64,000 nt of DNA from Candidatus Kapaibacterium sp. (GTDB taxonomy: Bacteria; Bacteroidota; Ignavibacteria; Kapaibacteriales; JAEUSM01): NCBI GenBank assembly GCA_016788785.1, contig JAEUSM010000006.1:310001-374000 (forward strand), written 5' to 3'. Numbering within the stretch: position 1 is the first letter of the stretch; each line of letters opens with the position of its first letter. The translations under genes were made by a program, and so were the position numbers. This document shows, in pieces, positions 1-64,000 of the stretch. The notes below the pieces were generated by a model. It searched no databases and had not been told where the DNA came from. It saw only the letters and a list, made by a program, of their open reading frames with translations.

Positions 1-740
1 AAAACTAATCTGTCTGCATCAGGGTCAACAGCTATTCCAATTGAAGCATTTTCAGTTTTAGTACGAGTAGCAAGCTCAACAAGATTTTCAGAAATTGGCT
101 CAGGTGTATGGGGAAAAACTCCTGATTCATCGCAATAGAGTTTTACAACAGTACATCCCAAAGATTCTAAAAATGCAGGGATTCGAATAGAACCAGATGC
201 ATTCACCGCATCAACAACACAATGATATTTTTTTGCACGAATTTTTTCAACCAAATTCAACGATTGTACAAATGGTAAAGATAGCAACGATGAATTATCA
301 AAAAAGGGTTCAGTTATTGTAAAGTCTGTTAGTTTATCTGGATAGGAAACAATCGGTTCGTCAACTAATTTGAATAAATCAGTATTTTGTTCATGAGACA
401 AACAAATTCCATCGACGGTAAGAAATTTTAATCCGTTCCATTCTTGTGGATTGTGTGAAGCAGAAATAGAAATCCCACCTATTGCATGAAATTCTTTCAC
501 TGCCAGTTGAATAGTTGGAGTTGGGGCAACTCCTATGTTGATAACTGATATTCCTTTGGCTGCTAACGTTCCAATAACAATATGTTGTATCCATTGACCA
601 GTTGGTCTTCCGTCATTACCGATTACCACTGTTCCTTCTGAAATCCAAGTAGCAAATGCATCAATGTATTTTGAAATAATTTGAGGTGTGGTATCTCCTC
701 CAATTGTAAAACGTACACCAGAAACTGAACGTAAGAGCAT
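1..740 (-). CDS. Phosphoglucosamine/phosphomannomutase family protein (3' part cut off by window edge)
   Basis: Alpha-D-phosphohexomutase, which interconverts the 1- and 6-phosphates of hexoses or glucosamine for wall and polysaccharide precursors. I translated it by hand from the ATG whose complement is at 738-740. About 246 residues lie in the window and the frame stays open to base 1, so the C-terminal half is missing. Visible landmarks are an N-terminal SVSGVR...TIGG segment like Bacteroidota GlmM, the phosphoserine loop SASHNP near residues 93-98 (catalytic Ser about 95) and the metal-binding loop DPDAD near residues 239-243. GlmM is the best guess from the N-terminus, but a phosphomannomutase/phosphoglucomutase role cannot be excluded without the sugar-specificity loop. 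It is transcribed away from ybaB. Confidence 0.88.
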   Translation of the reverse strand, partial: MLLRSVSGVRFTIGGDTTPQIISKYIDAFATWISEGTVVIGNDGRPTGQWIQHIVIGTLAAKGISVINIGVAPTPTIQLAVKEFHAIGGISISASHNPQEWNGLKFLTVDGICLSHEQNTDLFKLVDEPIVSYPDKLTDFTITEPFFDNSSLLSLPFVQSLNLVEKIRAKKYHCVVDAVNASGSIRIPAFLESLGCTVVKLYCDESGVFPHTPEPISENLVELATRTKTENASIGIAVDPDADRLV

Positions 741-909
741 AGTATTGTTGGTTAATACTTAATGAATTTAAAAATCAAAAACGTAAACGATATTAGAGAA
801 AATAAGTTGCATCAATAATTAGAAAATCTCCCATTAATCCACGAATTATGGAAAAACAATAAAATCATTTGTTATTTGTCGTTTCAGAAAAACAATTTCG
901 TAGGTTTTA

Positions 910-1230
910 ATGTTCAATATTCCTGAGTTAATGGGTCAGTTTCAGAAAATGAAACAAGACCTTGAAAAAGCAAAAGAATCACTATCACACAAAACAACCA
1001 CAACAGAAGTTGGTGGAGGCATGGTAACAGTCGTTATGTCAGGGGATTTAAAAGTTCATTCTATCACCATAAGTGATGAACTAATAGGCATGAACGACAA
1101 AAAAATGATGGAAAATTTAGTTGCTACTTGTGTTTCAAAAGCCATTGAAACCACTCAAGAAATGATGCAATCAGAATTAGGTTCATTGACGAATGGTATG
1201 ATGCCATTTTTGCAAGGATTAAAATTTTAA
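910..1230 (+). CDS. ybaB: YbaB/EbfC family nucleoid-associated protein
   Basis: Small DNA-binding, nucleoid-associated protein of 106 aa, the usual family length. The N-terminus is a charged helix rich in K, Q and E (MGQFQKMKQDLEKAKESL). It is followed by the family core in which a small Gly-rich turn (VGGGMVTVVMSGDLKV) leads into beta strands, then a C-terminal helix with Met-rich ends. The gene abuts recR with no spacer (stop 1228-1230, next ATG 1231), the classic ybaB-recR pairing of bacteria, and this supports both calls. The family forms dimers that bind DNA with little sequence preference. Its exact role is not established in most species. Confidence 0.95.
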   Translation: MFNIPELMGQFQKMKQDLEKAKESLSHKTTTTEVGGGMVTVVMSGDLKVHSITISDELIGMNDKKMMENLVATCVSKAIETTQEMMQSELGSLTNGMMPFLQGLKF

Positions 1231-1827
1231 ATGTTCACATCAAAACCTATTGAAAAAATAGTTGAATTGTTTTCGACACTTCCATCTATTGGAAAAAAAA
1301 CAGCTCAGCGATTGGTGTTTTATATTTTGCGACAAGATAAAGATTTTGCACTTTCGTTAGCAAATGCTTTAATCGAACTTCATGAACATACTCTTTACTG
1401 CTCTACTTGTTTCAACTTTACTGACACAGATCCATGCATAGTTTGTTCTTCTCAAACGAGAAAGAGTAGGCTTATTTGTGTTGTTGAAGAACCGCAAGAT
1501 GTTACTGCTATAGAAAAAACGCGTGAATATAAAGGTATGTATCATGTACTTCATGGTACGTTGAATCCATTAGAAGGCATCGGTCCCAATGAAATCAAAG
1601 TTCGAGAGTTATTGCAACGCTGCACTACGGAGGTAGAGGAAGTTATTTTAGCATTAAACGCATCCGTTGAAGCCGAATTGACAATTCAATACATTGCAAA
1701 ATTACTAAAACCACTTTCAATAACCGTAACAAGGTTATCAAGAGGATTACCAGTTGGAACTGATTTGGAATATACCGATGAGGCTACATTGGCTCGTGCG
1801 TTAGAAGGAAGAGTGAATGTACAATAA
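1231..1827 (+). CDS. recR: Recombination mediator RecR
   Basis: RecR of the RecFOR pathway loads RecA at gaps in cytoplasmic DNA. It is 198 aa, a normal length. An N-terminal helix-hairpin-helix includes LPSIGKKTAQRL (residues about 17-28). A four-Cys zinc finger follows with C57, C60, C69 and C72, and a Toprim domain starts near residue 80 (ICVVEEPQD). The C-terminal segment RLSRGLPVGTDLEYTDEATL is the usual RecR signature before the Walker-B-like end. It starts directly after the ybaB stop. Its 3' end overlaps the next gene by 11 bases, so the three genes are probably translated from one message. Confidence 0.97.
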   Translation: MFTSKPIEKIVELFSTLPSIGKKTAQRLVFYILRQDKDFALSLANALIELHEHTLYCSTCFNFTDTDPCIVCSSQTRKSRLICVVEEPQDVTAIEKTREYKGMYHVLHGTLNPLEGIGPNEIKVRELLQRCTTEVEEVILALNASVEAELTIQYIAKLLKPLSITVTRLSRGLPVGTDLEYTDEATLARALEGRVNVQ

Positions 1828-2587
1828 GAGAAGACCATATCATCAAGAATGGTTTACAAAATGGTTTGAAAGTCCTTGGTATACGACACTCTATGCTCAC
1901 CGTCATACTGAAGAAGCGGCTTTAGCCATTGGTTTGATGCTTGATGCAACTCAATTAGAATTTGGTTCGAAAATATTAGATTTATGCTGTGGTAATGGAA
2001 GACATTCTCTTGCATTAGCAGAACGTGGATTTGAGGTTGTTGGTATTGATTATTCCAAAAACCTATTAGAAATTGCTCAAAAAAAATTGGAGCAAACTTC
2101 TGTGAAGTTGTTTAGACAAGATATGCGACACTCCTATCCGTCAGCTCCGTATGATTGTATCTGTAATATGTTTACGAGTTTTGGTTATTTTGATATAGAA
2201 AATGACAATAGAACTGTTCTCTATCGCATATCAGAAGCACTAAAAAAAGGTGGATATTTTTTCTTTGATTATCTCAATGCAGAATATGTCCGTTCTACTT
2301 TTACTCCATTTACGGAAACTGTACTTCCCAATGCAACAATCATACAAAAGCGAACTATAACTGATTTGCATGTATCAAAACGCATAGAAATATATACCGA
2401 ACATACTTCTAAACCAGAAATATTTGAAGAAAAAGTTCGATTGTATACTTCAAAACAACTTACAAGTATGATAGAATCATACTCAATGACTATTGTTCAA
2501 CAATTTGGCAATTACACTGGGGTTCCATATTTAGCAGATAGCTCTCCACGGTGTATCATTGTCGCACAAAAAACGACTATAGATTAA
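1817..2587 (+). CDS. Class I SAM-dependent methyltransferase
   Basis: Predicted cytoplasmic methyltransferase of 256 aa. The Rossmann-fold motif I, ILDLCCGNGRHSLAL, sits at about residues 53-67, the acidic ribose-binding residue is D78 in VVGIDYS, and a motif IV-like stretch CNMFTSFGYF follows near residue 115. The substrate cannot be read from sequence. The start overlaps recR by 11 bases, which implies translational coupling. The N-terminus (YHQEWFTKWFESPWY) resembles uncharacterised methyltransferases common in Bacteroidota and Ignavibacteria. No RNA- or protein-binding extra domain is visible. Confidence 0.88.
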   Translation: MYNKRRPYHQEWFTKWFESPWYTTLYAHRHTEEAALAIGLMLDATQLEFGSKILDLCCGNGRHSLALAERGFEVVGIDYSKNLLEIAQKKLEQTSVKLFRQDMRHSYPSAPYDCICNMFTSFGYFDIENDNRTVLYRISEALKKGGYFFFDYLNAEYVRSTFTPFTETVLPNATIIQKRTITDLHVSKRIEIYTEHTSKPEIFEEKVRLYTSKQLTSMIESYSMTIVQQFGNYTGVPYLADSSPRCIIVAQKTTID

Positions 2588-2620
2588 AACATTACAACCT
2601 AATTATAAACAAAATCTCCT

Positions 2621-4546
2621 ATGTCAACAAATTCCTTAGACGTTGTAAGGCATCAACTTAAAATCTTAAATCAAAAAACTAAATTTAAAGATCAATATTG
2701 TGTACCTGCACAATGGGTTGATTCGAGCCAACAAGGTAGTATCGAAGTCAATCCATATGCTTTTTTTCTTTCAAAAATCGAACAAATATTTCGATTAGCA
2801 AGAAAACCATTTCAGTTTATCAACAAAAAATGGGGATACGAAGCAAATATTTACTCTATGTTGGTACGTTATACAACAGCCTATGACCATGATAGGGATG
2901 GTTTGTTAAAAACGCCATTAGGTAAACATAAAATGCGGGAAACAGGTAGCTTTTTAAAAGCTATTGCCATGTTACCGTATTTATATGAAATGGGGATCAA
3001 TACAGTATATTTACTCCCAATTTTTTCACTTGGTGAAGATGAGAAAAAAGGTACGTTAGGGTCTCCTTACGCAGTCAAAAACCCAATGAAATTGGATGAG
3101 AATCTGGCTGAACCTGTTCTCAAATTGGATGTGAATACTGAATGTAAAGCATTTTTCGAAGCTGCCAAAATTTTGGGAATGAAAATTGTAATGGAATTCC
3201 CATTACGCACTGCCTCTATAGACTCAGATTTGGCGTTTGAACATCCAGATTGGTTTTATTGGATTGATTCAAAAACGGAGCTGAAAGAAAAACGTGAAGA
3301 CCCTGATACAATGTACGGTGTACCATACTTTGATGAACAAAAACTTCGCAGTATTAGAAAATTAGTTGACAAAAAACTCTTTGTGAATTTGCCAAAACCA
3401 TCAAAAGAATATTTGGCTCTGTTTACACCACCTCCAACAGAGGTGAAGCTATACAAAGACAAAATAAAGGGTATAATTTCCTCTACAAAATCAGCAAAAA
3501 TTCCTTCTGCATTTGCAGATTGGCCTCCTGATGACAATCAACCAGTTTGGTCTGATGTTACGTATTTAAAAATGTACACTCATCCTGAGTATAACTACAT
3601 TGCATATAATACTATTCGTATGTATGAGGATTTCCTTTTAGAAAGTGGTTCTGAAAACAAAGAACTTTGGGAGTATTTGACTAATATCATTCCGTATTTT
3701 ATTGATAGATTTGATATCGATGGTGCTATGTTGGACATGGGACATGCTCTACCACAAGCACTTATTGAACGAATTATCAAAAAAGCAAAAAAAGCTAAAC
3801 GGACATTTGTTTTCTGGGAAGAGAATTTTGTTATCTCGAAAAAATCTGCACAAACTGGCTTTAATGCGGCAGTAGGGTATATGTGGATAGATTCTTATAA
3901 ACCAGAAAAATTACGCGAATTTGTTGAAACCTTTACAAATAGACGCCCTTCATTGTGTTACTTTGCAAGTGCAGAAACACATAATTCTCCTCGTACAATT
4001 ACACGACATGGGGGAATTCATTTCTCTAGATTTATTGCTCGACTTTCAGGTTTGCTTCCAATGGGATTACCTTTGATTACAACTGGTAATGAATTAGGTG
4101 AAGATAAACCAATTAACACTGGATTAGATTTTACAACTGCTCAAATTCATGAACATTCTGTCAATACCTTACCTTTATTCTCAGAAGGAGTAATGTATTG
4201 GAAAAGTACAGAAACTGTTTACGAAGAGATAAAGAAATCGTTACAATTGCGTTGGGAGTTATTCAAAAACAATGCTTATGATGAAAAGTTTTCTTGTTCT
4301 AAATTAGAATCAACTGATCCATCAATTATAGCTATCTCACGTATTCAATTACATGTTCCATTTACTCCAAATGTTTATATTATTGGAAATCAATATGATC
4401 ATCAAAAGAATGTTACAGTTTTTATATCAGATCCAGTAGTTCATTTGACTGAAAAATTTACGAATGTTGACTATGAAGTAAAAGATGGAAAATTGGATTT
4501 AACCTTAGAACCATTTACAATGTTTTGTTTTGCAATCAAACGATAA
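2621..4546 (+). CDS. GH13-like (alpha-amylase fold) protein with atypical catalytic regions
   Basis: A 641-aa protein of the alpha-amylase (GH13) superfamily with no signal peptide, so probably cytoplasmic and acting on glucans or maltooligosaccharides. Recognisable parts are the barrel entry GINTVYLLPIF with a following loop GTLGSPYAV (about 125-150), a candidate nucleophile Asp in IDGAMLDMGHALP (about 364-376), a candidate acid/base Glu in FVFWEENF (about 397) and a fourth region AETHNSPR (about 449). The Arg normally two residues before the nucleophile is Met, and region I lacks the usual DxxxNH. The activity may therefore be specialised or changed. It is followed by the HAD gene with a one-base stop/start overlap. 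The C-terminal 90 residues look like the usual beta-sandwich domain. Confidence 0.8.
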   Translation: MSTNSLDVVRHQLKILNQKTKFKDQYCVPAQWVDSSQQGSIEVNPYAFFLSKIEQIFRLARKPFQFINKKWGYEANIYSMLVRYTTAYDHDRDGLLKTPLGKHKMRETGSFLKAIAMLPYLYEMGINTVYLLPIFSLGEDEKKGTLGSPYAVKNPMKLDENLAEPVLKLDVNTECKAFFEAAKILGMKIVMEFPLRTASIDSDLAFEHPDWFYWIDSKTELKEKREDPDTMYGVPYFDEQKLRSIRKLVDKKLFVNLPKPSKEYLALFTPPPTEVKLYKDKIKGIISSTKSAKIPSAFADWPPDDNQPVWSDVTYLKMYTHPEYNYIAYNTIRMYEDFLLESGSENKELWEYLTNIIPYFIDRFDIDGAMLDMGHALPQALIERIIKKAKKAKRTFVFWEENFVISKKSAQTGFNAAVGYMWIDSYKPEKLREFVETFTNRRPSLCYFASAETHNSPRTITRHGGIHFSRFIARLSGLLPMGLPLITTGNELGEDKPINTGLDFTTAQIHEHSVNTLPLFSEGVMYWKSTETVYEEIKKSLQLRWELFKNNAYDEKFSCSKLESTDPSIIAISRIQLHVPFTPNVYIIGNQYDHQKNVTVFISDPVVHLTEKFTNVDYEVKDGKLDLTLEPFTMFCFAIKR

Positions 4547-5298
4547 TGAAAAAATTATCTGTAATTACTATTGATTTTTGGAATACGTTATTATCGAATT
4601 TAGGTTCTGAACGACGTCAACAATTGCGTGAGTCGGCGTTGAAAGAGGTACTGTTACGTGAAAATGTTCCATTCGATGAAACGCATTTCGCTACTGCTTT
4701 TGACGCAGTTTTGGAGCAGTTTAAACATATATGGTTTACAGAACATAGAACATTGTTGACGAATGAAATAACCGCGTTGTTATTACAACAATTCAATTGT
4801 AAACCAACAAAAGAATCGTTGGACTATCTTACACATACTTTTTCTGTTGGTGTCGTTCAAGATCCCCCAGAGTTATTGCCTCAGGTTGAAAAATCTTTAG
4901 AAATTCTTTCTAAAGATTTTTCGTTAGGTGTCGTTTCTGACACTTATTATTCTCCAGGGAAACAATTGCGCAAAGTATTGAAGCATCATGATATTATTAA
5001 ATATTTTTCTAGTTTTAGTTTTAGTGACGAAACTGGTGTTTCAAAACCTCATCAAAAAGCCTTTACTGTTGTTTTGAATAATTTCAAAAGTAGTGTAAAA
5101 GAATCATTGCATATAGGTGACATCAGAAAAACCGACATATTGGGTGCTAACGTATTGAATATGGATTCAATACTATATACAGGAAATCCAACACCTTTTA
5201 CTACATCTTTAGACGACACATCAATTCTACCAACCTATGAATGTACCTCATGGGATGATATAGTTTCAACAATTTATCAACAGTATTCTCCAAAGTAA
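4546..5298 (+). CDS. HAD superfamily hydrolase
   Basis: Probable phosphatase of 250 aa. I place the start at the ATG at 4546, which shares one base with the upstream stop (TAATG). An in-frame upstream Met (4525) would only add seven residues inside the previous gene. HAD motif I is DFWNTL (nucleophile D10, with Trp in place of the usual second Asp), motif II is VVSDT in the middle, motif III is the Lys of SKPHQKAF, and motif IV is HIGDIRKTDILGA. A helical cap domain lies between motifs I and II. Family members act on small phosphorylated metabolites, and the specific substrate is unknown. It lies immediately upstream of ftsQ (3-base gap). Confidence 0.88.
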   Translation: MKKLSVITIDFWNTLLSNLGSERRQQLRESALKEVLLRENVPFDETHFATAFDAVLEQFKHIWFTEHRTLLTNEITALLLQQFNCKPTKESLDYLTHTFSVGVVQDPPELLPQVEKSLEILSKDFSLGVVSDTYYSPGKQLRKVLKHHDIIKYFSSFSFSDETGVSKPHQKAFTVVLNNFKSSVKESLHIGDIRKTDILGANVLNMDSILYTGNPTPFTTSLDDTSILPTYECTSWDDIVSTIYQQYSPK

Positions 5299-5301
5299 AC
5301 G

Positions 5302-6084
5302 ATGAGATTTCTCAGAATACTTCTTCGTGTATTGATTGTTGTGGTAGTATTATCAACCATTGTATATGGAATCTACTTTTACAATACAGAAATACATAAA
5401 CAAGAAGAGTTTCTTCAACGAACAATAATTCAAGGAAATACTTTACTAAGTACTGAAGAAATTTCAGAAATTGCATCCATTCCTCTTAAAGGTACTCCAA
5501 TGAGTAGTATTGATAAACGAGGAATCGAAAATAGAATAAAGACTTTAGATTATATAGATTCAGTATCAGTAGAAACAGACGAACAAATTTTACGAATCAT
5601 CGTGAAAGAAGAACAACCAATTTCCTACATCGTCACAAACGATGGTTCAATAAGTTATGTTAGTCTTAAATCAAAAATATTGCCATTACGACAGTTTTAT
5701 CCTTCGTTAGATTTACCCATTATTCAAGGTATAAAATCACCGTCTGATACTGTATCGTCTCCACTCTTAAAAGAGGCAATTTCTTTAGTGAATGGGATAA
5801 GAAATTATGGTGACAATTACATTTATACAATTACCTCAGAAATCGTTTTTAAACCCGAAATTAGGGCTTTTTTGATTGTAACTTCTGAAAAACAAGAGAT
5901 TTTAATTGGCAATAGCAATAATTTAGATAACAAATTACAAAAATTATTGTATTTTTGGAATGCAGACAAAATATCAACCGCTGCGACTCGTTCAAAAACT
6001 ATAGATTTACGATGGAATGGTCAAGTGATTTTGAAATCAAAAAAAGCCATTCAAGTTGATACAGAAACTCAAAAAACAGCTTAA
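5302..6084 (+). CDS. ftsQ: Cell division protein FtsQ
   Basis: Bitopic division protein of 260 aa. One N-terminal transmembrane helix lies at about residues 5-27 after a short Arg-containing cytoplasmic tail. A POTRA domain follows (about 40-110) with the typical phrase I-Q-G-N-T-L-L-S-T-E-E-I, then the beta domain. FtsQ bridges cytoplasmic FtsA/FtsZ to the periplasmic division machinery through FtsB/FtsL. Sequence similarity in this family is low, so the call leans on fold landmarks plus the position directly before ftsA and ftsZ. The start is 3 bases after the preceding stop. Confidence 0.92.
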   Translation: MRFLRILLRVLIVVVVLSTIVYGIYFYNTEIHKQEEFLQRTIIQGNTLLSTEEISEIASIPLKGTPMSSIDKRGIENRIKTLDYIDSVSVETDEQILRIIVKEEQPISYIVTNDGSISYVSLKSKILPLRQFYPSLDLPIIQGIKSPSDTVSSPLLKEAISLVNGIRNYGDNYIYTITSEIVFKPEIRAFLIVTSEKQEILIGNSNNLDNKLQKLLYFWNADKISTAATRSKTIDLRWNGQVILKSKKAIQVDTETQKTA

Positions 6085-6098
6085 ATACTTTCTATTAT

Positions 6099-7481
6099 AT
6101 GACACTTAGTCAGACCTCAAATTATACCGATACAACTACTGTTCCACAAGATTCAGCCATTTATGTCGGCATCGACATAGGCAGTACGAAAGTATGTGTC
6201 ATTATTGCCAGATCTGTACCGAATGTAGGTGTTAATATCATTGGACTCGGAACTGCTGACAGCAACAATGGTGTTTTACGTGGTGTCATTGTCAATATCG
6301 AAAATACTACTCGTGCTATTCAACAAGCAATAGAAAAAGCACAACAAATGTCCGGAGTACAAGTCAAAAGTGCTGTAGTAGGTATTTCTGGTGATCATAT
6401 TCAAGTTTTACATACAAAAGCAGTAATTACTACGAACAATCCGAATCGAGAAATTACGCGTGCAGATGTACAACGCTTGATGGATGATTCACAACAAATT
6501 TCATTAAGCTCCGACAGAAAAATTCTTCACACAATACCGCAAAGTTTTGTTGTGGATGGTCAAGATGGTATCAAAGATCCAGTTGGTATGAGTGGACTTC
6601 GTGTTGATGCTGATGTTCATTTGGTTACTGCTGCAGGAACAAATTTACAGAATATATATCGTTGTTGTGAACGTGCAGGTATTGAAGTATCTGGATTAGT
6701 ATTAGAACCTATTGCTTCGGCAGCAGCAGTGTTGGATGAAGAAGAAAAGGATGTTGGAGTAGCAATTATTGATATAGGCGGAGGAACAACAGATATAGCT
6801 ATTTATCATAATAACGTTATCAGACTTACATCTTCTTTTGGTATAGCGGGAAAACAAGTTACCGATGATATTCGTGCTTGGTTAGGGATTACCTATGCAC
6901 AAGCTGAAAAAATAAAAAGAGATTTTGGTCATTGTATTGAAGAATCTATAGTACGTGATGAGCATTTTCCCGTCATAAAAACTACCAGAACACCTGTAGA
7001 AATTTCTAAAAGTGAATTGTGCAGAATCATTCAACCAAGAATGGAAGAAATTTTCGAATTTGTTTGGGGAGAAATTTCTCGCTCGAATATGGCTCCAAAA
7101 TTATCCGGTGGAATTGTTATAACGGGTGGAACAGCAAATCTTCGCGGTGCTGATTTATTAGCTCAACATATTTTTGGAATTTCTGTCAAATTAGGTATTC
7201 CAAATGGCATTGCAGAAAGAGCCTTAGCACCAGAAGCAATGAACCCGATGTACGCAACTGCAGTTGGACTTATCCTCTATGCAATTGAGGAAGGAAAAAA
7301 GGCAGAATATCTTTTACAAGAATCTGTTAGAGAAGAAATTCCTATTCGAGAAACATCCAGTTATATTAATTCTCGCATTGTTCAACCAAAGGTTCAACAA
7401 CCTATAAAACAAACAAAACCTACTAATCAGAATAACGGTAATTTTATCAAAAAAGTTGTTGATTGGTTTACTAAACTATAA
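6099..7481 (+). CDS. ftsA: Cell division protein FtsA
   Basis: Actin-like ATPase of 460 aa that tethers FtsZ to the membrane. The phosphate-1 loop GIDIGSTKVCVIIA lies at about 24-37, and the SHS2/1C insert with VVGISGDHIQ at about 90-100. The phosphate-2 loop DIGGGTTDIAIY is at about 224-235, and the adenosine motif GIVITGGTANLRG near 340-352. The extreme C-terminus NFIKKVVDWFTKL is an amphipathic membrane-targeting helix, preceded by a Gln/Pro-rich linker of about 40 residues. It lies between ftsQ and ftsZ on the same strand. Confidence 0.97.
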   Translation: MTLSQTSNYTDTTTVPQDSAIYVGIDIGSTKVCVIIARSVPNVGVNIIGLGTADSNNGVLRGVIVNIENTTRAIQQAIEKAQQMSGVQVKSAVVGISGDHIQVLHTKAVITTNNPNREITRADVQRLMDDSQQISLSSDRKILHTIPQSFVVDGQDGIKDPVGMSGLRVDADVHLVTAAGTNLQNIYRCCERAGIEVSGLVLEPIASAAAVLDEEEKDVGVAIIDIGGGTTDIAIYHNNVIRLTSSFGIAGKQVTDDIRAWLGITYAQAEKIKRDFGHCIEESIVRDEHFPVIKTTRTPVEISKSELCRIIQPRMEEIFEFVWGEISRSNMAPKLSGGIVITGGTANLRGADLLAQHIFGISVKLGIPNGIAERALAPEAMNPMYATAVGLILYAIEEGKKAEYLLQESVREEIPIRETSSYINSRIVQPKVQQPIKQTKPTNQNNGNFIKKVVDWFTKL

Positions 7482-7495
7482 TACTTACGAACATA

Positions 7496-7503
7496 TACAT
7501 TTG
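7496..7503 (+). promoter_or_regulatory. Possible ftsZ promoter, -7 element only
   Basis: TACATTTG matches the Bacteroidota -7 consensus TAnnTTTG exactly, 17 bases before the ftsZ ATG. No good TTTG -33 box lies 19-21 bases upstream (the closest is TTTA, 25 bases away), so this may be a weak or chance match. A separate ftsZ promoter behind ftsA would be biologically ordinary. Confidence 0.3.
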
Positions 7504-7520
7504 CAACAAAAGGTACGAAT

Positions 7521-8771
7521 ATGATTTCAATGGACTCCGAATTAATAAACGGTGCAAAGATACGAGTAATTGGTGTCGGTGGAGGTGGAGGTAATGCAGT
7601 TAATTCTATGATTGAAAGAGGACTTTCACATGTAGAATTTATCGTTGCCAATACAGATGCACAAGCATTGACAAAAAATCAAGCCGCAGTGAAAATTCAT
7701 GTTGGTAGAGAGTCTACTCGTGGGTTAGGTGCTGGTGCAGACCCAAAAGTTGGGAAACTTGCTGTGGAAGAAAGTATCCAAGAAATCAAAGACGCTCTTA
7801 CCGGTTCTGATATGATTTTTGTAACCGCTGGTATGGGTGGTGGAACCGGAACTGGTGGAGCTCCAGTTGTTGCTGCAATTGGTCGTGAGCTTGGTGCCTT
7901 AGTTGTTGGAATCGTTACCAAACCATTCAAATGGGAAGCTGCAAGAAGAGCCGCAATTGCTGAAGAAGGTATCAAAGAACTACGCTCAAAAGTGGATGCA
8001 CTGATCGTAATTCCTAATCAAAAGATTATGGATATTATCGATAAACAAACTACCTTTAAAACTGCATTTAGCAAGGTTGACGACGTACTCTATAATGCAA
8101 CTCGTGGTATTTCTGATATTATTTCTGGTAGTGGTCTTATTAACGTCGATTTTGCAGATGTGAAAACGATTATGAAAGATATGGGCGATGCTTTGATGGG
8201 TATGGGTGTCGCACAAGGTGAAAAACGTGCTACTAAAGCTGCCGAACTAGCTTTAAAATCTCCACTATTAGAGGGTCTTTCTATCAAAGGTGCAAAAGGA
8301 CTATTAGTAAATGTTACTGGCGGTAATGATCTGAAAATGACCGAAATTCAAGAGGCAATGGATACGATTCTGGCTGAGTCAGGAAGTGATTCCAATGTTA
8401 TTCATGGATTGAATATTGATGAAGCATTGGATGACTCAATCATGATTACTATTCTCGCAACTGGTTTCAATTCAAGTTCATCCATGGCTATTTCTGAAAC
8501 CTCCAATGTTGACAAATATGGAGTTCGAAGAACTGAAGCTACTCAAAGTGATCAGGTTGAACACTCAGTACCTTATTCTGGAACGTACAAACCAAAAGAA
8601 CAACGAACTCCTTCTACGTTACCAACACCAAACGATTATTCAGAATTAGATACACCCGCTTGGCAACGTAGACAACAACAAGGAAGTGTCCCTGTTCCAC
8701 GTCCAGCAGGTTCTAATCCAAATGATCCAAATAAAAGTTCTCAAAATTTTCTTCGTAATATGATTGATTAA
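7521..8771 (+). CDS. ftsZ: Cell division GTPase FtsZ
   Basis: Tubulin-like GTPase of 416 aa that forms the Z-ring. The N-terminal nucleotide loop is GVGGGGGNAVNSM (about 18-30), the tubulin signature GMGGGTGTGGAP starts near residue 104, and the T7 synergy loop NVDFADVKTIM is near 208. The conserved C-terminal peptide seems to be ELDTPAWQRR (about 375-384). It is followed by an unusual 32-residue Pro/Asn-rich tail that ends in NFLRNMID. The start is the ATG at 7521, 7 bases after AAAAGG; Met4 is an alternative. A possible own promoter lies just upstream, and an intrinsic terminator lies downstream inside the convergent gene. Confidence 0.98.
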   Translation: MISMDSELINGAKIRVIGVGGGGGNAVNSMIERGLSHVEFIVANTDAQALTKNQAAVKIHVGRESTRGLGAGADPKVGKLAVEESIQEIKDALTGSDMIFVTAGMGGGTGTGGAPVVAAIGRELGALVVGIVTKPFKWEAARRAAIAEEGIKELRSKVDALIVIPNQKIMDIIDKQTTFKTAFSKVDDVLYNATRGISDIISGSGLINVDFADVKTIMKDMGDALMGMGVAQGEKRATKAAELALKSPLLEGLSIKGAKGLLVNVTGGNDLKMTEIQEAMDTILAESGSDSNVIHGLNIDEALDDSIMITILATGFNSSSSMAISETSNVDKYGVRRTEATQSDQVEHSVPYSGTYKPKEQRTPSTLPTPNDYSELDTPAWQRRQQQGSVPVPRPAGSNPNDPNKSSQNFLRNMID

Positions 8772-8793
8772 AACCTAATCACAAATTAGAACA

Positions 8794-10764
8794 TCATTCT
8801 ACAGCCAATCGAGATGCTATCGATTGGCTGTTGTTTTTTACAACAACTGTATAAATTCCTTTCGGTAAATGTTCGACAGAAAACGAAAAGGAGTTTCGCC
8901 AATTAATTTGATGTTCTGCAACTTTTTCACCAAGTAACGAAAAAATCTCAATTATATTCCATTCTGAATTATTCTCAGGAAACTCGACCGTCACTGCTCT
9001 ATTGGCTGGATTTGGTCGTAAAAGTAACCCCTGTTGTTCTAACTTTTCTTGAATATTAGTTGTAATTGTTCTAATTTTAAATAAAGAACGCACTTTGTTG
9101 CCTTTGTTGAAGCGTAAAGTAGAATTGAGAGGAATATTGCTAAGAGTAAAAGTTTGTTGCTTCTGCGTTAAATAAACGACTGTATCGCCCACAAGATTTT
9201 GACCGTTATAAAAACCAATATTTATTGGAAGGGTGGTGTAAGTTCCCCAATCTACATTTTGTACCTGACGAATTGTAACGGAATAAGATCTGTCTTCATC
9301 ACCTTTGACGGTATCAATATCCAGAACAGCATAGCCTTTTCCAAATATCCATTCGGAAAAGAACGGCTCTAAATTTATCGATGAATTTGCTTGAAAAGCA
9401 GCAATCACATCATTTGTTTGTGCATTTCCATATCGAAACAAATTTATATATTGTTTTAACGAAGTAAAATAGGCAGAGTCACCAATCATATAACGTAACA
9501 TACCTAAAACAACTGCACCTTTTTCATAAATAGTACGTGGATAATTCGAAGAAGCTCCAGTTCGTAAAAAATCATAAATAGGGAAAATTCCTTCGCTCAC
9601 AGAATAACTATTCATATACCCATTTGCTTGTTGTTCTTGATATTGAAGATATTGGGTTTTTCCCTGTTTATATTCATACCATAATGCCTCTGAAAACGTA
9701 GCAAAAGATTCTGTCAACCAAGCATGTCGGAAATCTAATGGAGTGACTAAATCCCCAAACCACATATGTGCTAATTCATGAGCTGCAACTGCATTCATAG
9801 AATCTTTAGTATTAAAAGTAGAAAACACCAAACTTCTAGGATAGGAAATCATTGTTTGATGTTCCATTGCACCTAATTGAGTAATACAAAAACCAATTTT
9901 TTCGAAGGGATAGGTACTATAATATTGCTCAAAACAATCAATCATTGATGGCAATTGTGCAAATGCATATTTAGTCTGGTTTGAGTCAGAACGTTTTGTA
10001 TAGACAACACTCGGTGGTGATGTAGGATAAGTGATTTCTATAAATTCATCGACTGCGAAGGTCAAAAGATACGTTGCTACCGGAATTTCATGTTTCCAAA
10101 CATAAATGGGAGCAGTATCATTGGGATTTTCAATTTGTAATAAACCATTCGATGCTACAAAAAATGGTTTTCTCGCTCTAAATCTTCCTGTAAAAGTTGC
10201 TTTATCTGAAGGATGGTCAAAACAAGGCATCCAATGTTGAGACATTGAAACATAATTGTTTTTGAAGCCAACTCCTAAAGCATAAAATGAACCTGAGGAA
10301 GGTTGAACACCACCCCAAGAACTACTTCCAGGCTCAGCAGTCATCATACCGTGATATTGAATTGATAGTTGTACTGTATCACCAATTTTAGCACCAATTG
10401 GTGCAGGCACTTCAAAGTGATATTCGGCTGAAGCCTTCGTACCAATTTCAGAATACGATATTGATTGACCATTGTAAAAAACTGAATCAATAATTAAATC
10501 TCGTAAATGAAAATAGAATTTTTTGTTGATTGGGTTTTCTGTCCAAACAAAGGTAATAGTATTTATCGCTTTAATGGAACGAAAAGGAATATTGTCGAAA
10601 TGTGCATTCAAATCATAATGGAGAATATTAAATGCTTGAATTCTATAATCAGTGGGATTTGGTGGTTCACCAAGTAATAACGATGGAATGTTTTTAGAAT
10701 TCAACGATCCGAATACAGTGGATGTTAGCAGCGTAGCTGTGAACAGAAGTATCAATAATTTCAT
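8794..10764 (-). CDS. Secreted M1 family aminopeptidase with T9SS sorting tail
   Basis: Zinc aminopeptidase of 656 aa, secreted. A signal peptide spans about residues 1-19 (MKLLILLFTATLLTSTVFG). The exopeptidase motif is GAMEHQ near 297. The zinc site HELAHMWFGD starts near 328, with the third ligand in WLTESFATFSEALW about 19 residues later. The last 80 or so residues, from LRPNPA through LPKGIYTVVVK, form a type A type IX secretion sorting domain. The protein should therefore cross the outer membrane and be surface-attached or released. M1 enzymes trim N-terminal residues from peptides, so nutrient peptide use is likely (inference). The promoter is unclear because a terminator hairpin ends right at the start codon. 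Confidence 0.93.
   Translation of the reverse strand: MKLLILLFTATLLTSTVFGSLNSKNIPSLLLGEPPNPTDYRIQAFNILHYDLNAHFDNIPFRSIKAINTITFVWTENPINKKFYFHLRDLIIDSVFYNGQSISYSEIGTKASAEYHFEVPAPIGAKIGDTVQLSIQYHGMMTAEPGSSSWGGVQPSSGSFYALGVGFKNNYVSMSQHWMPCFDHPSDKATFTGRFRARKPFFVASNGLLQIENPNDTAPIYVWKHEIPVATYLLTFAVDEFIEITYPTSPPSVVYTKRSDSNQTKYAFAQLPSMIDCFEQYYSTYPFEKIGFCITQLGAMEHQTMISYPRSLVFSTFNTKDSMNAVAAHELAHMWFGDLVTPLDFRHAWLTESFATFSEALWYEYKQGKTQYLQYQEQQANGYMNSYSVSEGIFPIYDFLRTGASSNYPRTIYEKGAVVLGMLRYMIGDSAYFTSLKQYINLFRYGNAQTNDVIAAFQANSSINLEPFFSEWIFGKGYAVLDIDTVKGDEDRSYSVTIRQVQNVDWGTYTTLPINIGFYNGQNLVGDTVVYLTQKQQTFTLSNIPLNSTLRFNKGNKVRSLFKIRTITTNIQEKLEQQGLLLRPNPANRAVTVEFPENNSEWNIIEIFSLLGEKVAEHQINWRNSFSFSVEHLPKGIYTVVVKNNSQSIASRLAVE
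8801..8839 (+). terminator. Intrinsic terminator of ftsZ, inside the convergent gene
   Basis: A perfect 12-bp stem, ACAGCCAATCGA (8801-8812) with TCGATTGGCTGT (8820-8831), and a 7-base loop. It is followed by TG and six T (8834-8839). It terminates plus-strand transcripts 30 bases past the ftsZ stop. The whole hairpin lies within the last codons of the minus-strand aminopeptidase gene, whose stop is at 8794-8796. Confidence 0.9.
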
Positions 10765-10799
10765 AAAAAAAGCCCATTACAAATTGAAAGTAATGGGCT
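10765..10799 (-). terminator. Intrinsic terminator of the upstream T9SS gene, touching the next start codon
   Basis: On the minus strand a 10-bp stem AGCCCATTAC/GTAATGGGCT (10771-10780 with 10790-10799) with a 9-base loop runs into at least seven T (10765-10771). These Ts end directly at the ATG (10762-10764) of the aminopeptidase gene. The hairpin begins 22 bases after the stop of the gene at 10822. Confidence 0.9.
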
Positions 10800-10821
10800 T
10801 AAAATACAAATTTTTTCTCAA

Positions 10822-13410
10822 TTAACGTACAACAGTTATTTTTTGAATACCATTATTGGTTCCTTGACGTACCTTAATGAAATAAACTCCTGTTGTTAAC
10901 GATTTTGTTGAAATAGAAACAAAGGTTTTACCAGTCATTGTCGGCTGTACGGTCGTAGAAATCACCTCAGAAGTCTGTGAAAGTAATTCTATACTAACTT
11001 CAGTTCCATTTGAAACAAATTCTACCGAAACCAAATCTTTTGCAGGATTTGGAAATGGATTATTAAGATGTAATGTATATTTAGTAGAAACTGGCGATTC
11101 TTGAACAGAAACGGTAATTTCTTCTTTTTCTAATTCAATTTCATTATCATTGTTATTACCATTACCAATTTCAATACTTCCACCTTGGGTTAAAAAACCA
11201 ACACGATCAGCTTCATATTCAAAAGTTCCTGGTGATAATTCTCGACCTTGGAAATTACCAGATTTATCCGAAATCGCAAAATCAGAAACTTTTCCGTCAT
11301 TATCTCTCAACAAGATAATAACACCTGGTTCTGTAATAGTAGAGAATGGTTGTTCAAAGCCTCCACTTTTTACTAAACCACCTTTTTCTTTACGAGATGT
11401 ACGTCCACCCCATGGCAATAATCCACGCAAACCATCACGCTCAGGCAACACAAAATCACAATAATCTGGGTACATTACAGAATCAATAAATACTTTCGAA
11501 CCTTTTATCCAAGGAAACTGTGACAAAGCTTCATTTTTTGCAAAGTAAGATGGGATGTATTCTTTTGTAAATGGTATACATAATAACATATATTCACCTG
11601 GATGAACATTTTTTATAAACCAAGCACCATATTCGTCAGAATTTACTGACCGAACATCTGCGATTGCTGGTTCAACTGGTTCACCAGCACCATTTTTGGT
11701 CATATAAATAATAACTGTTCCTTCCACAGGATTACCACTTTCAGAGATAATAGTACCTTGAATACCATTTTCTATAGGTGGGCACCCAACCATTCTAAAA
11801 TTGATGTTATTCAAATCAGCTGATGTGATTGATATAACTTTCGCAGATGTTGCATCATAGAGTGAATCATAAAATAATGAACGGTAACCATCTAATCTTG
11901 CAATTGCATAATATTGAAAATTACTCGGCAATTCAGCAACATATCTTCCAGTAAATGGATCACATTCTACAGAAATAGAATAAGGAATTTGAGTTCCTAA
12001 ATTTCCAATAGGTAAAAAGTGAACAGAAGCCCCAAGTGACGAATCATTTTTTGACCAACTTACTCTACCTTCCACCGCAAAAAGCGATGTAGGTGGAGTT
12101 GGAATTGAAGACAAAGTAAAATCAATAGTTTTTTCATCAGAACAATTTATAGGAAATTGTGTTGCCTCAGAAGCAGTAGCTACATCTCCATTCCATTGTT
12201 CTGGCAAATTATCACCATAAACTTTTACTAAATAATTTGTTCCAGCGGGTAAAGAAATAGTATAATTACCCTCGATAACTGGAGCAGTAAAGATTTTTTT
12301 TGCATTTACATTTGGAATTGCATCCAATCTCCATGCAGCAACTACACCATTTACTATGTCAATATCATTACCATCAGAATCTTTTATTGAACCTTTTAAT
12401 TCAGCACAAAGTACATTTTCAGGAATTTGTAAATTACAATCTGTAATATTTACGAATGTTCGTTGAATTTGCGAAACATTAGGTAAACCAACAAAACTTG
12501 CTTTGATGGCAATTTGTATTACACCAATTGATGATTTATTTGGAGTCCACGTAAATCTGCCATCAGAAAGCAACTCAATTCCAGCATCTTTTGGCGACAG
12601 TAATTCATAGACAATTTGTTGTGGAAATGATGTTACTGCATTAACATTGTAAGTATACTGTTTATCTGTACAAACTTCTGATGGCGGATAATTTTGAAAA
12701 CGAATTATAGATGTATCTTTATCGCAGTTTCTAACGGATATTCTATAGTTGATTCTATCATTAGCTGATGGATTGGAGGATTTATAACCTAAAACTCGTA
12801 CTTTGTGTAGCCCTACAGAGGTTGGTGTCCAATTTAATTCTCCAGTTTGAGAATTGATAGTCATCCCATTTGGAGATTCTAACAGTTCATAGACAATATC
12901 GTTTACACCATCACTACTTGTGGCTTGTGCAGTGTAATTATATTGAGAATCAATACAAATTGATCGTTTATGATTTAAGTCAAATGTTACTTTTGGTGGG
13001 TTTTGTCCATTGTAATTAACCACTACAATATTACTTGGAGCAGAAATAAGTGAATTGTCATCATTTCGTGCTTCAATTGTAAATGAGTAAACTCCTTGAG
13101 TAATTGCAGTTTGAAAGGCTGCTAATGTTATTACTGTATCATATAAAACTCGACCTTTGTTGAACGGAAATGTTATAACACCAGTAGTTTTAAAAGTTGT
13201 TGTATCAAATGATGTTTGTTCACCATTTGCATATCGAAAAACAAATTTTGTTGCATTTGTTTCAGTCGGGTTATAACGCCACAACATTCGAATTATAAGA
13301 GGATTTTGAGTAGGTGTTAATACTCTAAAATTTGTAGGTTGTGAAATTTGAGCTTGAGAATCTAAGACAAATAACAAACTACATAGCAAAATTGTACATA
13401 ACAATTTCAT
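10822..13410 (-). CDS. Large secreted multidomain protein with putative Ig-like repeats and T9SS sorting tail
   Basis: I chose the ATG at 13410 (MKLLCTILLCSLLFVLDSQA, signal peptide). A GTG at 13422 would add four residues. The product is about 862 aa. After an N-terminal fibronectin-like region come two putative-Ig (He_PIG-like) modules at about 130-325, marked by G-E-L-N-W-T-P and R-F-T-W-T-P strands. Then come carboxypeptidase-regulatory/SdrD-B-like beta modules, for example GTIISESGNPVEGTVIIY, and a Gly/Asp/Asn-rich stretch. The final 80 residues, from NPFPNPAKD to GVYFIKVRQG, form a type IX sorting domain. No catalytic domain is recognisable. A surface or extracellular structural or adhesive role is inference. 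Confidence 0.85.
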   Translation of the reverse strand: MKLLCTILLCSLLFVLDSQAQISQPTNFRVLTPTQNPLIIRMLWRYNPTETNATKFVFRYANGEQTSFDTTTFKTTGVITFPFNKGRVLYDTVITLAAFQTAITQGVYSFTIEARNDDNSLISAPSNIVVVNYNGQNPPKVTFDLNHKRSICIDSQYNYTAQATSSDGVNDIVYELLESPNGMTINSQTGELNWTPTSVGLHKVRVLGYKSSNPSANDRINYRISVRNCDKDTSIIRFQNYPPSEVCTDKQYTYNVNAVTSFPQQIVYELLSPKDAGIELLSDGRFTWTPNKSSIGVIQIAIKASFVGLPNVSQIQRTFVNITDCNLQIPENVLCAELKGSIKDSDGNDIDIVNGVVAAWRLDAIPNVNAKKIFTAPVIEGNYTISLPAGTNYLVKVYGDNLPEQWNGDVATASEATQFPINCSDEKTIDFTLSSIPTPPTSLFAVEGRVSWSKNDSSLGASVHFLPIGNLGTQIPYSISVECDPFTGRYVAELPSNFQYYAIARLDGYRSLFYDSLYDATSAKVISITSADLNNINFRMVGCPPIENGIQGTIISESGNPVEGTVIIYMTKNGAGEPVEPAIADVRSVNSDEYGAWFIKNVHPGEYMLLCIPFTKEYIPSYFAKNEALSQFPWIKGSKVFIDSVMYPDYCDFVLPERDGLRGLLPWGGRTSRKEKGGLVKSGGFEQPFSTITEPGVIILLRDNDGKVSDFAISDKSGNFQGRELSPGTFEYEADRVGFLTQGGSIEIGNGNNNDNEIELEKEEITVSVQESPVSTKYTLHLNNPFPNPAKDLVSVEFVSNGTEVSIELLSQTSEVISTTVQPTMTGKTFVSISTKSLTTGVYFIKVRQGTNNGIQKITVVR

Positions 13411-13442
13411 ATAGGTTCTCACAAGGTGGAAGAAATTTTGTT

Positions 13443-14792
13443 TTATGATATCAAAATAGGAATATAATCTCTGACATTTTCCATTTTGTTGGTTTGTTGT
13501 ATAGACTCAATAGTAGATTGTACATTGTTACCATCAAATGAATTCAGTAAAACTACTGAAGGACTTTGTACCAAACTATTTGGAGCCTTGAAATTTACTT
13601 TAACATAGTTTTCTGTGAAACCGTTCCATATTCCCTTTTCGTTGTCATATTTTTCTGGAATAACAGTTTTCTTCAATCCAAGCTGGGAAGTATAAAACAC
13701 ATTTTTTTTCAATTCGGATAACTGTCGTAAACGTGAAGTACGTTGTTTTCTTACAGAATATGGAACAGGCTGTTCATACCCTTTTGCCGGAGTGTTTTCT
13801 CTTTCAGAATAAGTGAATACATGCAAATAGGAAACTGGAAGTACTTCTAAGAACCGAAAAGTTTCTTCAAAATGTTGGTTTGTCTCACCAGGAAATCCGA
13901 CAATAACATCAACACCAATACAGGTATCATTATTTTTTTCTTTTATTCTGTGAATTAGGTCTTGATAGTGTTGAACTTTGTATCTTCTTCTCATTTTACC
14001 TAATATTTCAGTGGAGCCACTTTGTAATGGAATATGAAAATGTTGACAAAATTTTGTGGATGAAAGGACAATGTCTAAAATTTCTTGAGTCAACAAATTT
14101 GGTTCAATAGAAGATATCCTAAATCGCGATTGAACATTAGATGATTCTATCAATCGTATGACATCGACAAATTTATACTGTTCGTACGAATAGTCACCAA
14201 GATTTATTCCTGTAAGGACAATTTCGTTGTAACCAGATTTTTCTATTTCTTGTATTCTCGATAGAATAAGGTCAAAAGGCATACTTCGGGAAGCACCTCT
14301 TGCCAAAGGAATTGTACAAAAAGAACAATTGTAGTTACAACCATCTTGAATTTTCAAAAAAGCTCGAGTTCTACTATCAGCTTCAAATGAAAACGATTCA
14401 TTAAATTCTGTGATTTCCTCTTCATCTGAAACAAAAACCTTGGGTACTTCTGTTTTTTCAAAGGAAGCAATAGTATCGAGAATAGAAAATTTTTCCTTTG
14501 TTCCAAAGACGGCATCCACTCCATCAATTGAGGCAATTTCCTCAGGTTGAAGTTGAGCGTAACAACCCGTTACTCCAACAAATGCATTTGGCGAATGTTT
14601 CAGCGTTCTACGAATAACTTTTCTTGCTTCAGTATCAGCATTTTCTGTAACGGTACAAGTATTAATAATTAAACAATCTGCTTCTTCACCATATTGAACT
14701 ACAGAATGTCCAGCCTGAACAAATTGTGAAGCAATTGTAGAAGTTTCAGAATAGTTTAACTTACAACCTAATGTATAAAATGCTACTTTCAT
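13443..14792 (-). CDS. mtaB: tRNA t6A37 methylthiotransferase MtaB
   Basis: Radical-SAM methylthiotransferase of 449 aa that converts t6A to ms2t6A at tRNA position 37. The UPF0004 domain carries Cys ligands C10 (GCKLNYSETS), C46 (NTCTVTENAD) and C77 (VTGCYAQ) for one 4Fe-4S cluster. The radical-SAM triad is C152, C156 and C159 in GCNYNCSFC. The GINLGDY phrase and a C-terminal TRAM-like segment around ENYVKVNF follow. The GCKLN opening favours MtaB over MiaB or RimO. Its start overlaps the S41-peptidase stop by 4 bases (ATGA), so the two are translationally coupled. Confidence 0.95.
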   Translation of the reverse strand: MKVAFYTLGCKLNYSETSTIASQFVQAGHSVVQYGEEADCLIINTCTVTENADTEARKVIRRTLKHSPNAFVGVTGCYAQLQPEEIASIDGVDAVFGTKEKFSILDTIASFEKTEVPKVFVSDEEEITEFNESFSFEADSRTRAFLKIQDGCNYNCSFCTIPLARGASRSMPFDLILSRIQEIEKSGYNEIVLTGINLGDYSYEQYKFVDVIRLIESSNVQSRFRISSIEPNLLTQEILDIVLSSTKFCQHFHIPLQSGSTEILGKMRRRYKVQHYQDLIHRIKEKNNDTCIGVDVIVGFPGETNQHFEETFRFLEVLPVSYLHVFTYSERENTPAKGYEQPVPYSVRKQRTSRLRQLSELKKNVFYTSQLGLKKTVIPEKYDNEKGIWNGFTENYVKVNFKAPNSLVQSPSVVLLNSFDGNNVQSTIESIQQTNKMENVRDYIPILIS

Positions 14793-17584
14793 TTACTTAC
14801 TTCGTTAAATAGATATTTCACTGCTGCTTCTAAAAATTCATCATTCCCAGAGGTAATACCACTAATTGATTTACTTACTGGTATTGTTGGAGCTACTCCA
14901 ACTCCATGAAATGGAAGTAAATTGTTATTCAATAATTTAGTCGATGTAAACGACGCAAAGTAGGATAATGGCAATGGAACACTTTGGGATGTACCATTAG
15001 TTCCAGCACTCGGTGAACCAATTATGACACCCAATTTAGAAGACTCAACCAACGATAGAATCGTTTCTGCATAGCCTATTGACCGAGAATCCATTAAGAA
15101 CGCTGTTTTTATTTTCGATGCTTTTTTTGAACCAGCAACTTCAAAAAATGTAGTATCAAACTCAGTTCGAAGATAATCAGGATAGGTTATCACTGGAGTA
15201 AGCCAATAAGGTGATCGTATAGTATTTGAAGAAAACGATGTAAGAAATTTTGCTGTTACAGTTGGGATACCTCGAACATCAAAAACAATTCCTTTGTATT
15301 GTTGAAATGTTGGAATCAAATCGTTCATTTCTTTTTCTTCTAAACGTGTGATATCTACATACAATAAACCACCAGTAAGTTTTTGTATTGGTTTAAGTCT
15401 TGGTTCAACCATAAATCGTGAATTGATGACAAAGTTCATTTTAACAGAAAATGGTTTTGCTCTTTGTTTGTATGGTTTTACTTGTAGTTGAACAACACTG
15501 TCCTTGATACCATTTCTAATTTCTGCTAAAGCACGAACTGTTTTCCATTGTTCTGTAGCTGATGAAATCTTCTCTTTTTCTATTTTCAGATACTCTTGTA
15601 CGGGTAAACCATTAATTCCTGCAATCGTATCTCCTGGTGCCACTAATAACAATGAATCAGGAAGAACGTCAGTTATTATCAGCTGATCTCCAACTATATC
15701 CCATAAAAATGGAAGTGAAAAGGTTTGTTTTATAGGCATTCTCCATACTCTAGATTGTCCATCATTGAGTTCTGCAGTAAATCGTTTAAGAACATGGGTC
15801 ATTTCAGCTTCTTCAGGGGTTAGAGCAACACCACTAATTACGTTCATCAAAGATCTCGTCCAGCGTACCATTTCTTGGTCTTGATATGGGTAGAAATGTT
15901 TTAAGGTATTCCATAATATACCTGCAACTGCAATTCTGCTACTTTTATCACTATGGTTTGATGTAAAGCCCTCTGGTTTTGATTCAATTAGGTTAATGGA
16001 GGAAGTATTTGGAATGGTTCGACCTAATGAATCAACATATAATGCAATTGGAATCATACAAGTCACATTACCTTCAATTGGTACAACTAATGTTTGTGAA
16101 GGGTCATAACTTGTGTCAAAAGAATATTCTTGGGTTTTAAAAGACACAAATGTGTTGCTTCCATTTTTGCGAGATTCAATAGTAAATTTTACCGGTGAAG
16201 AAGAAATAGAAATATTCCAACCTTCTGGTTTTCCTGTTGCATCAATCTTTGAAAAATCTCCATTGTATATTTGAGCTACTTTGTATGCTTTACCTTCAAA
16301 AATTTCAATTTGAATATTATCAAAATTTGCCTCAGAATACCCCTGTATACCGCAACCATACGACAAAAATGCTATATCATTTTCCAATGTTGTTTCAATA
16401 GTAATTTTTGACCAATCATTTGAAGAAGATTCTTTTGCATACGATTCCGTTAATGTACCAAGAACATTGCTTTGTTTATCTTGACGTATCCATAAAAATG
16501 GAGCTCCTTTTTCTAAAGATCTTAGCGATTTAACAGTTGCTGTAATTCGCAATTTCTTTCCGGCAAATTCTTTTGCTTGAATTGTTTGACCAATAACTCC
16601 TTGTTTTTTAAAATATGGATTTGATTTTAAAGTTCGATAACTTGTTGGTGAGGTATATTTTTGTGAAGGTGAATAACCATAATGAGTCCAAAAAGTTACA
16701 TCATTTTTACTGTTATTTTGTGCTAAAAGTTCCTCTGGAAGGGAAAATTTCGAACCGAGTTCTTCTGTTGAAAAAACCCTTACTAAAGGTGCTATAGGTT
16801 TGAAATATTGCTCCAAAGCATTTGCTAATTCTATAGGTTTGTCTACTTTTTCAACATAATCGATACCATTTATTACAAATCGCTCCCAATCAATTCCGAT
16901 AGACTGATCACTTGGATGGAAATACCGAACATACCCATACATACGCATAAATGCCATAATGTTATCCATTTCCTTTTCATAAACAGGAAATGGACCGACA
17001 TTCCCATCCCTAATTTGTCCTAACATAATTAAATCGACATTATCAAAATGTGCTTTTCCTTTTCCAACAAAATACACACCAACAGTAACATTTTGTGCAA
17101 AATCAGGAATTGAAGTCGAGACTTTGTAATTTGTCCAGTCTTTTCTTCCTTTGGGTAAATTAACCAATTCGGTTATTCTATCTGCATCTCCAATACTATA
17201 ACTGATATAAAGATTTGCAAAACTTTGTTCGTCACCTTCGATTTTTATATCGGCTGTAAAACGTACTCGTTTATTGTGATATATTTTTGCAGGAAATGAT
17301 TGCAAAAGAATACCGTAATCAGTATATTCTCCCTTCGAATTTTCTATAGTAATGATATTGTTTTGTTTTTCTTTGGTAACTGAGAATGAGTACCCAGTTT
17401 TTTTTGTAAAATCAGGTGCGTACCAATTTTTTGGGATTGAACCAACTATATCGGTTTCTTTTGTAAAGGAGGTGAATTCTGGTTGAACAGGTATCATGGA
17501 AAATTCTGTTCTTTTCCCTTGTGAAAAAACTATGGAAGAACTTGCGATAAACAGTAAACAGAAAATTAGAATTTTTCGATACAT
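14789..17584 (-). CDS. Secreted S41 family (tail-specific protease-like) peptidase
   Basis: A 931-aa protein with a signal peptide (MYRKILIFCLLFIASSSIVFSQ). The N-terminal part contains a jelly-roll, carbohydrate-binding-like module (about 55-190), then the helical segment MRMYGYVRYFHPSD typical of large Bacteroidota S41 proteins, a second jelly-roll-like region (about 300-430) and a third beta-rich region. A PDZ-like stretch around PGDTIAGINGLPVQEYL precedes the TSPc core. The candidate nucleophile Ser is in MDSRSIGYAE (about 832), followed by IIGSPSAGTNG. No T9SS tail is seen, so it is likely periplasmic. Its substrate is unknown. It lies upstream of mtaB with a 4-base overlap, an odd pairing with no evident functional link. 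Confidence 0.85.
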   Translation of the reverse strand: MYRKILIFCLLFIASSSIVFSQGKRTEFSMIPVQPEFTSFTKETDIVGSIPKNWYAPDFTKKTGYSFSVTKEKQNNIITIENSKGEYTDYGILLQSFPAKIYHNKRVRFTADIKIEGDEQSFANLYISYSIGDADRITELVNLPKGRKDWTNYKVSTSIPDFAQNVTVGVYFVGKGKAHFDNVDLIMLGQIRDGNVGPFPVYEKEMDNIMAFMRMYGYVRYFHPSDQSIGIDWERFVINGIDYVEKVDKPIELANALEQYFKPIAPLVRVFSTEELGSKFSLPEELLAQNNSKNDVTFWTHYGYSPSQKYTSPTSYRTLKSNPYFKKQGVIGQTIQAKEFAGKKLRITATVKSLRSLEKGAPFLWIRQDKQSNVLGTLTESYAKESSSNDWSKITIETTLENDIAFLSYGCGIQGYSEANFDNIQIEIFEGKAYKVAQIYNGDFSKIDATGKPEGWNISISSSPVKFTIESRKNGSNTFVSFKTQEYSFDTSYDPSQTLVVPIEGNVTCMIPIALYVDSLGRTIPNTSSINLIESKPEGFTSNHSDKSSRIAVAGILWNTLKHFYPYQDQEMVRWTRSLMNVISGVALTPEEAEMTHVLKRFTAELNDGQSRVWRMPIKQTFSLPFLWDIVGDQLIITDVLPDSLLLVAPGDTIAGINGLPVQEYLKIEKEKISSATEQWKTVRALAEIRNGIKDSVVQLQVKPYKQRAKPFSVKMNFVINSRFMVEPRLKPIQKLTGGLLYVDITRLEEKEMNDLIPTFQQYKGIVFDVRGIPTVTAKFLTSFSSNTIRSPYWLTPVITYPDYLRTEFDTTFFEVAGSKKASKIKTAFLMDSRSIGYAETILSLVESSKLGVIIGSPSAGTNGTSQSVPLPLSYFASFTSTKLLNNNLLPFHGVGVAPTIPVSKSISGITSGNDEFLEAAVKYLFNEVSK

Positions 17585-17674
17585 AATTGATGTTTAGAAT
17601 GAATTGAGCAATGATATGTAACGTATTTTCTACCGTTTCATTTTTACATTTCTACTCTAATTACTAACTTGAAA

Positions 17675-17705
17675 TTTGAAATGGGTGTTTTTCGTCGTAT
17701 CTTTG
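17675..17705 (+). promoter_or_regulatory. Bacteroidota-type promoter of trxB
   Basis: TTTG at 17675-17678 and TATCTTTG at 17698-17705 are separated by 19 bases. This matches both boxes of the Bacteroidota housekeeping promoter (TTTG, 19-21 bases, TAnnTTTG). The -7 box ends 35 bases before the trxB ATG, in the gap between divergent genes. Confidence 0.75.
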
Positions 17706-17740
17706 TTGAAAGTGTTTAAAACTATTTGCATTAAAAATTC

Positions 17741-18688
17741 ATGTCTCAACATTTTAAAATTGTAATTATTGGTTCTGGACCAGCAGGTTTTACTGCTGCT
17801 CTTTATGCCTCAAGAGCAGGGCTATCAGTAGCTGTATTTGAAGGTCGTCAACCGGGAGGTCAATTGACCATTACTACGGAAGTAGAAAACTACCCTGGTT
17901 ATGAACATGGGATTATGGGTCCTGAAATGATGGATATTTTCAGAAAACAGGCACAACGGTTTGGTGCACAATGTTTTTTTGAATACATCGAAAAAGTAGA
18001 TTTTTCCGAGCGTCCGTTTAAAGTAACTTCTGACAGAGACAACAAAGAATATACTGCTGATGCAGTAATTGTTGCCACAGGTGCAAGTGCAAAATTATTG
18101 GGTGCTCCTGGTGAAGATCATTATATGGGATATGGAGTTTCTGCATGTGCAACTTGTGACGGTTTTTTCTTCAAAAATCAACATGTTTATGTTGTTGGAG
18201 GTGGCGATACAGCAATGGAAGAAGCAAATTATTTGACCAAGCATGCTGCGAGAGTTACTGTCATACATAGGAGTGAAGAGTTTCGTGCATCTAAAATCAT
18301 GTTAGAACGTGCAAAAGCTAATCCAAAAATTGACTTCATCTATAATTCAAAGGTCATTGAGTATTGTGGTGAGAAGTTACCGTCTGGTGTTCCAAAGCTT
18401 ACCTCTCTTCGCTTACAAAATACGAAAACGAATGAAGAGTCAACTGTTCCAGCCGATGGAGTTTTTGTTGCTATTGGTCATCAACCCAACACCTATCTTT
18501 TTAACGGATTGTTAGAAATGGATAATGTTGGGTATATTCAAACAATTGGTAAAGGTACACATACAAACATTTCTGGTGTATTTGCTTGTGGTGATGCCCA
18601 AGATTCGGTGTATCGACAAGCAATAACTGCTGCTGGAAGTGGATGTATGGCAGCAATTGATGCAGAACGGTGGTTAGAAGGTCATTAA
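17741..18688 (+). CDS. trxB: Thioredoxin-disulfide reductase
   Basis: FAD-dependent, low-molecular-weight thioredoxin reductase of 315 aa that passes NADPH electrons to thioredoxin in the cytoplasm. The FAD-binding GSGPAG is at 11-16. The redox-active CATC is at C136-C139 and is followed by D-G-F-F. An NADPH-binding GGGDTAMEEA lies near 155-165, and the C-terminal FAD signature G-V-F-A-C-G-D-A-Q-D near 280-290. It has its own promoter and an intrinsic terminator, so it is probably a single-gene unit. Upstream of the ATG is an A/T-rich leader with no clear Shine-Dalgarno site. Confidence 0.97.
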   Translation: MSQHFKIVIIGSGPAGFTAALYASRAGLSVAVFEGRQPGGQLTITTEVENYPGYEHGIMGPEMMDIFRKQAQRFGAQCFFEYIEKVDFSERPFKVTSDRDNKEYTADAVIVATGASAKLLGAPGEDHYMGYGVSACATCDGFFFKNQHVYVVGGGDTAMEEANYLTKHAARVTVIHRSEEFRASKIMLERAKANPKIDFIYNSKVIEYCGEKLPSGVPKLTSLRLQNTKTNEESTVPADGVFVAIGHQPNTYLFNGLLEMDNVGYIQTIGKGTHTNISGVFACGDAQDSVYRQAITAAGSGCMAAIDAERWLEGH

Positions 18689-18708
18689 ACTTTCCTATAT
18701 TTATGTGA

Positions 18709-18735
18709 AAGCCTAAATTCGTTTAGGCTTTTTTT
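18709..18735 (+). terminator. Intrinsic terminator of trxB with UUCG loop
   Basis: The stem AAGCCTAAA/TTTAGGCTT (18709-18717 with 18722-18730) closes a TTCG tetraloop and leads into seven T (18729-18735, the first two still in the stem). The stop codon of the convergent ABC ATPase gene (18723-18725) lies inside the 3' arm. On the minus strand only a short T run follows, so it works mainly for trxB. Confidence 0.9.
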
Positions 18736-19466
18736 ATGCCTGATTCGTTAAAAAAGGATTGCAGCTGTAGTGGAATTTCTTCACCTTCGTTTGTTACTAC
18801 TAATGTTTTATTTTCAACAAACCAGATTGATTTTATAACATCTTGGACAGAATGAATATCATGTGTTGATAATAATACACCTATGTTATTATTTGCTATA
18901 GTTTGTAAAAGAGTAATGATATTTCGTTTTGTAGGTGGATCTAAATGTGATGTCGGTTCATCTAATATGAGAAATGTTGGTTCTTGGGCAATAGCTCTTG
19001 CAATATGACATTTTTGCTTTTCTCCATCACTTAACGTAGAAAATTGTCTTGTTCGTAAATGTTCTATTCCTATTGTTGAAATAGCAGAATCAATTGCTCG
19101 AATATCTTCTTGTTGTAACGTACCAAAAAAGTTCGTGTGTTGGTACCTTCCAAAACCTATATATTCCTCAACTGAAACAAAACCATAGACATCCAAATTT
19201 GATGGAACATACGCAATGCTTTTTTGAAATGGAATTGTTGCAATATTGTGTTCTACTTTGCCTTGCAAAGGGGGAATGATTGATAACAGTGTTTTTAATA
19301 ACGACGATTTACCTTGACCGTTTCTGCCTAATAAAACTATAAAATCGTTTTGGTACAATTCACATTCAACATTAGTAATTATCTGTTGGTTTTTTGAATA
19401 TCCAACTGATAGTTCCTTACAACGTATAAATCTGTTTGTAAAAGTATTAGGTACAGAATGGTTCAT
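18723..19466 (-). CDS. ABC importer ATP-binding protein (FecE/BtuD-like)
   Basis: ATPase of a metal-chelate (ferric siderophore, haem or cobalamin) importer, 247 aa from the ATG at 19466. A longer frame from 19532 would run back into the permease gene and adds no conserved sequence. Walker A is GRNGQGKSS at about 47-55, the signature is LSDGEKQK, Walker B is FLILDEPTS and the switch His is in STHDIHS. It pairs with the FecCD permease and substrate-binding lipoprotein just upstream on the same strand (23-base gap). The exact cargo cannot be inferred. Confidence 0.92.
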   Translation of the reverse strand: MNHSVPNTFTNRFIRCKELSVGYSKNQQIITNVECELYQNDFIVLLGRNGQGKSSLLKTLLSIIPPLQGKVEHNIATIPFQKSIAYVPSNLDVYGFVSVEEYIGFGRYQHTNFFGTLQQEDIRAIDSAISTIGIEHLRTRQFSTLSDGEKQKCHIARAIAQEPTFLILDEPTSHLDPPTKRNIITLLQTIANNNIGVLLSTHDIHSVQDVIKSIWFVENKTLVVTNEGEEIPLQLQSFFNESGIKKA

Positions 19467-19489
19467 ATTTATGGTTTTTTCCAAGACTA

Positions 19490-20527
19490 TTACGATACAG
19501 TAGAATAAAAAGATTTTGTCATTAATATCCACAAAACTATTGGAACACCAATTATTGAGGTAATCAAGGAAATTGGAAGTGGGAATGTATGCGATAATGC
19601 AGAGGTTATACTATCACAAATAAGCATAAAACTTGCTCCACAAATTGCAACCCATGGAATGATTTTTTTGGAATCACTCGTATGAATTGAGTAGCGAACA
19701 ATATGTGGAACGATTATTCCCACAAATCCAATAGGACCACAAAAAGCCGTAACACAACCAGCTAAAATAGAACATGATAACAATAGCAGAAACCGTAATC
19801 GTTGTACATTTATACCAAAACTTTTTGAAAACTCTTCACCTAAGCTGAGAATAGTGATTTGTTTGGAATATATAAATATCACAAAGGTAATACAAATTGT
19901 TATCAACAGAAATATCATCGATTGATGTAAATTTGCCAAATGTAACGATCCCATTGACCATAAAAAAAACGCCTGTAATTGATCTGGAGAACTAATATAT
20001 TGCCATATCCCAACAATAGCAGTACAAATTGTTCCTACCATAAAACCTACTAATAACATCGTAGTCATAGATCGAATTTTTAAAGAAAGTAGCAATATCA
20101 ACATTGTTGTTATAAATGCACCAATAATCGCAGCCCCAATTACAGAAGTACTATGCAAAAATGACAATGTTGAAAAAGTTGAAATACCAATAGAAGAACC
20201 AATCATCACAAAAGCAACTCCTAAAGATGCTCCAGAGGAAATACCCAAAGAAGAAGAAGATGCTAATGGATTTCGAAATAATGTTTGAAGTATATAACCA
20301 GAAACAGATAATGCAATCCCCGCTGAAACGGCTGATATCGATTTTGGAATTCTAATTTCAAATAATATGGTTTTGGTAAGTTCTGGTAAAATTTGATTAG
20401 TAAATACATACTCTAACAAATCTCTCAAGGAAATAGACACAGTTCCTGTTGTAATACTGATTGTTAATACAATCATTACAAACAACAGTCCCAAAAGATA
20501 TAAAAGTGGTGTATGTAAAACCTTCAT
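19490..20527 (-). CDS. FecCD-family ABC importer permease
   Basis: Inner-membrane permease of 345 aa. The start is the ATG at 20527, which shares one base with the upstream stop (TAATG). The longer frame to 20635 lies within the preceding gene. The protein is strongly hydrophobic with about ten predicted helices. Family landmarks are RIPKSISAVSAGIALSVSGY in the N-terminal third, NPLASSSSLGISSGASLGV after it, and CGPIGFVGIIVPHIVR near residue 250-265, the coupling region for the ATPase. It works with the ATPase and lipoprotein of the same operon to import an iron- or cobalt-containing ligand. Confidence 0.93.
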   Translation of the reverse strand: MKVLHTPLLYLLGLLFVMIVLTISITTGTVSISLRDLLEYVFTNQILPELTKTILFEIRIPKSISAVSAGIALSVSGYILQTLFRNPLASSSSLGISSGASLGVAFVMIGSSIGISTFSTLSFLHSTSVIGAAIIGAFITTMLILLLSLKIRSMTTMLLVGFMVGTICTAIVGIWQYISSPDQLQAFFLWSMGSLHLANLHQSMIFLLITICITFVIFIYSKQITILSLGEEFSKSFGINVQRLRFLLLLSCSILAGCVTAFCGPIGFVGIIVPHIVRYSIHTSDSKKIIPWVAICGASFMLICDSITSALSHTFPLPISLITSIIGVPIVLWILMTKSFYSTVS

Positions 20528-21648
20528 TATTGTAATTGTTGATAATATTTTGGTTGGTAATTGCTTTTTTTCTTCGAAATTATCCAAACTACATCTTGAA
20601 GAACAATATGAGGTTCGACAACTCCCATTTCCCAAAAATCATTTGCACCTCTCGGAAGAAGTTTTCGCGTGTAATTGAACACATTTTTTTGTTGAAAAGC
20701 TTTAAATTGTGGTGCTAAGCGTTCAATTTGTTCAACAGCTTTCAATGTGTTGGCAGTTGTTACATTGAGCCAAAATTCTGCATCATGACATTGTTCTAAT
20801 ACCTCTTCTTTGGAGTATGGTTTGCTCATGGTCGTTGTAATATTCTGGAATGGATATGAAAATCCTGCGTCTTTAAGTAACGTACCAAAATATCCATTTC
20901 CACTCGGAACATACCACTGATCATTAAACGATAAACCGACCATAACTTTGGGTGCATAACTTTTTGTCAAATTATGCATCTTTACATCGTTATATACTGA
21001 AATAACAGAATCTGAATACCTTGTTGCTTCTTCAAATTTGTTAAAAAACATCGAGAAAAATCGAACCCATTCCATTCGTCCCAATGGGTGTTGCTCCAGC
21101 CAATCTGGAATTTGTATGATAATAATTCCATTATTTTTCATTCGTTCAATCGTATTCGTTTTTTCAAAACCAGGTGAATAGCTCAAAAAAACAATATCCG
21201 GTTGCATTGCTAAGAGTAATTCAGTGTTTACACCTTCCGGAGTTGAGACATCTTGAATTAGATTATGCTCTAATTTTAAATACAAAACAGAATCATAGAC
21301 CAAGTTTTTGTTTTGAAAACCTACAATTGAATTTGTTTCATTGATTACCTTGAGAAATCCCAAAAATGTTGTTGATGAACAAACTATTTTTTTTGGTTGA
21401 GAAACTATAAATATCGTATCATTTCTTTGGAAGTTTTTTGGTGCAATTGAATCAAAAACTATATGAAGTGATGGATGTTCAGGATAAGAAATAGTAATGG
21501 TTTTACGATCTTCACTCACTGAAAACAACGTACTATATTGCTTAAATTTGTCAGTACTTTCTACTATTTTTTGTTTCGAATTACTCTTATTACATGACAA
21601 AACTATCATTAAATATGTTAAGTGAATTAACCACATTTTCAATTTCAT
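20527..21648 (-). CDS. Substrate-binding lipoprotein of FecBCD-like ABC importer
   Basis: Periplasmic binding component of 373 aa. The N-terminus has a lipobox with acylated C19 (LMIVLSC). The class III binding-protein core carries phrases such as EGVNTELLLAMQPDIVFL (about 135-155) and HPLGRMEWVRFF (about 185), typical of iron-complex binding proteins of Bacteroidota. It is the first gene of the importer operon and overlaps the permease start by one base. No TonB-dependent receptor is in the window, so the outer-membrane partner must lie elsewhere. No Fur box or cobalamin riboswitch is evident in the 56-base gap to the divergent gene. Confidence 0.88.
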   Translation of the reverse strand: MKLKMWLIHLTYLMIVLSCNKSNSKQKIVESTDKFKQYSTLFSVSEDRKTITISYPEHPSLHIVFDSIAPKNFQRNDTIFIVSQPKKIVCSSTTFLGFLKVINETNSIVGFQNKNLVYDSVLYLKLEHNLIQDVSTPEGVNTELLLAMQPDIVFLSYSPGFEKTNTIERMKNNGIIIIQIPDWLEQHPLGRMEWVRFFSMFFNKFEEATRYSDSVISVYNDVKMHNLTKSYAPKVMVGLSFNDQWYVPSGNGYFGTLLKDAGFSYPFQNITTTMSKPYSKEEVLEQCHDAEFWLNVTTANTLKAVEQIERLAPQFKAFQQKNVFNYTRKLLPRGANDFWEMGVVEPHIVLQDVVWIISKKKSNYQPKYYQQLQ

Positions 21649-21704
21649 ACTGGACTATCCATACTAATTACGCTGACTTTTCGTCAACTGAAAAAAATTA
21701 TTTA

Positions 21705-22583
21705 ATGAAAAAAACAAGGTTTCTCATGTTCTCAATCGCCACAAAACATTTCGTAGTTGTCATTTTCCTTTTATCACTATCACAAGGTTTGGCACAAACA
21801 ACATTACAATACAATGTTCAACCAAAACAAAAATTTGGGTATTCAATGACTTCATTAATTGACCAACAAATGACTCAGATGGGCCAAGAGATGAAAATAA
21901 ATATGAATTTAGCAACTGATTTGAATTTGGAAATTACAAATGTAACAAAAAATATCACGCTTCAGATGCAATATATCAATCCAAAGATTGAAATGAAAGG
22001 TATGGAAGCTATGGGTGTAGCTGATACGACTATCGACGCTAATTCTCAGTTGAACTTCAAACAAGAGTATGTTTTTACTAAAAATGGCACGATGGTTTCT
22101 CATAAATTGATTGAAGAAAAACAAGAAGAGTTGGATCAACAAGCAAAAATGATGAAACAACAACTTACTTCTCAATTGAAACAAAGTACTGACTTTTTAA
22201 TATATAAATACCCAACAAAATCTGTTAAAGTTGGTGATACTTGGAATACAAGCGATACCGTAGACGTAAATGGTTTAAAAACTGTTCGAAATTTCATTCA
22301 CACCTATACTTCAACAAAAAAACTTAATGGTGTTGATGTAGCGGAAATCACTACTAAAAGTACTAACATTTCTATAAACGGCACTATCAATCAAATGGGT
22401 ATGGAAATGGAAGTTCGTGGTGGCATGAATGTCAATGCAGTTGCAACAGTTGATATTAAATCTGGAATGGTCATTACTATGGATATGAAAAACAATTCCG
22501 ATTTTACTATGTCAATGACTACACCAATGGAAATGACAATTCCAATTACTCTAAATATTGTTACCTCTCTCAATAAAAAGTAA
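21705..22583 (+). CDS. Secreted protein of unknown function (possibly DUF6263-like)
   Basis: A 292-aa protein. I start it at the ATG at 21705 because this gives a clean signal peptide (basic MKKTR, hydrophobic VVVIFLLSLS, cleavage near GLAQ). The upstream in-frame extension overlaps the divergent lipoprotein gene. The mature part is beta-rich, unusually rich in Met (repeats such as MGMEMEV) and Gln, and contains a stretch TKSVKVGDTWN. This layout resembles DUF6263-type periplasmic or lipid-binding-like proteins of Bacteroidota, but that is only an impression. No catalytic motif is seen. An intrinsic terminator follows. Confidence 0.72.
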   Translation: MKKTRFLMFSIATKHFVVVIFLLSLSQGLAQTTLQYNVQPKQKFGYSMTSLIDQQMTQMGQEMKINMNLATDLNLEITNVTKNITLQMQYINPKIEMKGMEAMGVADTTIDANSQLNFKQEYVFTKNGTMVSHKLIEEKQEELDQQAKMMKQQLTSQLKQSTDFLIYKYPTKSVKVGDTWNTSDTVDVNGLKTVRNFIHTYTSTKKLNGVDVAEITTKSTNISINGTINQMGMEMEVRGGMNVNAVATVDIKSGMVITMDMKNNSDFTMSMTTPMEMTIPITLNIVTSLNKK

Positions 22584-22597
22584 AACAATTTTTCAAC

Positions 22598-22625
22598 AAA
22601 GGGAGCCTTGAACAGCTCCTTTTTT
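22598..22625 (+). terminator. Intrinsic terminator
   Basis: The stem GGAGC/GCTCC (22602-22606 with 22615-22619) is extended by a G-T pair and A-T pairs. It has an 8-base loop and is followed by six T (22620-22625). It lies 15 bases after the preceding stop and 10 bases before the next ATG. Confidence 0.75.
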
Positions 22626-22635
22626 CATTTTTACT

Positions 22636-23538
22636 ATGAATATACTCATTGTTAATTTTCTTTTTCTACTTTTAATTTCCACAGGAACATTGTTTTCACA
22701 AATTAAATTGGATATTCCCGACGATGACAATGGACCGGTAACAGATAAATTAATTTGTTATTCCTATAAGTTCTCAAAAGGTGATACATTAGAATATCTC
22801 ATACACTCTTATGATAGTATTACTTTCCCAGCGACACCTGATGTTTTGAAAGCACGTAAGGAAGTATTGCAAATTATTTGTGATTCTGTAAATGAAAAAG
22901 GTCATTTTTTTCTTCGACATACCCTAAAATCTGTTACTATTATGGAAACAACACAAGGAACAGGCACAATTACTCATTCGACGCACCCTTGGATAAATAA
23001 AACAGCAACAATTGAAATTGACTCAGTTGGTAATAGATATTCTTGGAAAGTTGGGGATAGTACTAAAGCAATTCTGTCTCCTGGTGGAGCATTTCAAAGT
23101 GTGTTATTTTTTCCTATTAAAGAACATTGTGTTCGAGAAAATTCCAGTTGGTTAGTGGAAAAAGAGGATTATTACCCAGAAAATGGGATTCCTGTTTCGT
23201 ATTGCAACTATGGAGCTTTATTCAAAACTACGAAAAGTTTTGATACTTTAGGTTTTGAATGTAATAGATTGCAATATGCAAAAACTGCTAAATCCGGTGT
23301 AGATTTATTACAAATTGGAACTAAAACGTCTATATTTGTCGTTTCAAATTCTTTTGGAAAACTTGCTATCAGTAACAAGTATAAAGTTCCGGTGCATTTC
23401 TTTTCGACAATAGAACAAAAATTACAAATTGTGAATGATACAAATCCTGAAAAGATACTTCAAGGAAAACATCATATAATGAGTAATGCTACCTTGACAC
23501 GATTAAACCAAATGAATGTTAATTTTGTCAAACCGTAA
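22636..23538 (+). CDS. Secreted protein of unknown function
   Basis: A 300-aa protein with a signal peptide (MNILIVNFLFLLLISTGTLFSQ) and a beta-rich mature part. It has the same general plan as its upstream neighbour (a short motif KFSKGDTLEY early, then a KVGDST-like segment in the middle). The two may be distant paralogues; this is an inference from shape, not from alignment. I recognise no family. It is followed after 30 bases by the TolC gene, so it may share the efflux transcript. Confidence 0.68.
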   Translation: MNILIVNFLFLLLISTGTLFSQIKLDIPDDDNGPVTDKLICYSYKFSKGDTLEYLIHSYDSITFPATPDVLKARKEVLQIICDSVNEKGHFFLRHTLKSVTIMETTQGTGTITHSTHPWINKTATIEIDSVGNRYSWKVGDSTKAILSPGGAFQSVLFFPIKEHCVRENSSWLVEKEDYYPENGIPVSYCNYGALFKTTKSFDTLGFECNRLQYAKTAKSGVDLLQIGTKTSIFVVSNSFGKLAISNKYKVPVHFFSTIEQKLQIVNDTNPEKILQGKHHIMSNATLTRLNQMNVNFVKP

Positions 23539-23568
23539 ATTTCCACAATTAACCCTCAAATAACCTTC

Positions 23569-24930
23569 ATGTATATCTACAGATATAGTTGCATCATTTT
23601 GTGTTTTTTCATTGTAAATGTTTCACTTTTCTCTCAAATTGATGGGGAAGTAAAGGTATTTACCTTAGAACAATGTTTAAAAATTGCTGAGAAACAAAAC
23701 TTTACTAATCAACTACAAGAAGCTCAAGTTGAAGTGGCAAATGCAAATTTGTTAGCTTCTTTTGGTGCATATTTACCAGGTGTGAATTTTAATTCTGGCT
23801 ATTCACGTCGTTTGAATGTTGATGGTGGTCAAGCAATTAACGTGGGTGGTCAGGTTATTAGAGGATTTGCTCCTCCTGCAAATTCGTATTCTATGTCTGC
23901 AATTGCAAACTATACTATTTTTGATGGTTTTTCTCGTGAATCCAACTACAGTAATTCAAAAATTTCTATAGATGTAACAAGAAACACTTTGGAACAAACG
24001 AAATTACAAACGAGTATTGATATACGTCGACAATATCTAACTGTTTTACGAAACAAACAAGTAGTCGAAATCAGAAAAGAAAATCTTGCTTTAGGAAAAG
24101 CACAATTGGATCAATTGAAAGCTGCTGTAGAAATTGGAACGAATCAAATTGGTGTTGTTTTTACACAAGAAGCAGAAATTGGAAATAGAGAATTAGAAGT
24201 TGTTACTGCAGAAAACAACTATAACATATCAAAAGCTCAATTGTTGTCAACTATGGGATTATCTCCAGATACTCCTGCAGAATTTATCGATGCTTCAATT
24301 CAAAATGAAATTCAAAAATCTGAAATTTCTTCCTTTAAACAAAAAATAGGTTCAAAAGACAAAGCGATAGAAACTTCACTACAACAACGTTTGAATTTGA
24401 AAGTAGCAGATTTGAACAAAGAAGTAGCAAAAACCAATTTGACAGCTTCAAGAAGTGGGTATCTACCTTCTATTTCTGCAAGTGGTGGTTGGTCTTGGTC
24501 AAATTCTGAGTTAAATAGTTTTGGATTACTTGGTCGTTCTTTTGTGGGAGTAAATCTTTCAATCCCTATTTTTGATCAATTTCAAACCAATTCCCGCGTA
24601 CAAAGTGCTGAATTAACGATAAAACAACGTGATATTGAAAAAGAGCAAGCTGTTCAAACTGTAAAAACAGAAGTTCAAACTACCTTACTGAACTTAGATG
24701 CAGCGGAAAAACAACTCGAGATTACAGACAAAACAGTTGTTTCTTCTGAAGTAAATAACAAAATAATAACTGAGCGATTTGGAAATGGTTTAGCAACCAT
24801 TATCGATATTCTTACTGCGAACAATCAGTTAGTAACATCTAAAATTACCAAAACGAACGCAGTGTACAATTACATAGATGCTCAGTTTCAAGTATTGAAT
24901 GCACTGGGAATATTACCTTTACAACAATAA
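23569..24930 (+). CDS. TolC family outer-membrane efflux protein
   Basis: Outer-membrane channel component of 453 aa with an N-terminal signal peptide (IILCFFIVNVSLFSQ). It shows the duplicated outer membrane efflux domain: long helices rich in Q, E and A (for example LQQRLNLKVADLNKEVAKT near 265-285) alternate with strands such as GVNLSIPIFDQFQTN near 325-340. The product forms the trimeric duct for export from the periplasm. It is first in a five-gene tripartite efflux set with the adaptor, ATPase and two permeases on the same strand (9-base gap to the adaptor). Confidence 0.93.
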   Translation: MYIYRYSCIILCFFIVNVSLFSQIDGEVKVFTLEQCLKIAEKQNFTNQLQEAQVEVANANLLASFGAYLPGVNFNSGYSRRLNVDGGQAINVGGQVIRGFAPPANSYSMSAIANYTIFDGFSRESNYSNSKISIDVTRNTLEQTKLQTSIDIRRQYLTVLRNKQVVEIRKENLALGKAQLDQLKAAVEIGTNQIGVVFTQEAEIGNRELEVVTAENNYNISKAQLLSTMGLSPDTPAEFIDASIQNEIQKSEISSFKQKIGSKDKAIETSLQQRLNLKVADLNKEVAKTNLTASRSGYLPSISASGGWSWSNSELNSFGLLGRSFVGVNLSIPIFDQFQTNSRVQSAELTIKQRDIEKEQAVQTVKTEVQTTLLNLDAAEKQLEITDKTVVSSEVNNKIITERFGNGLATIIDILTANNQLVTSKITKTNAVYNYIDAQFQVLNALGILPLQQ

Positions 24931-24939
24931 AATAGAAAT

Positions 24940-26247
24940 ATGCCAAAGAAAAAGAGTCCAATCAAACTCATCATTATTCTCTCTATCGTAGGTCTACTTG
25001 TACTTTACGGTGTTTATGCAATTTTTTTGAAAAAGAATGATGAAACTCCTGCAGTAACCATTGAAAAAGTTTCCAAACGTACAATTGTTCAAACAATCAG
25101 TGGAGTTGGAAAAATTCAACCAGAAAAACAAGTGAAAATCTCCTCAGAATCTTCTGGTGAGATAATTCAGTTAAATGTTCGTGAAGGAGATACTGTTAAA
25201 GCAAATCAATTAGTTGCAAAAATTCAACCGGACATTATCAACTCACAGGTGTTACAGGCTCAAGCTACTGTTCAATCTTCTCAAATGAATATTGCGACTA
25301 TTCAAGCGGAAATTACTCGCAATGAAGCTGATTTGAAACGTATTACGGAATTATACAAAAAACAATATGCTTCAAAACAAGAATTAGATGCTGCTACCGC
25401 AAGTTACGAATCTTCAATTAATCGTAAACGTGCCTCTGAGGCAGATTTGCAGCGATCTATCTCTTCGTTGTCACAAATACGTGCATCAGCTTCAAGAACC
25501 TCAATTTTTACTCCAATGTCAGGTGTAGTTACCTCTTTGAAAGTTGAACAAGGGGAAAAAGTTGTTGGTACTGCTCAAATGCAAGGAACAGAAATGATGG
25601 TTGTTTCAGATTTATCCATAATGAATGCTTGGATAGAAATTTCTGAAAATGACATTGCCTTAGTTTCTTATGGTGATACTGCTGAAGTTACCATTGACGC
25701 ATTTCCAGATAAAGTGTTTAAAGGAGTTGTTTATGAGATTGGTAATTCTGCTCTGACTTCAGGAACTGGAACGCAAGATGAAACAACCAATTTTCAAGTA
25801 AAAGTTCGTTTAGTAGATACTGATTTCAAATTAAAACCTGGTATGAGTTGTTCAGTTGATATAATCACTGAAACCAAAAAAGATATTATTGCAGTACCGT
25901 TAAGAGCCATTACAGTCCGATTGGGTAATGAATTTGGAGGTAGAGGACAAAGAGCTCAAGGTGAACAAGGTAATGCTACCAAATCAGATGATGCTCCAAA
26001 GTCATCACCGAACAAAAAACCTCCAACAATCATCTTTTTGTATGAAAATGGGGTCGTAAAACAGAAAAAAATCAAAACTGGAATTAGCGACAAAGGATTT
26101 ATTGAAGTTACTGATGGTCTGAACGAGGGTCAAACATTTGTCTCAGGAAGCTACCAAATGGTATCGAAAGTCCTTCAAGAAGGAATGAAGGTTACAGTTG
26201 AAAAAGAAGGTGCTGGTAAAAAACGATCTGGTGGAAAACCACAGTAA
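24940..26247 (+). CDS. Periplasmic adaptor subunit (MacA/HlyD-like)
   Basis: Membrane-fusion protein of 435 aa. A transmembrane anchor lies at about 9-28, and the first lipoyl half is around [18 protein letters not shown] (about 75-92). A coiled-coil hairpin follows (about 100-180, Q-, A- and S-rich), then the second lipoyl half around [20 protein letters not shown]. Beta-barrel and membrane-proximal domains follow. A Gly/Gln-rich charged insertion (about 328-355) interrupts the C-terminal domain. It joins the TolC-like duct to the MacB-type ABC transporter encoded downstream. The tail ends in a basic Lys/Gly segment. Confidence 0.93.
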
Positions 26248-26251
26248 TTCT

Positions 26252-26965
26252 ATGAATCAACCAATTATTGAAATCGAACACATTTCAAAAGTTTATGAAA
26301 TGGGTTCTGAAGAAATTTTCGCTTTACGTGATGTTTCATTATCTATATATCCTAATGAATATGTTGCTATAATGGGACCTTCTGGTTCAGGAAAATCAAC
26401 ATTGATGAATATGCTTGGGTGTTTAGATACACCATCTTCGGGAGTCTATAATTTCAAAGGATTAGACGTCAACGAAATGGACGATAATGATTTGGCAACT
26501 ATACGAAATAAAGAAATTGGTTTTGTATTCCAAACTTTTAATCTCCTTCCGAGAGCTAGTTCATTGAGAAATGTTGAACTTCCTTTGATTTATGCTGGTG
26601 AAAGTACTACCAAACGCAAACAACGTGCAGAAGAAGTACTTGCAAGTGTAGGTTTGCAGGATAGAATGGGACACAAACCCAATGAACTTTCTGGTGGTCA
26701 GCGACAACGTGTGGCGATTGCTCGAGCGTTGATTACAAACCCAGCAATTATTCTTGCCGATGAACCAACGGGGAATTTAGACTCAAAAACTGGTGTTGAA
26801 ATTATGAAACTATTTCATGATTTACATTCCAAAGGAAATACCATAATTTTAGTAACTCACGAAGAAGATATAGCTCGTCATGCTCATCGAATTGTGCGTT
26901 TAAAAGACGGATTAATTGAATCAGACGAAAAAAATTCACAACCAACATACTATGAAACTATCTGA
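26252..26965 (+). CDS. ABC transporter ATPase (MacB/LolD type)
   Basis: ATPase of 237 aa from the ATG at 26252. The longer frame from 26198 lies inside the adaptor gene. Walker A is GPSGSGKST at 42-50, the Q-loop is [10 protein letters not shown], the signature is [15 protein letters not shown], Walker B is [11 protein letters not shown] and the H-loop is LVTHEED. It is the stand-alone nucleotide-binding subunit for the two downstream permeases. It overlaps the first permease by 14 bases. It energises MacAB-type mechanotransmission rather than classical substrate passage through the membrane (family knowledge). Confidence 0.95.
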
Positions 26966-28205
26966 AATTGTTGAATCTATCCGATTTTCGTTTGAATCAC
27001 TGAAATCAAACAAAACCAGGTCATCACTAACAAGTTTAGGAGTAGTTATTGGTATAGGCTTTGTAGTTCTTATGGGTTGGTCACTTAATGGATTAGAACA
27101 AGCTTGGGATAAAACTATTTCAACAGTCGGTGCAGATATGATGTATGTAGACAAATGGGATTGGACTGGTGGTAGAAAATGGAATTCCATTCGCTCTCGA
27201 AAAGATATAACAATTGATCAAGTAAAATTATTTGCAGAAGCAAACCATGGAGCTGATTTAACCATTCCAATGCTTCGTTCTTGGGGAAAAAGAATTGGAT
27301 ATAAAACGAATTCTATTGGTGGTATTGCCATAATGGGAACTGAAAGTTCCTATGGACGTACATCCGCAGGTACCATCGAAACTGGACGTTTTTTCACTGA
27401 ATTTGAAGATGAACGAACGACTAATGTCATCGTTTTAGGTTATGGTGTTGCAAAAGCATTATTCCCAACGGGTAATGCACTTGGAAAATCCGTTAAAGTA
27501 GGTAAATACTCCTTTTATGTCATCGGCGTTTTGGAAAAACGTGGTTTCCTTTTTATGGATTTTATTGATAATCAGGCATTTGTTCCATTAAAAACTTTTA
27601 TCAATAATTTCGGTTCTTCCCGCAGAAGTTTTTCAATTGCTGTTAAAGCAGAATCCGTTGCTGATATGGACAGATTACGTGAGGAATCTCGTGGTTATAT
27701 GAGAACAATCCGTGGAGTTACTGCCGATAAAGATGATGACTTTTCTATAAATGAATCAAAAGCCTTTGACGACAATATCAAAGACATTCGCCTTTATATT
27801 TGGTCAATTGGTATAGGGCTTACCCTACTTTCCTTTATTGTAGGTATTATCGGTATTATGAATATCATGTTTGTTTCTGTTGCAGAAAGAACAAAAGAAA
27901 TTGGTATTCGTAAAGCATTGGGAGCAAAAAAATCCTCAATTTTGACCCAGTTTTTAGTAGAAGCATCGTTATTATGTTTCATCGGTGCTATTGTTGCGTT
28001 CATAGGATGTTCTATTCTCATTTTTTTTGGGAAAATGGTCATTGTTAGTTTTTATCCTGATTTATCCTTTATTTCAGGGTATTTACCGCCTAATTTATTA
28101 ATTATTGCCTCAATCGTCTCTATTTTTGTCGGAATATTAGCTGGGTTGATACCGGCAATGCGTGCTGCAAAGTTAGATCCCGTTGAATCACTTCGATTTG
28201 AATAA
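26952..28205 (+). CDS. MacB-type ABC transporter permease, first copy
   Basis: Permease of 417 aa, starting at the ATG at 26952 within the end of the ATPase gene. It has the MacB topology: one N-terminal helix after an amphipathic segment [20 protein letters not shown], a large periplasmic domain (about 45-280), then three C-terminal helices. The coupling region is [19 protein letters not shown] near 322-340. The end [11 protein letters not shown]-like segment ([13 protein letters not shown]) is typical. Partnered by the homologous next gene, it probably forms a heterodimer with it. Confidence 0.94.
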
Positions 28206-28211
28206 TACTCT

Positions 28212-29444
28212 ATGCGTCAAATAATTGAAGGTATCCTTATTGCATTTGATTCTGTTCGATCTAATAAATTACGGTCGTCATTAACCATTTTATCAATTGC
28301 AATTGGTATTTTTGCTATCAGCGGTTCGACATCTGCTATAGACTCTCTCAATTCTTCCGTATCACGACAATTACAGGAAATTGGTGAATATTCTTTTAGT
28401 ATTACAAGAAATCCAAAAGTGAGTTTTTCCATAGGCTTTCGTCGCTTTGCTCGTAGAAAGCCAATCACCTACAAATTAGCAAAAGAACTCCAAAGTGAAC
28501 TTACAACAACATCCTTAGTTTCAGTCGAAAATTCTACCACTACTTCGATTAAAGCAAATACTGGAATAACTTCTGATCCTGATGTGGAAGTAACAGGTGT
28601 TAATGAATACTATTTTACCGTCAATAATACTCCTATTGAGGATGGAAGAGCTATATCTATGGAAGATGTATTCAACAAACAATCTGTGGCTGTTGTAGGA
28701 AATGATGTTGTTGTTAAAGTATTCAATGGTAATAATCCATTAAATCAAACTATTACTATTGGAAGTACTAACTATACCATTATTGGAGTTCTGAAATCGA
28801 AAGGTGCTGTCATGGGACAAAGTCAGGACAATGTTGTTATTATTCCAATTACAACGTATAACGAAAAAGTAAACGACAATCGCTTTTCATCTGTCGATAT
28901 AACTATTAAAGCCTTTTCAAAACCAGAGTTAATAGAGATTATGGATGAAACAACGGGAATTTTACGTTCGTTACGGAATGTAAAACCAGGTGAAGAAAAT
29001 GATTTCGAGCTTCTTTCCAATGAAAATGTTTCCAATCAATTTTCTACATTCACAAGCTTTATTTCTGTTTTTGGTGCTGCTTCCGGAGTAATAGCTCTCA
29101 TTGTTGCTGGAGTAGGCATAATGAATATTATGTTAGTTTCGGTGAAAGAACGTACAAAAGAAATTGGCATACGTAAGGCAGTCGGTGCTACGAGAACAAC
29201 TATTCTATTCCAATTTGTTGTTGAGGCAATCACCATGTGCCAAATTGGAGGTATTTTAGGTGTAAGTATTAGTTATGTTGGGTTACTTCTTTTAGGACAT
29301 TTCACTAATATTGAAATAGTGTTCCCAATAAATTCAATTTTGCTTTCATTGTTAATTTGCACGGTTCTTGGTAGTAGCTTTGGACTTTACCCTGCATGGA
29401 AAGCATCGAAATTAGACCCGATTGAAGCACTTCGTTACGAATAA
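28212..29444 (+). CDS. MacB-type ABC transporter permease, second copy
   Basis: A 410-aa paralogue of the preceding gene with the same plan: N-terminal helix after SVRSNKLRSSLTILSIA, periplasmic domain, and three C-terminal helices with the coupling motif [19 protein letters not shown]. It ends in ASKLDPIEALRYE. It starts 6 bases after its partner. Its stop (29442-29444) directly abuts the stop of the convergent gene, and no terminator hairpin is visible there. Confidence 0.94.
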   Translation: MRQIIEGILIAFDSVRSNKLRSSLTILSIAIGIFAISGSTSAIDSLNSSVSRQLQEIGEYSFSITRNPKVSFSIGFRRFARRKPITYKLAKELQSELTTTSLVSVENSTTTSIKANTGITSDPDVEVTGVNEYYFTVNNTPIEDGRAISMEDVFNKQSVAVVGNDVVVKVFNGNNPLNQTITIGSTNYTIIGVLKSKGAVMGQSQDNVVIIPITTYNEKVNDNRFSSVDITIKAFSKPELIEIMDETTGILRSLRNVKPGEENDFELLSNENVSNQFSTFTSFISVFGAASGVIALIVAGVGIMNIMLVSVKERTKEIGIRKAVGATRTTILFQFVVEAITMCQIGGILGVSISYVGLLLLGHFTNIEIVFPINSILLSLLICTVLGSSFGLYPAWKASKLDPIEALRYE

Positions 29445-30302
29445 TTAATGTGGTTCGTAAATTAATCTGAAAAATGAGCCAAATCGTTGATTATCCTTGC
29501 TAATCGGAATTTCGGTTACAATCCCCATTAAAACATTTTCAGAAATTCCAACCCTCATTTGAGGTCTGATTATCATATCAAATTTATTAGAAAACACCTC
29601 TTTATTCATTTCTAATCCAATGAAATTTCTAGTTCCTGGAATCATGTAATGGAAACTTGAATTGATTTGCCAAACAGAGTGAATTGAGTTATCAATCAAA
29701 TGAGAACCAATAGCAGGACCAGTATAGAGTAATGTATGATAATTGTTACCAAAACGTTTTGCCCCAACGAAAAATGGATTGAACACATTCCCGGTAAATA
29801 ATTGTCTTTTTCTATAATTACTAAAATTAGTAAGTTCAAATTCATGAATGTATCCTAATGCCAGAGAAGTAGCATTTTCCTCGGAAACATAGAAAGTATA
29901 TTGTGTCGCTAATTTCAAGCTATTCAATTTACTACCCAAATTTTGAGATGAAGCTCCATTTGGTATATAGAACGTGAAAGGTAATTCAATTTCAAAACCT
30001 AATCTATCAAATTGTGCCCACTCATATTCTATCAATGCGGAATACTTATCGACACTATTATTGTCAGTCAATCCAAATCCAACATTCCATTCAGCTTCTC
30101 CTTTTCTTGCACCCAAATCGCGGATTAAATCAATAAACAAAGGTTCTGCGTGTAAGACTTTGTCTTTTCCTTTTACATCTTCAGTTTCAGAAATGTAGAC
30201 ACTATCTTTTTGAAAATCTGTTTGTAAATCAGGATTATCCTCAGTTGCAAAAACCTCGAATGATAGTAAAAGAAAAAAAGAGAGAATTGAAAGAATTTTC
30301 AT
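29445..30302 (-). CDS. Envelope protein, probable outer-membrane beta-barrel, conserved but uncharacterised
   Basis: A 285-aa protein from the ATG at 30302, which gives a signal peptide (MKILSILSFFLLLSFEVFA). The longer frame to 30368 has no signal. A very distinctive conserved phrase lies near residues 50-66 (HAEPLFIDLIRDLGARKG). It is followed by alternating strands that end in aromatic residues, as in outer-membrane barrels. I have the impression that this phrase recurs in Bacteroidota and proteobacterial proteins of unknown function, but cannot name the family. Its stop touches the stop of the convergent efflux permease. Confidence 0.78.
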   Translation of the reverse strand: MKILSILSFFLLLSFEVFATEDNPDLQTDFQKDSVYISETEDVKGKDKVLHAEPLFIDLIRDLGARKGEAEWNVGFGLTDNNSVDKYSALIEYEWAQFDRLGFEIELPFTFYIPNGASSQNLGSKLNSLKLATQYTFYVSEENATSLALGYIHEFELTNFSNYRKRQLFTGNVFNPFFVGAKRFGNNYHTLLYTGPAIGSHLIDNSIHSVWQINSSFHYMIPGTRNFIGLEMNKEVFSNKFDMIIRPQMRVGISENVLMGIVTEIPISKDNQRFGSFFRLIYEPH

Positions 30303-30420
30303 AGTTTTTGGTTTTTGTGAATAAATTTTTGTTTCCAAAAACGAAACAATTTTAGTAATATTGAACAATTACTATGTCGTAAAGATGGATAAATCCAATA
30401 CTTGAAAATTTAATGGTTTA

Positions 30421-32229
30421 TTACATTGCAAATTGAATAGAATAAAGATTTTTGTACACTCCATTTTCAATTTCTATTAGCTCAGAATGTGTTCCATGTT
30501 CGACAATTGATCCATTCTCAAAAACATAGATACAATCACAAGATAAAATAGTAGAAAGTCTATGAGCGACAACTATTGCAGACCTATCAATAAGTAAAGT
30601 GTTTATTGCATCTTGAACTAATTTTTCAGATTCAGAATCTAGAGCAGAGGTAGCCTCGTCAAATAACAAAATTTGTGGATTAGCAACTAATGCTCGTGCA
30701 ATAGACAATCGTTGTTTTTGACCTCCAGAAAGCATAATACCACGGTCACCGATAATAGAATCATACCCATCAGGTAGCTCAGTAATAAATGAATGAGCGT
30801 TTGCTAACTTTGCAGCAGAAATGATCTCTTCGTCTGTTGCCTTGGGTGAACCAAAAAGAATGTTGTTTCGAATAGAATCATTAAATAATTGTGCTTCTTG
30901 AGAAACTACTCCAAATAATGATCTATATTCCTCCAATTTTACATTCTTTATATTTTCACCATCGATAGTAATTGTTCCATCGTTTGGATCATAAAACCGT
31001 ATTAATAAATCTAACATAGTCGATTTTCCAGATCCACTTGCACCAACCAACGCAATTTTTTTAGATTTTCCCAATTCCAAACTAATATTTTTTAAAACTG
31101 GATTATGTTCTCTGTACTCAAAACTTACATTCGAAACAACAAGAGAATCATTGAAGCCAATGATAGACTTTGAACCATTTTTCACTGATTCTGTAGTATC
31201 CAATACTTTAAAGACACGTTCTGCAGAAACAATACCTCTCTGAATTTGAATTGGTATATTTGTCAATCCAGAAATAGGAGACATAATAGCAAATAAGGCA
31301 AAAAGGAATTGCATGACATCAGCACCATTCATAGTTCCTTCAAAAACTTGACTACCACCCATATATAATACAACAGCCAACGAAATTATAGCCACTAAAT
31401 CATTTATACTCGGTGCTAAGGATTGAATTCTTGAAACTTTTACTAAATCTTTGACCATGTCAGTTGTATGTTTTTTAAATACATCAATCATGCGTTTTTC
31501 TGCCGAGAAGGATTTAATAGTTCTAATTCCATAGATAGTTTCTTGTGCAACTGCTGTGGAATTTGCATGGGCTTGCTGTATTCTTTGTGCATACTTACGA
31601 ATATATTTTGTCGCTATTCTAATCACAATCACACCCACAAAACTGGTGCTAAAAGCAACGAATGTCAACCAAGGTGATAAAGAAAGTAATAAAGCAAGTA
31701 AAAGTAATATTTCTACGGGATTTCTAAAAATAGTAGACATAAATGGATCAATGGAAGAATGCATTGATCCAACATCATTATTCAATATAGAAATCAATTC
31801 CCCTGAACGATGTTTCGTATAAAAATCCATTGACAAAGTGGATATTTTAGAAAACAACGTATCTTTCATATTTTTAATAATTTTTTCGTTCAACCTCGTA
31901 CTTGTGATACTACTTATATACTTTGTTATATTTCTGATTAATGATAATGAGATAATGAACACACATAATCGTAACAAGCTTTCATATTGATTTTCAACCA
32001 AAACAATTGAACGAATAGAGGCGTAAAATGAATCTTTTATACTCCCTAAGGCAGATACATTGGTTAATTGTAAATCTGAAGTTGAATTAAATAATATTTG
32101 CAAAACTGGGTGAATAACTGCGATAAAAACAGTAGAAAGTAAAGCAAACAGTATATTGAAAGAAATTGCAATAAAAAAAAGCCCTATAAAAGGGCGTACG
32201 AATTTTAAGACTCGAAAGAAAGTTTTCAT
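30421..32229 (-). CDS. MsbA-like ABC transporter (fused membrane and ATPase domains)
   Basis: Type IV exporter half-transporter of 602 aa. Six transmembrane helices fill about residues 1-330. The ATPase domain follows with Walker A GASGSGKST (about 395-405), signature LSGGQKQRLSIARAL and Walker B ILLFDEATSALD, plus HRLS. Homodimers of this type flip lipids such as lipid A-core or export drugs; MsbA is the best guess because the locus is envelope-rich. The start is 23 bases after the TlpA-like stop. A terminator-like hairpin lies inside its first codons. Confidence 0.9.
   Translation of the reverse strand: MKTFFRVLKFVRPFIGLFFIAISFNILFALLSTVFIAVIHPVLQILFNSTSDLQLTNVSALGSIKDSFYASIRSIVLVENQYESLLRLCVFIISLSLIRNITKYISSITSTRLNEKIIKNMKDTLFSKISTLSMDFYTKHRSGELISILNNDVGSMHSSIDPFMSTIFRNPVEILLLLALLLSLSPWLTFVAFSTSFVGVIVIRIATKYIRKYAQRIQQAHANSTAVAQETIYGIRTIKSFSAEKRMIDVFKKHTTDMVKDLVKVSRIQSLAPSINDLVAIISLAVVLYMGGSQVFEGTMNGADVMQFLFALFAIMSPISGLTNIPIQIQRGIVSAERVFKVLDTTESVKNGSKSIIGFNDSLVVSNVSFEYREHNPVLKNISLELGKSKKIALVGASGSGKSTMLDLLIRFYDPNDGTITIDGENIKNVKLEEYRSLFGVVSQEAQLFNDSIRNNILFGSPKATDEEIISAAKLANAHSFITELPDGYDSIIGDRGIMLSGGQKQRLSIARALVANPQILLFDEATSALDSESEKLVQDAINTLLIDRSAIVVAHRLSTILSCDCIYVFENGSIVEHGTHSELIEIENGVYKNLYSIQFAM
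32173..32195 (-). promoter_or_regulatory. Terminator-like hairpin inside the 5' coding region of the MsbA-like gene
   Basis: Read on the minus strand, GCCCT/AGGGC (32191-32195 with 32181-32185) with a 5-base loop is followed by eight T (32173-32180). It sits 35-57 bases downstream of the ATG at 32229. The T run encodes Phe-Phe-like codons of the first membrane helix, so it may be coincidence. The stem is only 5 bp. Confidence 0.35.
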
Positions 32230-32252
32230 AGTTTTCTATGTTTTAGCTACGA

Positions 32253-34142
32253 TTAGTTAGCTAATAATATTTCAATTTTATCAGAAGCACCTTCGAAAAA
32301 CTGCTCTGGTCCTTCAAAACCGGATTCAGTAAATTGTAAATTCCCTTTTTTGTCCAAGTAATATTTTGCGGGTATTCCTGTTGCTCCAAATTTTTTCACC
32401 AATTCGTCTTGTTCATCCATATAGACTGGAAAAGAATATTGGTTGTTCTCCTTGAAAAAATCTACGACTGTTTTTTTCCTGTTTTGTGAACGTTCCCAAA
32501 CATTCACAGCCATTATCACAACATTCGGATTATTTTTGTACTTTTCGTAGAGTTTTTGGAAAGTACCAAATGACGATCGACAAGGTCCACACCAAGTTGC
32601 CCAAAAATCCAAAAGTACTACCTTCCCTTTCAAACTTTCTAAGGTAATGGTTTTACCGTCCAATGTTTTCACTGATCCAGTCGGTGCAGTTGCATTCAAT
32701 TTTTGTTCAGCTATGAAAGAACGTCTAACTTTAGAAGACTCATCTTTTAATTTATCAAATTCAGCTTGATAACCTTTTTCGTTTTTATTAACTGCTGTAA
32801 AGAGTTTTTTATGATGTTCAGTTATTCGTGGATTTACCTTTGCTGCTTTGATTGCTTCTTTGGATACTTCATATGCGGCTGCAGAATCTTTCAATTCTAT
32901 ATTGACTAAAATTAACATTTCAAACAAATCTGAATTTGATGTTTCTTTCAAATAACTAAATGCTTTGTTTAGTGAATTTTTTGATTCTTTAAAGTTTGAA
33001 TTTTTAAAATAGATTGAACCATTTGTTGCATACAAAACTCCTAAAAGTTTATCTTGCGAATTTAACCATTCATACTCAGTAAGATAAATTGGTTTTTTCA
33101 TATTCAAACCCTTTTCTGCATTTGCTATTGCCACATTCGACCACTCAACTCCCATCTCTAAGGTAGAATCTTGGGCTGCTAACCACTCTGCAATTTGTGA
33201 TTGGACTTTAGGTGGAATTGATTGCAAGTTTAAAACGAATTCCTTTGCCTCTTGGAATTGTCCTGCATTCAGTAAGGTTTGAACCAAAGCATCTACGACA
33301 GATTCAGTATTGAATTCATTTGGAAACTGAGTAACAAATGCACGAGCCGCTTTGACAAACTGATCTTTGTCTTGAATCGACGACAAATTCGACAATGCAA
33401 TTTCTTGTGCTAATTCTGAACTTGGATATTTTTTGACAAACTCTGCCTCTAAACTATTAGCTTCAGGAACTCGATTGAGCATTTTAAAGGCACGTATGGC
33501 AACTCTTGTACTATTCTCATTTTCTTTGTCAAATCCTTTTGCCAAATTATCCGTAAGAATTTGTTTAAATTGATCTTGTGTAATTTGTTTGTTCGTAAGT
33601 CTCATCGAGTGAAAAGCAATGAGTGCTTGGAAATTGGATGGATATAGTTCTACTTCTTTTGAAAGAATTTCTTGAACTTTTACAAAGTCAGTTGCTCGTC
33701 GACATTCTTCTGGCAAATTACCTAAATAGGACATTCCTTTTCTCATATAGGCTGATTGCAACGGTTTTTGGTCATTCGAATACACCATAAAATCCCAATA
33801 AGCACCATTGTTATTATCATCTTTAGTTCTATTAGAAATTTTCACCATTCCAAAAACTGCATTTGTTGGAATTTGGAATGAAGCGGTATATACATTTCCT
33901 TTGTCAGAAAACTCTAATGGAATTTCTAAAACTGGTAATAAGGAACCTATGTCTGGCATTGTATAAATTTGCGCATACAATTGTTCCTTAGGTAAAAATG
34001 AGCCAGTTGGTCTATAACTAACTAACATTGATTCATTTTTTGTTGGAAATTCAGGAGAAAGCGTAACGGTTCCTGAAAATAAAGAGCTGTGAATTGACAA
34101 TAATACAATCAAGAGAATGCTAAATTTAAGAGATTTTTTCAT
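32253..34142 (-). CDS. TlpA-like thioredoxin-family protein with long N-terminal region
   Basis: Exported thiol-disulfide protein of 629 aa from the ATG at 34142 (signal MKKSLKFSILLIVLLSIHSSLFSG). The first 450 residues hold a small beta domain and TPR-like helical repeats. The C-terminal 150 residues are a TlpA/AhpC-type thioredoxin fold with LLDFWATWCGPC (active-site Cys near 516 and 519) and a cis-Pro in GATGIPAKYYL. It probably reduces or isomerises periplasmic proteins. The helical front part may bind partners (inference). The upstream gene ends two bases before its start. Confidence 0.9.
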   Translation of the reverse strand: MKKSLKFSILLIVLLSIHSSLFSGTVTLSPEFPTKNESMLVSYRPTGSFLPKEQLYAQIYTMPDIGSLLPVLEIPLEFSDKGNVYTASFQIPTNAVFGMVKISNRTKDDNNNGAYWDFMVYSNDQKPLQSAYMRKGMSYLGNLPEECRRATDFVKVQEILSKEVELYPSNFQALIAFHSMRLTNKQITQDQFKQILTDNLAKGFDKENENSTRVAIRAFKMLNRVPEANSLEAEFVKKYPSSELAQEIALSNLSSIQDKDQFVKAARAFVTQFPNEFNTESVVDALVQTLLNAGQFQEAKEFVLNLQSIPPKVQSQIAEWLAAQDSTLEMGVEWSNVAIANAEKGLNMKKPIYLTEYEWLNSQDKLLGVLYATNGSIYFKNSNFKESKNSLNKAFSYLKETSNSDLFEMLILVNIELKDSAAAYEVSKEAIKAAKVNPRITEHHKKLFTAVNKNEKGYQAEFDKLKDESSKVRRSFIAEQKLNATAPTGSVKTLDGKTITLESLKGKVVLLDFWATWCGPCRSSFGTFQKLYEKYKNNPNVVIMAVNVWERSQNRKKTVVDFFKENNQYSFPVYMDEQDELVKKFGATGIPAKYYLDKKGNLQFTESGFEGPEQFFEGASDKIEILLAN

Positions 34143-34143
34143 A

Positions 34144-34506
34144 TTATTGGTTTGTAAGTAATGAAAAAAGTTTTTGAAAATCATTTTTAGTAACTACTGA
34201 AGGAATGGAAAGTTCTTTAGTTTTGCGAATTTGTTCCAATTCGATTGAATCAGAAAAACAGACAATTTGTTTTGAGGGAAAAATTGATACGAAAGATCGT
34301 AATTCATCGAAAACTTGATCTTCGTTTGAAGTAATATCCACCAAAAGTATAACAGAATGCAAATCATTTACTGATTGTAATAATGTCCTTGCAGTTTCAA
34401 AGTTAGGGAGAATATCGATGGAAATGCCTTCTTTTTTGAATGATGAAAAAAAAGATAAAGACATTAAGTCAGTAGTAACAACAAAAAATTTTCCATTATT
34501 AATCAT
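34144..34506 (-). CDS. Receiver-like (CheY-like fold) single-domain protein
   Basis: A 120-aa protein whose layout matches a stand-alone response-regulator receiver. D57 at the end of a hydrophobic strand (SVILLVDIT) is in the phosphoacceptor position, with S85/S87 after the next strand (IVCFSDS) and K107 in VVTKNDF. Only one of the paired N-terminal acids is present (TTD, D13). Overall similarity to the family is weak, so it may be a degenerate receiver that works without phosphorylation. It overlaps the SirB1-like gene by 8 bases and ends two bases before the TlpA-like ATG. No kinase is nearby. Confidence 0.6.
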   Translation of the reverse strand: MINNGKFFVVTTDLMSLSFFSSFKKEGISIDILPNFETARTLLQSVNDLHSVILLVDITSNEDQVFDELRSFVSIFPSKQIVCFSDSIELEQIRKTKELSIPSVVTKNDFQKLFSLLTNQ

Positions 34507-35368
34507 ATGCGATTCTTTGTAAATCTTCTATAAATCCCTCTAAAACTTTTGCTTCCCATTCTTGGTTATGTTTTTTGTGAGCATGCACCAAATTACGAGC
34601 AGTTCTGACAATTATTGAAACATTTGTAGCTCGTTCTAACATATATGGTTCAAATTGAAACCCACTATTGACAATAAACTTTTTACATTCTGCTTCAGAT
34701 AAGAACACACCAGTATTAAAAACATCAATATAAATATTCAAATTTGGGTTGTACACCACAAAATGTAATGGCATTCCAATTCCATAAATATCTATTCCTA
34801 CTCTATTTGCAATAATCATATACAATACACTTAAGGAAATAGGAATTCCCTGTTTGGATTGCAACATTGACGCTAAATAGGTATTTTCTGGAGAATAAAA
34901 ATCGTTTGAAGCAGCTCTAAATTGTCGTTGTTCAAAGAACACCTGGTTCAACATCATCAACTGGGTCAGATTGTTATGAACTTGTAATTCATCTAACAAT
35001 GTTTGAACTTCGTTAGCGATAACACCAATATGTGAGAAAATTTCTTCTTGAGAAATTCTCGGATATTTGAATTGAGAAAGTAAATATAACGCTTCTTCCA
35101 AATCAAATTCTTCTTCGTCTGTAATTGACGTCATAATAAGAGAAGTAAGACGTTGTAATGGAAGTAACCGTAACGATTGAATTATCGCTGAACACTTACT
35201 TTGGATAACATCGGAAGCTTCATTTAACATCAGATCTTCCAAATGACCAATGACATCTATTCCAAACGACAAAAAGCGTTTTTCTACTTGATTTGTTACT
35301 GTTTCATCAGAATCCTCTAACAATGAAACCAATTGACCGACTATCTGGGAATCAAAATGTACTGCCAT
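34499..35368 (-). CDS. SirB1/transglutaminase-like family protein
   Basis: A 289-aa cytoplasmic protein. The C-terminal half carries the transglutaminase-like core phrase SKQGIPISLSVLYMIIANR (about 158-176) followed by GIDIYGIGMPLHFVVY, the hallmark of the SirB1 family. The N-terminal half is all-helical with HEAT-like repeats (QLVSLLEDSDETVTNQVEKR). The usual transglutaminase Cys is not obvious in the core, as in many SirB1 members, so enzymatic activity is doubtful. The start follows the LOG gene stop without a gap, and the end overlaps the receiver-like gene. Confidence 0.85.
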   Translation of the reverse strand: MAVHFDSQIVGQLVSLLEDSDETVTNQVEKRFLSFGIDVIGHLEDLMLNEASDVIQSKCSAIIQSLRLLPLQRLTSLIMTSITDEEEFDLEEALYLLSQFKYPRISQEEIFSHIGVIANEVQTLLDELQVHNNLTQLMMLNQVFFEQRQFRAASNDFYSPENTYLASMLQSKQGIPISLSVLYMIIANRVGIDIYGIGMPLHFVVYNPNLNIYIDVFNTGVFLSEAECKKFIVNSGFQFEPYMLERATNVSIIVRTARNLVHAHKKHNQEWEAKVLEGFIEDLQRIAYD

Positions 35369-36118
35369 TTATAAATTATGAGTTTCCGTTAATTCTGTAA
35401 CAATGTAGGAAAAAGCTTCTTCTACAGTTGAAACAATTCTGAATAAATCTAAATCTTCAGGACTAATCATTCCAACTTCAGCCAAATACTCCAAATTCAC
35501 AACTTTATTCCAAAAATTTGCACCGTATAGAACTATTGGACGTTTTTTTATCATTTTTTCTGTTTGAATCAAGGTAAGTACTTCAAATAGTTCGTCAAAT
35601 GTTCCAAAACCACCTGGAAAGACAACGATTGCTTCCAAAAGGTTTGCGAACCAAAATTTCCTCATAAAGAAATAATGAAACTCAAAATTGAATTTTGGAG
35701 TGATATACGGATTAGGATTTTGTTCAAATGGTAATGCGATATTGAGACCAATTGAACGTCCACCAGCTTCATAAGCTCCTCTATTTGCTGCTTCCATAAT
35801 TCCGGGACCTCCACCAGAACAAAGCATAAATGCTTCAGACTCTTTCATAGTTTTTGTCCATTCAGTAATTTTTTTTGCTAACAAACGAGCATCCTCGTAA
35901 TAGAGAGCCATTTCTTTTTGAATGGGTGTCAAATTTGGAGTATCCAATGGTTTGATTCGTGCTGAACCAAAAAATACGATTACTTTATCAACTTTTTCTT
36001 CACTGAAAACTTTTTCTGGGAATGAGTATTCCGAAATAATTCTAATTGGTCTTGCCTCAGGGCTATCCAAAAATTCAATATTATGATATGCTTTTAATTC
36101 TTTTTCTAATGAATCCAT
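35369..36118 (-). CDS. LOG family protein (nucleoside 5'-monophosphate phosphoribohydrolase-like)
   Basis: Rossmann-fold LOG/TIGR00730-type protein of 249 aa. It shows the nucleotide-binding SGGGPGIMEAANRGA at 101-115 and the family motif PGGFGTFDE at 168-176, with R153 in FMRKFW upstream. Enzymes of this type cleave the N-glycosidic bond of AMP-like nucleotides; some release cytokinins in plants and their associates. The N-terminal 45 residues are an extension before the first strand (VIVFFGSARI), as in the longer bacterial subgroup. Its stop is immediately followed by the next ATG. Confidence 0.9.
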   Translation of the reverse strand: MDSLEKELKAYHNIEFLDSPEARPIRIISEYSFPEKVFSEEKVDKVIVFFGSARIKPLDTPNLTPIQKEMALYYEDARLLAKKITEWTKTMKESEAFMLCSGGGPGIMEAANRGAYEAGGRSIGLNIALPFEQNPNPYITPKFNFEFHYFFMRKFWFANLLEAIVVFPGGFGTFDELFEVLTLIQTEKMIKKRPIVLYGANFWNKVVNLEYLAEVGMISPEDLDLFRIVSTVEEAFSYIVTELTETHNL

Positions 36119-36135
36119 TGATTACTTCTTACTAT

Positions 36136-36852
36136 TTATAAACTTTGACCGCCATCTATACATAACGTTTGACCCGTTATAAATGGTGTACATGTGGCAA
36201 AAAATTCTACTGCTTCTATAATATCGTTTATATTTCCATATCGTTTCATAGGTATAGAATCTAAGCTTCCCATTTGTGCAATAGATTCTTCATTTTCATC
36301 TTCTAAAACTATTGCTCCGGGACAAAGACAATTGCATTGAAAATTTGGAGCAATTTCTTTCGCAGCAGCTTCAGTTAAACGAATGACAGCGTTTTTACTC
36401 ACAGAATAATCCAATCGATTTTTCAGTATTTTTTTTGCCCCAATTGAACCAAATGTGATGATTCTTCCCGATTGTTCTATAGAAGTATATGCAGAAATGA
36501 GATCAAACTGAGAAAAGACATTTAACTTAAACGTTTCTTCAAATCTTTTATCCGTTATTGTTTGCAAAGTACTTCTTTCTGGAAATACACCAACAGTCGA
36601 AACTAACACATCTATTGAACCAAATGATTGTTTGACTGAATGAATTAAGTTCTCAATTTCACTCTGATGTAAAAAATTTGCTAAAAATACTTCTACTTTT
36701 GTGCCATATTGTTGTAATTCTTTCACTAATCTTTCTGCATCATTTTTGGATGAAAAGTAGTGAAGTGCTACATTCCAACCCTTTGAAGCAAAATGACGAG
36801 CAATAGAGGCACCTATTCGCTTTGCGGAACCGGTTACAAGGATGTTATTCAT
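36136..36852 (-). CDS. Short-chain dehydrogenase/reductase, FolM/pteridine-reductase-like
   Basis: NAD(P)-dependent oxidoreductase of 238 aa. The cofactor motif VTGSAKRIGASIARHF is at about 6-21, with the basic residue expected for NADPH. The catalytic Tyr and Lys are in DYSVSKNA (about 147-152) and the Ser is in TFGSIGAK. The AKRIG opening and HY at the end of strand 2 are typical of FolM/pteridine reductases. The C-terminus FITGQTLCIDGGQSL is standard SDR. It overlaps the YgfZ gene by 8 bases. YgfZ binds tetrahydrofolate, so a shared pterin/folate theme is plausible (inference). Confidence 0.88.
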   Translation of the reverse strand: MNNILVTGSAKRIGASIARHFASKGWNVALHYFSSKNDAERLVKELQQYGTKVEVFLANFLHQSEIENLIHSVKQSFGSIDVLVSTVGVFPERSTLQTITDKRFEETFKLNVFSQFDLISAYTSIEQSGRIITFGSIGAKKILKNRLDYSVSKNAVIRLTEAAAKEIAPNFQCNCLCPGAIVLEDENEESIAQMGSLDSIPMKRYGNINDIIEAVEFFATCTPFITGQTLCIDGGQSL

Positions 36853-37834
36853 GTTCCATAGGAAGTTTATGGACTGAAGCTGTCATCAATTCCTCTGTAC
36901 TATTTTTCACGACTACTGAATAACCTTCTTGAGCATATTCACCACGGATGTAACATAAACCCATATAGGTTTTATTTGGAAGTTCTGTAACTGAAGTAAC
37001 TGCTCCAACCACAGAATTTTCAACGATAATAGATGCTGTTGTTTCAATTGGATATTTAGATTTTATACCAAATAATCGTTGTTTGACTTTATTATAAGAA
37101 TCTAAACGTGCAATAACTTCTTGACCAATATAACAACCCTTTTTGAAGTTAATAATATGCAACAATCCTGCTTCTAACGGATTGTAACGATCATTAAGTT
37201 CATTAGGAGATGCTCCAAGTCCAGCTTCAATACGAAGGAATTCTTTTTCGTATACAGATAATTGTTCTAATGATGATTCGATAGATTGGATTACCGAAGA
37301 ATTTTCTTTTGGTATTATGAGCAAAACTGATATTTCACTTAAAGAAGGAATTCGAAGTATGACTGTTCCAGTTTCAGAATGAACTGAATACGTTTGAAAT
37401 GTGCATTCGAAGTTTTCAAATGAAAAGAGCTCTTTAACTACATCAATACTTCTTGGACCGTGTAATTCTATACCAACATACTCTTGCATGGTTTTGATTT
37501 TTACATCTTCCATTATTAGATATTTTTTCAGCCATTGTATCGTTGGTTGAATTGTTGGATTTGAACTAAGTACAAGCAAATCGTTGTTATCTTTACATAC
37601 AAGAGTCAATACATCGATTATTCTGCCTTTGTCTGAAGTGAGAACTGTTTGAATAGATTCTCCCTTTTTTAACGACAATACTTCATTGGTTGATATTCTG
37701 TTGAGAAAATCTAAAGTATCTGAACCTTTGATGGTGGCAAGTTCTAATGAAGATGGAATATAATATGCAACATTTGTTTTTGCATTAGCAATTGAAGAGG
37801 AGATTTTTTGTTCCATAGAGTGATTATTTGACAC
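36845..37834 (-). CDS. ygfZ: YgfZ/GcvT-family folate-binding protein
   Basis: Folate-binding protein of 329 aa used in iron-sulfur cluster maintenance. The diagnostic motif KGCYIGQEVIAR, with its conserved Cys, starts near residue 231. The N-terminal third contains the GcvT-like fold with SDTLDFLNRISTNEV (about 38-52). Like other YgfZ proteins it probably uses tetrahydrofolate to help degrade or repair 4Fe-4S enzymes such as methylthiotransferases; mtaB, one possible client, lies elsewhere in this window. An alternative start at Met7 would shorten it by six residues. It heads the seven-gene minus-strand run down to the MsbA-like gene. Confidence 0.9.
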   Translation of the reverse strand: MSNNHSMEQKISSSIANAKTNVAYYIPSSLELATIKGSDTLDFLNRISTNEVLSLKKGESIQTVLTSDKGRIIDVLTLVCKDNNDLLVLSSNPTIQPTIQWLKKYLIMEDVKIKTMQEYVGIELHGPRSIDVVKELFSFENFECTFQTYSVHSETGTVILRIPSLSEISVLLIIPKENSSVIQSIESSLEQLSVYEKEFLRIEAGLGASPNELNDRYNPLEAGLLHIINFKKGCYIGQEVIARLDSYNKVKQRLFGIKSKYPIETTASIIVENSVVGAVTSVTELPNKTYMGLCYIRGEYAQEGYSVVVKNSTEELMTASVHKLPMEHE

Positions 37835-37890
37835 TTTTTCAGTAAATTGTATTCTGATTTTAACATATTGACGATAACTATACTATTTTA

Positions 37891-39909
37891 ATGAAAGCAT
37901 TTTCTATTCTCATACTCTTAAGTTGTTTTATTTCTGCAACCCAATTTTCTTTTTCACAGAATCAATACTACAGAGTTTTTTTTAAAACAAAAGGACCCGA
38001 AAGTTTCTTTGCTGGAACCGACCTCTATAACAAAACTTTAGCATCCCTTTCTCAAAAGTCCTTAGACCGTCGTAAAAAATTTAATGGTTTGGCAGGCTTA
38101 ATCTCTATTGAAGATGCTCCAGTATATTCGGTTTACGTTGATTCGGTTTTAACCACTGGAGTTCGATTACATCACACGTTAAAGTGGCAAAACTACATTG
38201 TAGTTGAAGCAGATTCTACTCAAATGGCAACTATTTCAAAATTCTCGTTTGTAAAAAGTGTTCAACCAACATCCTCAAAAGCAACATTAACTTCTTTAGG
38301 TCAATCAACCTTATCACTTCTTGAACAAATTTCTAACTGTGGTAATTATCGATATGGTTCATCATTCAATCAAATTTCAATGATGAATTTACCCATTTTA
38401 CACTCAATGGGTTTTTCAGGAACGCATTCTACCATTGGTGTATTAGATAATGGCTTTATTTGGAGAAATCATCTTGCATTTAAACATCTAAAACGTATTA
38501 AGGAATATGATTTTATTTACAATGATACTATAACTTCAAATGAAAGCAACGATGTTGGTGGACAAGATGATCATGGAACAGTAGTGTTAGGTTCTATTGC
38601 TGGATATTTGAATGATTCTTTGATTGGTTCAGCACCATTTGCAAATTATTATCTTTGTAAAACAGAGGATAACAAACATGAACGTAGAATTGAAGAAGAT
38701 CACTACGCTGCAGCAATAGAATGGTTGGAGGCAGAAGGAGTTGATATTTCTACATCATCACTTGGGTATTTTCCTTATGATGGAACAGAAGAATTACCAA
38801 CCTATTCCGAATTGGATGGGAAAACCACCATTGCTTCTAAGGTAGTAAATACTGCAACGAAAAAAGGTATGATTTGTATTACTGCTGCTGGTAACTCAGG
38901 TAGTAATTTTCGAACAATAATTTCTCCTGGTGATGCCGACTCAGTATTTACCGTTGGTGCAGTTAATCCAGAAGGAAACCCTGCTGGTTTTACATCTCGA
39001 GGTCCTTTAGAAAATGGAAAAATCAAACCAGATTTTGCTGCACAAGGGGTACAAGTTTTTACGGTTAGTCCCCAATCTACCGAAGGATATACTCGAGTGA
39101 ATGGAACTTCATTTGCAACTCCACTTTTTGCTGGAGCAGTTGGAGTTTTGTCATCAGCATTTCCAGAATTACCACCATACAAAATAAGAGCTATATTAAA
39201 AGAGAGTTCATCTCAGTATTCAATGCCTGACTCTATTTTAGGTTTTGGAGTACCGGATATGGTGAAAGCTTTTAAAAAATCTGGAATTTCTATTGCACCT
39301 CCATCTTATTATCCAGCTTATAATAAATATCAGCGTGTTGTAACGAACATAGTATCTGATGCCCCAGTAAGCTTAAAACGACTGCATGTTCTATTTGATG
39401 GCGAAAATGAGGAAACTATCTATCCTTTGGTTGAATGGAACAAGGAATATATGGTCTATGCAGATATTCCTTTAGAATTATTTAAATCAACCATAGCAAA
39501 AGCATATATCACAACAGAAAATGCAAATTTTAAAAAACGTTATCCGTTTGGAGATTCCACTTATTTTGAAATTCAACCTAACGAATTATCTATAACTTGT
39601 GGTGTTAATCAGGAGGATTTACCAGTTTCGGTAAACGATGCATATACTTCTATGGTTGTTCCGTCTGTTATTAGCTATGATAATTATGCCACTACGAAGG
39701 TAATTACGATGGTACCAAGCCAAGAAGCACTTTCCATTTCCATATTTGACATTTTAGGTAATGAAGTATCGACTGTGCAATTGCAACAACCTACCATTGG
39801 CTTAAACTGGATTCCAATTCAAACAAGTTCATTGTCTTCTGGATTGTATTTGATAGTAGTTAAACAAGGTGCAAGAACTTCTCAAGCATCCTTCATCATA
39901 AATAGATAA
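37891..39909 (+). CDS. Secreted subtilisin-like (S8) serine protease with T9SS sorting tail
   Basis: A 672-aa protease. A signal peptide is present (MKAFSILILLSCFISATQFSFSQ). A propeptide-like region lies at about 25-115. The S8 catalytic triad is Asp in TIGVLDNGF (about 185), His in DDHGTVVLG (about 229) and Ser in NGTSFATPLF (about 407), with the oxyanion Asn in TAAGNSGS. The final 70 residues, with LSISIFDILGNEV and LSSGLYLIVVKQG, match a type IX secretion sorting domain. The protein is therefore exported across the outer membrane for extracellular proteolysis. It is convergent with the TPR gene, with only five bases between stops. Confidence 0.93.
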   Translation: MKAFSILILLSCFISATQFSFSQNQYYRVFFKTKGPESFFAGTDLYNKTLASLSQKSLDRRKKFNGLAGLISIEDAPVYSVYVDSVLTTGVRLHHTLKWQNYIVVEADSTQMATISKFSFVKSVQPTSSKATLTSLGQSTLSLLEQISNCGNYRYGSSFNQISMMNLPILHSMGFSGTHSTIGVLDNGFIWRNHLAFKHLKRIKEYDFIYNDTITSNESNDVGGQDDHGTVVLGSIAGYLNDSLIGSAPFANYYLCKTEDNKHERRIEEDHYAAAIEWLEAEGVDISTSSLGYFPYDGTEELPTYSELDGKTTIASKVVNTATKKGMICITAAGNSGSNFRTIISPGDADSVFTVGAVNPEGNPAGFTSRGPLENGKIKPDFAAQGVQVFTVSPQSTEGYTRVNGTSFATPLFAGAVGVLSSAFPELPPYKIRAILKESSSQYSMPDSILGFGVPDMVKAFKKSGISIAPPSYYPAYNKYQRVVTNIVSDAPVSLKRLHVLFDGENEETIYPLVEWNKEYMVYADIPLELFKSTIAKAYITTENANFKKRYPFGDSTYFEIQPNELSITCGVNQEDLPVSVNDAYTSMVVPSVISYDNYATTKVITMVPSQEALSISIFDILGNEVSTVQLQQPTIGLNWIPIQTSSLSSGLYLIVVKQGARTSQASFIINR

Positions 39910-39914
39910 TATCG

Positions 39915-40967
39915 TTATTTCTTCATTAAATGTTGAAATGGCGTAAAATCTTGCATAGAAGTTATATTCCCTTTTTCATATTCATGGAGAAGGGAATATC
40001 CTTTTTTGAATAACTGTTCTGCTTCTTCTTTCGCATCTGGCAAATGTTTCACTAAAAAAGCAGCTGTAAACAAATACCCCATTCCAATGGTTGGATGAGC
40101 TGTTGGGATTTGCCTCATTATCTCTATTGCGAATTCTATATTTCCCAAACGTTCATAGACAGCTGCCAATTGACGTCTTGCACGAATGAAGGATGGTTTT
40201 GAACCAATTGCACGTGAAAGCCAATAAATTGCTCGTTGGTCATCCCCTAATTTGATGTACGCAGTTGCAATCGCTGCCATCGTAGTTTCTTCGTCTGGGA
40301 AAATCTCTATCATTTTTTTACCATATTCAACTACTTTTGCCCATTCTTGTTTGTTTTGATATGAAAGTAACTGAAAATTATGATAATTATAGCAAGATGG
40401 ATTATGCTCTAATAGTAATTGAATATAAGGATTAACTTCTGTTTCAAGATCAATTTGTTCACCATTTGTATATAGCCATTGCATAGTGAAACAATATTCT
40501 GATAAACCTAATGGAATAGTATTTGGTTGTACCAATCGAATTCCCCTACGACAATAATCCAACGCTTCTTTTTTACGTCCCTTCCAAATTAATGAAGAGC
40601 CTAAGGTCATAAGTACTGTTGCATCATTTTGTTGCGAACACCAATAGACAAATTGGTCTTCAATTGTTTGATCTTCTAATATACAGATATATGAAGCCTT
40701 TACATAGCCAGAATCTGTTTCTTCGATTCCATTGGTAAAGGAAATTTCTCCATCTTCAGGTTTATTATCTCTCATGTGTGAATATGCCAAAATAACATAA
40801 GCTTGAGGAAAATTTTTGCTATCCAAATCTATCGCACGATTCAAAAACAATCGTGCTTCAGAAAGTCGAGACCTTGATTCAAGTTCGATACCCACTTCGA
40901 CTAATGTTTCTGCTTGATTCCAGGATTGGTAACCTTTATGTAATAAATCCGTTATAGTTTGAGGCAT
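39915..40967 (-). CDS. TPR-repeat protein
   Basis: A 350-aa protein built from tetratricopeptide repeats, for example SRLSEARLFLNRAIDLDSKN, KEALDYCRRGIRL, and YIKLGDDQRAIYWLSRAIGSKPS. No signal peptide is seen, so it is probably cytoplasmic. The function cannot be inferred, since TPR arrays usually bind other proteins. The start region contains the -33 box of the divergent ferritin-like gene's promoter. The 3' end faces the subtilisin gene with a 5-base gap and no terminator hairpin. Confidence 0.8.
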   Translation of the reverse strand: MPQTITDLLHKGYQSWNQAETLVEVGIELESRSRLSEARLFLNRAIDLDSKNFPQAYVILAYSHMRDNKPEDGEISFTNGIEETDSGYVKASYICILEDQTIEDQFVYWCSQQNDATVLMTLGSSLIWKGRKKEALDYCRRGIRLVQPNTIPLGLSEYCFTMQWLYTNGEQIDLETEVNPYIQLLLEHNPSCYNYHNFQLLSYQNKQEWAKVVEYGKKMIEIFPDEETTMAAIATAYIKLGDDQRAIYWLSRAIGSKPSFIRARRQLAAVYERLGNIEFAIEIMRQIPTAHPTIGMGYLFTAAFLVKHLPDAKEEAEQLFKKGYSLLHEYEKGNITSMQDFTPFQHLMKK

Positions 40968-40989
40968 AATCTATTCCTTTGTATATTTG
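40958..40989 (+). promoter_or_regulatory. Bacteroidota-type promoter of the ferritin-like gene
   Basis: TTTG at 40958-40961 and TATATTTG at 40982-40989 with a 20-base spacer match the Bacteroidota consensus in both boxes. The -7 box ends 40 bases before the ATG at 41030. The -33 box lies inside the first codons of the divergent TPR gene. Confidence 0.75.
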
Positions 40990-41029
40990 TAGTATAATTT
41001 AAAAAAATTCTTTATTCAAAAGGTTCAAA

Positions 41030-41452
41030 ATGGCAGTTACTATTATCGATAAACTTAACCATCTTCTTCAAGACGAAATTGTTGGAATGCATATGTATTT
41101 GCATTATTCTTTCATTGTTTCCGGTCCAAATATGATTCCATTGAAACAATATCTCACTGCTCAAGCTGCTGATGGCTTACGACATGCAACATTGATTGGC
41201 GATAAGATTGCTTCTTTGGGTGGTACACCTGTTACAAAAGCATTGGACGAGGAATTTCCAACATCCTTTGATAATGCCAAACAAATGCTTGCAGCATGTT
41301 TGAAATTTGAAAAAGAAGGTATTGGAGAATACACCTCTTTACTTCACGAAGTTCTTAATAAAGACATTGCTTTAGAAATGTTTTTGAAAACAATCATTGC
41401 TGATGAGATTCATCACGTTGAAGAATTAGAAAAAATGTTAAAAGAATTTTAA
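41030..41452 (+). CDS. Small ferritin-like/bacterioferritin-like protein
   Basis: A four-helix-bundle protein of 140 aa of the ferritin-like superfamily. Helix A offers E16 (HLLQDEIVGMHMYL), helix B H52, helix C E95-E97/E100, and helix D E126 and H129 (DEIHHVEEL). Where bacterioferritins have ExxH in helix B, this protein has G49-L-R-H52 with Asp48 next to it, so the di-iron site may be altered. There is no haem Met in the usual place that I can assign. It has its own promoter and a strong bidirectional terminator, so it is a single-gene unit. It may be an iron-storage or stress protein (inference). Confidence 0.85.
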   Translation: MAVTIIDKLNHLLQDEIVGMHMYLHYSFIVSGPNMIPLKQYLTAQAADGLRHATLIGDKIASLGGTPVTKALDEEFPTSFDNAKQMLAACLKFEKEGIGEYTSLLHEVLNKDIALEMFLKTIIADEIHHVEELEKMLKEF

Positions 41453-41469
41453 TTCTCATCTTTGCGGTC

Positions 41470-41507
41470 AAAAAAAAAGTGCTTGAGGTATCTCAAGCAC
41501 TTTTTTT
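41470..41507. terminator. Bidirectional intrinsic terminator
   Basis: The 9-bp stem GTGCTTGAG/CTCAAGCAC (41479-41487 with 41492-41500) with a 4-base loop is flanked by nine A (41470-41478) and seven T (41501-41507). It therefore serves both the ferritin-like gene (plus) and the metalloprotease gene (minus). The metalloprotease stop begins 2 bases beyond the T run. Confidence 0.93.
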
Positions 41508-41509
41508 GT

Positions 41510-43945
41510 TTAGTTTTTCGGGTCGAGCATTTTGTCGATATATTTAGTCAAATCTTTGTAATGTGCAGAAATCGTTGGATCTGTAGATTTTGACTTTGCA
41601 CAATATGATTTAATATTTTCCAATTGAATCCTTGCTAATCCACGAATATCAGTATTGGATACACCAGGACTCATATTCACTCCATTGATTATAATAGTAA
41701 AACCACCACTTGCTGAAGCAAATGCAGCCTTTTTCTGTAATTCTTCTACCAACGTACGTTGTAAAATCCGTTGAAAATAATCTGGATTTGGACTTCCGAA
41801 AACAGAAGTAACTATTTTATTAAACAAATCAATGACTTTAAACGAATTTTTGTTTATTGCTTCTTGTTCCATCAAACGAACTAATTTTTCGTTGGAAATA
41901 GTGTTTCGTAAAAAGCTTGACATTGTATTGACAATTGTAGAGTAATTGTTATTCGGTGAAAGTTTATTAGTTATGGTAGTATCCAAAAACATTATTGGAG
42001 TTTTCAACGCTTTGTCAAGTACAAATTGTAATGCTTGTTCCTGACGTTCTTTTGAAACTGGAGCATAAATGCTTCCTTCATCACCATAGACTTTACGATT
42101 GATTTCTACACCACCAATGATATTTATTACGTGATTTACTTCATTTCTGTATTGAGATAACGTAACATTGTATAACTCATAAAGTTCTTCATACGAATTA
42201 CCAGATTTATTGAAAGCATTATACAAGGATTTCAATCTTCGTTCGATATTTTGCAACCCATATGTTGATGCTTTGATTGCGTCATCGCCAATATCTTCAA
42301 TTTGAGCACTTGGATCTACAACAAACCATTGTTGTGCTCCAAATCGTAACATTGGGTCTTTGAGTGTTTCTTTTGCCCATTCACGTAATGTTGGCAACTC
42401 TTCTTCTGGAGTATTCGCATTGATAATTGGTCGGTATCCCCATTTAGTTACAAACAAATCATACGGACCAATTGAAGACATAGTAGCAACATTATCACCA
42501 GGTTGAGCTACATAATTGAATCGTGAATAATCCATAATTGATGCAGTAATTCCATATTTTTGTGTAAATGACGTTGATCGCAATGAATCAACAGGATAGG
42601 AATTCGACGCACGCATATTATGGGGAAAACCAAGTGTATGACCTACTTCATGGGCACAAACGTACGCAATCAATTCACCAGTCAAATCATCTGGCAAAGG
42701 ATATGTATTGGTACGAGGATCAGACATTACTTGAACAAAATACAAGTTTGTCATAATATTCATAACATTATGAAACCATCCAATATCTGATTCTATTATC
42801 TCACCACTTCTCGGGTCATGAATATTTGGACCATATGCATTTTCTATAGGTGATGCAAAATATCTGATAACAGAATATCGAGCATCTTCTGGACTCCAGT
42901 CGGGGTCTTCTTCAGGTGTTGGAGGGTCTAAAGCACGAATTGCATTTTTAAAACCTGCTTGTTCAAAGGCTTTATTCCAAGATTCAACCCCTTTTTTCAA
43001 ATATGGACGCCATTTATAAGGAGTTGCTGGGTCAATGTAGTATGTAATTGGTTTAACGGGTTCAACTAATTCACCACGTAAAAACGCTGCTGTATCCTTA
43101 GGCTCTAATCTCCAACGGAGGATAAATGCACGTGTTTTTGTTTTATTGATATTTTCGCTATATTCTGTTTTAAGAGTAGCAAAAAAACCTACTCTCGGAT
43201 CAACATAACGAGGACGCATTGGTTTTTCTGGCAAGCGCACCATCGATTGACGCATAGTAAACGTTGCTGTTTTTGTTGCTGGATTTTGTGGAGCTCCATC
43301 GCTAACAAAAGTAATCACATTTTCTACTTCTATATTTGTAGGAAACGATTTTATATACTCAATATAAGAACGATTACGATCTAACATCGTAATTTTATAG
43401 GAAGATTTTAATTCTTTTCCAGGTGTAAAAATTCCAATATCAGTAGTAAACATACTTGTTACATCAACTAAAACCGACGATGAATCTTTGTTGAATGCTA
43501 ATATCGGTAATGCAACAACAATCTCTTCTAAATTTGATTGGCGAATAGCTTGATACAGCGGAGTAGTGTCATTTGCAATGTTGTTGTATGACTTAGTTTT
43601 TAAGAATATTTGATTATATTTTCGTTCAAAAGTTATCACTTCCGTATTACTTTCCTCACCACCATATCCAATTTGTGGAGTTTTAGAAAATCGAGATACC
43701 AACAAAAATTCTTTACCAAATTCACTTTTTGGAATTTCGTAGTAAAATTTATCCTCAACTTTCACTACATTAAATATTCCGCTGTCAATTTTTGCTTCAG
43801 CGGTAATAAAATCTGTAATTGGTTTTAATGTACTTTTGGGAGTAGTTGAAGTCGGAGCATTCAATGATGGCGGTGGTGGTTGTGCTACTGAAGAACAACT
43901 TACAACAACAACAGCCACTAAAACGACAATAATACGTTGTAACAT
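41510..43945 (-). CDS. Zinc metalloprotease lipoprotein (metzincin, DUF5117-type)
   Basis: An 811-aa lipoprotein with lipobox Cys at residue 17 (VVVVSCSS). The N-terminal region (about 80-310) resembles the DUF5117/DUF5118 domains that precede M12-like peptidases in Bacteroidota. The zinc-binding metzincin motif HEVGHTLGFPHN begins near residue 428, and the C-terminal third contains the SIMDYSRFNYVAQPGD Met-turn and helical domains. Cell-envelope anchored, it probably degrades proteins in the periplasm or at the cell surface. The substrate is unknown. The upstream 144-base gap to comB holds no convincing promoter. Confidence 0.88.
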   Translation of the reverse strand: MLQRIIVVLVAVVVVSCSSVAQPPPPSLNAPTSTTPKSTLKPITDFITAEAKIDSGIFNVVKVEDKFYYEIPKSEFGKEFLLVSRFSKTPQIGYGGEESNTEVITFERKYNQIFLKTKSYNNIANDTTPLYQAIRQSNLEEIVVALPILAFNKDSSSVLVDVTSMFTTDIGIFTPGKELKSSYKITMLDRNRSYIEYIKSFPTNIEVENVITFVSDGAPQNPATKTATFTMRQSMVRLPEKPMRPRYVDPRVGFFATLKTEYSENINKTKTRAFILRWRLEPKDTAAFLRGELVEPVKPITYYIDPATPYKWRPYLKKGVESWNKAFEQAGFKNAIRALDPPTPEEDPDWSPEDARYSVIRYFASPIENAYGPNIHDPRSGEIIESDIGWFHNVMNIMTNLYFVQVMSDPRTNTYPLPDDLTGELIAYVCAHEVGHTLGFPHNMRASNSYPVDSLRSTSFTQKYGITASIMDYSRFNYVAQPGDNVATMSSIGPYDLFVTKWGYRPIINANTPEEELPTLREWAKETLKDPMLRFGAQQWFVVDPSAQIEDIGDDAIKASTYGLQNIERRLKSLYNAFNKSGNSYEELYELYNVTLSQYRNEVNHVINIIGGVEINRKVYGDEGSIYAPVSKERQEQALQFVLDKALKTPIMFLDTTITNKLSPNNNYSTIVNTMSSFLRNTISNEKLVRLMEQEAINKNSFKVIDLFNKIVTSVFGSPNPDYFQRILQRTLVEELQKKAAFASASGGFTIIINGVNMSPGVSNTDIRGLARIQLENIKSYCAKSKSTDPTISAHYKDLTKYIDKMLDPKN

Positions 43946-44089
43946 ACAAAATTCCTACTTGAAACATGAAAAACGAAGTACCGTTGAAACGGTTAAAATT
44001 AGATAATATTGACTTTCTTCAACAATTTGTTTATTTAGAATATTTTTATTACATTACGTAATAAAGCAATTTTTTTACCCCCAAAAATA

Positions 44090-44830
44090 ATGCAAATACA
44101 CGTTTCATTTCTGCCAATTGAAAACTTTGAACAGAACAACTTCTCAAAAGAGAATACCATTGTAATTGCTATAGATGTTCTTCGAGCAACTACGACAATG
44201 TTAACTGCATTTGAATTTGGAGCAACTTCCATTCTTCCTGTTACTACTGTAGAAGAAGCTTTAGAAATATTTGAAAAATCTCAACCGAATTCAGTACTTT
44301 TGGGTGGAGAAAGAAATAATATTAAACCAATCAAATTTCACTTTGGAAATTCCCCTTTTGAGTATCAAAATAAGGAAGTCTCGAATAAAAAGGTTATATT
44401 TACAACTACAAATGGAACAAAACTCTTACATAGATTACAAAATTTCCCAAAAATATATTTGGGTTGTTATAGAAACGTCGAGAGTTTAGTTCAGCATATT
44501 TGTATTCAAAGCAATGATAACACCAATATTTTAGTAGCATGTGCAGGATCGAATGATAAATTTTCTTTTGACGATGTACTTTGTGCTGGTGCTTTTGTAG
44601 ATGCTTTTCAATCAATATCTTCTGCAAATATACAACTGACTGATACTGCAAAAGTTGCTAAAATGCTTTACAGTCAATCCAAAAGTACTATTGTTGATTT
44701 TGTTAAAACAACATCGCACGGTGCTTCGTTAGTTGAAAGTGGATTTGAACAAGATGTAAACTATTGTTTTACGAAAAATTCTTCAAACATTATCGCGGTT
44801 TACGAACAAAACTTAGTGAAATCACTGTAA
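44090..44830 (+). CDS. comB: 2-phosphosulfolactate phosphatase family protein (ComB-like)
   Basis: ComB-family phosphatase of 246 aa. Hallmarks are VIAIDVLRATTTMLTAFEFG (about 25-44), ILPVTTVEEA, LLGGERN, FGNSPFEY and the phosphate-binding-like TTTNGT (about 105). In methanogens ComB makes sulfolactate on the way to coenzyme M. In bacteria the family is widespread and its role is mostly unproved. No comA or comC partner is in the window. It is followed after 8 bases by the FtsK-like gene, so the two probably share a transcript. Confidence 0.85.
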   Translation: MQIHVSFLPIENFEQNNFSKENTIVIAIDVLRATTTMLTAFEFGATSILPVTTVEEALEIFEKSQPNSVLLGGERNNIKPIKFHFGNSPFEYQNKEVSNKKVIFTTTNGTKLLHRLQNFPKIYLGCYRNVESLVQHICIQSNDNTNILVACAGSNDKFSFDDVLCAGAFVDAFQSISSANIQLTDTAKVAKMLYSQSKSTIVDFVKTTSHGASLVESGFEQDVNYCFTKNSSNIIAVYEQNLVKSL

Positions 44831-44838
44831 AATCAGTT

Positions 44839-47800
44839 ATGAAAAACTCCTTACTTTTACAACCCAATGAACAAACTTCTTTGCAAACACAATTGCGTGT
44901 TTTGGGAGTTTTGACATTTGTGCTTTCACTTTTTATGACAATTACCATTTTGTCGTATACACAATCGGATATTCAAAATGGTTCAGTTCCTTTTAAAGCG
45001 TTATTTGGATTCATTGAAGACATTGATGATTTTCGTGCTAAAGTTGAAATATCTCAAAATAAATTAGGATTACCAGGATCCTACATAGCAACCTACTGTG
45101 TTCATAAGTCCATTGGATATTGGTCTTTAGTGCTGAGTTTTTTATTGGCAGCATGTACTTGGGAAGTTTTTGTTAATGGATTTTTGGGTTTCAATTTCTT
45201 TCGTAGAAGTTTTTGGATTGTTCTTTTAGCTGTATCTATGAGTGTATTATCCTCAATAGTCCAAGCAACCATACTTCCAACCTTACCTACAGAATTCACA
45301 GGTGCATTATCAAATTTCATTGCAAAAAGTCTTTTAATCGGAATTGGAAAATTAGGAGCTTTTCTATTCGTTAGTTTGTCGATACTTGCTTCTGTTGCCA
45401 ATATTTTTACGTATGGTTTGAGTGGTCTGTATCTTTCGACTCGCAAAAAACAAGAACCTACTATTCCTGATGACATACTTCGTGCTCAAGCGAGATATTA
45501 TGTTGATATTTATTCTGATGATGAAGAGCCAATTGAAGTTCTTCGTTCTACAGTTGATGTAGCCGACGATATCGATAACCAAAGCCAAATTGAAGAAGAA
45601 ATTGAAAATTCTCTTACTGTTGAAGAATTACCAAGTGCATTAGTACCTATTGAGGAAGTCGAAGATTTTGATGATTATTCTGATTCTAATGATATTTTAC
45701 AACCAGTAGAAGTTTTAGAATCAATTGAGGAATTTTCTCTTCAACCTGACGAACTATCACAAACTGAAGCCGTTCCATATGAAGATTTTGATGTTATAAC
45801 TCCTACGATTATTGGGTCAGTTCCTGTTGAGGTATACGAAGATGTTGTGACAACAGAGGAAGAAGTTGTTGAACAAAGGTTTTCAAGTACTGAAATTCCA
45901 AACAATTACATTGTTGAGCATGAACCTACTGAATCTGTTTTTGAAGAAATTGAAAGTGAAATAGTTTCTGAAACTGAACAGCCAAATGAGATTGAATCAA
46001 TTTCTGTTAACGACCCAGAGTCGATAGAGGTTGTTGAAGAAGAAACCATCAACCAAATTTCTGATAAGATAGTAGATTCTCCAATTGTTTTAGCTGTTCC
46101 TGAAGAACAATATATCGAGGAAGTTGTGAACGAATCGGTTGAAGAAGAGGACATTGAAACTCCGATTTCCTTCGAACGTATTGAATTTTTAACCGAAGAA
46201 CCGAGCAATCAAACTATCTTTATGCCTCAATTGGGTGAAACTATTCTTCCTGATTTTGAGGAAATTGGGGAAATTGAACTTGATGAGGATATGGTTGATA
46301 GTGTGATGGAAGAATTTCCTGTTGTAATTGAAGAAACTGAGGAAATTTTACCTGAACAACATGATACACCTGAAGAAACAATTGTTGTTTCAACCCCAAA
46401 TATTTCTCCAATTTCAACCGAGCCTACACAAAGTGTTCTTCCTTTTGAATTTGCTCCAACTCCTACATCTTCGAAAGATCTATCGACTAAGACAAGATAT
46501 TTAGTAGATTTCACCCAAGAATCACAACAATCTAATACTGCATTATTACGAGCTAAATTAGAAAGTGTTCACATCCCATTTAGTTCAATCGAAGAACAAG
46601 ATACCTTGCTTACAACTAAATATACTTTGTATTTTATCAAATCTTTTGATTCCATTCAAGCACAAGCAATGCACAGCGAAGTAATTGAGGCATTGAAGGC
46701 ACCGGGAGTTGTAATAGAATCGTATCTTAACACGGAAAAAAGTATTGTTGTTGAAATTCCAAAAAAGAATCTACAAGAAATAATTTCTGCAATTAAGGTT
46801 GTTCAACCAAATACAAAAGGTATTTTACCCATAGATTTTGGTTACAAAAACAATGGAGATGTCATTCGATTGGATGTAACTGAGTGTTACAACATTCTTA
46901 TTGGAGGTGCCAATGGTACGGGTAAAACCAATCTCTTGGTTTCCATGATACATTCACTTTCTAAAAACAATGATGCAGTTTCATTAAAGTATCTTCCGAT
47001 TATTTTGAATACACATCCGTATTCATCTGTCGAACCAATTTTCAAACATTCGTTTGCTGTTGTTGAAAGTGATGAACAACGTACCATTCATACAACAGAA
47101 ATTCATGCACTTCAAGCTATCAAAGCGTTATTTTTTGAAACAAAAAAACGGTTAGAGCTCTTTGATGCAGAAAGAAAAACTACTATTTCAGCATATAATT
47201 ATCTAAAAAATCCGTTAGAACAACTTCCGTATATTGTCACAATCATTGACCCAATTGAAATGATTTCAGCACATAAAGAATCTCGAGAATATTTATCAGT
47301 CATCTTGTTGTGCGGAAGTGCTGTTGGTATCCATGTATTGGCACAACTCAAAAATGTACCAAGTATCGATACATTATTATTACAAAGATTCCCTTGCACA
47401 ATAGCGTCGTTTACAAATTCAAAAACATCTTCTCGACTATTGCTCCAACAATCAACAAGTGCAGAGGGTTTATTATCGTCAAATGATTTTATATTCAATA
47501 GCTCAACATATTCTCAAAAAACATATTTCCGCTTTTTTATGAGTAGTGAATTGAAATATTCATCATCTGTGCAAAATTTGCGTCAAGATTCTTATCCTTA
47601 TCATTTGCCAAAAATTGAACAAAAAGAACAAGTAGGTTCTAAAAATATTGACCCAATGTTGCTCAAAATAGCAGAATTTGTAGTGAAAGAACAAAAAGCG
47701 TTGATTGGTTCTATTTTACACAAATTCAACTTATCATTCGAAGACACTGTATCATATATTACACAATTGGAAAAAGCTGGAATTTTAAGTCAATACAATC

Positions 47801-47856
47801 AAAATAATCGAACAGTTTTAGTAAAAGATATTTCCGATTTACCACGATATTTATAG
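44839..47856 (+). CDS. FtsK/SpoIIIE-like DNA translocase with degenerate motor motifs
   Basis: A 1005-aa protein from the ATG at 44839; the longer frame from 44764 overlaps comB. Order: four transmembrane helices (about 15-195), a very acidic linker (about 210-560), an FtsK alpha-like domain (about 575-665), a RecA-like beta domain and a gamma winged helix (about 937-1005). Walker A is GGANGTGKTN near 688. The Walker B position reads VTIIDPIEMI, with Pro where FtsK has the catalytic Glu, and the DPK segment of FtsK is replaced by NTHPYSS. It has FtsK architecture, but ATP-driven DNA pumping is uncertain. It precedes recN directly. A second, canonical FtsK may exist outside the window. Confidence 0.8.
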   Translation: MKNSLLLQPNEQTSLQTQLRVLGVLTFVLSLFMTITILSYTQSDIQNGSVPFKALFGFIEDIDDFRAKVEISQNKLGLPGSYIATYCVHKSIGYWSLVLSFLLAACTWEVFVNGFLGFNFFRRSFWIVLLAVSMSVLSSIVQATILPTLPTEFTGALSNFIAKSLLIGIGKLGAFLFVSLSILASVANIFTYGLSGLYLSTRKKQEPTIPDDILRAQARYYVDIYSDDEEPIEVLRSTVDVADDIDNQSQIEEEIENSLTVEELPSALVPIEEVEDFDDYSDSNDILQPVEVLESIEEFSLQPDELSQTEAVPYEDFDVITPTIIGSVPVEVYEDVVTTEEEVVEQRFSSTEIPNNYIVEHEPTESVFEEIESEIVSETEQPNEIESISVNDPESIEVVEEETINQISDKIVDSPIVLAVPEEQYIEEVVNESVEEEDIETPISFERIEFLTEEPSNQTIFMPQLGETILPDFEEIGEIELDEDMVDSVMEEFPVVIEETEEILPEQHDTPEETIVVSTPNISPISTEPTQSVLPFEFAPTPTSSKDLSTKTRYLVDFTQESQQSNTALLRAKLESVHIPFSSIEEQDTLLTTKYTLYFIKSFDSIQAQAMHSEVIEALKAPGVVIESYLNTEKSIVVEIPKKNLQEIISAIKVVQPNTKGILPIDFGYKNNGDVIRLDVTECYNILIGGANGTGKTNLLVSMIHSLSKNNDAVSLKYLPIILNTHPYSSVEPIFKHSFAVVESDEQRTIHTTEIHALQAIKALFFETKKRLELFDAERKTTISAYNYLKNPLEQLPYIVTIIDPIEMISAHKESREYLSVILLCGSAVGIHVLAQLKNVPSIDTLLLQRFPCTIASFTNSKTSSRLLLQQSTSAEGLLSSNDFIFNSSTYSQKTYFRFFMSSELKYSSSVQNLRQDSYPYHLPKIEQKEQVGSKNIDPMLLKIAEFVVKEQKALIGSILHKFNLSFEDTVSYITQLEKAGILSQYNQNNRTVLVKDISDLPRYL

Positions 47857-47857
47857 G

Positions 47858-49576
47858 ATGTTACATTCCCTTTCTATCGAAAACTTTACTCTTATTGATT
47901 CTGTTTCTCTTCAGTTTTCCGAAGGTTTATCAATCATTACAGGAGAAACTGGTGCAGGAAAATCTATTCTTTTCGATGCGATTTTGTATGTTCTAGGTGA
48001 ACGGTTTTCTCAAGATATATTAAAAGATTCTACAAAAAAAACCATTGTTGAAATTACATTTTCTTCTACATCATCCTTACAAGTATTACTAGAACAACTT
48101 GGTTTTGATTCTTATCCTGATACTATTGTCTTGCGACGTGAATTATCACCAAAAGGAGTAACAAGATGTTTTGTCAACGATACACCAACGACTGTTGCAA
48201 ATTTAAAAACAATTGGAACACAGATTGTAGACTTTCACGGACAATTTGACACACAAACCATTCTTGCAAAAACAAACTATTTTTCTTTAATAGATTCACT
48301 GTCAACAACTACGACATTTTTGGAAGAATATGAAAAGTTCTATGCTCAATTAACGGAAAAAATTCACGAACTTGCAGAAATAAAAGAAAAAATTCGTTCA
48401 GCAAATGAAGTAAAAGATTATTATCAATTGCAATTGGAAGAATTAGAAACTATCAATCCAAGTTTAGGTGAGATTGAAGAAAAAGAACAATTGTTAAAAA
48501 AATTAGAAAATGCAGAAGACATTTTCTTTCGCACCAATACTATTGCCTCGTTATTACAAGATGATGCAAATGCGGTCTTACCTTCAATCCGTTCCATTGA
48601 GAAAGAATTTGACAAATTGCAACGTTTTGACCCAGCTTTTGAATTGTATTCCAAAGAATTACAACAAGCCTTCATCATTTTATCAGAAGTTCATAATTTT
48701 GTTCAACATTACAACCGAGATGTCGATTTTTCTGAAGAACAAGTTCTACAAATAAGACTACGTTTACAAGAACTTCATAAAATTCGTAAAAAGTATGGCT
48801 CAATTGAACATGCGTTAGAAAAACAAAATTTTTTCCTTTCTCAATTAGAACTTTCCAACAATTCTCAGGAAATTCAATATCAAATCGAACAGCAAATTAC
48901 TTCAATTCGTCAACAACTTTCCAAAAGTACATTCTTACTTTTTACTGCACGAAAACAAACAGTACTTGCTGTTGAAAAATCGATTAATGCCATTTTGAAA
49001 AAATTAGGTATGGTTCATTCTACCTTCCAATGTGTGTATAATTACACCACTATTGCACAACCTCAGAATGAAATGTATATCCCAGATCAATCTTCAGATG
49101 GATTTTGTCCTTTACATAAAAATGGAATTGGTTCAATAGATTTTCTCTTTAGTTCCAATCCCGGTGTTGAGCCCAAAAGTCTTTCTTCCATTGCCTCTGG
49201 AGGAGAAATTTCTCGTGTAATGTTAGCATTAAAATCAATAGTTGCTGATAAAGATTCATTACAATTGCTTATTTTTGATGAAATTGATACAGGAATTTCC
49301 GGAAGTATAGCACAAAAAGTTGGGATTGTTATGAAACAATTGTCAGTAAAAAAACAGATTTTAGCTATAACCCATTTACCGCAAATTGCAGCATTAGCTG
49401 ATACACATTTTTTGGTACAAAAAGATACTTCGGCAAATAAAACGTCTATATCAATACAAACCTTACCAAAAAGTGAAATGTACAATGAAGTTGCTCGGCT
49501 TTTGAGTGGTGAGAATATAACTGCTTCGTCACTTCAAATAGCAAAAGAGTTAGCTACGATTCCATTAGATTTTTAA
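47858..49576 (+). CDS. recN: DNA repair protein RecN
   Basis: SMC-like ATPase of 572 aa acting in double-strand break repair. Walker A is GETGAGKSILFDAI at about 30-43. Two coiled-coil arms lie at about 160-230 and 285-370. The ABC signature SSIASGGEISRVMLAL lies near 445, and Walker B LLIFDEIDTGISG near 472-484. A conserved DFHGQFDTQ is at about 125-133. The length is normal for RecN. It starts one base after the FtsK-like stop and is followed 3 bases later by the HD-domain gene, so the operon seems tightly coupled. Confidence 0.96.
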   Translation: MLHSLSIENFTLIDSVSLQFSEGLSIITGETGAGKSILFDAILYVLGERFSQDILKDSTKKTIVEITFSSTSSLQVLLEQLGFDSYPDTIVLRRELSPKGVTRCFVNDTPTTVANLKTIGTQIVDFHGQFDTQTILAKTNYFSLIDSLSTTTTFLEEYEKFYAQLTEKIHELAEIKEKIRSANEVKDYYQLQLEELETINPSLGEIEEKEQLLKKLENAEDIFFRTNTIASLLQDDANAVLPSIRSIEKEFDKLQRFDPAFELYSKELQQAFIILSEVHNFVQHYNRDVDFSEEQVLQIRLRLQELHKIRKKYGSIEHALEKQNFFLSQLELSNNSQEIQYQIEQQITSIRQQLSKSTFLLFTARKQTVLAVEKSINAILKKLGMVHSTFQCVYNYTTIAQPQNEMYIPDQSSDGFCPLHKNGIGSIDFLFSSNPGVEPKSLSSIASGGEISRVMLALKSIVADKDSLQLLIFDEIDTGISGSIAQKVGIVMKQLSVKKQILAITHLPQIAALADTHFLVQKDTSANKTSISIQTLPKSEMYNEVARLLSGENITASSLQIAKELATIPLDF

Positions 49577-49579
49577 TCA

Positions 49580-50182
49580 ATGCAATACCATAAATCCTTT
49601 TACAGTTTAGATGAAATTCGGGAAAAACTCCTTCCCAGCATAGACCCTATCTCCATGCTGAAAATAGTTGACGCATATGAGTTATCGTCAAATGTGCACC
49701 AATTTCAAGTGAGAAATGATGGTACTAAGTACTTTAATCATTGTTCAAGAGTTTGTAAAATACTTATTGAGGAATTGTATATCACAGATCCAACGGTGTT
49801 ATGTGCAGCGTTATTACATGATGTTTTAGAAGATTCTGATGTTTTAACTGTTTCTGTCATTGAGTATAATTTTGGGAAAACTGTGGCAGAATATGTGGAA
49901 ATTTTAACAAAAGATTTGAATTCGTACAAACAAAATCCTGATATTGTAGATTTAGAGCATTTGTTTATTTTAGAACAAGCACCTGATGATGTTTTAATTA
50001 TAAAGTTAGCAGCCAGATTGGATAATTTCCGTTGTTTAGAATTCAATCTCAAAAGAAATCCATTGGTGTATATTCAAAAAACCACCGAACAATTTGTTCC
50101 TTTAGCAGAACAAAGAAAGAATAAGAAATTGGATTATTTAGTTTCGGAAATTAAAAAAGAACGGAATAAATTCCTTGGGTAA
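49580..50182 (+). CDS. Small HD-domain protein, MESH1/SpoT-hydrolase-like
   Basis: A 200-aa HD protein resembling the hydrolase half of RelA/SpoT, with no synthetase domain, so like small alarmone hydrolases. The motifs are H54 in FNHCSRVCKIL, H80-D81 in LLHDVLEDSDV with E84-D85, and LAARLDN at 143-149. In ppGpp hydrolases the last motif is LADRxxN and its Asp binds the Mn ion. Here that Asp is Ala145, with D148 nearby. Activity is therefore uncertain. It begins 3 bases after recN and overlaps the OstA-like gene by 8 bases. Confidence 0.82.
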   Translation: MQYHKSFYSLDEIREKLLPSIDPISMLKIVDAYELSSNVHQFQVRNDGTKYFNHCSRVCKILIEELYITDPTVLCAALLHDVLEDSDVLTVSVIEYNFGKTVAEYVEILTKDLNSYKQNPDIVDLEHLFILEQAPDDVLIIKLAARLDNFRCLEFNLKRNPLVYIQKTTEQFVPLAEQRKNKKLDYLVSEIKKERNKFLG

Positions 50183-51602
50183 GTATTTTGTTTTTGTGTT
50201 GTTTCTTTTAGTTCAACACTCGTTATTTTCTCAACTTTTTCTTAAAAATCCTACCAAACAGGCTGGACCTTCATTGCCTATAATCCTCAATCATGCTGAC
50301 TCATTGGTTGGGAAAGATTCACCCAATGGTGCATTGACGTATTTACTGGGTAATGTGTCACTCACACAAGGAAATGTGCAAGTTACCTGCAATGAAGCTA
50401 TTCAAAATAACAGTCTTAATACTGTCATTTTAAAAGGGAATGTCGTTATTACACAAGGGAATGGACGAATTTATTCTCAGTATGTAGAGTATTATGGTAA
50501 TTCCGGAATTGCTATTTCACCCAATGGAATCAGATTGCAAGACGAAAAAAGTGTTTTAACTTCCAAATATGGGGAATATTCTACACAAAGTTATATCGCG
50601 TTTTTTAAAGATTCGGTTCTCATTGTTGACCCTAAATCCGTTATTGAATCAAAATTTGCTGAGTACAACCGGAAAACCAAAAATTCTATTGCCACTGGTT
50701 TTGTTGTGTTTGAAACAGATTCTGCTGTGTTGTATTCAGACTCATTGTTTTACTCGCCCTCTCAAAAAATCTCATCTGCATTTGGACAAATCCTTTTAGC
50801 CTCAAAATTTTCATCATCTTTACTAGAAGGTGACAGTATTTTTTATAATCTGTCTAATCAATCTTCAATTGTTATGGGGTATCCAAATGCAATGTATGTT
50901 GATTCTTCAAATGTCCAAGATACTCTGTTTGTAACTGGTGATACATTGTATGCATCTCGGTTTCAAGATTACGATGAAGTAAAGGTACACGGAAATGCAA
51001 GTGCTATTCGTGCTACATTCAATTCAATCTCCGATTCATTACATATTTTCACTTTTCTACGTAATGATACTATGATTTCTAAATTCATAGGAAGACCAAT
51101 AATTTGGTACGATTCTACTCAACTTACAGGAGATTCTATAGTTTCTATTACAAAAGAAAATGAGCTTCGAAATATCAAATCGTTTAGAAATTCTTTTTTA
51201 CTTTCGAAAAGTAATACAAAATATCTAGACAGGGTTGACCAAGTAGAAGGTGATACTATAACTATCAATTTTTCGAATCAGCAATTGCAAACTATTTATT
51301 CTGAAGGTAATGCACAGAGTTTATATTATTCTTATGAAGATGATATAGCAGATGGTAATGCGAAAAACTTTGCAGATAAGATAGAAATACAATTTATCGA
51401 AAATAAACCAGATCTAATTAATTGGAAGGGTGGAATACGTGGGGAATATTACCCAGAAAAATTTGTTGAAGGGAAGATCAATTCTTTCAACCTCCCAAGA
51501 TTTCAAATTCGAAATGATAAACCGAAGAAATACTATTTTCGATCAAAGTATTTACCAATTCATTACTCACGACCTTTCAAAAAGAAATCCAGTTCTAATT
51601 AA
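50175..51602 (+). CDS. LptA/OstA-like periplasmic protein (TTG start)
   Basis: A 475-aa exported protein of the OstA-like family, linked to lipopolysaccharide transport. The signal peptide is FVFVLFLLVQHSLFSQ. Repeated strand pairs such as YLLGNVSLTQGNVQVTCNEA and VILKGNVVITQGNGRIYSQY (about 55-110) build the LptA-type beta-jellyroll and are repeated along the chain. The frame has no ATG upstream of the signal peptide, so I infer a TTG start at 50175, overlapping the HD gene by 8 bases. No lptD/lptC is nearby. A hairpin at 51633-51665 may end the transcript. Confidence 0.82.
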   Translation: MGKYFVFVLFLLVQHSLFSQLFLKNPTKQAGPSLPIILNHADSLVGKDSPNGALTYLLGNVSLTQGNVQVTCNEAIQNNSLNTVILKGNVVITQGNGRIYSQYVEYYGNSGIAISPNGIRLQDEKSVLTSKYGEYSTQSYIAFFKDSVLIVDPKSVIESKFAEYNRKTKNSIATGFVVFETDSAVLYSDSLFYSPSQKISSAFGQILLASKFSSSLLEGDSIFYNLSNQSSIVMGYPNAMYVDSSNVQDTLFVTGDTLYASRFQDYDEVKVHGNASAIRATFNSISDSLHIFTFLRNDTMISKFIGRPIIWYDSTQLTGDSIVSITKENELRNIKSFRNSFLLSKSNTKYLDRVDQVEGDTITINFSNQQLQTIYSEGNAQSLYYSYEDDIADGNAKNFADKIEIQFIENKPDLINWKGGIRGEYYPEKFVEGKINSFNLPRFQIRNDKPKKYYFRSKYLPIHYSRPFKKKSSSN

Positions 51603-51632
51603 TATCACTCAACATTGTCTTCCTTCAGTATG

Positions 51633-51665
51633 AAATTTTTGCTAATTCTTAGCTGTCAAAAATTT
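51633..51665 (+). terminator. Possible terminator after the OstA-like gene
   Basis: The outer arms AAATTTTTG/CAAAAATTT (51633-51641 with 51657-51665) enclose a small stem GCTAA/TTAGC with a TTC loop. The tract after it is T-rich but interrupted (TATTTCTAC). The fold is AT-rich and weak, so the call is tentative. The 207-base gap to dnaB holds no gene that I can see. Confidence 0.4.
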
Positions 51666-51720
51666 TATTTCTACAAAGCTACCGATTTTTCCAATACATT
51701 GATTTTATTGTAAAAATAAA

Positions 51721-51753
51721 TTTCATTTTTTTGAAAAATCTACCGTAAATTAG
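51721..51753 (+). promoter_or_regulatory. Possible dnaB promoter
   Basis: TTTC at 51721-51724 and TAAATTAG at 51746-51753 are 21 bases apart. This is one mismatch from the Bacteroidota TTTG and one from TAnnTTTG. It lies 56 bases before the dnaB ATG, in the only sizeable intergenic gap of this region. Confidence 0.3.
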
Positions 51754-51809
51754 TAGTCCCAATTGTAAATAAACACTAACAAATCAACAAATATTCAAGA
51801 CGACAACCT

Positions 51810-53291
51810 ATGGGATTTGAGACTGACAATACAAACGATTTTACGAACGAATCGCTTGCCTACCAAAAAAAATCAATAAAAGAATTAGTTCTTTTTGAAC
51901 CGAATAAACGAATTCAAATGCCATTTTCCAATGATGCGGAAATGGCTGTTTTAGGTTCAATGATGTTGGAACAAGCTGCAATTTCTCGTACGACCGAGTT
52001 AGTTCAAAAAGAATCTTTTTACAGAGAGCAACATCAAAAACTGTTTGAAGTCATCGTAAGTATGTCTGAACGTGGGCTAAGTGTTGATTTTATCACGTTA
52101 ATCGATGAACTTCGTCGCAGAAAGCTTTTAGAATTTGTCGGCGGAAGCCATTATATCGTTCAGTTACAATCTTCGGTTCCAACTGCCGCTAATGTTGAGC
52201 AATATGCACGAATTGTTCAAGAATATTATCTTAGAAGAAAACTCATCACTACTTCCCAAGCAATTATCAAAAGTGCCTATGATGACAGCAATGATGCACT
52301 ATTGGAAGTCGATAAAGCAGAATCAATGATTTTTGAAATTGCCGAACAACGAATCAAACGTAGCTTTTTGAGTATGAAAAGCTTGGCAACAGTTGCAATA
52401 ACCCAAATACTTGAAATACGTAATAAGGGTACGGAAGGTTTATCTGGGGTTCCAAGTGGTTTTACAAAATTAGATAATATCTTAGGTGGATTTCAACGTT
52501 CAGATTTGATTATTTTGGCAGCAAGACCATCAATGGGTAAAACTGCTTTAGCCTTATCGATTGCAAGAAATATGGCAGTTGTATTCAAAAAACCAATCGG
52601 TTTTTTCTCCGTTGAGATGGATTCGCGGCAATTAGTTACACGTCTACTGAGTGCAGAGGCAAGAATTAATGCACATTTTATTAGAACTGGTAAAATTTCT
52701 GATAGTGACGTTCAAAAAATTATTAAACAGATGCAGACCTTGTCTGTCTCACCAATGTATATTGATGATAGTCCAGCTTTGACAATAATGGAATTGCGTG
52801 CAAAATGTCGTCGAATGAAAGCTGAACATCAAATAGAAGCAATTTTTATAGATTATTTACAATTACTTCATGAACCTCGAGCTGAAAGTCGTGAGCGTGA
52901 AGTATCGACTATTTCTCGAGCATTAAAACAAATTGCAAAAGAATTGGATATAGCTGTTATTGCTTTATCTCAGTTGAATCGTAATGTCGAATCTCGAGGC
53001 GATAAAATTCCCATGCTTTCGGATTTACGTGAATCTGGTTCTATCGAACAAGATGCCGATGTGGTGATGTTTGTTCATAGACCTGAGTATTATAAAATTA
53101 CTACTTATGAGGACGGTACACCTACTGAGGGAACTGCACAACTTATTGTTGCAAAACAGCGTAATGGACCTGTAGGAGATGTTCGAGTAGCCTATTTGAA
53201 AGATTACGCACGTTTTGAAAATTTGACGACTGATTATAAAGATATTCCTGATTTTGATAATTTTTCACAAGATTCAGACCCAGGTTTCTAA
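51810..53291 (+). CDS. dnaB: Replicative DNA helicase DnaB
   Basis: Hexameric 5'-3' replicative helicase of 493 aa. The N-terminal helical domain begins around MPFSNDAEMAVLGSMMLEQ (about 33-51). The RecA-like C-terminal domain has Walker A ARPSMGKTALALS (about 234-246), Walker B IEAIFIDYLQLL (about 345-356), the Arg-finger region SRALKQIAKELDIAV, SQLNRNVESR and the end signature ADVVMFVHRPEYY. Length and motifs are typical. An N-terminal extension of about 30 residues precedes the usual start. No intein is present. Confidence 0.97.
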   Translation: MGFETDNTNDFTNESLAYQKKSIKELVLFEPNKRIQMPFSNDAEMAVLGSMMLEQAAISRTTELVQKESFYREQHQKLFEVIVSMSERGLSVDFITLIDELRRRKLLEFVGGSHYIVQLQSSVPTAANVEQYARIVQEYYLRRKLITTSQAIIKSAYDDSNDALLEVDKAESMIFEIAEQRIKRSFLSMKSLATVAITQILEIRNKGTEGLSGVPSGFTKLDNILGGFQRSDLIILAARPSMGKTALALSIARNMAVVFKKPIGFFSVEMDSRQLVTRLLSAEARINAHFIRTGKISDSDVQKIIKQMQTLSVSPMYIDDSPALTIMELRAKCRRMKAEHQIEAIFIDYLQLLHEPRAESREREVSTISRALKQIAKELDIAVIALSQLNRNVESRGDKIPMLSDLRESGSIEQDADVVMFVHRPEYYKITTYEDGTPTEGTAQLIVAKQRNGPVGDVRVAYLKDYARFENLTTDYKDIPDFDNFSQDSDPGF

Positions 53292-53318
53292 ACAATCGCG
53301 TAAATTTTCGTAAGTTTG
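53285..53318 (+). promoter_or_regulatory. Probable purL promoter
   Basis: TAAGTTTG at 53311-53318 is an exact match to TAnnTTTG. The -33 candidate is TTTC at 53285-53288 with a 22-base spacer. It overlaps the dnaB stop and lies 44 bases before the purL ATG. Confidence 0.5.
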
Positions 53319-53362
53319 TAATTGTACATAACCTATTTTATCCCTTCATTTTTTTTCTTTCC

Positions 53363-55636
53363 ATGGAATTAGAACAAGTAGAATCGATGTATTCTGAAGT
53401 AGAAGTAACTGAAACCGTAGCAAAAGATCTTGGTTTGACGGCTTCAGAATATCAAATGATTGTCTCAATTTTAGGACGAGTTCCCACATATACAGAGCTT
53501 GGAATCTACAGCGTTATGTGGTCAGAACATTGTTCTTATAAAAATTCTATTCTCCAATTGAAAACCTTACCTCGAGATGGTGATAAGCTGTTAGTCTCTG
53601 CTGGTGAAGAAAATGCAGGTGTTATTGATATTGGTGATGGTTATGGAATAGCCTTTAAAATTGAATCTCACAATCACCCATCTGCAGTTGAGCCATTTCA
53701 AGGAGCTGCTACTGGAGTTGGTGGTATTCTACGAGATATCTTCACAATGGGTGCAAGACCAATTGCCGCACTCAATTCCCTACGATTTGGTGAATTAAAT
53801 ACTGATAGAACTCGCTTTTTAGTCAAAGGAGTAGTAAAAGGTATCTCTCATTATGGAAATTGTTTCGGTGTTCCTACCGTTGGTGGAGAAATATATTTTG
53901 ATGATTGTTATTCCGACAATCCATTGGTAAATGCCATGGCAGTTGGTATCGTCAAATCTGATGGAATAGCATCTGCAATTGCAAAAGGAAACGGAAATTC
54001 CGTCTATATTTTGGGAAGTCGCACAGGTCGTGATGGTATTCACGGAGCTTCTCTTCTTGCATCTCGTGAATTTGACGAAAAAACCGAAGATATGCGACCA
54101 ACTGTTCAAGTTGGCGACCCATTCGCTGAAAAACTACTTTTAGAAGCAACCTTAGAACTTATTCAATCAGGTTCAATCGTTGGTATACAAGATATGGGTG
54201 CTGCAGGAATTTCTTGCTCTACTGCAGAGATGAGTGCTAAGGGAGAATCAGGAATGGAAATCAATCTCGACTTGGTTCCATTGCGTGAAGCTGATATGAG
54301 TGCGTATGAAATTATGCTATCTGAATCCCAAGAACGTATGTTAGCAGTGATACATCATGGTAAAGAAGCAATTGTAGAAGCTATTTGCGAAAAATGGGAT
54401 GTTCAATGTACAAAAATTGGCGTTGTTACAGATCAACCAATCTTAAATTTCCGTCGACATGGAAAATTAGTGGCTCAACTTCCTGCTGAATCATTAGTGT
54501 TAGGTGGTGGTGCACCAGTATACAAACGAGAAACTGCAGTTCCAACATATTTTGAGCAAACAAGAAACTTTGATACTTCAATTGAAAACAAAAAAATATC
54601 CGATTCTGGAGTTCCAGATACTAAAGATACCTTACTTTCATTACTGAAAACAGCTACTGTTACTTCAAAAAAATGGGTCTATGAACAATATGACTCTCAA
54701 GTTGGTACTAATACTGTGTTCCGAACAGAAGGCGATGCAGCTGTACTTCGTTTAAAAGAATTACCAAATAAAGGTATAGCCGTTTCTACAGATTGCAATA
54801 GCCGATTTACCTATTTAGACCCATACAAGGGTGGTATGATTGCTGTATGCGAATCTGCTCGAAACATCGTATGTGTTGGAGCTGAACCAGTTGGTATTAC
54901 GAACTGTTTGAACTTCGGTAATCCATACAATCCTGAAGTGTACTACCAATTTTCGGAAGCTATTCGTGGTATTGGTGATGCTTGTCGTGGATTGAATACT
55001 CCGGTGACTGGTGGAAATGTTAGTTTCCATAATGAATCTCGTAATTTCGCAGTCTATCCAACACCAACAATTGGAATGTTGGGTATTGTACACGATTTGG
55101 AAAAAACAATTGGCAATGGATTTGTGAATGAACACGATGTGGTAGTTCTTATCGGACCAAATCGAAGTGAAATTGGGGGTTCTGAGTTTATGAAGTTACA
55201 CTATGGTGTTGTTTCTGGTAACTGTCCTCATATTGACCTCCAAGAAGAAATCAATCTTCAGAAAGTCGTATACCAAGCAATTCAACAAGGATTATTAAAT
55301 TCAACTCATGACTGTTCTGAGGGTGGTTTAGCTGTTGCATTAGCAGAAAAATCTATAAATTCTCATGGTAATTTAGGGATGCTCCTTACTAATAACACCG
55401 AGCTAACAATTGGGCAGTTTTTTGGTGAATCTCAAAGCAGGGTTATTGCTTCATTGACTGAAGATTCATTGGAAAAACTGAACTTACTTGCGAACGAATT
55501 CAATATTCCAGTGACAATTTTAGGGAGAGTTATTCCTGAAAAATTCTCTATTGTTGGAAACTTTACTATCCCAGTCGACGAATTACGATCAGTATACTTC
55601 CGTAGTTTTGAAGATAAAATGAATGGCAACAATTAA
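53363..55636 (+). CDS. purL: Phosphoribosylformylglycinamidine synthase subunit PurL (short form)
   Basis: FGAM synthase II of purine synthesis, 757 aa, the short form that needs separate PurQ and PurS. Landmarks are GIYSVMWSEHCSYKNS near 47-62, IESHNHPSAVEPFQGAATGVGG near 100-120, GIQDMGAAGISCSTAEM near 273-290, and the second-half repeats NCLNFGNP and VTGGNVSFHNE near 515-555. The duplicated AIRS-like fold is complete. No purQ or purS is within the window, so they must be elsewhere. It overlaps the Rieske gene by 14 bases. Confidence 0.96.
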   Translation: MELEQVESMYSEVEVTETVAKDLGLTASEYQMIVSILGRVPTYTELGIYSVMWSEHCSYKNSILQLKTLPRDGDKLLVSAGEENAGVIDIGDGYGIAFKIESHNHPSAVEPFQGAATGVGGILRDIFTMGARPIAALNSLRFGELNTDRTRFLVKGVVKGISHYGNCFGVPTVGGEIYFDDCYSDNPLVNAMAVGIVKSDGIASAIAKGNGNSVYILGSRTGRDGIHGASLLASREFDEKTEDMRPTVQVGDPFAEKLLLEATLELIQSGSIVGIQDMGAAGISCSTAEMSAKGESGMEINLDLVPLREADMSAYEIMLSESQERMLAVIHHGKEAIVEAICEKWDVQCTKIGVVTDQPILNFRRHGKLVAQLPAESLVLGGGAPVYKRETAVPTYFEQTRNFDTSIENKKISDSGVPDTKDTLLSLLKTATVTSKKWVYEQYDSQVGTNTVFRTEGDAAVLRLKELPNKGIAVSTDCNSRFTYLDPYKGGMIAVCESARNIVCVGAEPVGITNCLNFGNPYNPEVYYQFSEAIRGIGDACRGLNTPVTGGNVSFHNESRNFAVYPTPTIGMLGIVHDLEKTIGNGFVNEHDVVVLIGPNRSEIGGSEFMKLHYGVVSGNCPHIDLQEEINLQKVVYQAIQQGLLNSTHDCSEGGLAVALAEKSINSHGNLGMLLTNNTELTIGQFFGESQSRVIASLTEDSLEKLNLLANEFNIPVTILGRVIPEKFSIVGNFTIPVDELRSVYFRSFEDKMNGNN

Positions 55637-56711
55637 TTCATTTGAATCTTTACGCTCAATTGATTCGCAACAACTTCCACTTTCTCAAGCTTTTACTCTT
55701 CTTTCGGAATGGTATACAGAACAATATGTGTTTGATGAAGAAATCAAACACATTTTTTCTAACCAATGGAATTTCCTTTGTTTAGAGCAAAAAATACCTC
55801 TCAAAGGTTCTTTTACAGTTCTTCAATATCTTCATCATCCTGTTATTGCTGTACGTGATCGATCTAATTCGATAAAGGTTTACTACAATGTCTGTCGACA
55901 TCGAGGTGGTCCTTTGGCTTATGAAGATGGAATAGCAACTACCAATGTGTTACAGTGTCAATATCATGGTTGGACATACATGCTTGATGGGTCACTGCGT
56001 GGTGTACCACAATTTGATAAAGTAGATTTGTTTGACAAAAAAGATTTTGGGTTGATTGAAATTCCTTCAATTGTTGTTAATTCAATGGTTTTTATTTGCT
56101 TTGGCGAACCAATTGACGAAATCCCAACAATCATTTCTACATTAGACCAAAAACTTCCTGAACAGTATTTTTCGTCCAAACGATTTCATTCATCAGTTGA
56201 ATATATTGTGGATTGTAATTGGAAAGTTTATGCAGATAATTATTTGGAAGGATACCATATACCGTTGGTTCATCCCACGTTGAATACGATGCTTTCATAC
56301 CGAAACTACAAGGTTGAATCAAATTCGGAATATGTTTTGCAACACTCACCAATAACCAATTCCGATGAAAATGACTTAGCATTATACTATTTCGTCTATC
56401 CTTCGATGATGTTGAATATTTTACCCGGTAGATTACAAACGAATGTGATAATTCCTATCGAAACAAATCAATGTAAGGTCATTTTTGACTATTATTACGA
56501 TGAAGAGATGTTTGAACTAAACCAAGAATATATTCTCGAAGATATACGTTTTGCTTATGAAGTGCAAAAGGAAGATGCAACAATTTGCAAAGCAGTCTTC
56601 AAAGGTCTATCTTCAAGTGCATATTCCAAAGGCAGATTTTCCGTTGAAACCGAATCGGGTGTGTATGCATTCCAACAGTGGTATCGACAACAAATGTGCT
56701 TTCTTAAATAA
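55623..56711 (+). CDS. Rieske non-haem iron oxygenase (alpha-subunit-like)
   Basis: Aromatic-ring-hydroxylating-dioxygenase-type protein of 362 aa. The Rieske 2Fe-2S ligands are C91-x-H93 (VCRHRGGP) and C112-x-x-H115 (QCQYHGW). The catalytic domain has the bridging Asp and two His ligands in DNYLEGYHIPLVHP (about 205-218). A C-terminal VQKEDATICKAV segment is typical of choline/carnitine-monooxygenase-like members. The substrate is unknown. Family members hydroxylate or demethylate small organic molecules. The start lies within the 3' end of purL, and no reductase partner is nearby. Confidence 0.9.
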   Translation: MATINSFESLRSIDSQQLPLSQAFTLLSEWYTEQYVFDEEIKHIFSNQWNFLCLEQKIPLKGSFTVLQYLHHPVIAVRDRSNSIKVYYNVCRHRGGPLAYEDGIATTNVLQCQYHGWTYMLDGSLRGVPQFDKVDLFDKKDFGLIEIPSIVVNSMVFICFGEPIDEIPTIISTLDQKLPEQYFSSKRFHSSVEYIVDCNWKVYADNYLEGYHIPLVHPTLNTMLSYRNYKVESNSEYVLQHSPITNSDENDLALYYFVYPSMMLNILPGRLQTNVIIPIETNQCKVIFDYYYDEEMFELNQEYILEDIRFAYEVQKEDATICKAVFKGLSSSAYSKGRFSVETESGVYAFQQWYRQQMCFLK

Positions 56712-56743
56712 TACCAACAACGACATATAACAAAAACTATACT

Positions 56744-59290
56744 ATGAATTCTCGAGAAATACGACAATCTTTTTTAGATTTTTTCAAAGAAAAAAACCAT
56801 ACAATTGTGCCATCTGCACCTGTAATTCCTCATGGTGACCCAACATTGCTGTTCACCAATGCTGGTATGAATCAATTCAAAGATGTGTTTTTAGGAACTG
56901 GTTCGCGTCCATACACTCGATGTGCTGATACTCAAAAATGTATTCGAGTTTCTGGCAAACATAATGATTTGGAAGAAGTTGGTTATGACACCTACCACCA
57001 TACATTTTTTGAGATGTTGGGGAATTGGAGTTTTGGAGATTACTACAAAAAAGAAGCAATTGCATGGTCTTGGGAATTATTAACTACTGTTTGGAAATTA
57101 CCCAAAGACCGACTTCATGCGACCGTATTTAGAACTGATGATGAAGCATACGAAATTTGGAAACAGTATTTACCCGAGACACAAATTCATCGTTGTGATG
57201 AAAAAGACAATTTTTGGGAAATGGGCGAAACTGGACCTTGTGGACCTTGCTCAGAAATTCATTACGACAGAACTCCCGACAAAAGTGGTGCTTCATTGGT
57301 CAATGCAGGGTCACCAGATGTTATAGAAATCTGGAACAATGTCTTTATAGAATTTAATAGAACTGCAGACGGTACTTTAGAAGAATTAGCTGCTAAACAT
57401 GTTGATACGGGTATGGGATTCGAACGAATTACTGCTGTTTTACAACAAAAAGATTCGAATTATGATACAGATATTTTTGAACCAATGTTATCTTTTTTGT
57501 CAAAACAATCTGGTAAAACGTATCAAACGACTTTAGAAGACCCTTCGAGCATTGCAATGCGAGTAATCGCAGATCATATCCGTACATTAGCATTTTCAAT
57601 AGCTGATGGTGCTATTCCTGGTAATGATGGTAGAGGGTATGTGTTACGTCGTATCATTCGAAGAGCCTCAAAATATGCACGGAATCTTGGATTCACCAAA
57701 CCTATTCTTTTCTCGTTAGTTCCTATTCTTACTAATCAAATGGGAGATATTTTCCCAGAAATTCGTGAGCAAGAATCTTTAATCCAAAAAATCATCCTTC
57801 GTGAAGAAGAAAGCTTTTTGCAAACATTGGAACGTGGTTTAGAGCGTTTTTCTGAAGTTATTTCCACTCTTCCACAACATTCTACTATTTCTGGTGCTTC
57901 TGCATTTTTGCTGTATGACACGTTTGGTTTTCCGTTAGATTTGACTACGTTATTAGCCAAAGAAAAAGGATTTACTGTCGATGAGATAGGTTTTGAAAGT
58001 TTGATGAAAGAGCAAAAAGAACGATCACGTGCAGCAAGAGTAAGTACTACAATTGAAGCGACTAAAGAACAATCTGAGTATACAACTACTTTTGATGGTT
58101 ATAACCAAACTGAAATTGAAGCGACTGTTTTGTATGTTAAAGACAATACATTTATCACCAATCATACACCGTTTTATGTAGAAATGGGAGGACAGTTAGG
58201 TGATAGTGGATTGGTTTCCGTGAATGGAAATTCGTTTAAAATTGATTCGACGCAAAAAAGTGGAAATGCAATCATACATATAGCTTCACAAGAATTAGAT
58301 ATTGTTCAAGGTGAAACAGTGCTTTTGTCCATAGATGAACAACGTCGCAATCATATTCAACGAAATCATTCTGCAACACATCTACTTCATGAATCATTGC
58401 GAAGAATTTTGGGAACCCATGTTCAACAATCTGGTTCGTTGGTACATCCTGACTACCTTCGATTTGACTTTTCACATTATCAAAAAGTATCACCGGAAGA
58501 ATTGCAAGATATTGAGGAAATGGTGAACGCAAAAGTAATGGAATCTATTCAACAAGTGACATTGGAATTACCAATTGAAGAAGCCTCTAAAGTATCTGGA
58601 GTCAAAATGTTTTTTGGTGATAAGTATTCCGATACTGTCAGAGTTGTCATCTTTGATGAAAATTTTTCTGCAGAATTTTGTGGAGGAACTCATGTGAAAA
58701 ACTCCTCAGAAATTGGTCTTTTTAAGATAGTTTCCGAAGCATCTATTGCCTCTGGAGTTCGTCGAATCGAAGCAGTAAGTGGCATTGGTTCACAAAAACT
58801 ATTCAAACAAATTTCCTCTACTCTTTCAGAAAAAGCCGTTGAAATTTCACGTTTGCATGACGTCATCAAAACTTACGAAAAAGAGATTTCTTCATTTCAT
58901 GTGCAGATGATAGCAAATTCTTTTGGGGAATTAGTTCAAAATGCAACGCATATTGGTTCGACAAAATTTGTGTTGCAACAAATTCCTGATGATATCTCAA
59001 TGGAACAATTACAACAATTAGGTGATAAACTTCGAAATGCCCTTGGTTCCAATGGAATTGGTGTTTTGCTGACAATCCAAGAAAAATCGAAAGCAATGAT
59101 GGTGGGAGTTGTTACTGACAATCTATTGCCTACGATAAAAGCTGGAACTGTGGTCAATGCATTGGCGGAATTTATTGCTGGCAAAGGTGGAGGGAAACCA
59201 CATTTGGCTACTGCTGGTGGAAAAGATTTGGCAAACTTACCAATACTGTTTACGAACGCACAACAAAAAATCAAAGATTTATTAGCATAA
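56744..59290 (+). CDS. alaS: Alanyl-tRNA synthetase
   Basis: Class II aminoacyl-tRNA synthetase of 848 aa. The catalytic domain has TNAGMNQFKDVFLG (about 33-46), motif 2 with HHTFFEMLGNWSFGDY (about 84-99), and GRGYVLRRIIRRA (about 297-309). The editing domain zinc ligands are HSATHLLH (about 542-549) and the CGGTHV set near 646. A coiled-coil and C-Ala oligomerisation domain ending in GGGKPHLATAGG complete the enzyme. Length is near the usual 850-880. purD begins one base after its stop. Confidence 0.97.
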   Translation: MNSREIRQSFLDFFKEKNHTIVPSAPVIPHGDPTLLFTNAGMNQFKDVFLGTGSRPYTRCADTQKCIRVSGKHNDLEEVGYDTYHHTFFEMLGNWSFGDYYKKEAIAWSWELLTTVWKLPKDRLHATVFRTDDEAYEIWKQYLPETQIHRCDEKDNFWEMGETGPCGPCSEIHYDRTPDKSGASLVNAGSPDVIEIWNNVFIEFNRTADGTLEELAAKHVDTGMGFERITAVLQQKDSNYDTDIFEPMLSFLSKQSGKTYQTTLEDPSSIAMRVIADHIRTLAFSIADGAIPGNDGRGYVLRRIIRRASKYARNLGFTKPILFSLVPILTNQMGDIFPEIREQESLIQKIILREEESFLQTLERGLERFSEVISTLPQHSTISGASAFLLYDTFGFPLDLTTLLAKEKGFTVDEIGFESLMKEQKERSRAARVSTTIEATKEQSEYTTTFDGYNQTEIEATVLYVKDNTFITNHTPFYVEMGGQLGDSGLVSVNGNSFKIDSTQKSGNAIIHIASQELDIVQGETVLLSIDEQRRNHIQRNHSATHLLHESLRRILGTHVQQSGSLVHPDYLRFDFSHYQKVSPEELQDIEEMVNAKVMESIQQVTLELPIEEASKVSGVKMFFGDKYSDTVRVVIFDENFSAEFCGGTHVKNSSEIGLFKIVSEASIASGVRRIEAVSGIGSQKLFKQISSTLSEKAVEISRLHDVIKTYEKEISSFHVQMIANSFGELVQNATHIGSTKFVLQQIPDDISMEQLQQLGDKLRNALGSNGIGVLLTIQEKSKAMMVGVVTDNLLPTIKAGTVVNALAEFIAGKGGGKPHLATAGGKDLANLPILFTNAQQKIKDLLA

Positions 59291-59291
59291 A

Positions 59292-60575
59292 ATGAATATA
59301 CTTTTACTTGGTTCTGGTGCAAGAGAACATGCTCTTGCTGTATCAATACTTCGGTCGACATCAACATCAACGTTACACTGTATTCCAGGTAATCCTGGCA
59401 TTGCTTCAATTGCAACATGTCATTCAATCGACGTAACCAATGAATCGATTTTGGCTTTTTGTCTAGAACATTCTATTGCTTTTGTTGTTGTTGGACCTGA
59501 ACAGTATTTGGAGCAAGGAATTGCAGATGTATTACGTGATAATTCAATAGCAGTCTTTGGTCCCTCTCAAGCAGCGGCAATGTTAGAAACATCTAAATCT
59601 TTCTCAAAAGATTTTATGAAAAAACATTCAATACCAACTGCACGATATGCGAATTTTGACAGTACACAGTTAGTGGATGCTAGTGATTTTTTACATTCGT
59701 TATCGACGCCAATAGTTATTAAAGCTGATGGGTTAGCCGCTGGAAAAGGAGTTATCATTGCTCAAACGAAACAAGAAGCTCAAGAGACTATCGCTCAGAT
59801 GTTTTCGGGAAAATTTGGAAAAGCAAGTTCAAAAATTGTGATAGAAGAATTTTTAAATGGTGTTGAAATTTCAGTTTTTGCAATATGTGATGGTAATGAC
59901 TTTGTACTCCTTCCAGCTGCCCAAGATCACAAACGAATATTAGAAAATGATAAAGGTAAAAATACTGGTGGAATGGGTTCGTATGCACCAACTCCTTTTG
60001 CTACAAAAGAAATAATGCAACAAATCTCTGAAAACATTGTTGCTCCAACATTACAAGGGATGAAAAACGCTGGAACTCCATTTATTGGGTGTCTATTTGT
60101 AGGTTTGATGATTGTTGATTCCAAACCGTATGTTATTGAATACAATGTACGTTTCGGCGACCCAGAAACGCAATCTGTTTTAACGCTTTTACAAGGTGAT
60201 GTTGCACGTTTGTTATACTCTGCAACTAAAGGCTCAATTGACAAAGAAACCATTTCCATTAGTTCTGGATATGCGTCTACTGTTGTGTTAGCCTCAAAAG
60301 GATACCCTGATGAATTTGAAAAGGGTAAAGTCATTTCTGGATTAGACGCTATAAAACCTGAAAATGTACAAATCTTTCATGCAGGTACTACAACGAAAGA
60401 TGGCTCAGTTGTCACAAATGGTGGTAGAGTAGTAAGTGTTACATCGTATGCTCCAACGTTAGAGGAATCCTTGGAAAAAGCATATCAAGGTGTTCAACAA
60501 ATTCAGTACGAAAATAAGGTCTATAGACAAGATATTGGATTGAAAGGAGTGAATCAATTAAAACTTATTTCCTAA
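59292..60575 (+). CDS. purD: Phosphoribosylamine-glycine ligase PurD
   Basis: Second step of purine synthesis: joins glycine to phosphoribosylamine with ATP. It has 427 aa, as usual. The N-terminal domain begins NILLLGSGAREHALA (2-16). The ATP-grasp core contains VIKADGLAAGKGVIIA (about 139-154), the GARS signature in YNVRFGDPETQ (about 280-290), and a C-terminal domain with SGYASTVVLASKGYP. It is separated from alaS by one base and placed two genes after purL, so purine genes are scattered but partly linked. Confidence 0.97.
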   Translation: MNILLLGSGAREHALAVSILRSTSTSTLHCIPGNPGIASIATCHSIDVTNESILAFCLEHSIAFVVVGPEQYLEQGIADVLRDNSIAVFGPSQAAAMLETSKSFSKDFMKKHSIPTARYANFDSTQLVDASDFLHSLSTPIVIKADGLAAGKGVIIAQTKQEAQETIAQMFSGKFGKASSKIVIEEFLNGVEISVFAICDGNDFVLLPAAQDHKRILENDKGKNTGGMGSYAPTPFATKEIMQQISENIVAPTLQGMKNAGTPFIGCLFVGLMIVDSKPYVIEYNVRFGDPETQSVLTLLQGDVARLLYSATKGSIDKETISISSGYASTVVLASKGYPDEFEKGKVISGLDAIKPENVQIFHAGTTTKDGSVVTNGGRVVSVTSYAPTLEESLEKAYQGVQQIQYENKVYRQDIGLKGVNQLKLIS

Positions 60576-60618
60576 TCAATCGTCATTGCGTTTGTTCATT
60601 ACCAACGCAAATAACATT

Positions 60619-61545
60619 ATGAAGATTGCCATTACAGGTGGCGCAGGTTTTATTGGTTCTCACATTGTAGATTCGTATATTCAACAAGGGCACACTGTTG
60701 TCGTATTGGATAATTTTTCTTCAGGAAGCAGGGCAAATATTCATCCAAAAGCTTCAGTTATTGAAATTGACATAACTTCACCAGAGCTCATTTCTATCTT
60801 TGAAAAAGAACAATTCGATGTTGTCAATCATCATGCTGCTCAGTTAAATTTACGTGTTTCGACGGAAAAACCAACGTTTGATGCAACTGTCAATATCTTG
60901 GGTACCATAAATGTTTTAGAAGCTGCTGGAAAATCTGGTTCTGTTTCTCAATTCATTTTTGCATCTACTGGTGGAGCATTGTATGGTGAATTTACGGGAC
61001 AGTATTTTACTGAAGAGGATGAAGTTTCGCCTCAAGCTCCCTATGGAATATCGAAACTTTCTGCTGAATATTATGTAAAGTATTTTGCAAAAAAATATGG
61101 CTTTATTTATTCCATTCTTCGTTACACAAATGTTTATGGACCTCGTCAAAATGCCAAAGGTGAAGCTGGAGTTGTTTCAATTTTCATCAATACAATTTTG
61201 GATAACAAAAAGCCAACTATCAACGGATTAGGTAATCAAACAAGAGATTACGTATTTGTTGCTGATATTGCCTCTGTAAACACATTACTTTTGACATATA
61301 AAGAGAATATAACACTTAATATATCTTGCGAAGTCGAGACATCCGTCAATGATATATATAAAGAAATACAAATAGCAACAGTTTCGAACATTGAACCAAA
61401 TTTTGGTACTCCAATTCCTGGTGAAGTAATGAGAAGCTCTTGTTCAAATTCGAAACTTAAAACAATTTTTTCTTGGTCTCCATCTACGACACTAAATGAT
61501 GGAATCCAACAAACTGTAGAATTTTTTGTGTCGCAACGACAGTAG
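60619..61545 (+). CDS. NAD-dependent epimerase/dehydratase (UDP-sugar 4-epimerase-like)
   Basis: Extended SDR of 308 aa. I chose the ATG at 60619; a TTG at 60586 would add eleven residues without conserved sequence. The NAD-binding motif is ITGGAGFIGSH at 5-15. The catalytic Ser/Thr-Tyr-Lys set is in ASTGGALYGE (about 116) and PYGISKLSAEYYVK (about 143-156). YTNVYGPRQ and NGLGNQTRDYVFVADIA are typical of the GalE/WbpP group. It probably makes a nucleotide sugar for envelope polysaccharides, and the exact epimerisation is unknown. Confidence 0.92.
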   Translation: MKIAITGGAGFIGSHIVDSYIQQGHTVVVLDNFSSGSRANIHPKASVIEIDITSPELISIFEKEQFDVVNHHAAQLNLRVSTEKPTFDATVNILGTINVLEAAGKSGSVSQFIFASTGGALYGEFTGQYFTEEDEVSPQAPYGISKLSAEYYVKYFAKKYGFIYSILRYTNVYGPRQNAKGEAGVVSIFINTILDNKKPTINGLGNQTRDYVFVADIASVNTLLLTYKENITLNISCEVETSVNDIYKEIQIATVSNIEPNFGTPIPGEVMRSSCSNSKLKTIFSWSPSTTLNDGIQQTVEFFVSQRQ

Positions 61546-61572
61546 TTTTCTGTCAGAAATTAGGTTTATACA

Positions 61573-62310
61573 ATGACAAGTGGCAATTATTTAGTATTCG
61601 ATATCGAAACAGTCGCAAGACCGATTGAAGAATTTGATGCGTCACAACAAGAGTATTTGCTTCGTGGTGCTACCACTGAAGAAGAAATACAACAAAAAAT
61701 CTCCCAATTTGCATTATCTCCATTTACCGGAAAAATTGCATCAATTGGGTTATTGTACATGTCCATGTTCAATGAAGAATGGAATGAAATCAAAATTGGT
61801 TCCTATACTTTAGACGAGTCAATGGCTGATGGTGAAGAAAGAATTGGGATTTTACCCTTAACTGGTGCTGAGGTGAAGTATTACAATGAAAAAACCCTTT
61901 TAGAAAACTTTTGGGAAATTTTCAAAAAATCTAACCCACATCTAATTTCCTTTAATGGTAGAAATTTTGATTCCCCATTTTTAATGCTTCGATCCGGTAT
62001 TTTGGGAGTTCGACCAACTCGAAATCTTATGGAAGGTACTAAATTCAATTACCCTCATCATTATGATTTGATTGATGAACTAAGTTTTTATATGAATGAT
62101 CGTATCGGTGCTGCGAGAAAGTTTAATTTAGATTTTTATACAAAAGCTTTTGGAATTGAATCTCCAAAAACTAAAGAAGTGAATGGTTCAATGGTTACTG
62201 AATTATTCTTTCAAGGTAAAATTGAAGAAATTGCTGATTACTGCCTAAAAGATATTCGTGCTACATGGGAATTGTTCCTAAAATGGCAAAAGTATTTACA
62301 GTTTAACTAA
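61573..62310 (+). CDS. 3'-5' exonuclease, PolB-like DEDDy type
   Basis: RNase H-fold exonuclease of 245 aa resembling the stand-alone exonuclease domain of B-family polymerases. Exo I is FDIETVA with D10 and E12, Exo II NGRNFDSPF with D near 132, and Exo III YCLKDIRATW, whose Tyr and Asp (about 222 and 226) define the DEDDy class. A middle segment SFNGRNFD...YHYDLIDELSFY matches uncharacterised ribonuclease-H-like proteins common in Bacteroidota. A strong terminator follows. The role in repair or nucleic-acid trimming is inference. Confidence 0.88.
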   Translation: MTSGNYLVFDIETVARPIEEFDASQQEYLLRGATTEEEIQQKISQFALSPFTGKIASIGLLYMSMFNEEWNEIKIGSYTLDESMADGEERIGILPLTGAEVKYYNEKTLLENFWEIFKKSNPHLISFNGRNFDSPFLMLRSGILGVRPTRNLMEGTKFNYPHHYDLIDELSFYMNDRIGAARKFNLDFYTKAFGIESPKTKEVNGSMVTELFFQGKIEEIADYCLKDIRATWELFLKWQKYLQFN

Positions 62311-62313
62311 AAC

Positions 62314-62343
62314 AAAAAAATCCTTCTTCGGAAGGATTTTTTT
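62314..62343. terminator. Bidirectional intrinsic terminator with cUUCGg loop
   Basis: The stem TCCTTC/GAAGGA (62321-62326 with 62331-62336) closes a TTCG tetraloop with the stable C-G closing pair. It has seven A upstream (62314-62320) and seven T downstream (62337-62343). The stop of the minus-strand gene (62342-62344) lies in the T run, so convergent transcripts share one terminator. Confidence 0.93.
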
Positions 62344-63079
62344 ATGTCGATAACCCACTATTTTTTGCTTCAATGTCTCGAAGTTCAGAATAATTTTTCT
62401 TCCAATCGATCGAACCATGCGTTTCCCAAGCAACAATAGGAATATGATTTTTTTCCGCTAATTGACGTAATAACCTTTTTTCACACTCTATACTTCTGTG
62501 AAATTGAAATGGATTTCTAAACTTTTCATCATGTAATTGTGGATACATCGAATCGTTTTTCTGAATTAATAGTTCTAATTCTTTACCTCTTTGAAACATT
62601 CTCTGTAAAAATGGCAATGAAAATGGTAAAATTTCTTTTCGATGTTCACTATCATTTCGAACCCATTTAGCCCAGTCAAATCCATATGAAAAATCATGCA
62701 AATACTGAAAACGTATGGATGAACATTTTCCAAACAATTCCAAAAGTGAAATATAGGTATGAACATATTCGGAAAGAAACATTTCTTGTTCATTGCTTGG
62801 AAACTGACAAATTTGTTCCAATAAGTAAATCAAAATATAATCCTTATCCCAAAAGATATTGTTGGGAAAATGTAATAATTCCTTTTTGACAAGTATTGTT
62901 ATCGAATCTATGAATAGATGTAGTTGCACTGTTTGAATTTTCTGAAAATATTCAAATTGTTCTTCAAAGGAAGTACAAATATTCTTAAGGGGATTCAAAG
63001 TAAGAACATCTCCTCCACAATGATAGTGCATCATTGTATCCAAAGCACGAATCTTCGGGTGAATTTGTACAAAACTCAT
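62342..63079 (-). CDS. Unrecognised protein coupled to UbiA
   Basis: A 245-aa protein from the ATG at 63079, whose ATGA overlaps the UbiA stop by 4 bases; the longer frame to 63136 lies inside the UbiA gene. It is mostly helical and rich in aromatic residues and His, without signal peptide or membrane span. Distinct patches are MMHYHCGGDVL (about 16-26), a centre with YLHDFSYGFDWAKWV (about 126-140), and the C-terminal IPIVAWETHGSIDWKKNYSEL. I recognise no family. The overlap suggests function together with the prenyltransferase, either in quinone or prenyl-lipid metabolism (inference). Confidence 0.75.
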   Translation of the reverse strand: MSFVQIHPKIRALDTMMHYHCGGDVLTLNPLKNICTSFEEQFEYFQKIQTVQLHLFIDSITILVKKELLHFPNNIFWDKDYILIYLLEQICQFPSNEQEMFLSEYVHTYISLLELFGKCSSIRFQYLHDFSYGFDWAKWVRNDSEHRKEILPFSLPFLQRMFQRGKELELLIQKNDSMYPQLHDEKFRNPFQFHRSIECEKRLLRQLAEKNHIPIVAWETHGSIDWKKNYSELRDIEAKNSGLST

Positions 63080-63996
63080 GAGTTGTATATACTTACGATT
63101 GTAATCACTATTGAAACAAAAAGAAGTGTGTACCAAATACCTTTGTGGAGAAAGTTTTTCAATATGGCAATTTCTGCAAATGTATTTGTTTGAACATTCT
63201 CTGCAATTCCGAACATTTTTGTTACGAGAAAAATTCCAAATAGACCCAAAAAAGAACCAGATACTGTTGTAATAGTATTTTCCTGAGTTAGTAAAACAGC
63301 CGTAAGCATTCCCATTCCAAGTGAAAATGAAGTAATAAGGAGCAATGTTGCTTTTTTTGAACCAATTAAAGCTACTAATGTTCTTTTTCCGCCTATTTTA
63401 TCACTTGATTCATCTGAAAGTCCACTTGCAATAGCAGATGATAACGACAAAAAAAAGCTTGGTATCAACCAAATAAAATCGTGTTTAGATAATGTAGTGC
63501 CGAACAATTGAAAAATCGTGAACGGAATAACTATTGATATACCCATCGCTTCTAACAGCTCTCCACCACCACGATAATTCAATCGAAATGGACGTAAAGA
63601 ATACATCCAAAATGTCGCAATTGATAGTAAAATCCCAGAAAGTGAAATAGCATAAAAATACAAGTATGCTATTATACCAACAAACAAAACGAGTGCTAAC
63701 GAAAGTATACCTGTACCTAAGACTTGATTTTCGGTAAGAATACCATCAGGAATTGTTTTTGGAGAACAATGTTCAGGAAACATTGCACGTTTGATTCTAT
63801 CGACTTCTACATCAGCATAGTCATTCAAAAGGACTATATATACTACCAAGAAGAAAATATATAACAGACCTAAAATTATACTTGAGACAGGTAGAAACTC
63901 AGTCGTATGATATAGTAACGAAACAGAAAACACATAGGGAACAAGTACTTTTGGCCAACTTCCCAATTTTAGTGAATAAACTACTTTTTTAAACAA
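63076..63996 (-). CDS. UbiA-family prenyltransferase
   Basis: Integral membrane aromatic prenyltransferase of about 306 aa with eight or nine helices. The first Asp-rich motif is NDYADVEVDRIKR (about 58-70). The second is GLSDESSDKIGGKR near 193-206. These bind the magnesium-diphosphate of the prenyl donor. MenA-like (menaquinone) or prenylglycerol-type specificity cannot be separated from sequence. The start is uncertain: a TTG at 63994-63996 opens the frame four bases from the window edge, so the true ATG may lie outside. It is the first gene of the coupled pair. Confidence 0.9.
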   Translation of the reverse strand: MFKKVVYSLKLGSWPKVLVPYVFSVSLLYHTTEFLPVSSIILGLLYIFFLVVYIVLLNDYADVEVDRIKRAMFPEHCSPKTIPDGILTENQVLGTGILSLALVLFVGIIAYLYFYAISLSGILLSIATFWMYSLRPFRLNYRGGGELLEAMGISIVIPFTIFQLFGTTLSKHDFIWLIPSFFLSLSSAIASGLSDESSDKIGGKRTLVALIGSKKATLLLITSFSLGMGMLTAVLLTQENTITTVSGSFLGLFGIFLVTKMFGIAENVQTNTFAEIAILKNFLHKGIWYTLLFVSIVITIVSIYNS

Positions 63997-64000
63997 TGAT

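Follow-up and report, generated by a model that had tools for sequence, protein, structure and literature searches.

Probable in-place decay of the DNA-pumping half of the only FtsK in a Candidatus Kapaibacterium genome

We analysed a window of 64,000 nt from Candidatus Kapaibacterium sp. (GCA_016788785.1, contig JAEUSM010000006.1, positions 310,001-374,000, forward strand); gene and domain coordinates below are those of the window unless another locus is named. The window holds an ftsK orthologue, P0001 (44839..47856, +; 1005 aa), an intact open reading frame with 0 internal stops that encodes the only PF01580 protein of the genome. Upstream lies a conserved neighbour, a comB-like gene for 2-phosphosulpholactate phosphatase (44090..44830, +). 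Downstream, after a 1-base gap, are recN (47858..49576, +), which follows canonical ftsK in relatives too, and a conserved HD-domain gene (49580..50182, +). A cluster of ftsQ, ftsA and ftsZ is intact at 5302-8771 of the same window. The reading frame, coordinates, motif readings and gap to recN given in the initial annotation of this DNA were all correct on re-checking.

P0001 has the 4TM-linker-alpha-beta-gamma plan claimed for it, with Pfam matches to the membrane domain, the motor and, below the cut-off, the gamma domain. The N-terminal four-helix membrane domain (44839..45483, +) matched FtsK_4TM (PF13491) above the cut-off at residues 21-191 (E 6e-9 in one search and 2.2e-10 in another). 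It is followed by a strongly acidic linker of ~330 aa (45484..46473, +; 29% D+E, 2% K+R) with a net charge of -28 per 100 residues, as compared to +3 to -18 in relatives; its acidity exceeds that of every relative checked. This acidity may be one more sign that the linker has ceased to handle DNA. The C-terminal half consists of the alpha domain (46474..46830, +), the RecA-like beta domain (46831..47628, +) and the gamma winged helix (47629..47853, +). FtsK_SpoIIIE (PF01580) matched residues 659-795 (2.3e-6, 27.7 bits against a cut-off of 24), though the match is partial (14-143/221) and relatives score ~190 bits; FtsK_gamma (PF09397) matched residues 938-995 at 7e-6 and 26.1 bits, below its cut-off of 30.6.

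To place individual residues, we aligned P0001 with 33 canonical FtsKs from related genomes, using P. aeruginosa FtsK for reference numbering and published residue roles (R620 as arginine finger, R548 as second trans arginine, T630 as phosphosensor and R632 as DNA-gripping residue; PMC9410874). The Walker A signature G-x4-G-K-T is present at 690-697, including K696 and T697 (GANGTGKT, G690-T697; 46906..46929, +), and the Walker B aspartate is present as D804. The catalytic glutamate E596, which is Glu in 33/33 relatives, is replaced by P805 (D804-P805, 47248..47253, +), and the DPK strand reads PIILNTHPY where relatives have IIDPKKVE. The initial annotation had already noted the kept Walker A, the lost Walker B glutamate and the lost DPK segment, and all three readings held in the alignment. 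The losses reach far beyond these, however. The arginine finger R620 is now S827 (47317..47319, +) and R548 is T781; the phosphosensor and loop II residues T630-Q631-R632 read A835-Q836-L837 (47341..47349, +), such that only Q631 is kept; D599 is deleted, appearing as an alignment gap, and the K643-equivalent is also lost. In the gamma domain, the binding surface for KOPS DNA and XerD (PMC5052618; QR..GYxRAAR) is replaced residue by residue, with the QR and G-Y/N positions of the QR-GN motif (PMC5357621) reading LH and S-F-E. P0001 retains 65 of the 174 columns that are invariant in relatives (37%), whereas the worst canonical sequence retains 89% and the median is 99%. The lost positions are invariant or nearly so among the 33 relatives and, as judged from this alignment, their loss is due neither to chance nor to misalignment.

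These results bear on whether P0001 could be diverged yet still active as a translocase, with hydrolysis and DNA gripping taken over by other residues, for example E807 near Walker B. In favour of this, it retains the fold, Walker A, the Walker B Asp and Q631, and E807 is three positions away from that Asp. Against it, the arginine finger, R548, the loop-II Arg, the K643-equivalent and D599 are all missing at the same time, as are the surface by which gamma reads DNA and the Xer partners (see below). It is improbable that so many features were rebuilt simultaneously, and we therefore regard an active translocase as unlikely. We also rejected a mere displacement of the catalytic glutamate: E807 is at hand, but all trans-acting partners have been lost too. 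The initial suggestion that P0001 may bind ATP without translocating DNA is thus supported, as the alignment indicates that P0001 has lost, besides the Walker B glutamate, every trans-acting and DNA-gripping residue, and the active site of the beta domain appears dead.

To quantify where decay acts, we calculated rate ratios on a common set of taxa for all genes, taking the mean distance between the protein of this genome and its relatives over the mean distance of those relatives from one another. Neighbouring proteins gave ratios of 1.1-1.4 (comB), 1.9-2.0 (RecN) and 1.4 (HD protein). Within FtsK, the ratio was 1.3-1.7 for the 4TM domain, ~12 for alpha, 7-8 for beta and 5-8 for gamma. By this measure decay is domain-specific: the membrane domain shows the usual level of constraint, unlike the motor and reading domains, and alpha, beta and gamma are at ~5-12x the level of relatives, with constraint on alpha apparently lost. 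The branch of the C-terminal half is very long (2-7 substitutions per site).

We next assessed whether this half still folds by running AlphaFold2 on an alignment of P0001 and 30 FtsK motors from viral contigs. The C-terminal half was predicted with a mean pLDDT of 77.5, large parts of beta and gamma reaching 80-96, and its predicted fold, alpha and gamma domains included, is that of the FtsK motor; this fold was guided by the canonical homologues in the alignment, which may have helped impose it. Foldseek placed FtsK motor structures first (2ius, 2iut, 6t8o and 6t8b; E ~1e-20). The alignment was drawn from a scan of viral contigs with the beta domain; scanning them with alpha-domain patterns found no FtsK relatives. 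Two short patterns matched 369 viral contigs (L130-L209), which encode canonical FtsK beta-domain relatives that are 41-56% identical among the matches listed.

It is possible to read such a branch as a pseudogene in progress, in which the C-terminal half drifts without constraint while the membrane domain ahead of it stays necessary. The 2-7 substitutions per site would fit this, and so would the chemistry of the lost invariant residues, which come from every class, and the example of a second genome, G489, in which a deletion has removed the C-terminal half. Nevertheless, the C-terminal 460 codons are free of stops, where a base-shuffled sequence would hold ~35, and their codon-position composition has the same periodicity as recN. 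Moreover, identity with canonical motors is still 26-30% and all Walker A signature residues have been retained over the long branch. Simple degeneration does not describe the C-terminal half, and we consider the pseudogene explanation improbable.

In canonical systems FtsK acts with XerC and XerD. We searched the whole genome for both with profiles and found neither. The genome encodes two tyrosine recombinases only, at 57-86 bits against XerC/XerD cut-offs of 330-335, and one of them carries Arm-DNA-bind_5. XerD was found in 60/60 sampled relatives (282-374 bits), 58/60 above the family cut-off, and nearly all 60 had a second recombinase match in the XerC range. Among 392 phylum genomes that are at least 95% complete, the best XerD match of this genome was the weakest (2.6e-18). 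RecA is present and intact, so chromosome dimers should still form. The absence of XerC and XerD, which lay outside the initial annotation, gives a context for the decay of the motor. We found ~48 other phylum genomes without a strong XerD match, and all but one keep a canonical motor, which indicates that losing XerD is not in itself enough to drive loss of the motor; loss of Xer may permit loss of the motor and does not force it. In several families (f33, f38, f50, f52, f53, f63 and others) canonical FtsK motors are kept without a strong XerD match, and dimer resolution there may be of the single-recombinase type. How Xer-less bacteria handle dimers is a question that has been posed for the 12% of proteobacterial species lacking the system (PMC2731167, PMC5357621).

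The two recombinases of this genome lie in other loci. The first (L089 5873-6955; G000 C6, ~119872-120954) is a complete tyrosine recombinase of the Arm-DNA-bind_5/SAM_5 type that ends 3 bases before the next gene, with apparent alternative-complex-III genes on one side and rbfA-truB-lgt-like genes on the other. Full-length relatives occur in only ~1/5 of the order and, together with its domain type, this makes it look like a mobile-type integrase, though it is a possible Xer stand-in. The second (L090 5122-6629; G000 C17) lies directly behind a PIN-type-toxin-like gene and is probably on a mobile island.

We also considered that a canonical FtsK and XerCD exist and are missing from the 18-contig assembly. 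The genome is not closed, and other surveyed genomes are without ftsK through contig breaks or missing stretches; however, this 2.97-Mb genome is 99.45% complete, its ftsK locus is intact with the ancestral neighbours, and three separate genes would need to be absent together, making an assembly gap very improbable. The order comB-ftsK-recN-HD is common to three loci with canonical ftsK from other families of the order (L041, L048 and L052), and other relatives have comB or recN alone beside ftsK. As P0001 is the sole PF01580 match and sits at this ancestral locus, it is a decayed orthologue of canonical FtsK. An undescribed paralogue class, in which P0001 would be a checkpoint scaffold beside a canonical FtsK, could account for lost motor motifs and a kept Walker A, but it is extremely unlikely, since the genome has no second FtsK, the locus is the canonical one, and there are 0 other members among 123 genomes of the order and the sampled class and phylum. 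Among the 123 genomes of the order, no motor was more than ~30% identical to P0001, and no second species with a motor decayed in place was found there or in the sampled class and phylum; scans of genome contigs likewise turned up no close relative. The proposed functional coupling to recN-type repair is likewise without support, because canonical ftsK adjoins recN in relatives too and the adjacency is ancestral. Of the initial interpretation, then, the non-translocating part stands, and the paralogue class and the recN link do not.

A second motor loss was found in the same phylum. In G489, the sole FtsK-like gene (L084 8314-9078; C1, ~1118313-1119077) is a 255-residue membrane-domain open reading frame in the order comB, this frame, purK, purE, and relatives have comB-ftsK-purK-purE with a full FtsK. 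Its assignment is by position and weak similarity to the N-terminal domains of relatives (34% over 166 residues, 3e-11), and Pfam recognised no domain in it. The motor of G489 was lost by clean deletion, a route different from and independent of that of P0001. G489 and its family have no strong XerD match, and sampled siblings keep the motor. In the phylum survey, G489 is the one other genome truly without a motor, leaving aside G265, G097, G100 and G205, in which FtsK was apparently missing. We rejected apparent losses in G448, G454, G457, G043 and G056, which are contig-edge or split fragments, and in G035 and G041, where recN is absent too and a stretch of the assembly is therefore missing. 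G489, which keeps the N-terminal part without a motor, shows that FtsK can persist in nature as the membrane domain alone.

Taken together, we propose, with a probability of roughly 0.78, that P0001 is the sole FtsK and direct orthologue, that the half which pumps and reads DNA in canonical FtsK has decayed in place, and that the protein is non-translocating and kept for division; from its sequence, this non-translocating, division-retained state is the most likely one. Given its losses, P0001 would be able neither to translocate DNA nor to activate dimer resolution. Its division role would stay with the N-terminal domain, which would be needed in the divisome, as this domain is the part required for division in E. 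coli (PMC3870252). The chief need for the motor probably fell away with the loss of XerCD-dif dimer resolution. The E. coli ftsK K997A mutant, which is unable to pump DNA, propagates, with chains and some lysis (PMC5345879), suggesting that a non-pumping FtsK state is viable. The folded C-terminal half may persist as a non-hydrolysing scaffold, an oligomerisation module or a binding platform, comparable with the role of certain FtsK-type ATPase domains in type VII secretion. Judging by the intact signature, it probably still binds nucleotide at Walker A, although retention of Walker A could be a leftover.

A broader statement, to which we give even odds, is that a lineage with a 3-Mb genome and intact RecA has abandoned FtsK/XerCD dimer resolution, leaving its sole FtsK as a nucleotide-binding, non-translocating divisome scaffold under selection. 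If so, the division and motor roles of FtsK have been separated in nature, and these cells avoid chromosome dimers or resolve them via a route not yet described. The separability of the division function from the motor has so far been studied with laboratory mutants. Here the separation would have occurred twice in one phylum, by decay with the fold kept in P0001 and by deletion in G489. This bears on how Xer-less bacteria deal with chromosome dimers, and the sequence of P0001 may show which C-terminal parts stay worthwhile without DNA pumping.

Finally, we compared P0001 to known systems. It shares its locus, plan, Walker A and predicted motor fold with the canonical FtsK of E. coli and P. 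aeruginosa (PF13491, PF17854, PF01580 and PF09397), but lacks the catalytic Glu, arginine finger, loop-II Arg, DPK strand and KOPS/XerD surface, in a genome without XerC and XerD. Foldseek also links it to ATPase domains 2-3 of EccC and EssC of type VII secretion, which have an FtsK/SpoIIIE-type ATPase fold; NCBIfam EccC matches to P0001 were weak (E 0.007-0.013). Some of the EccC/EssC ATPase domains have a degenerate catalytic site and, rather than powering transport, act by binding a partner. These proteins differ from P0001 in having several tandem ATPase domains, as opposed to its one, a secretion context and no gamma domain. The E. coli K997A and C-terminal truncation mutants are division-competent without DNA pumping (PMC5345879, PMC3870252), like the state proposed for P0001; unlike them, P0001 is natural and fixed, and it keeps the ATP-binding lysine and has lost hydrolysis and DNA-contact residues. 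The FtsK of G489, from the same phylum, is also a sole FtsK-like gene with a membrane domain at the ancestral comB locus and no motor; there the motor was deleted cleanly, whereas in P0001 it has decayed in place.
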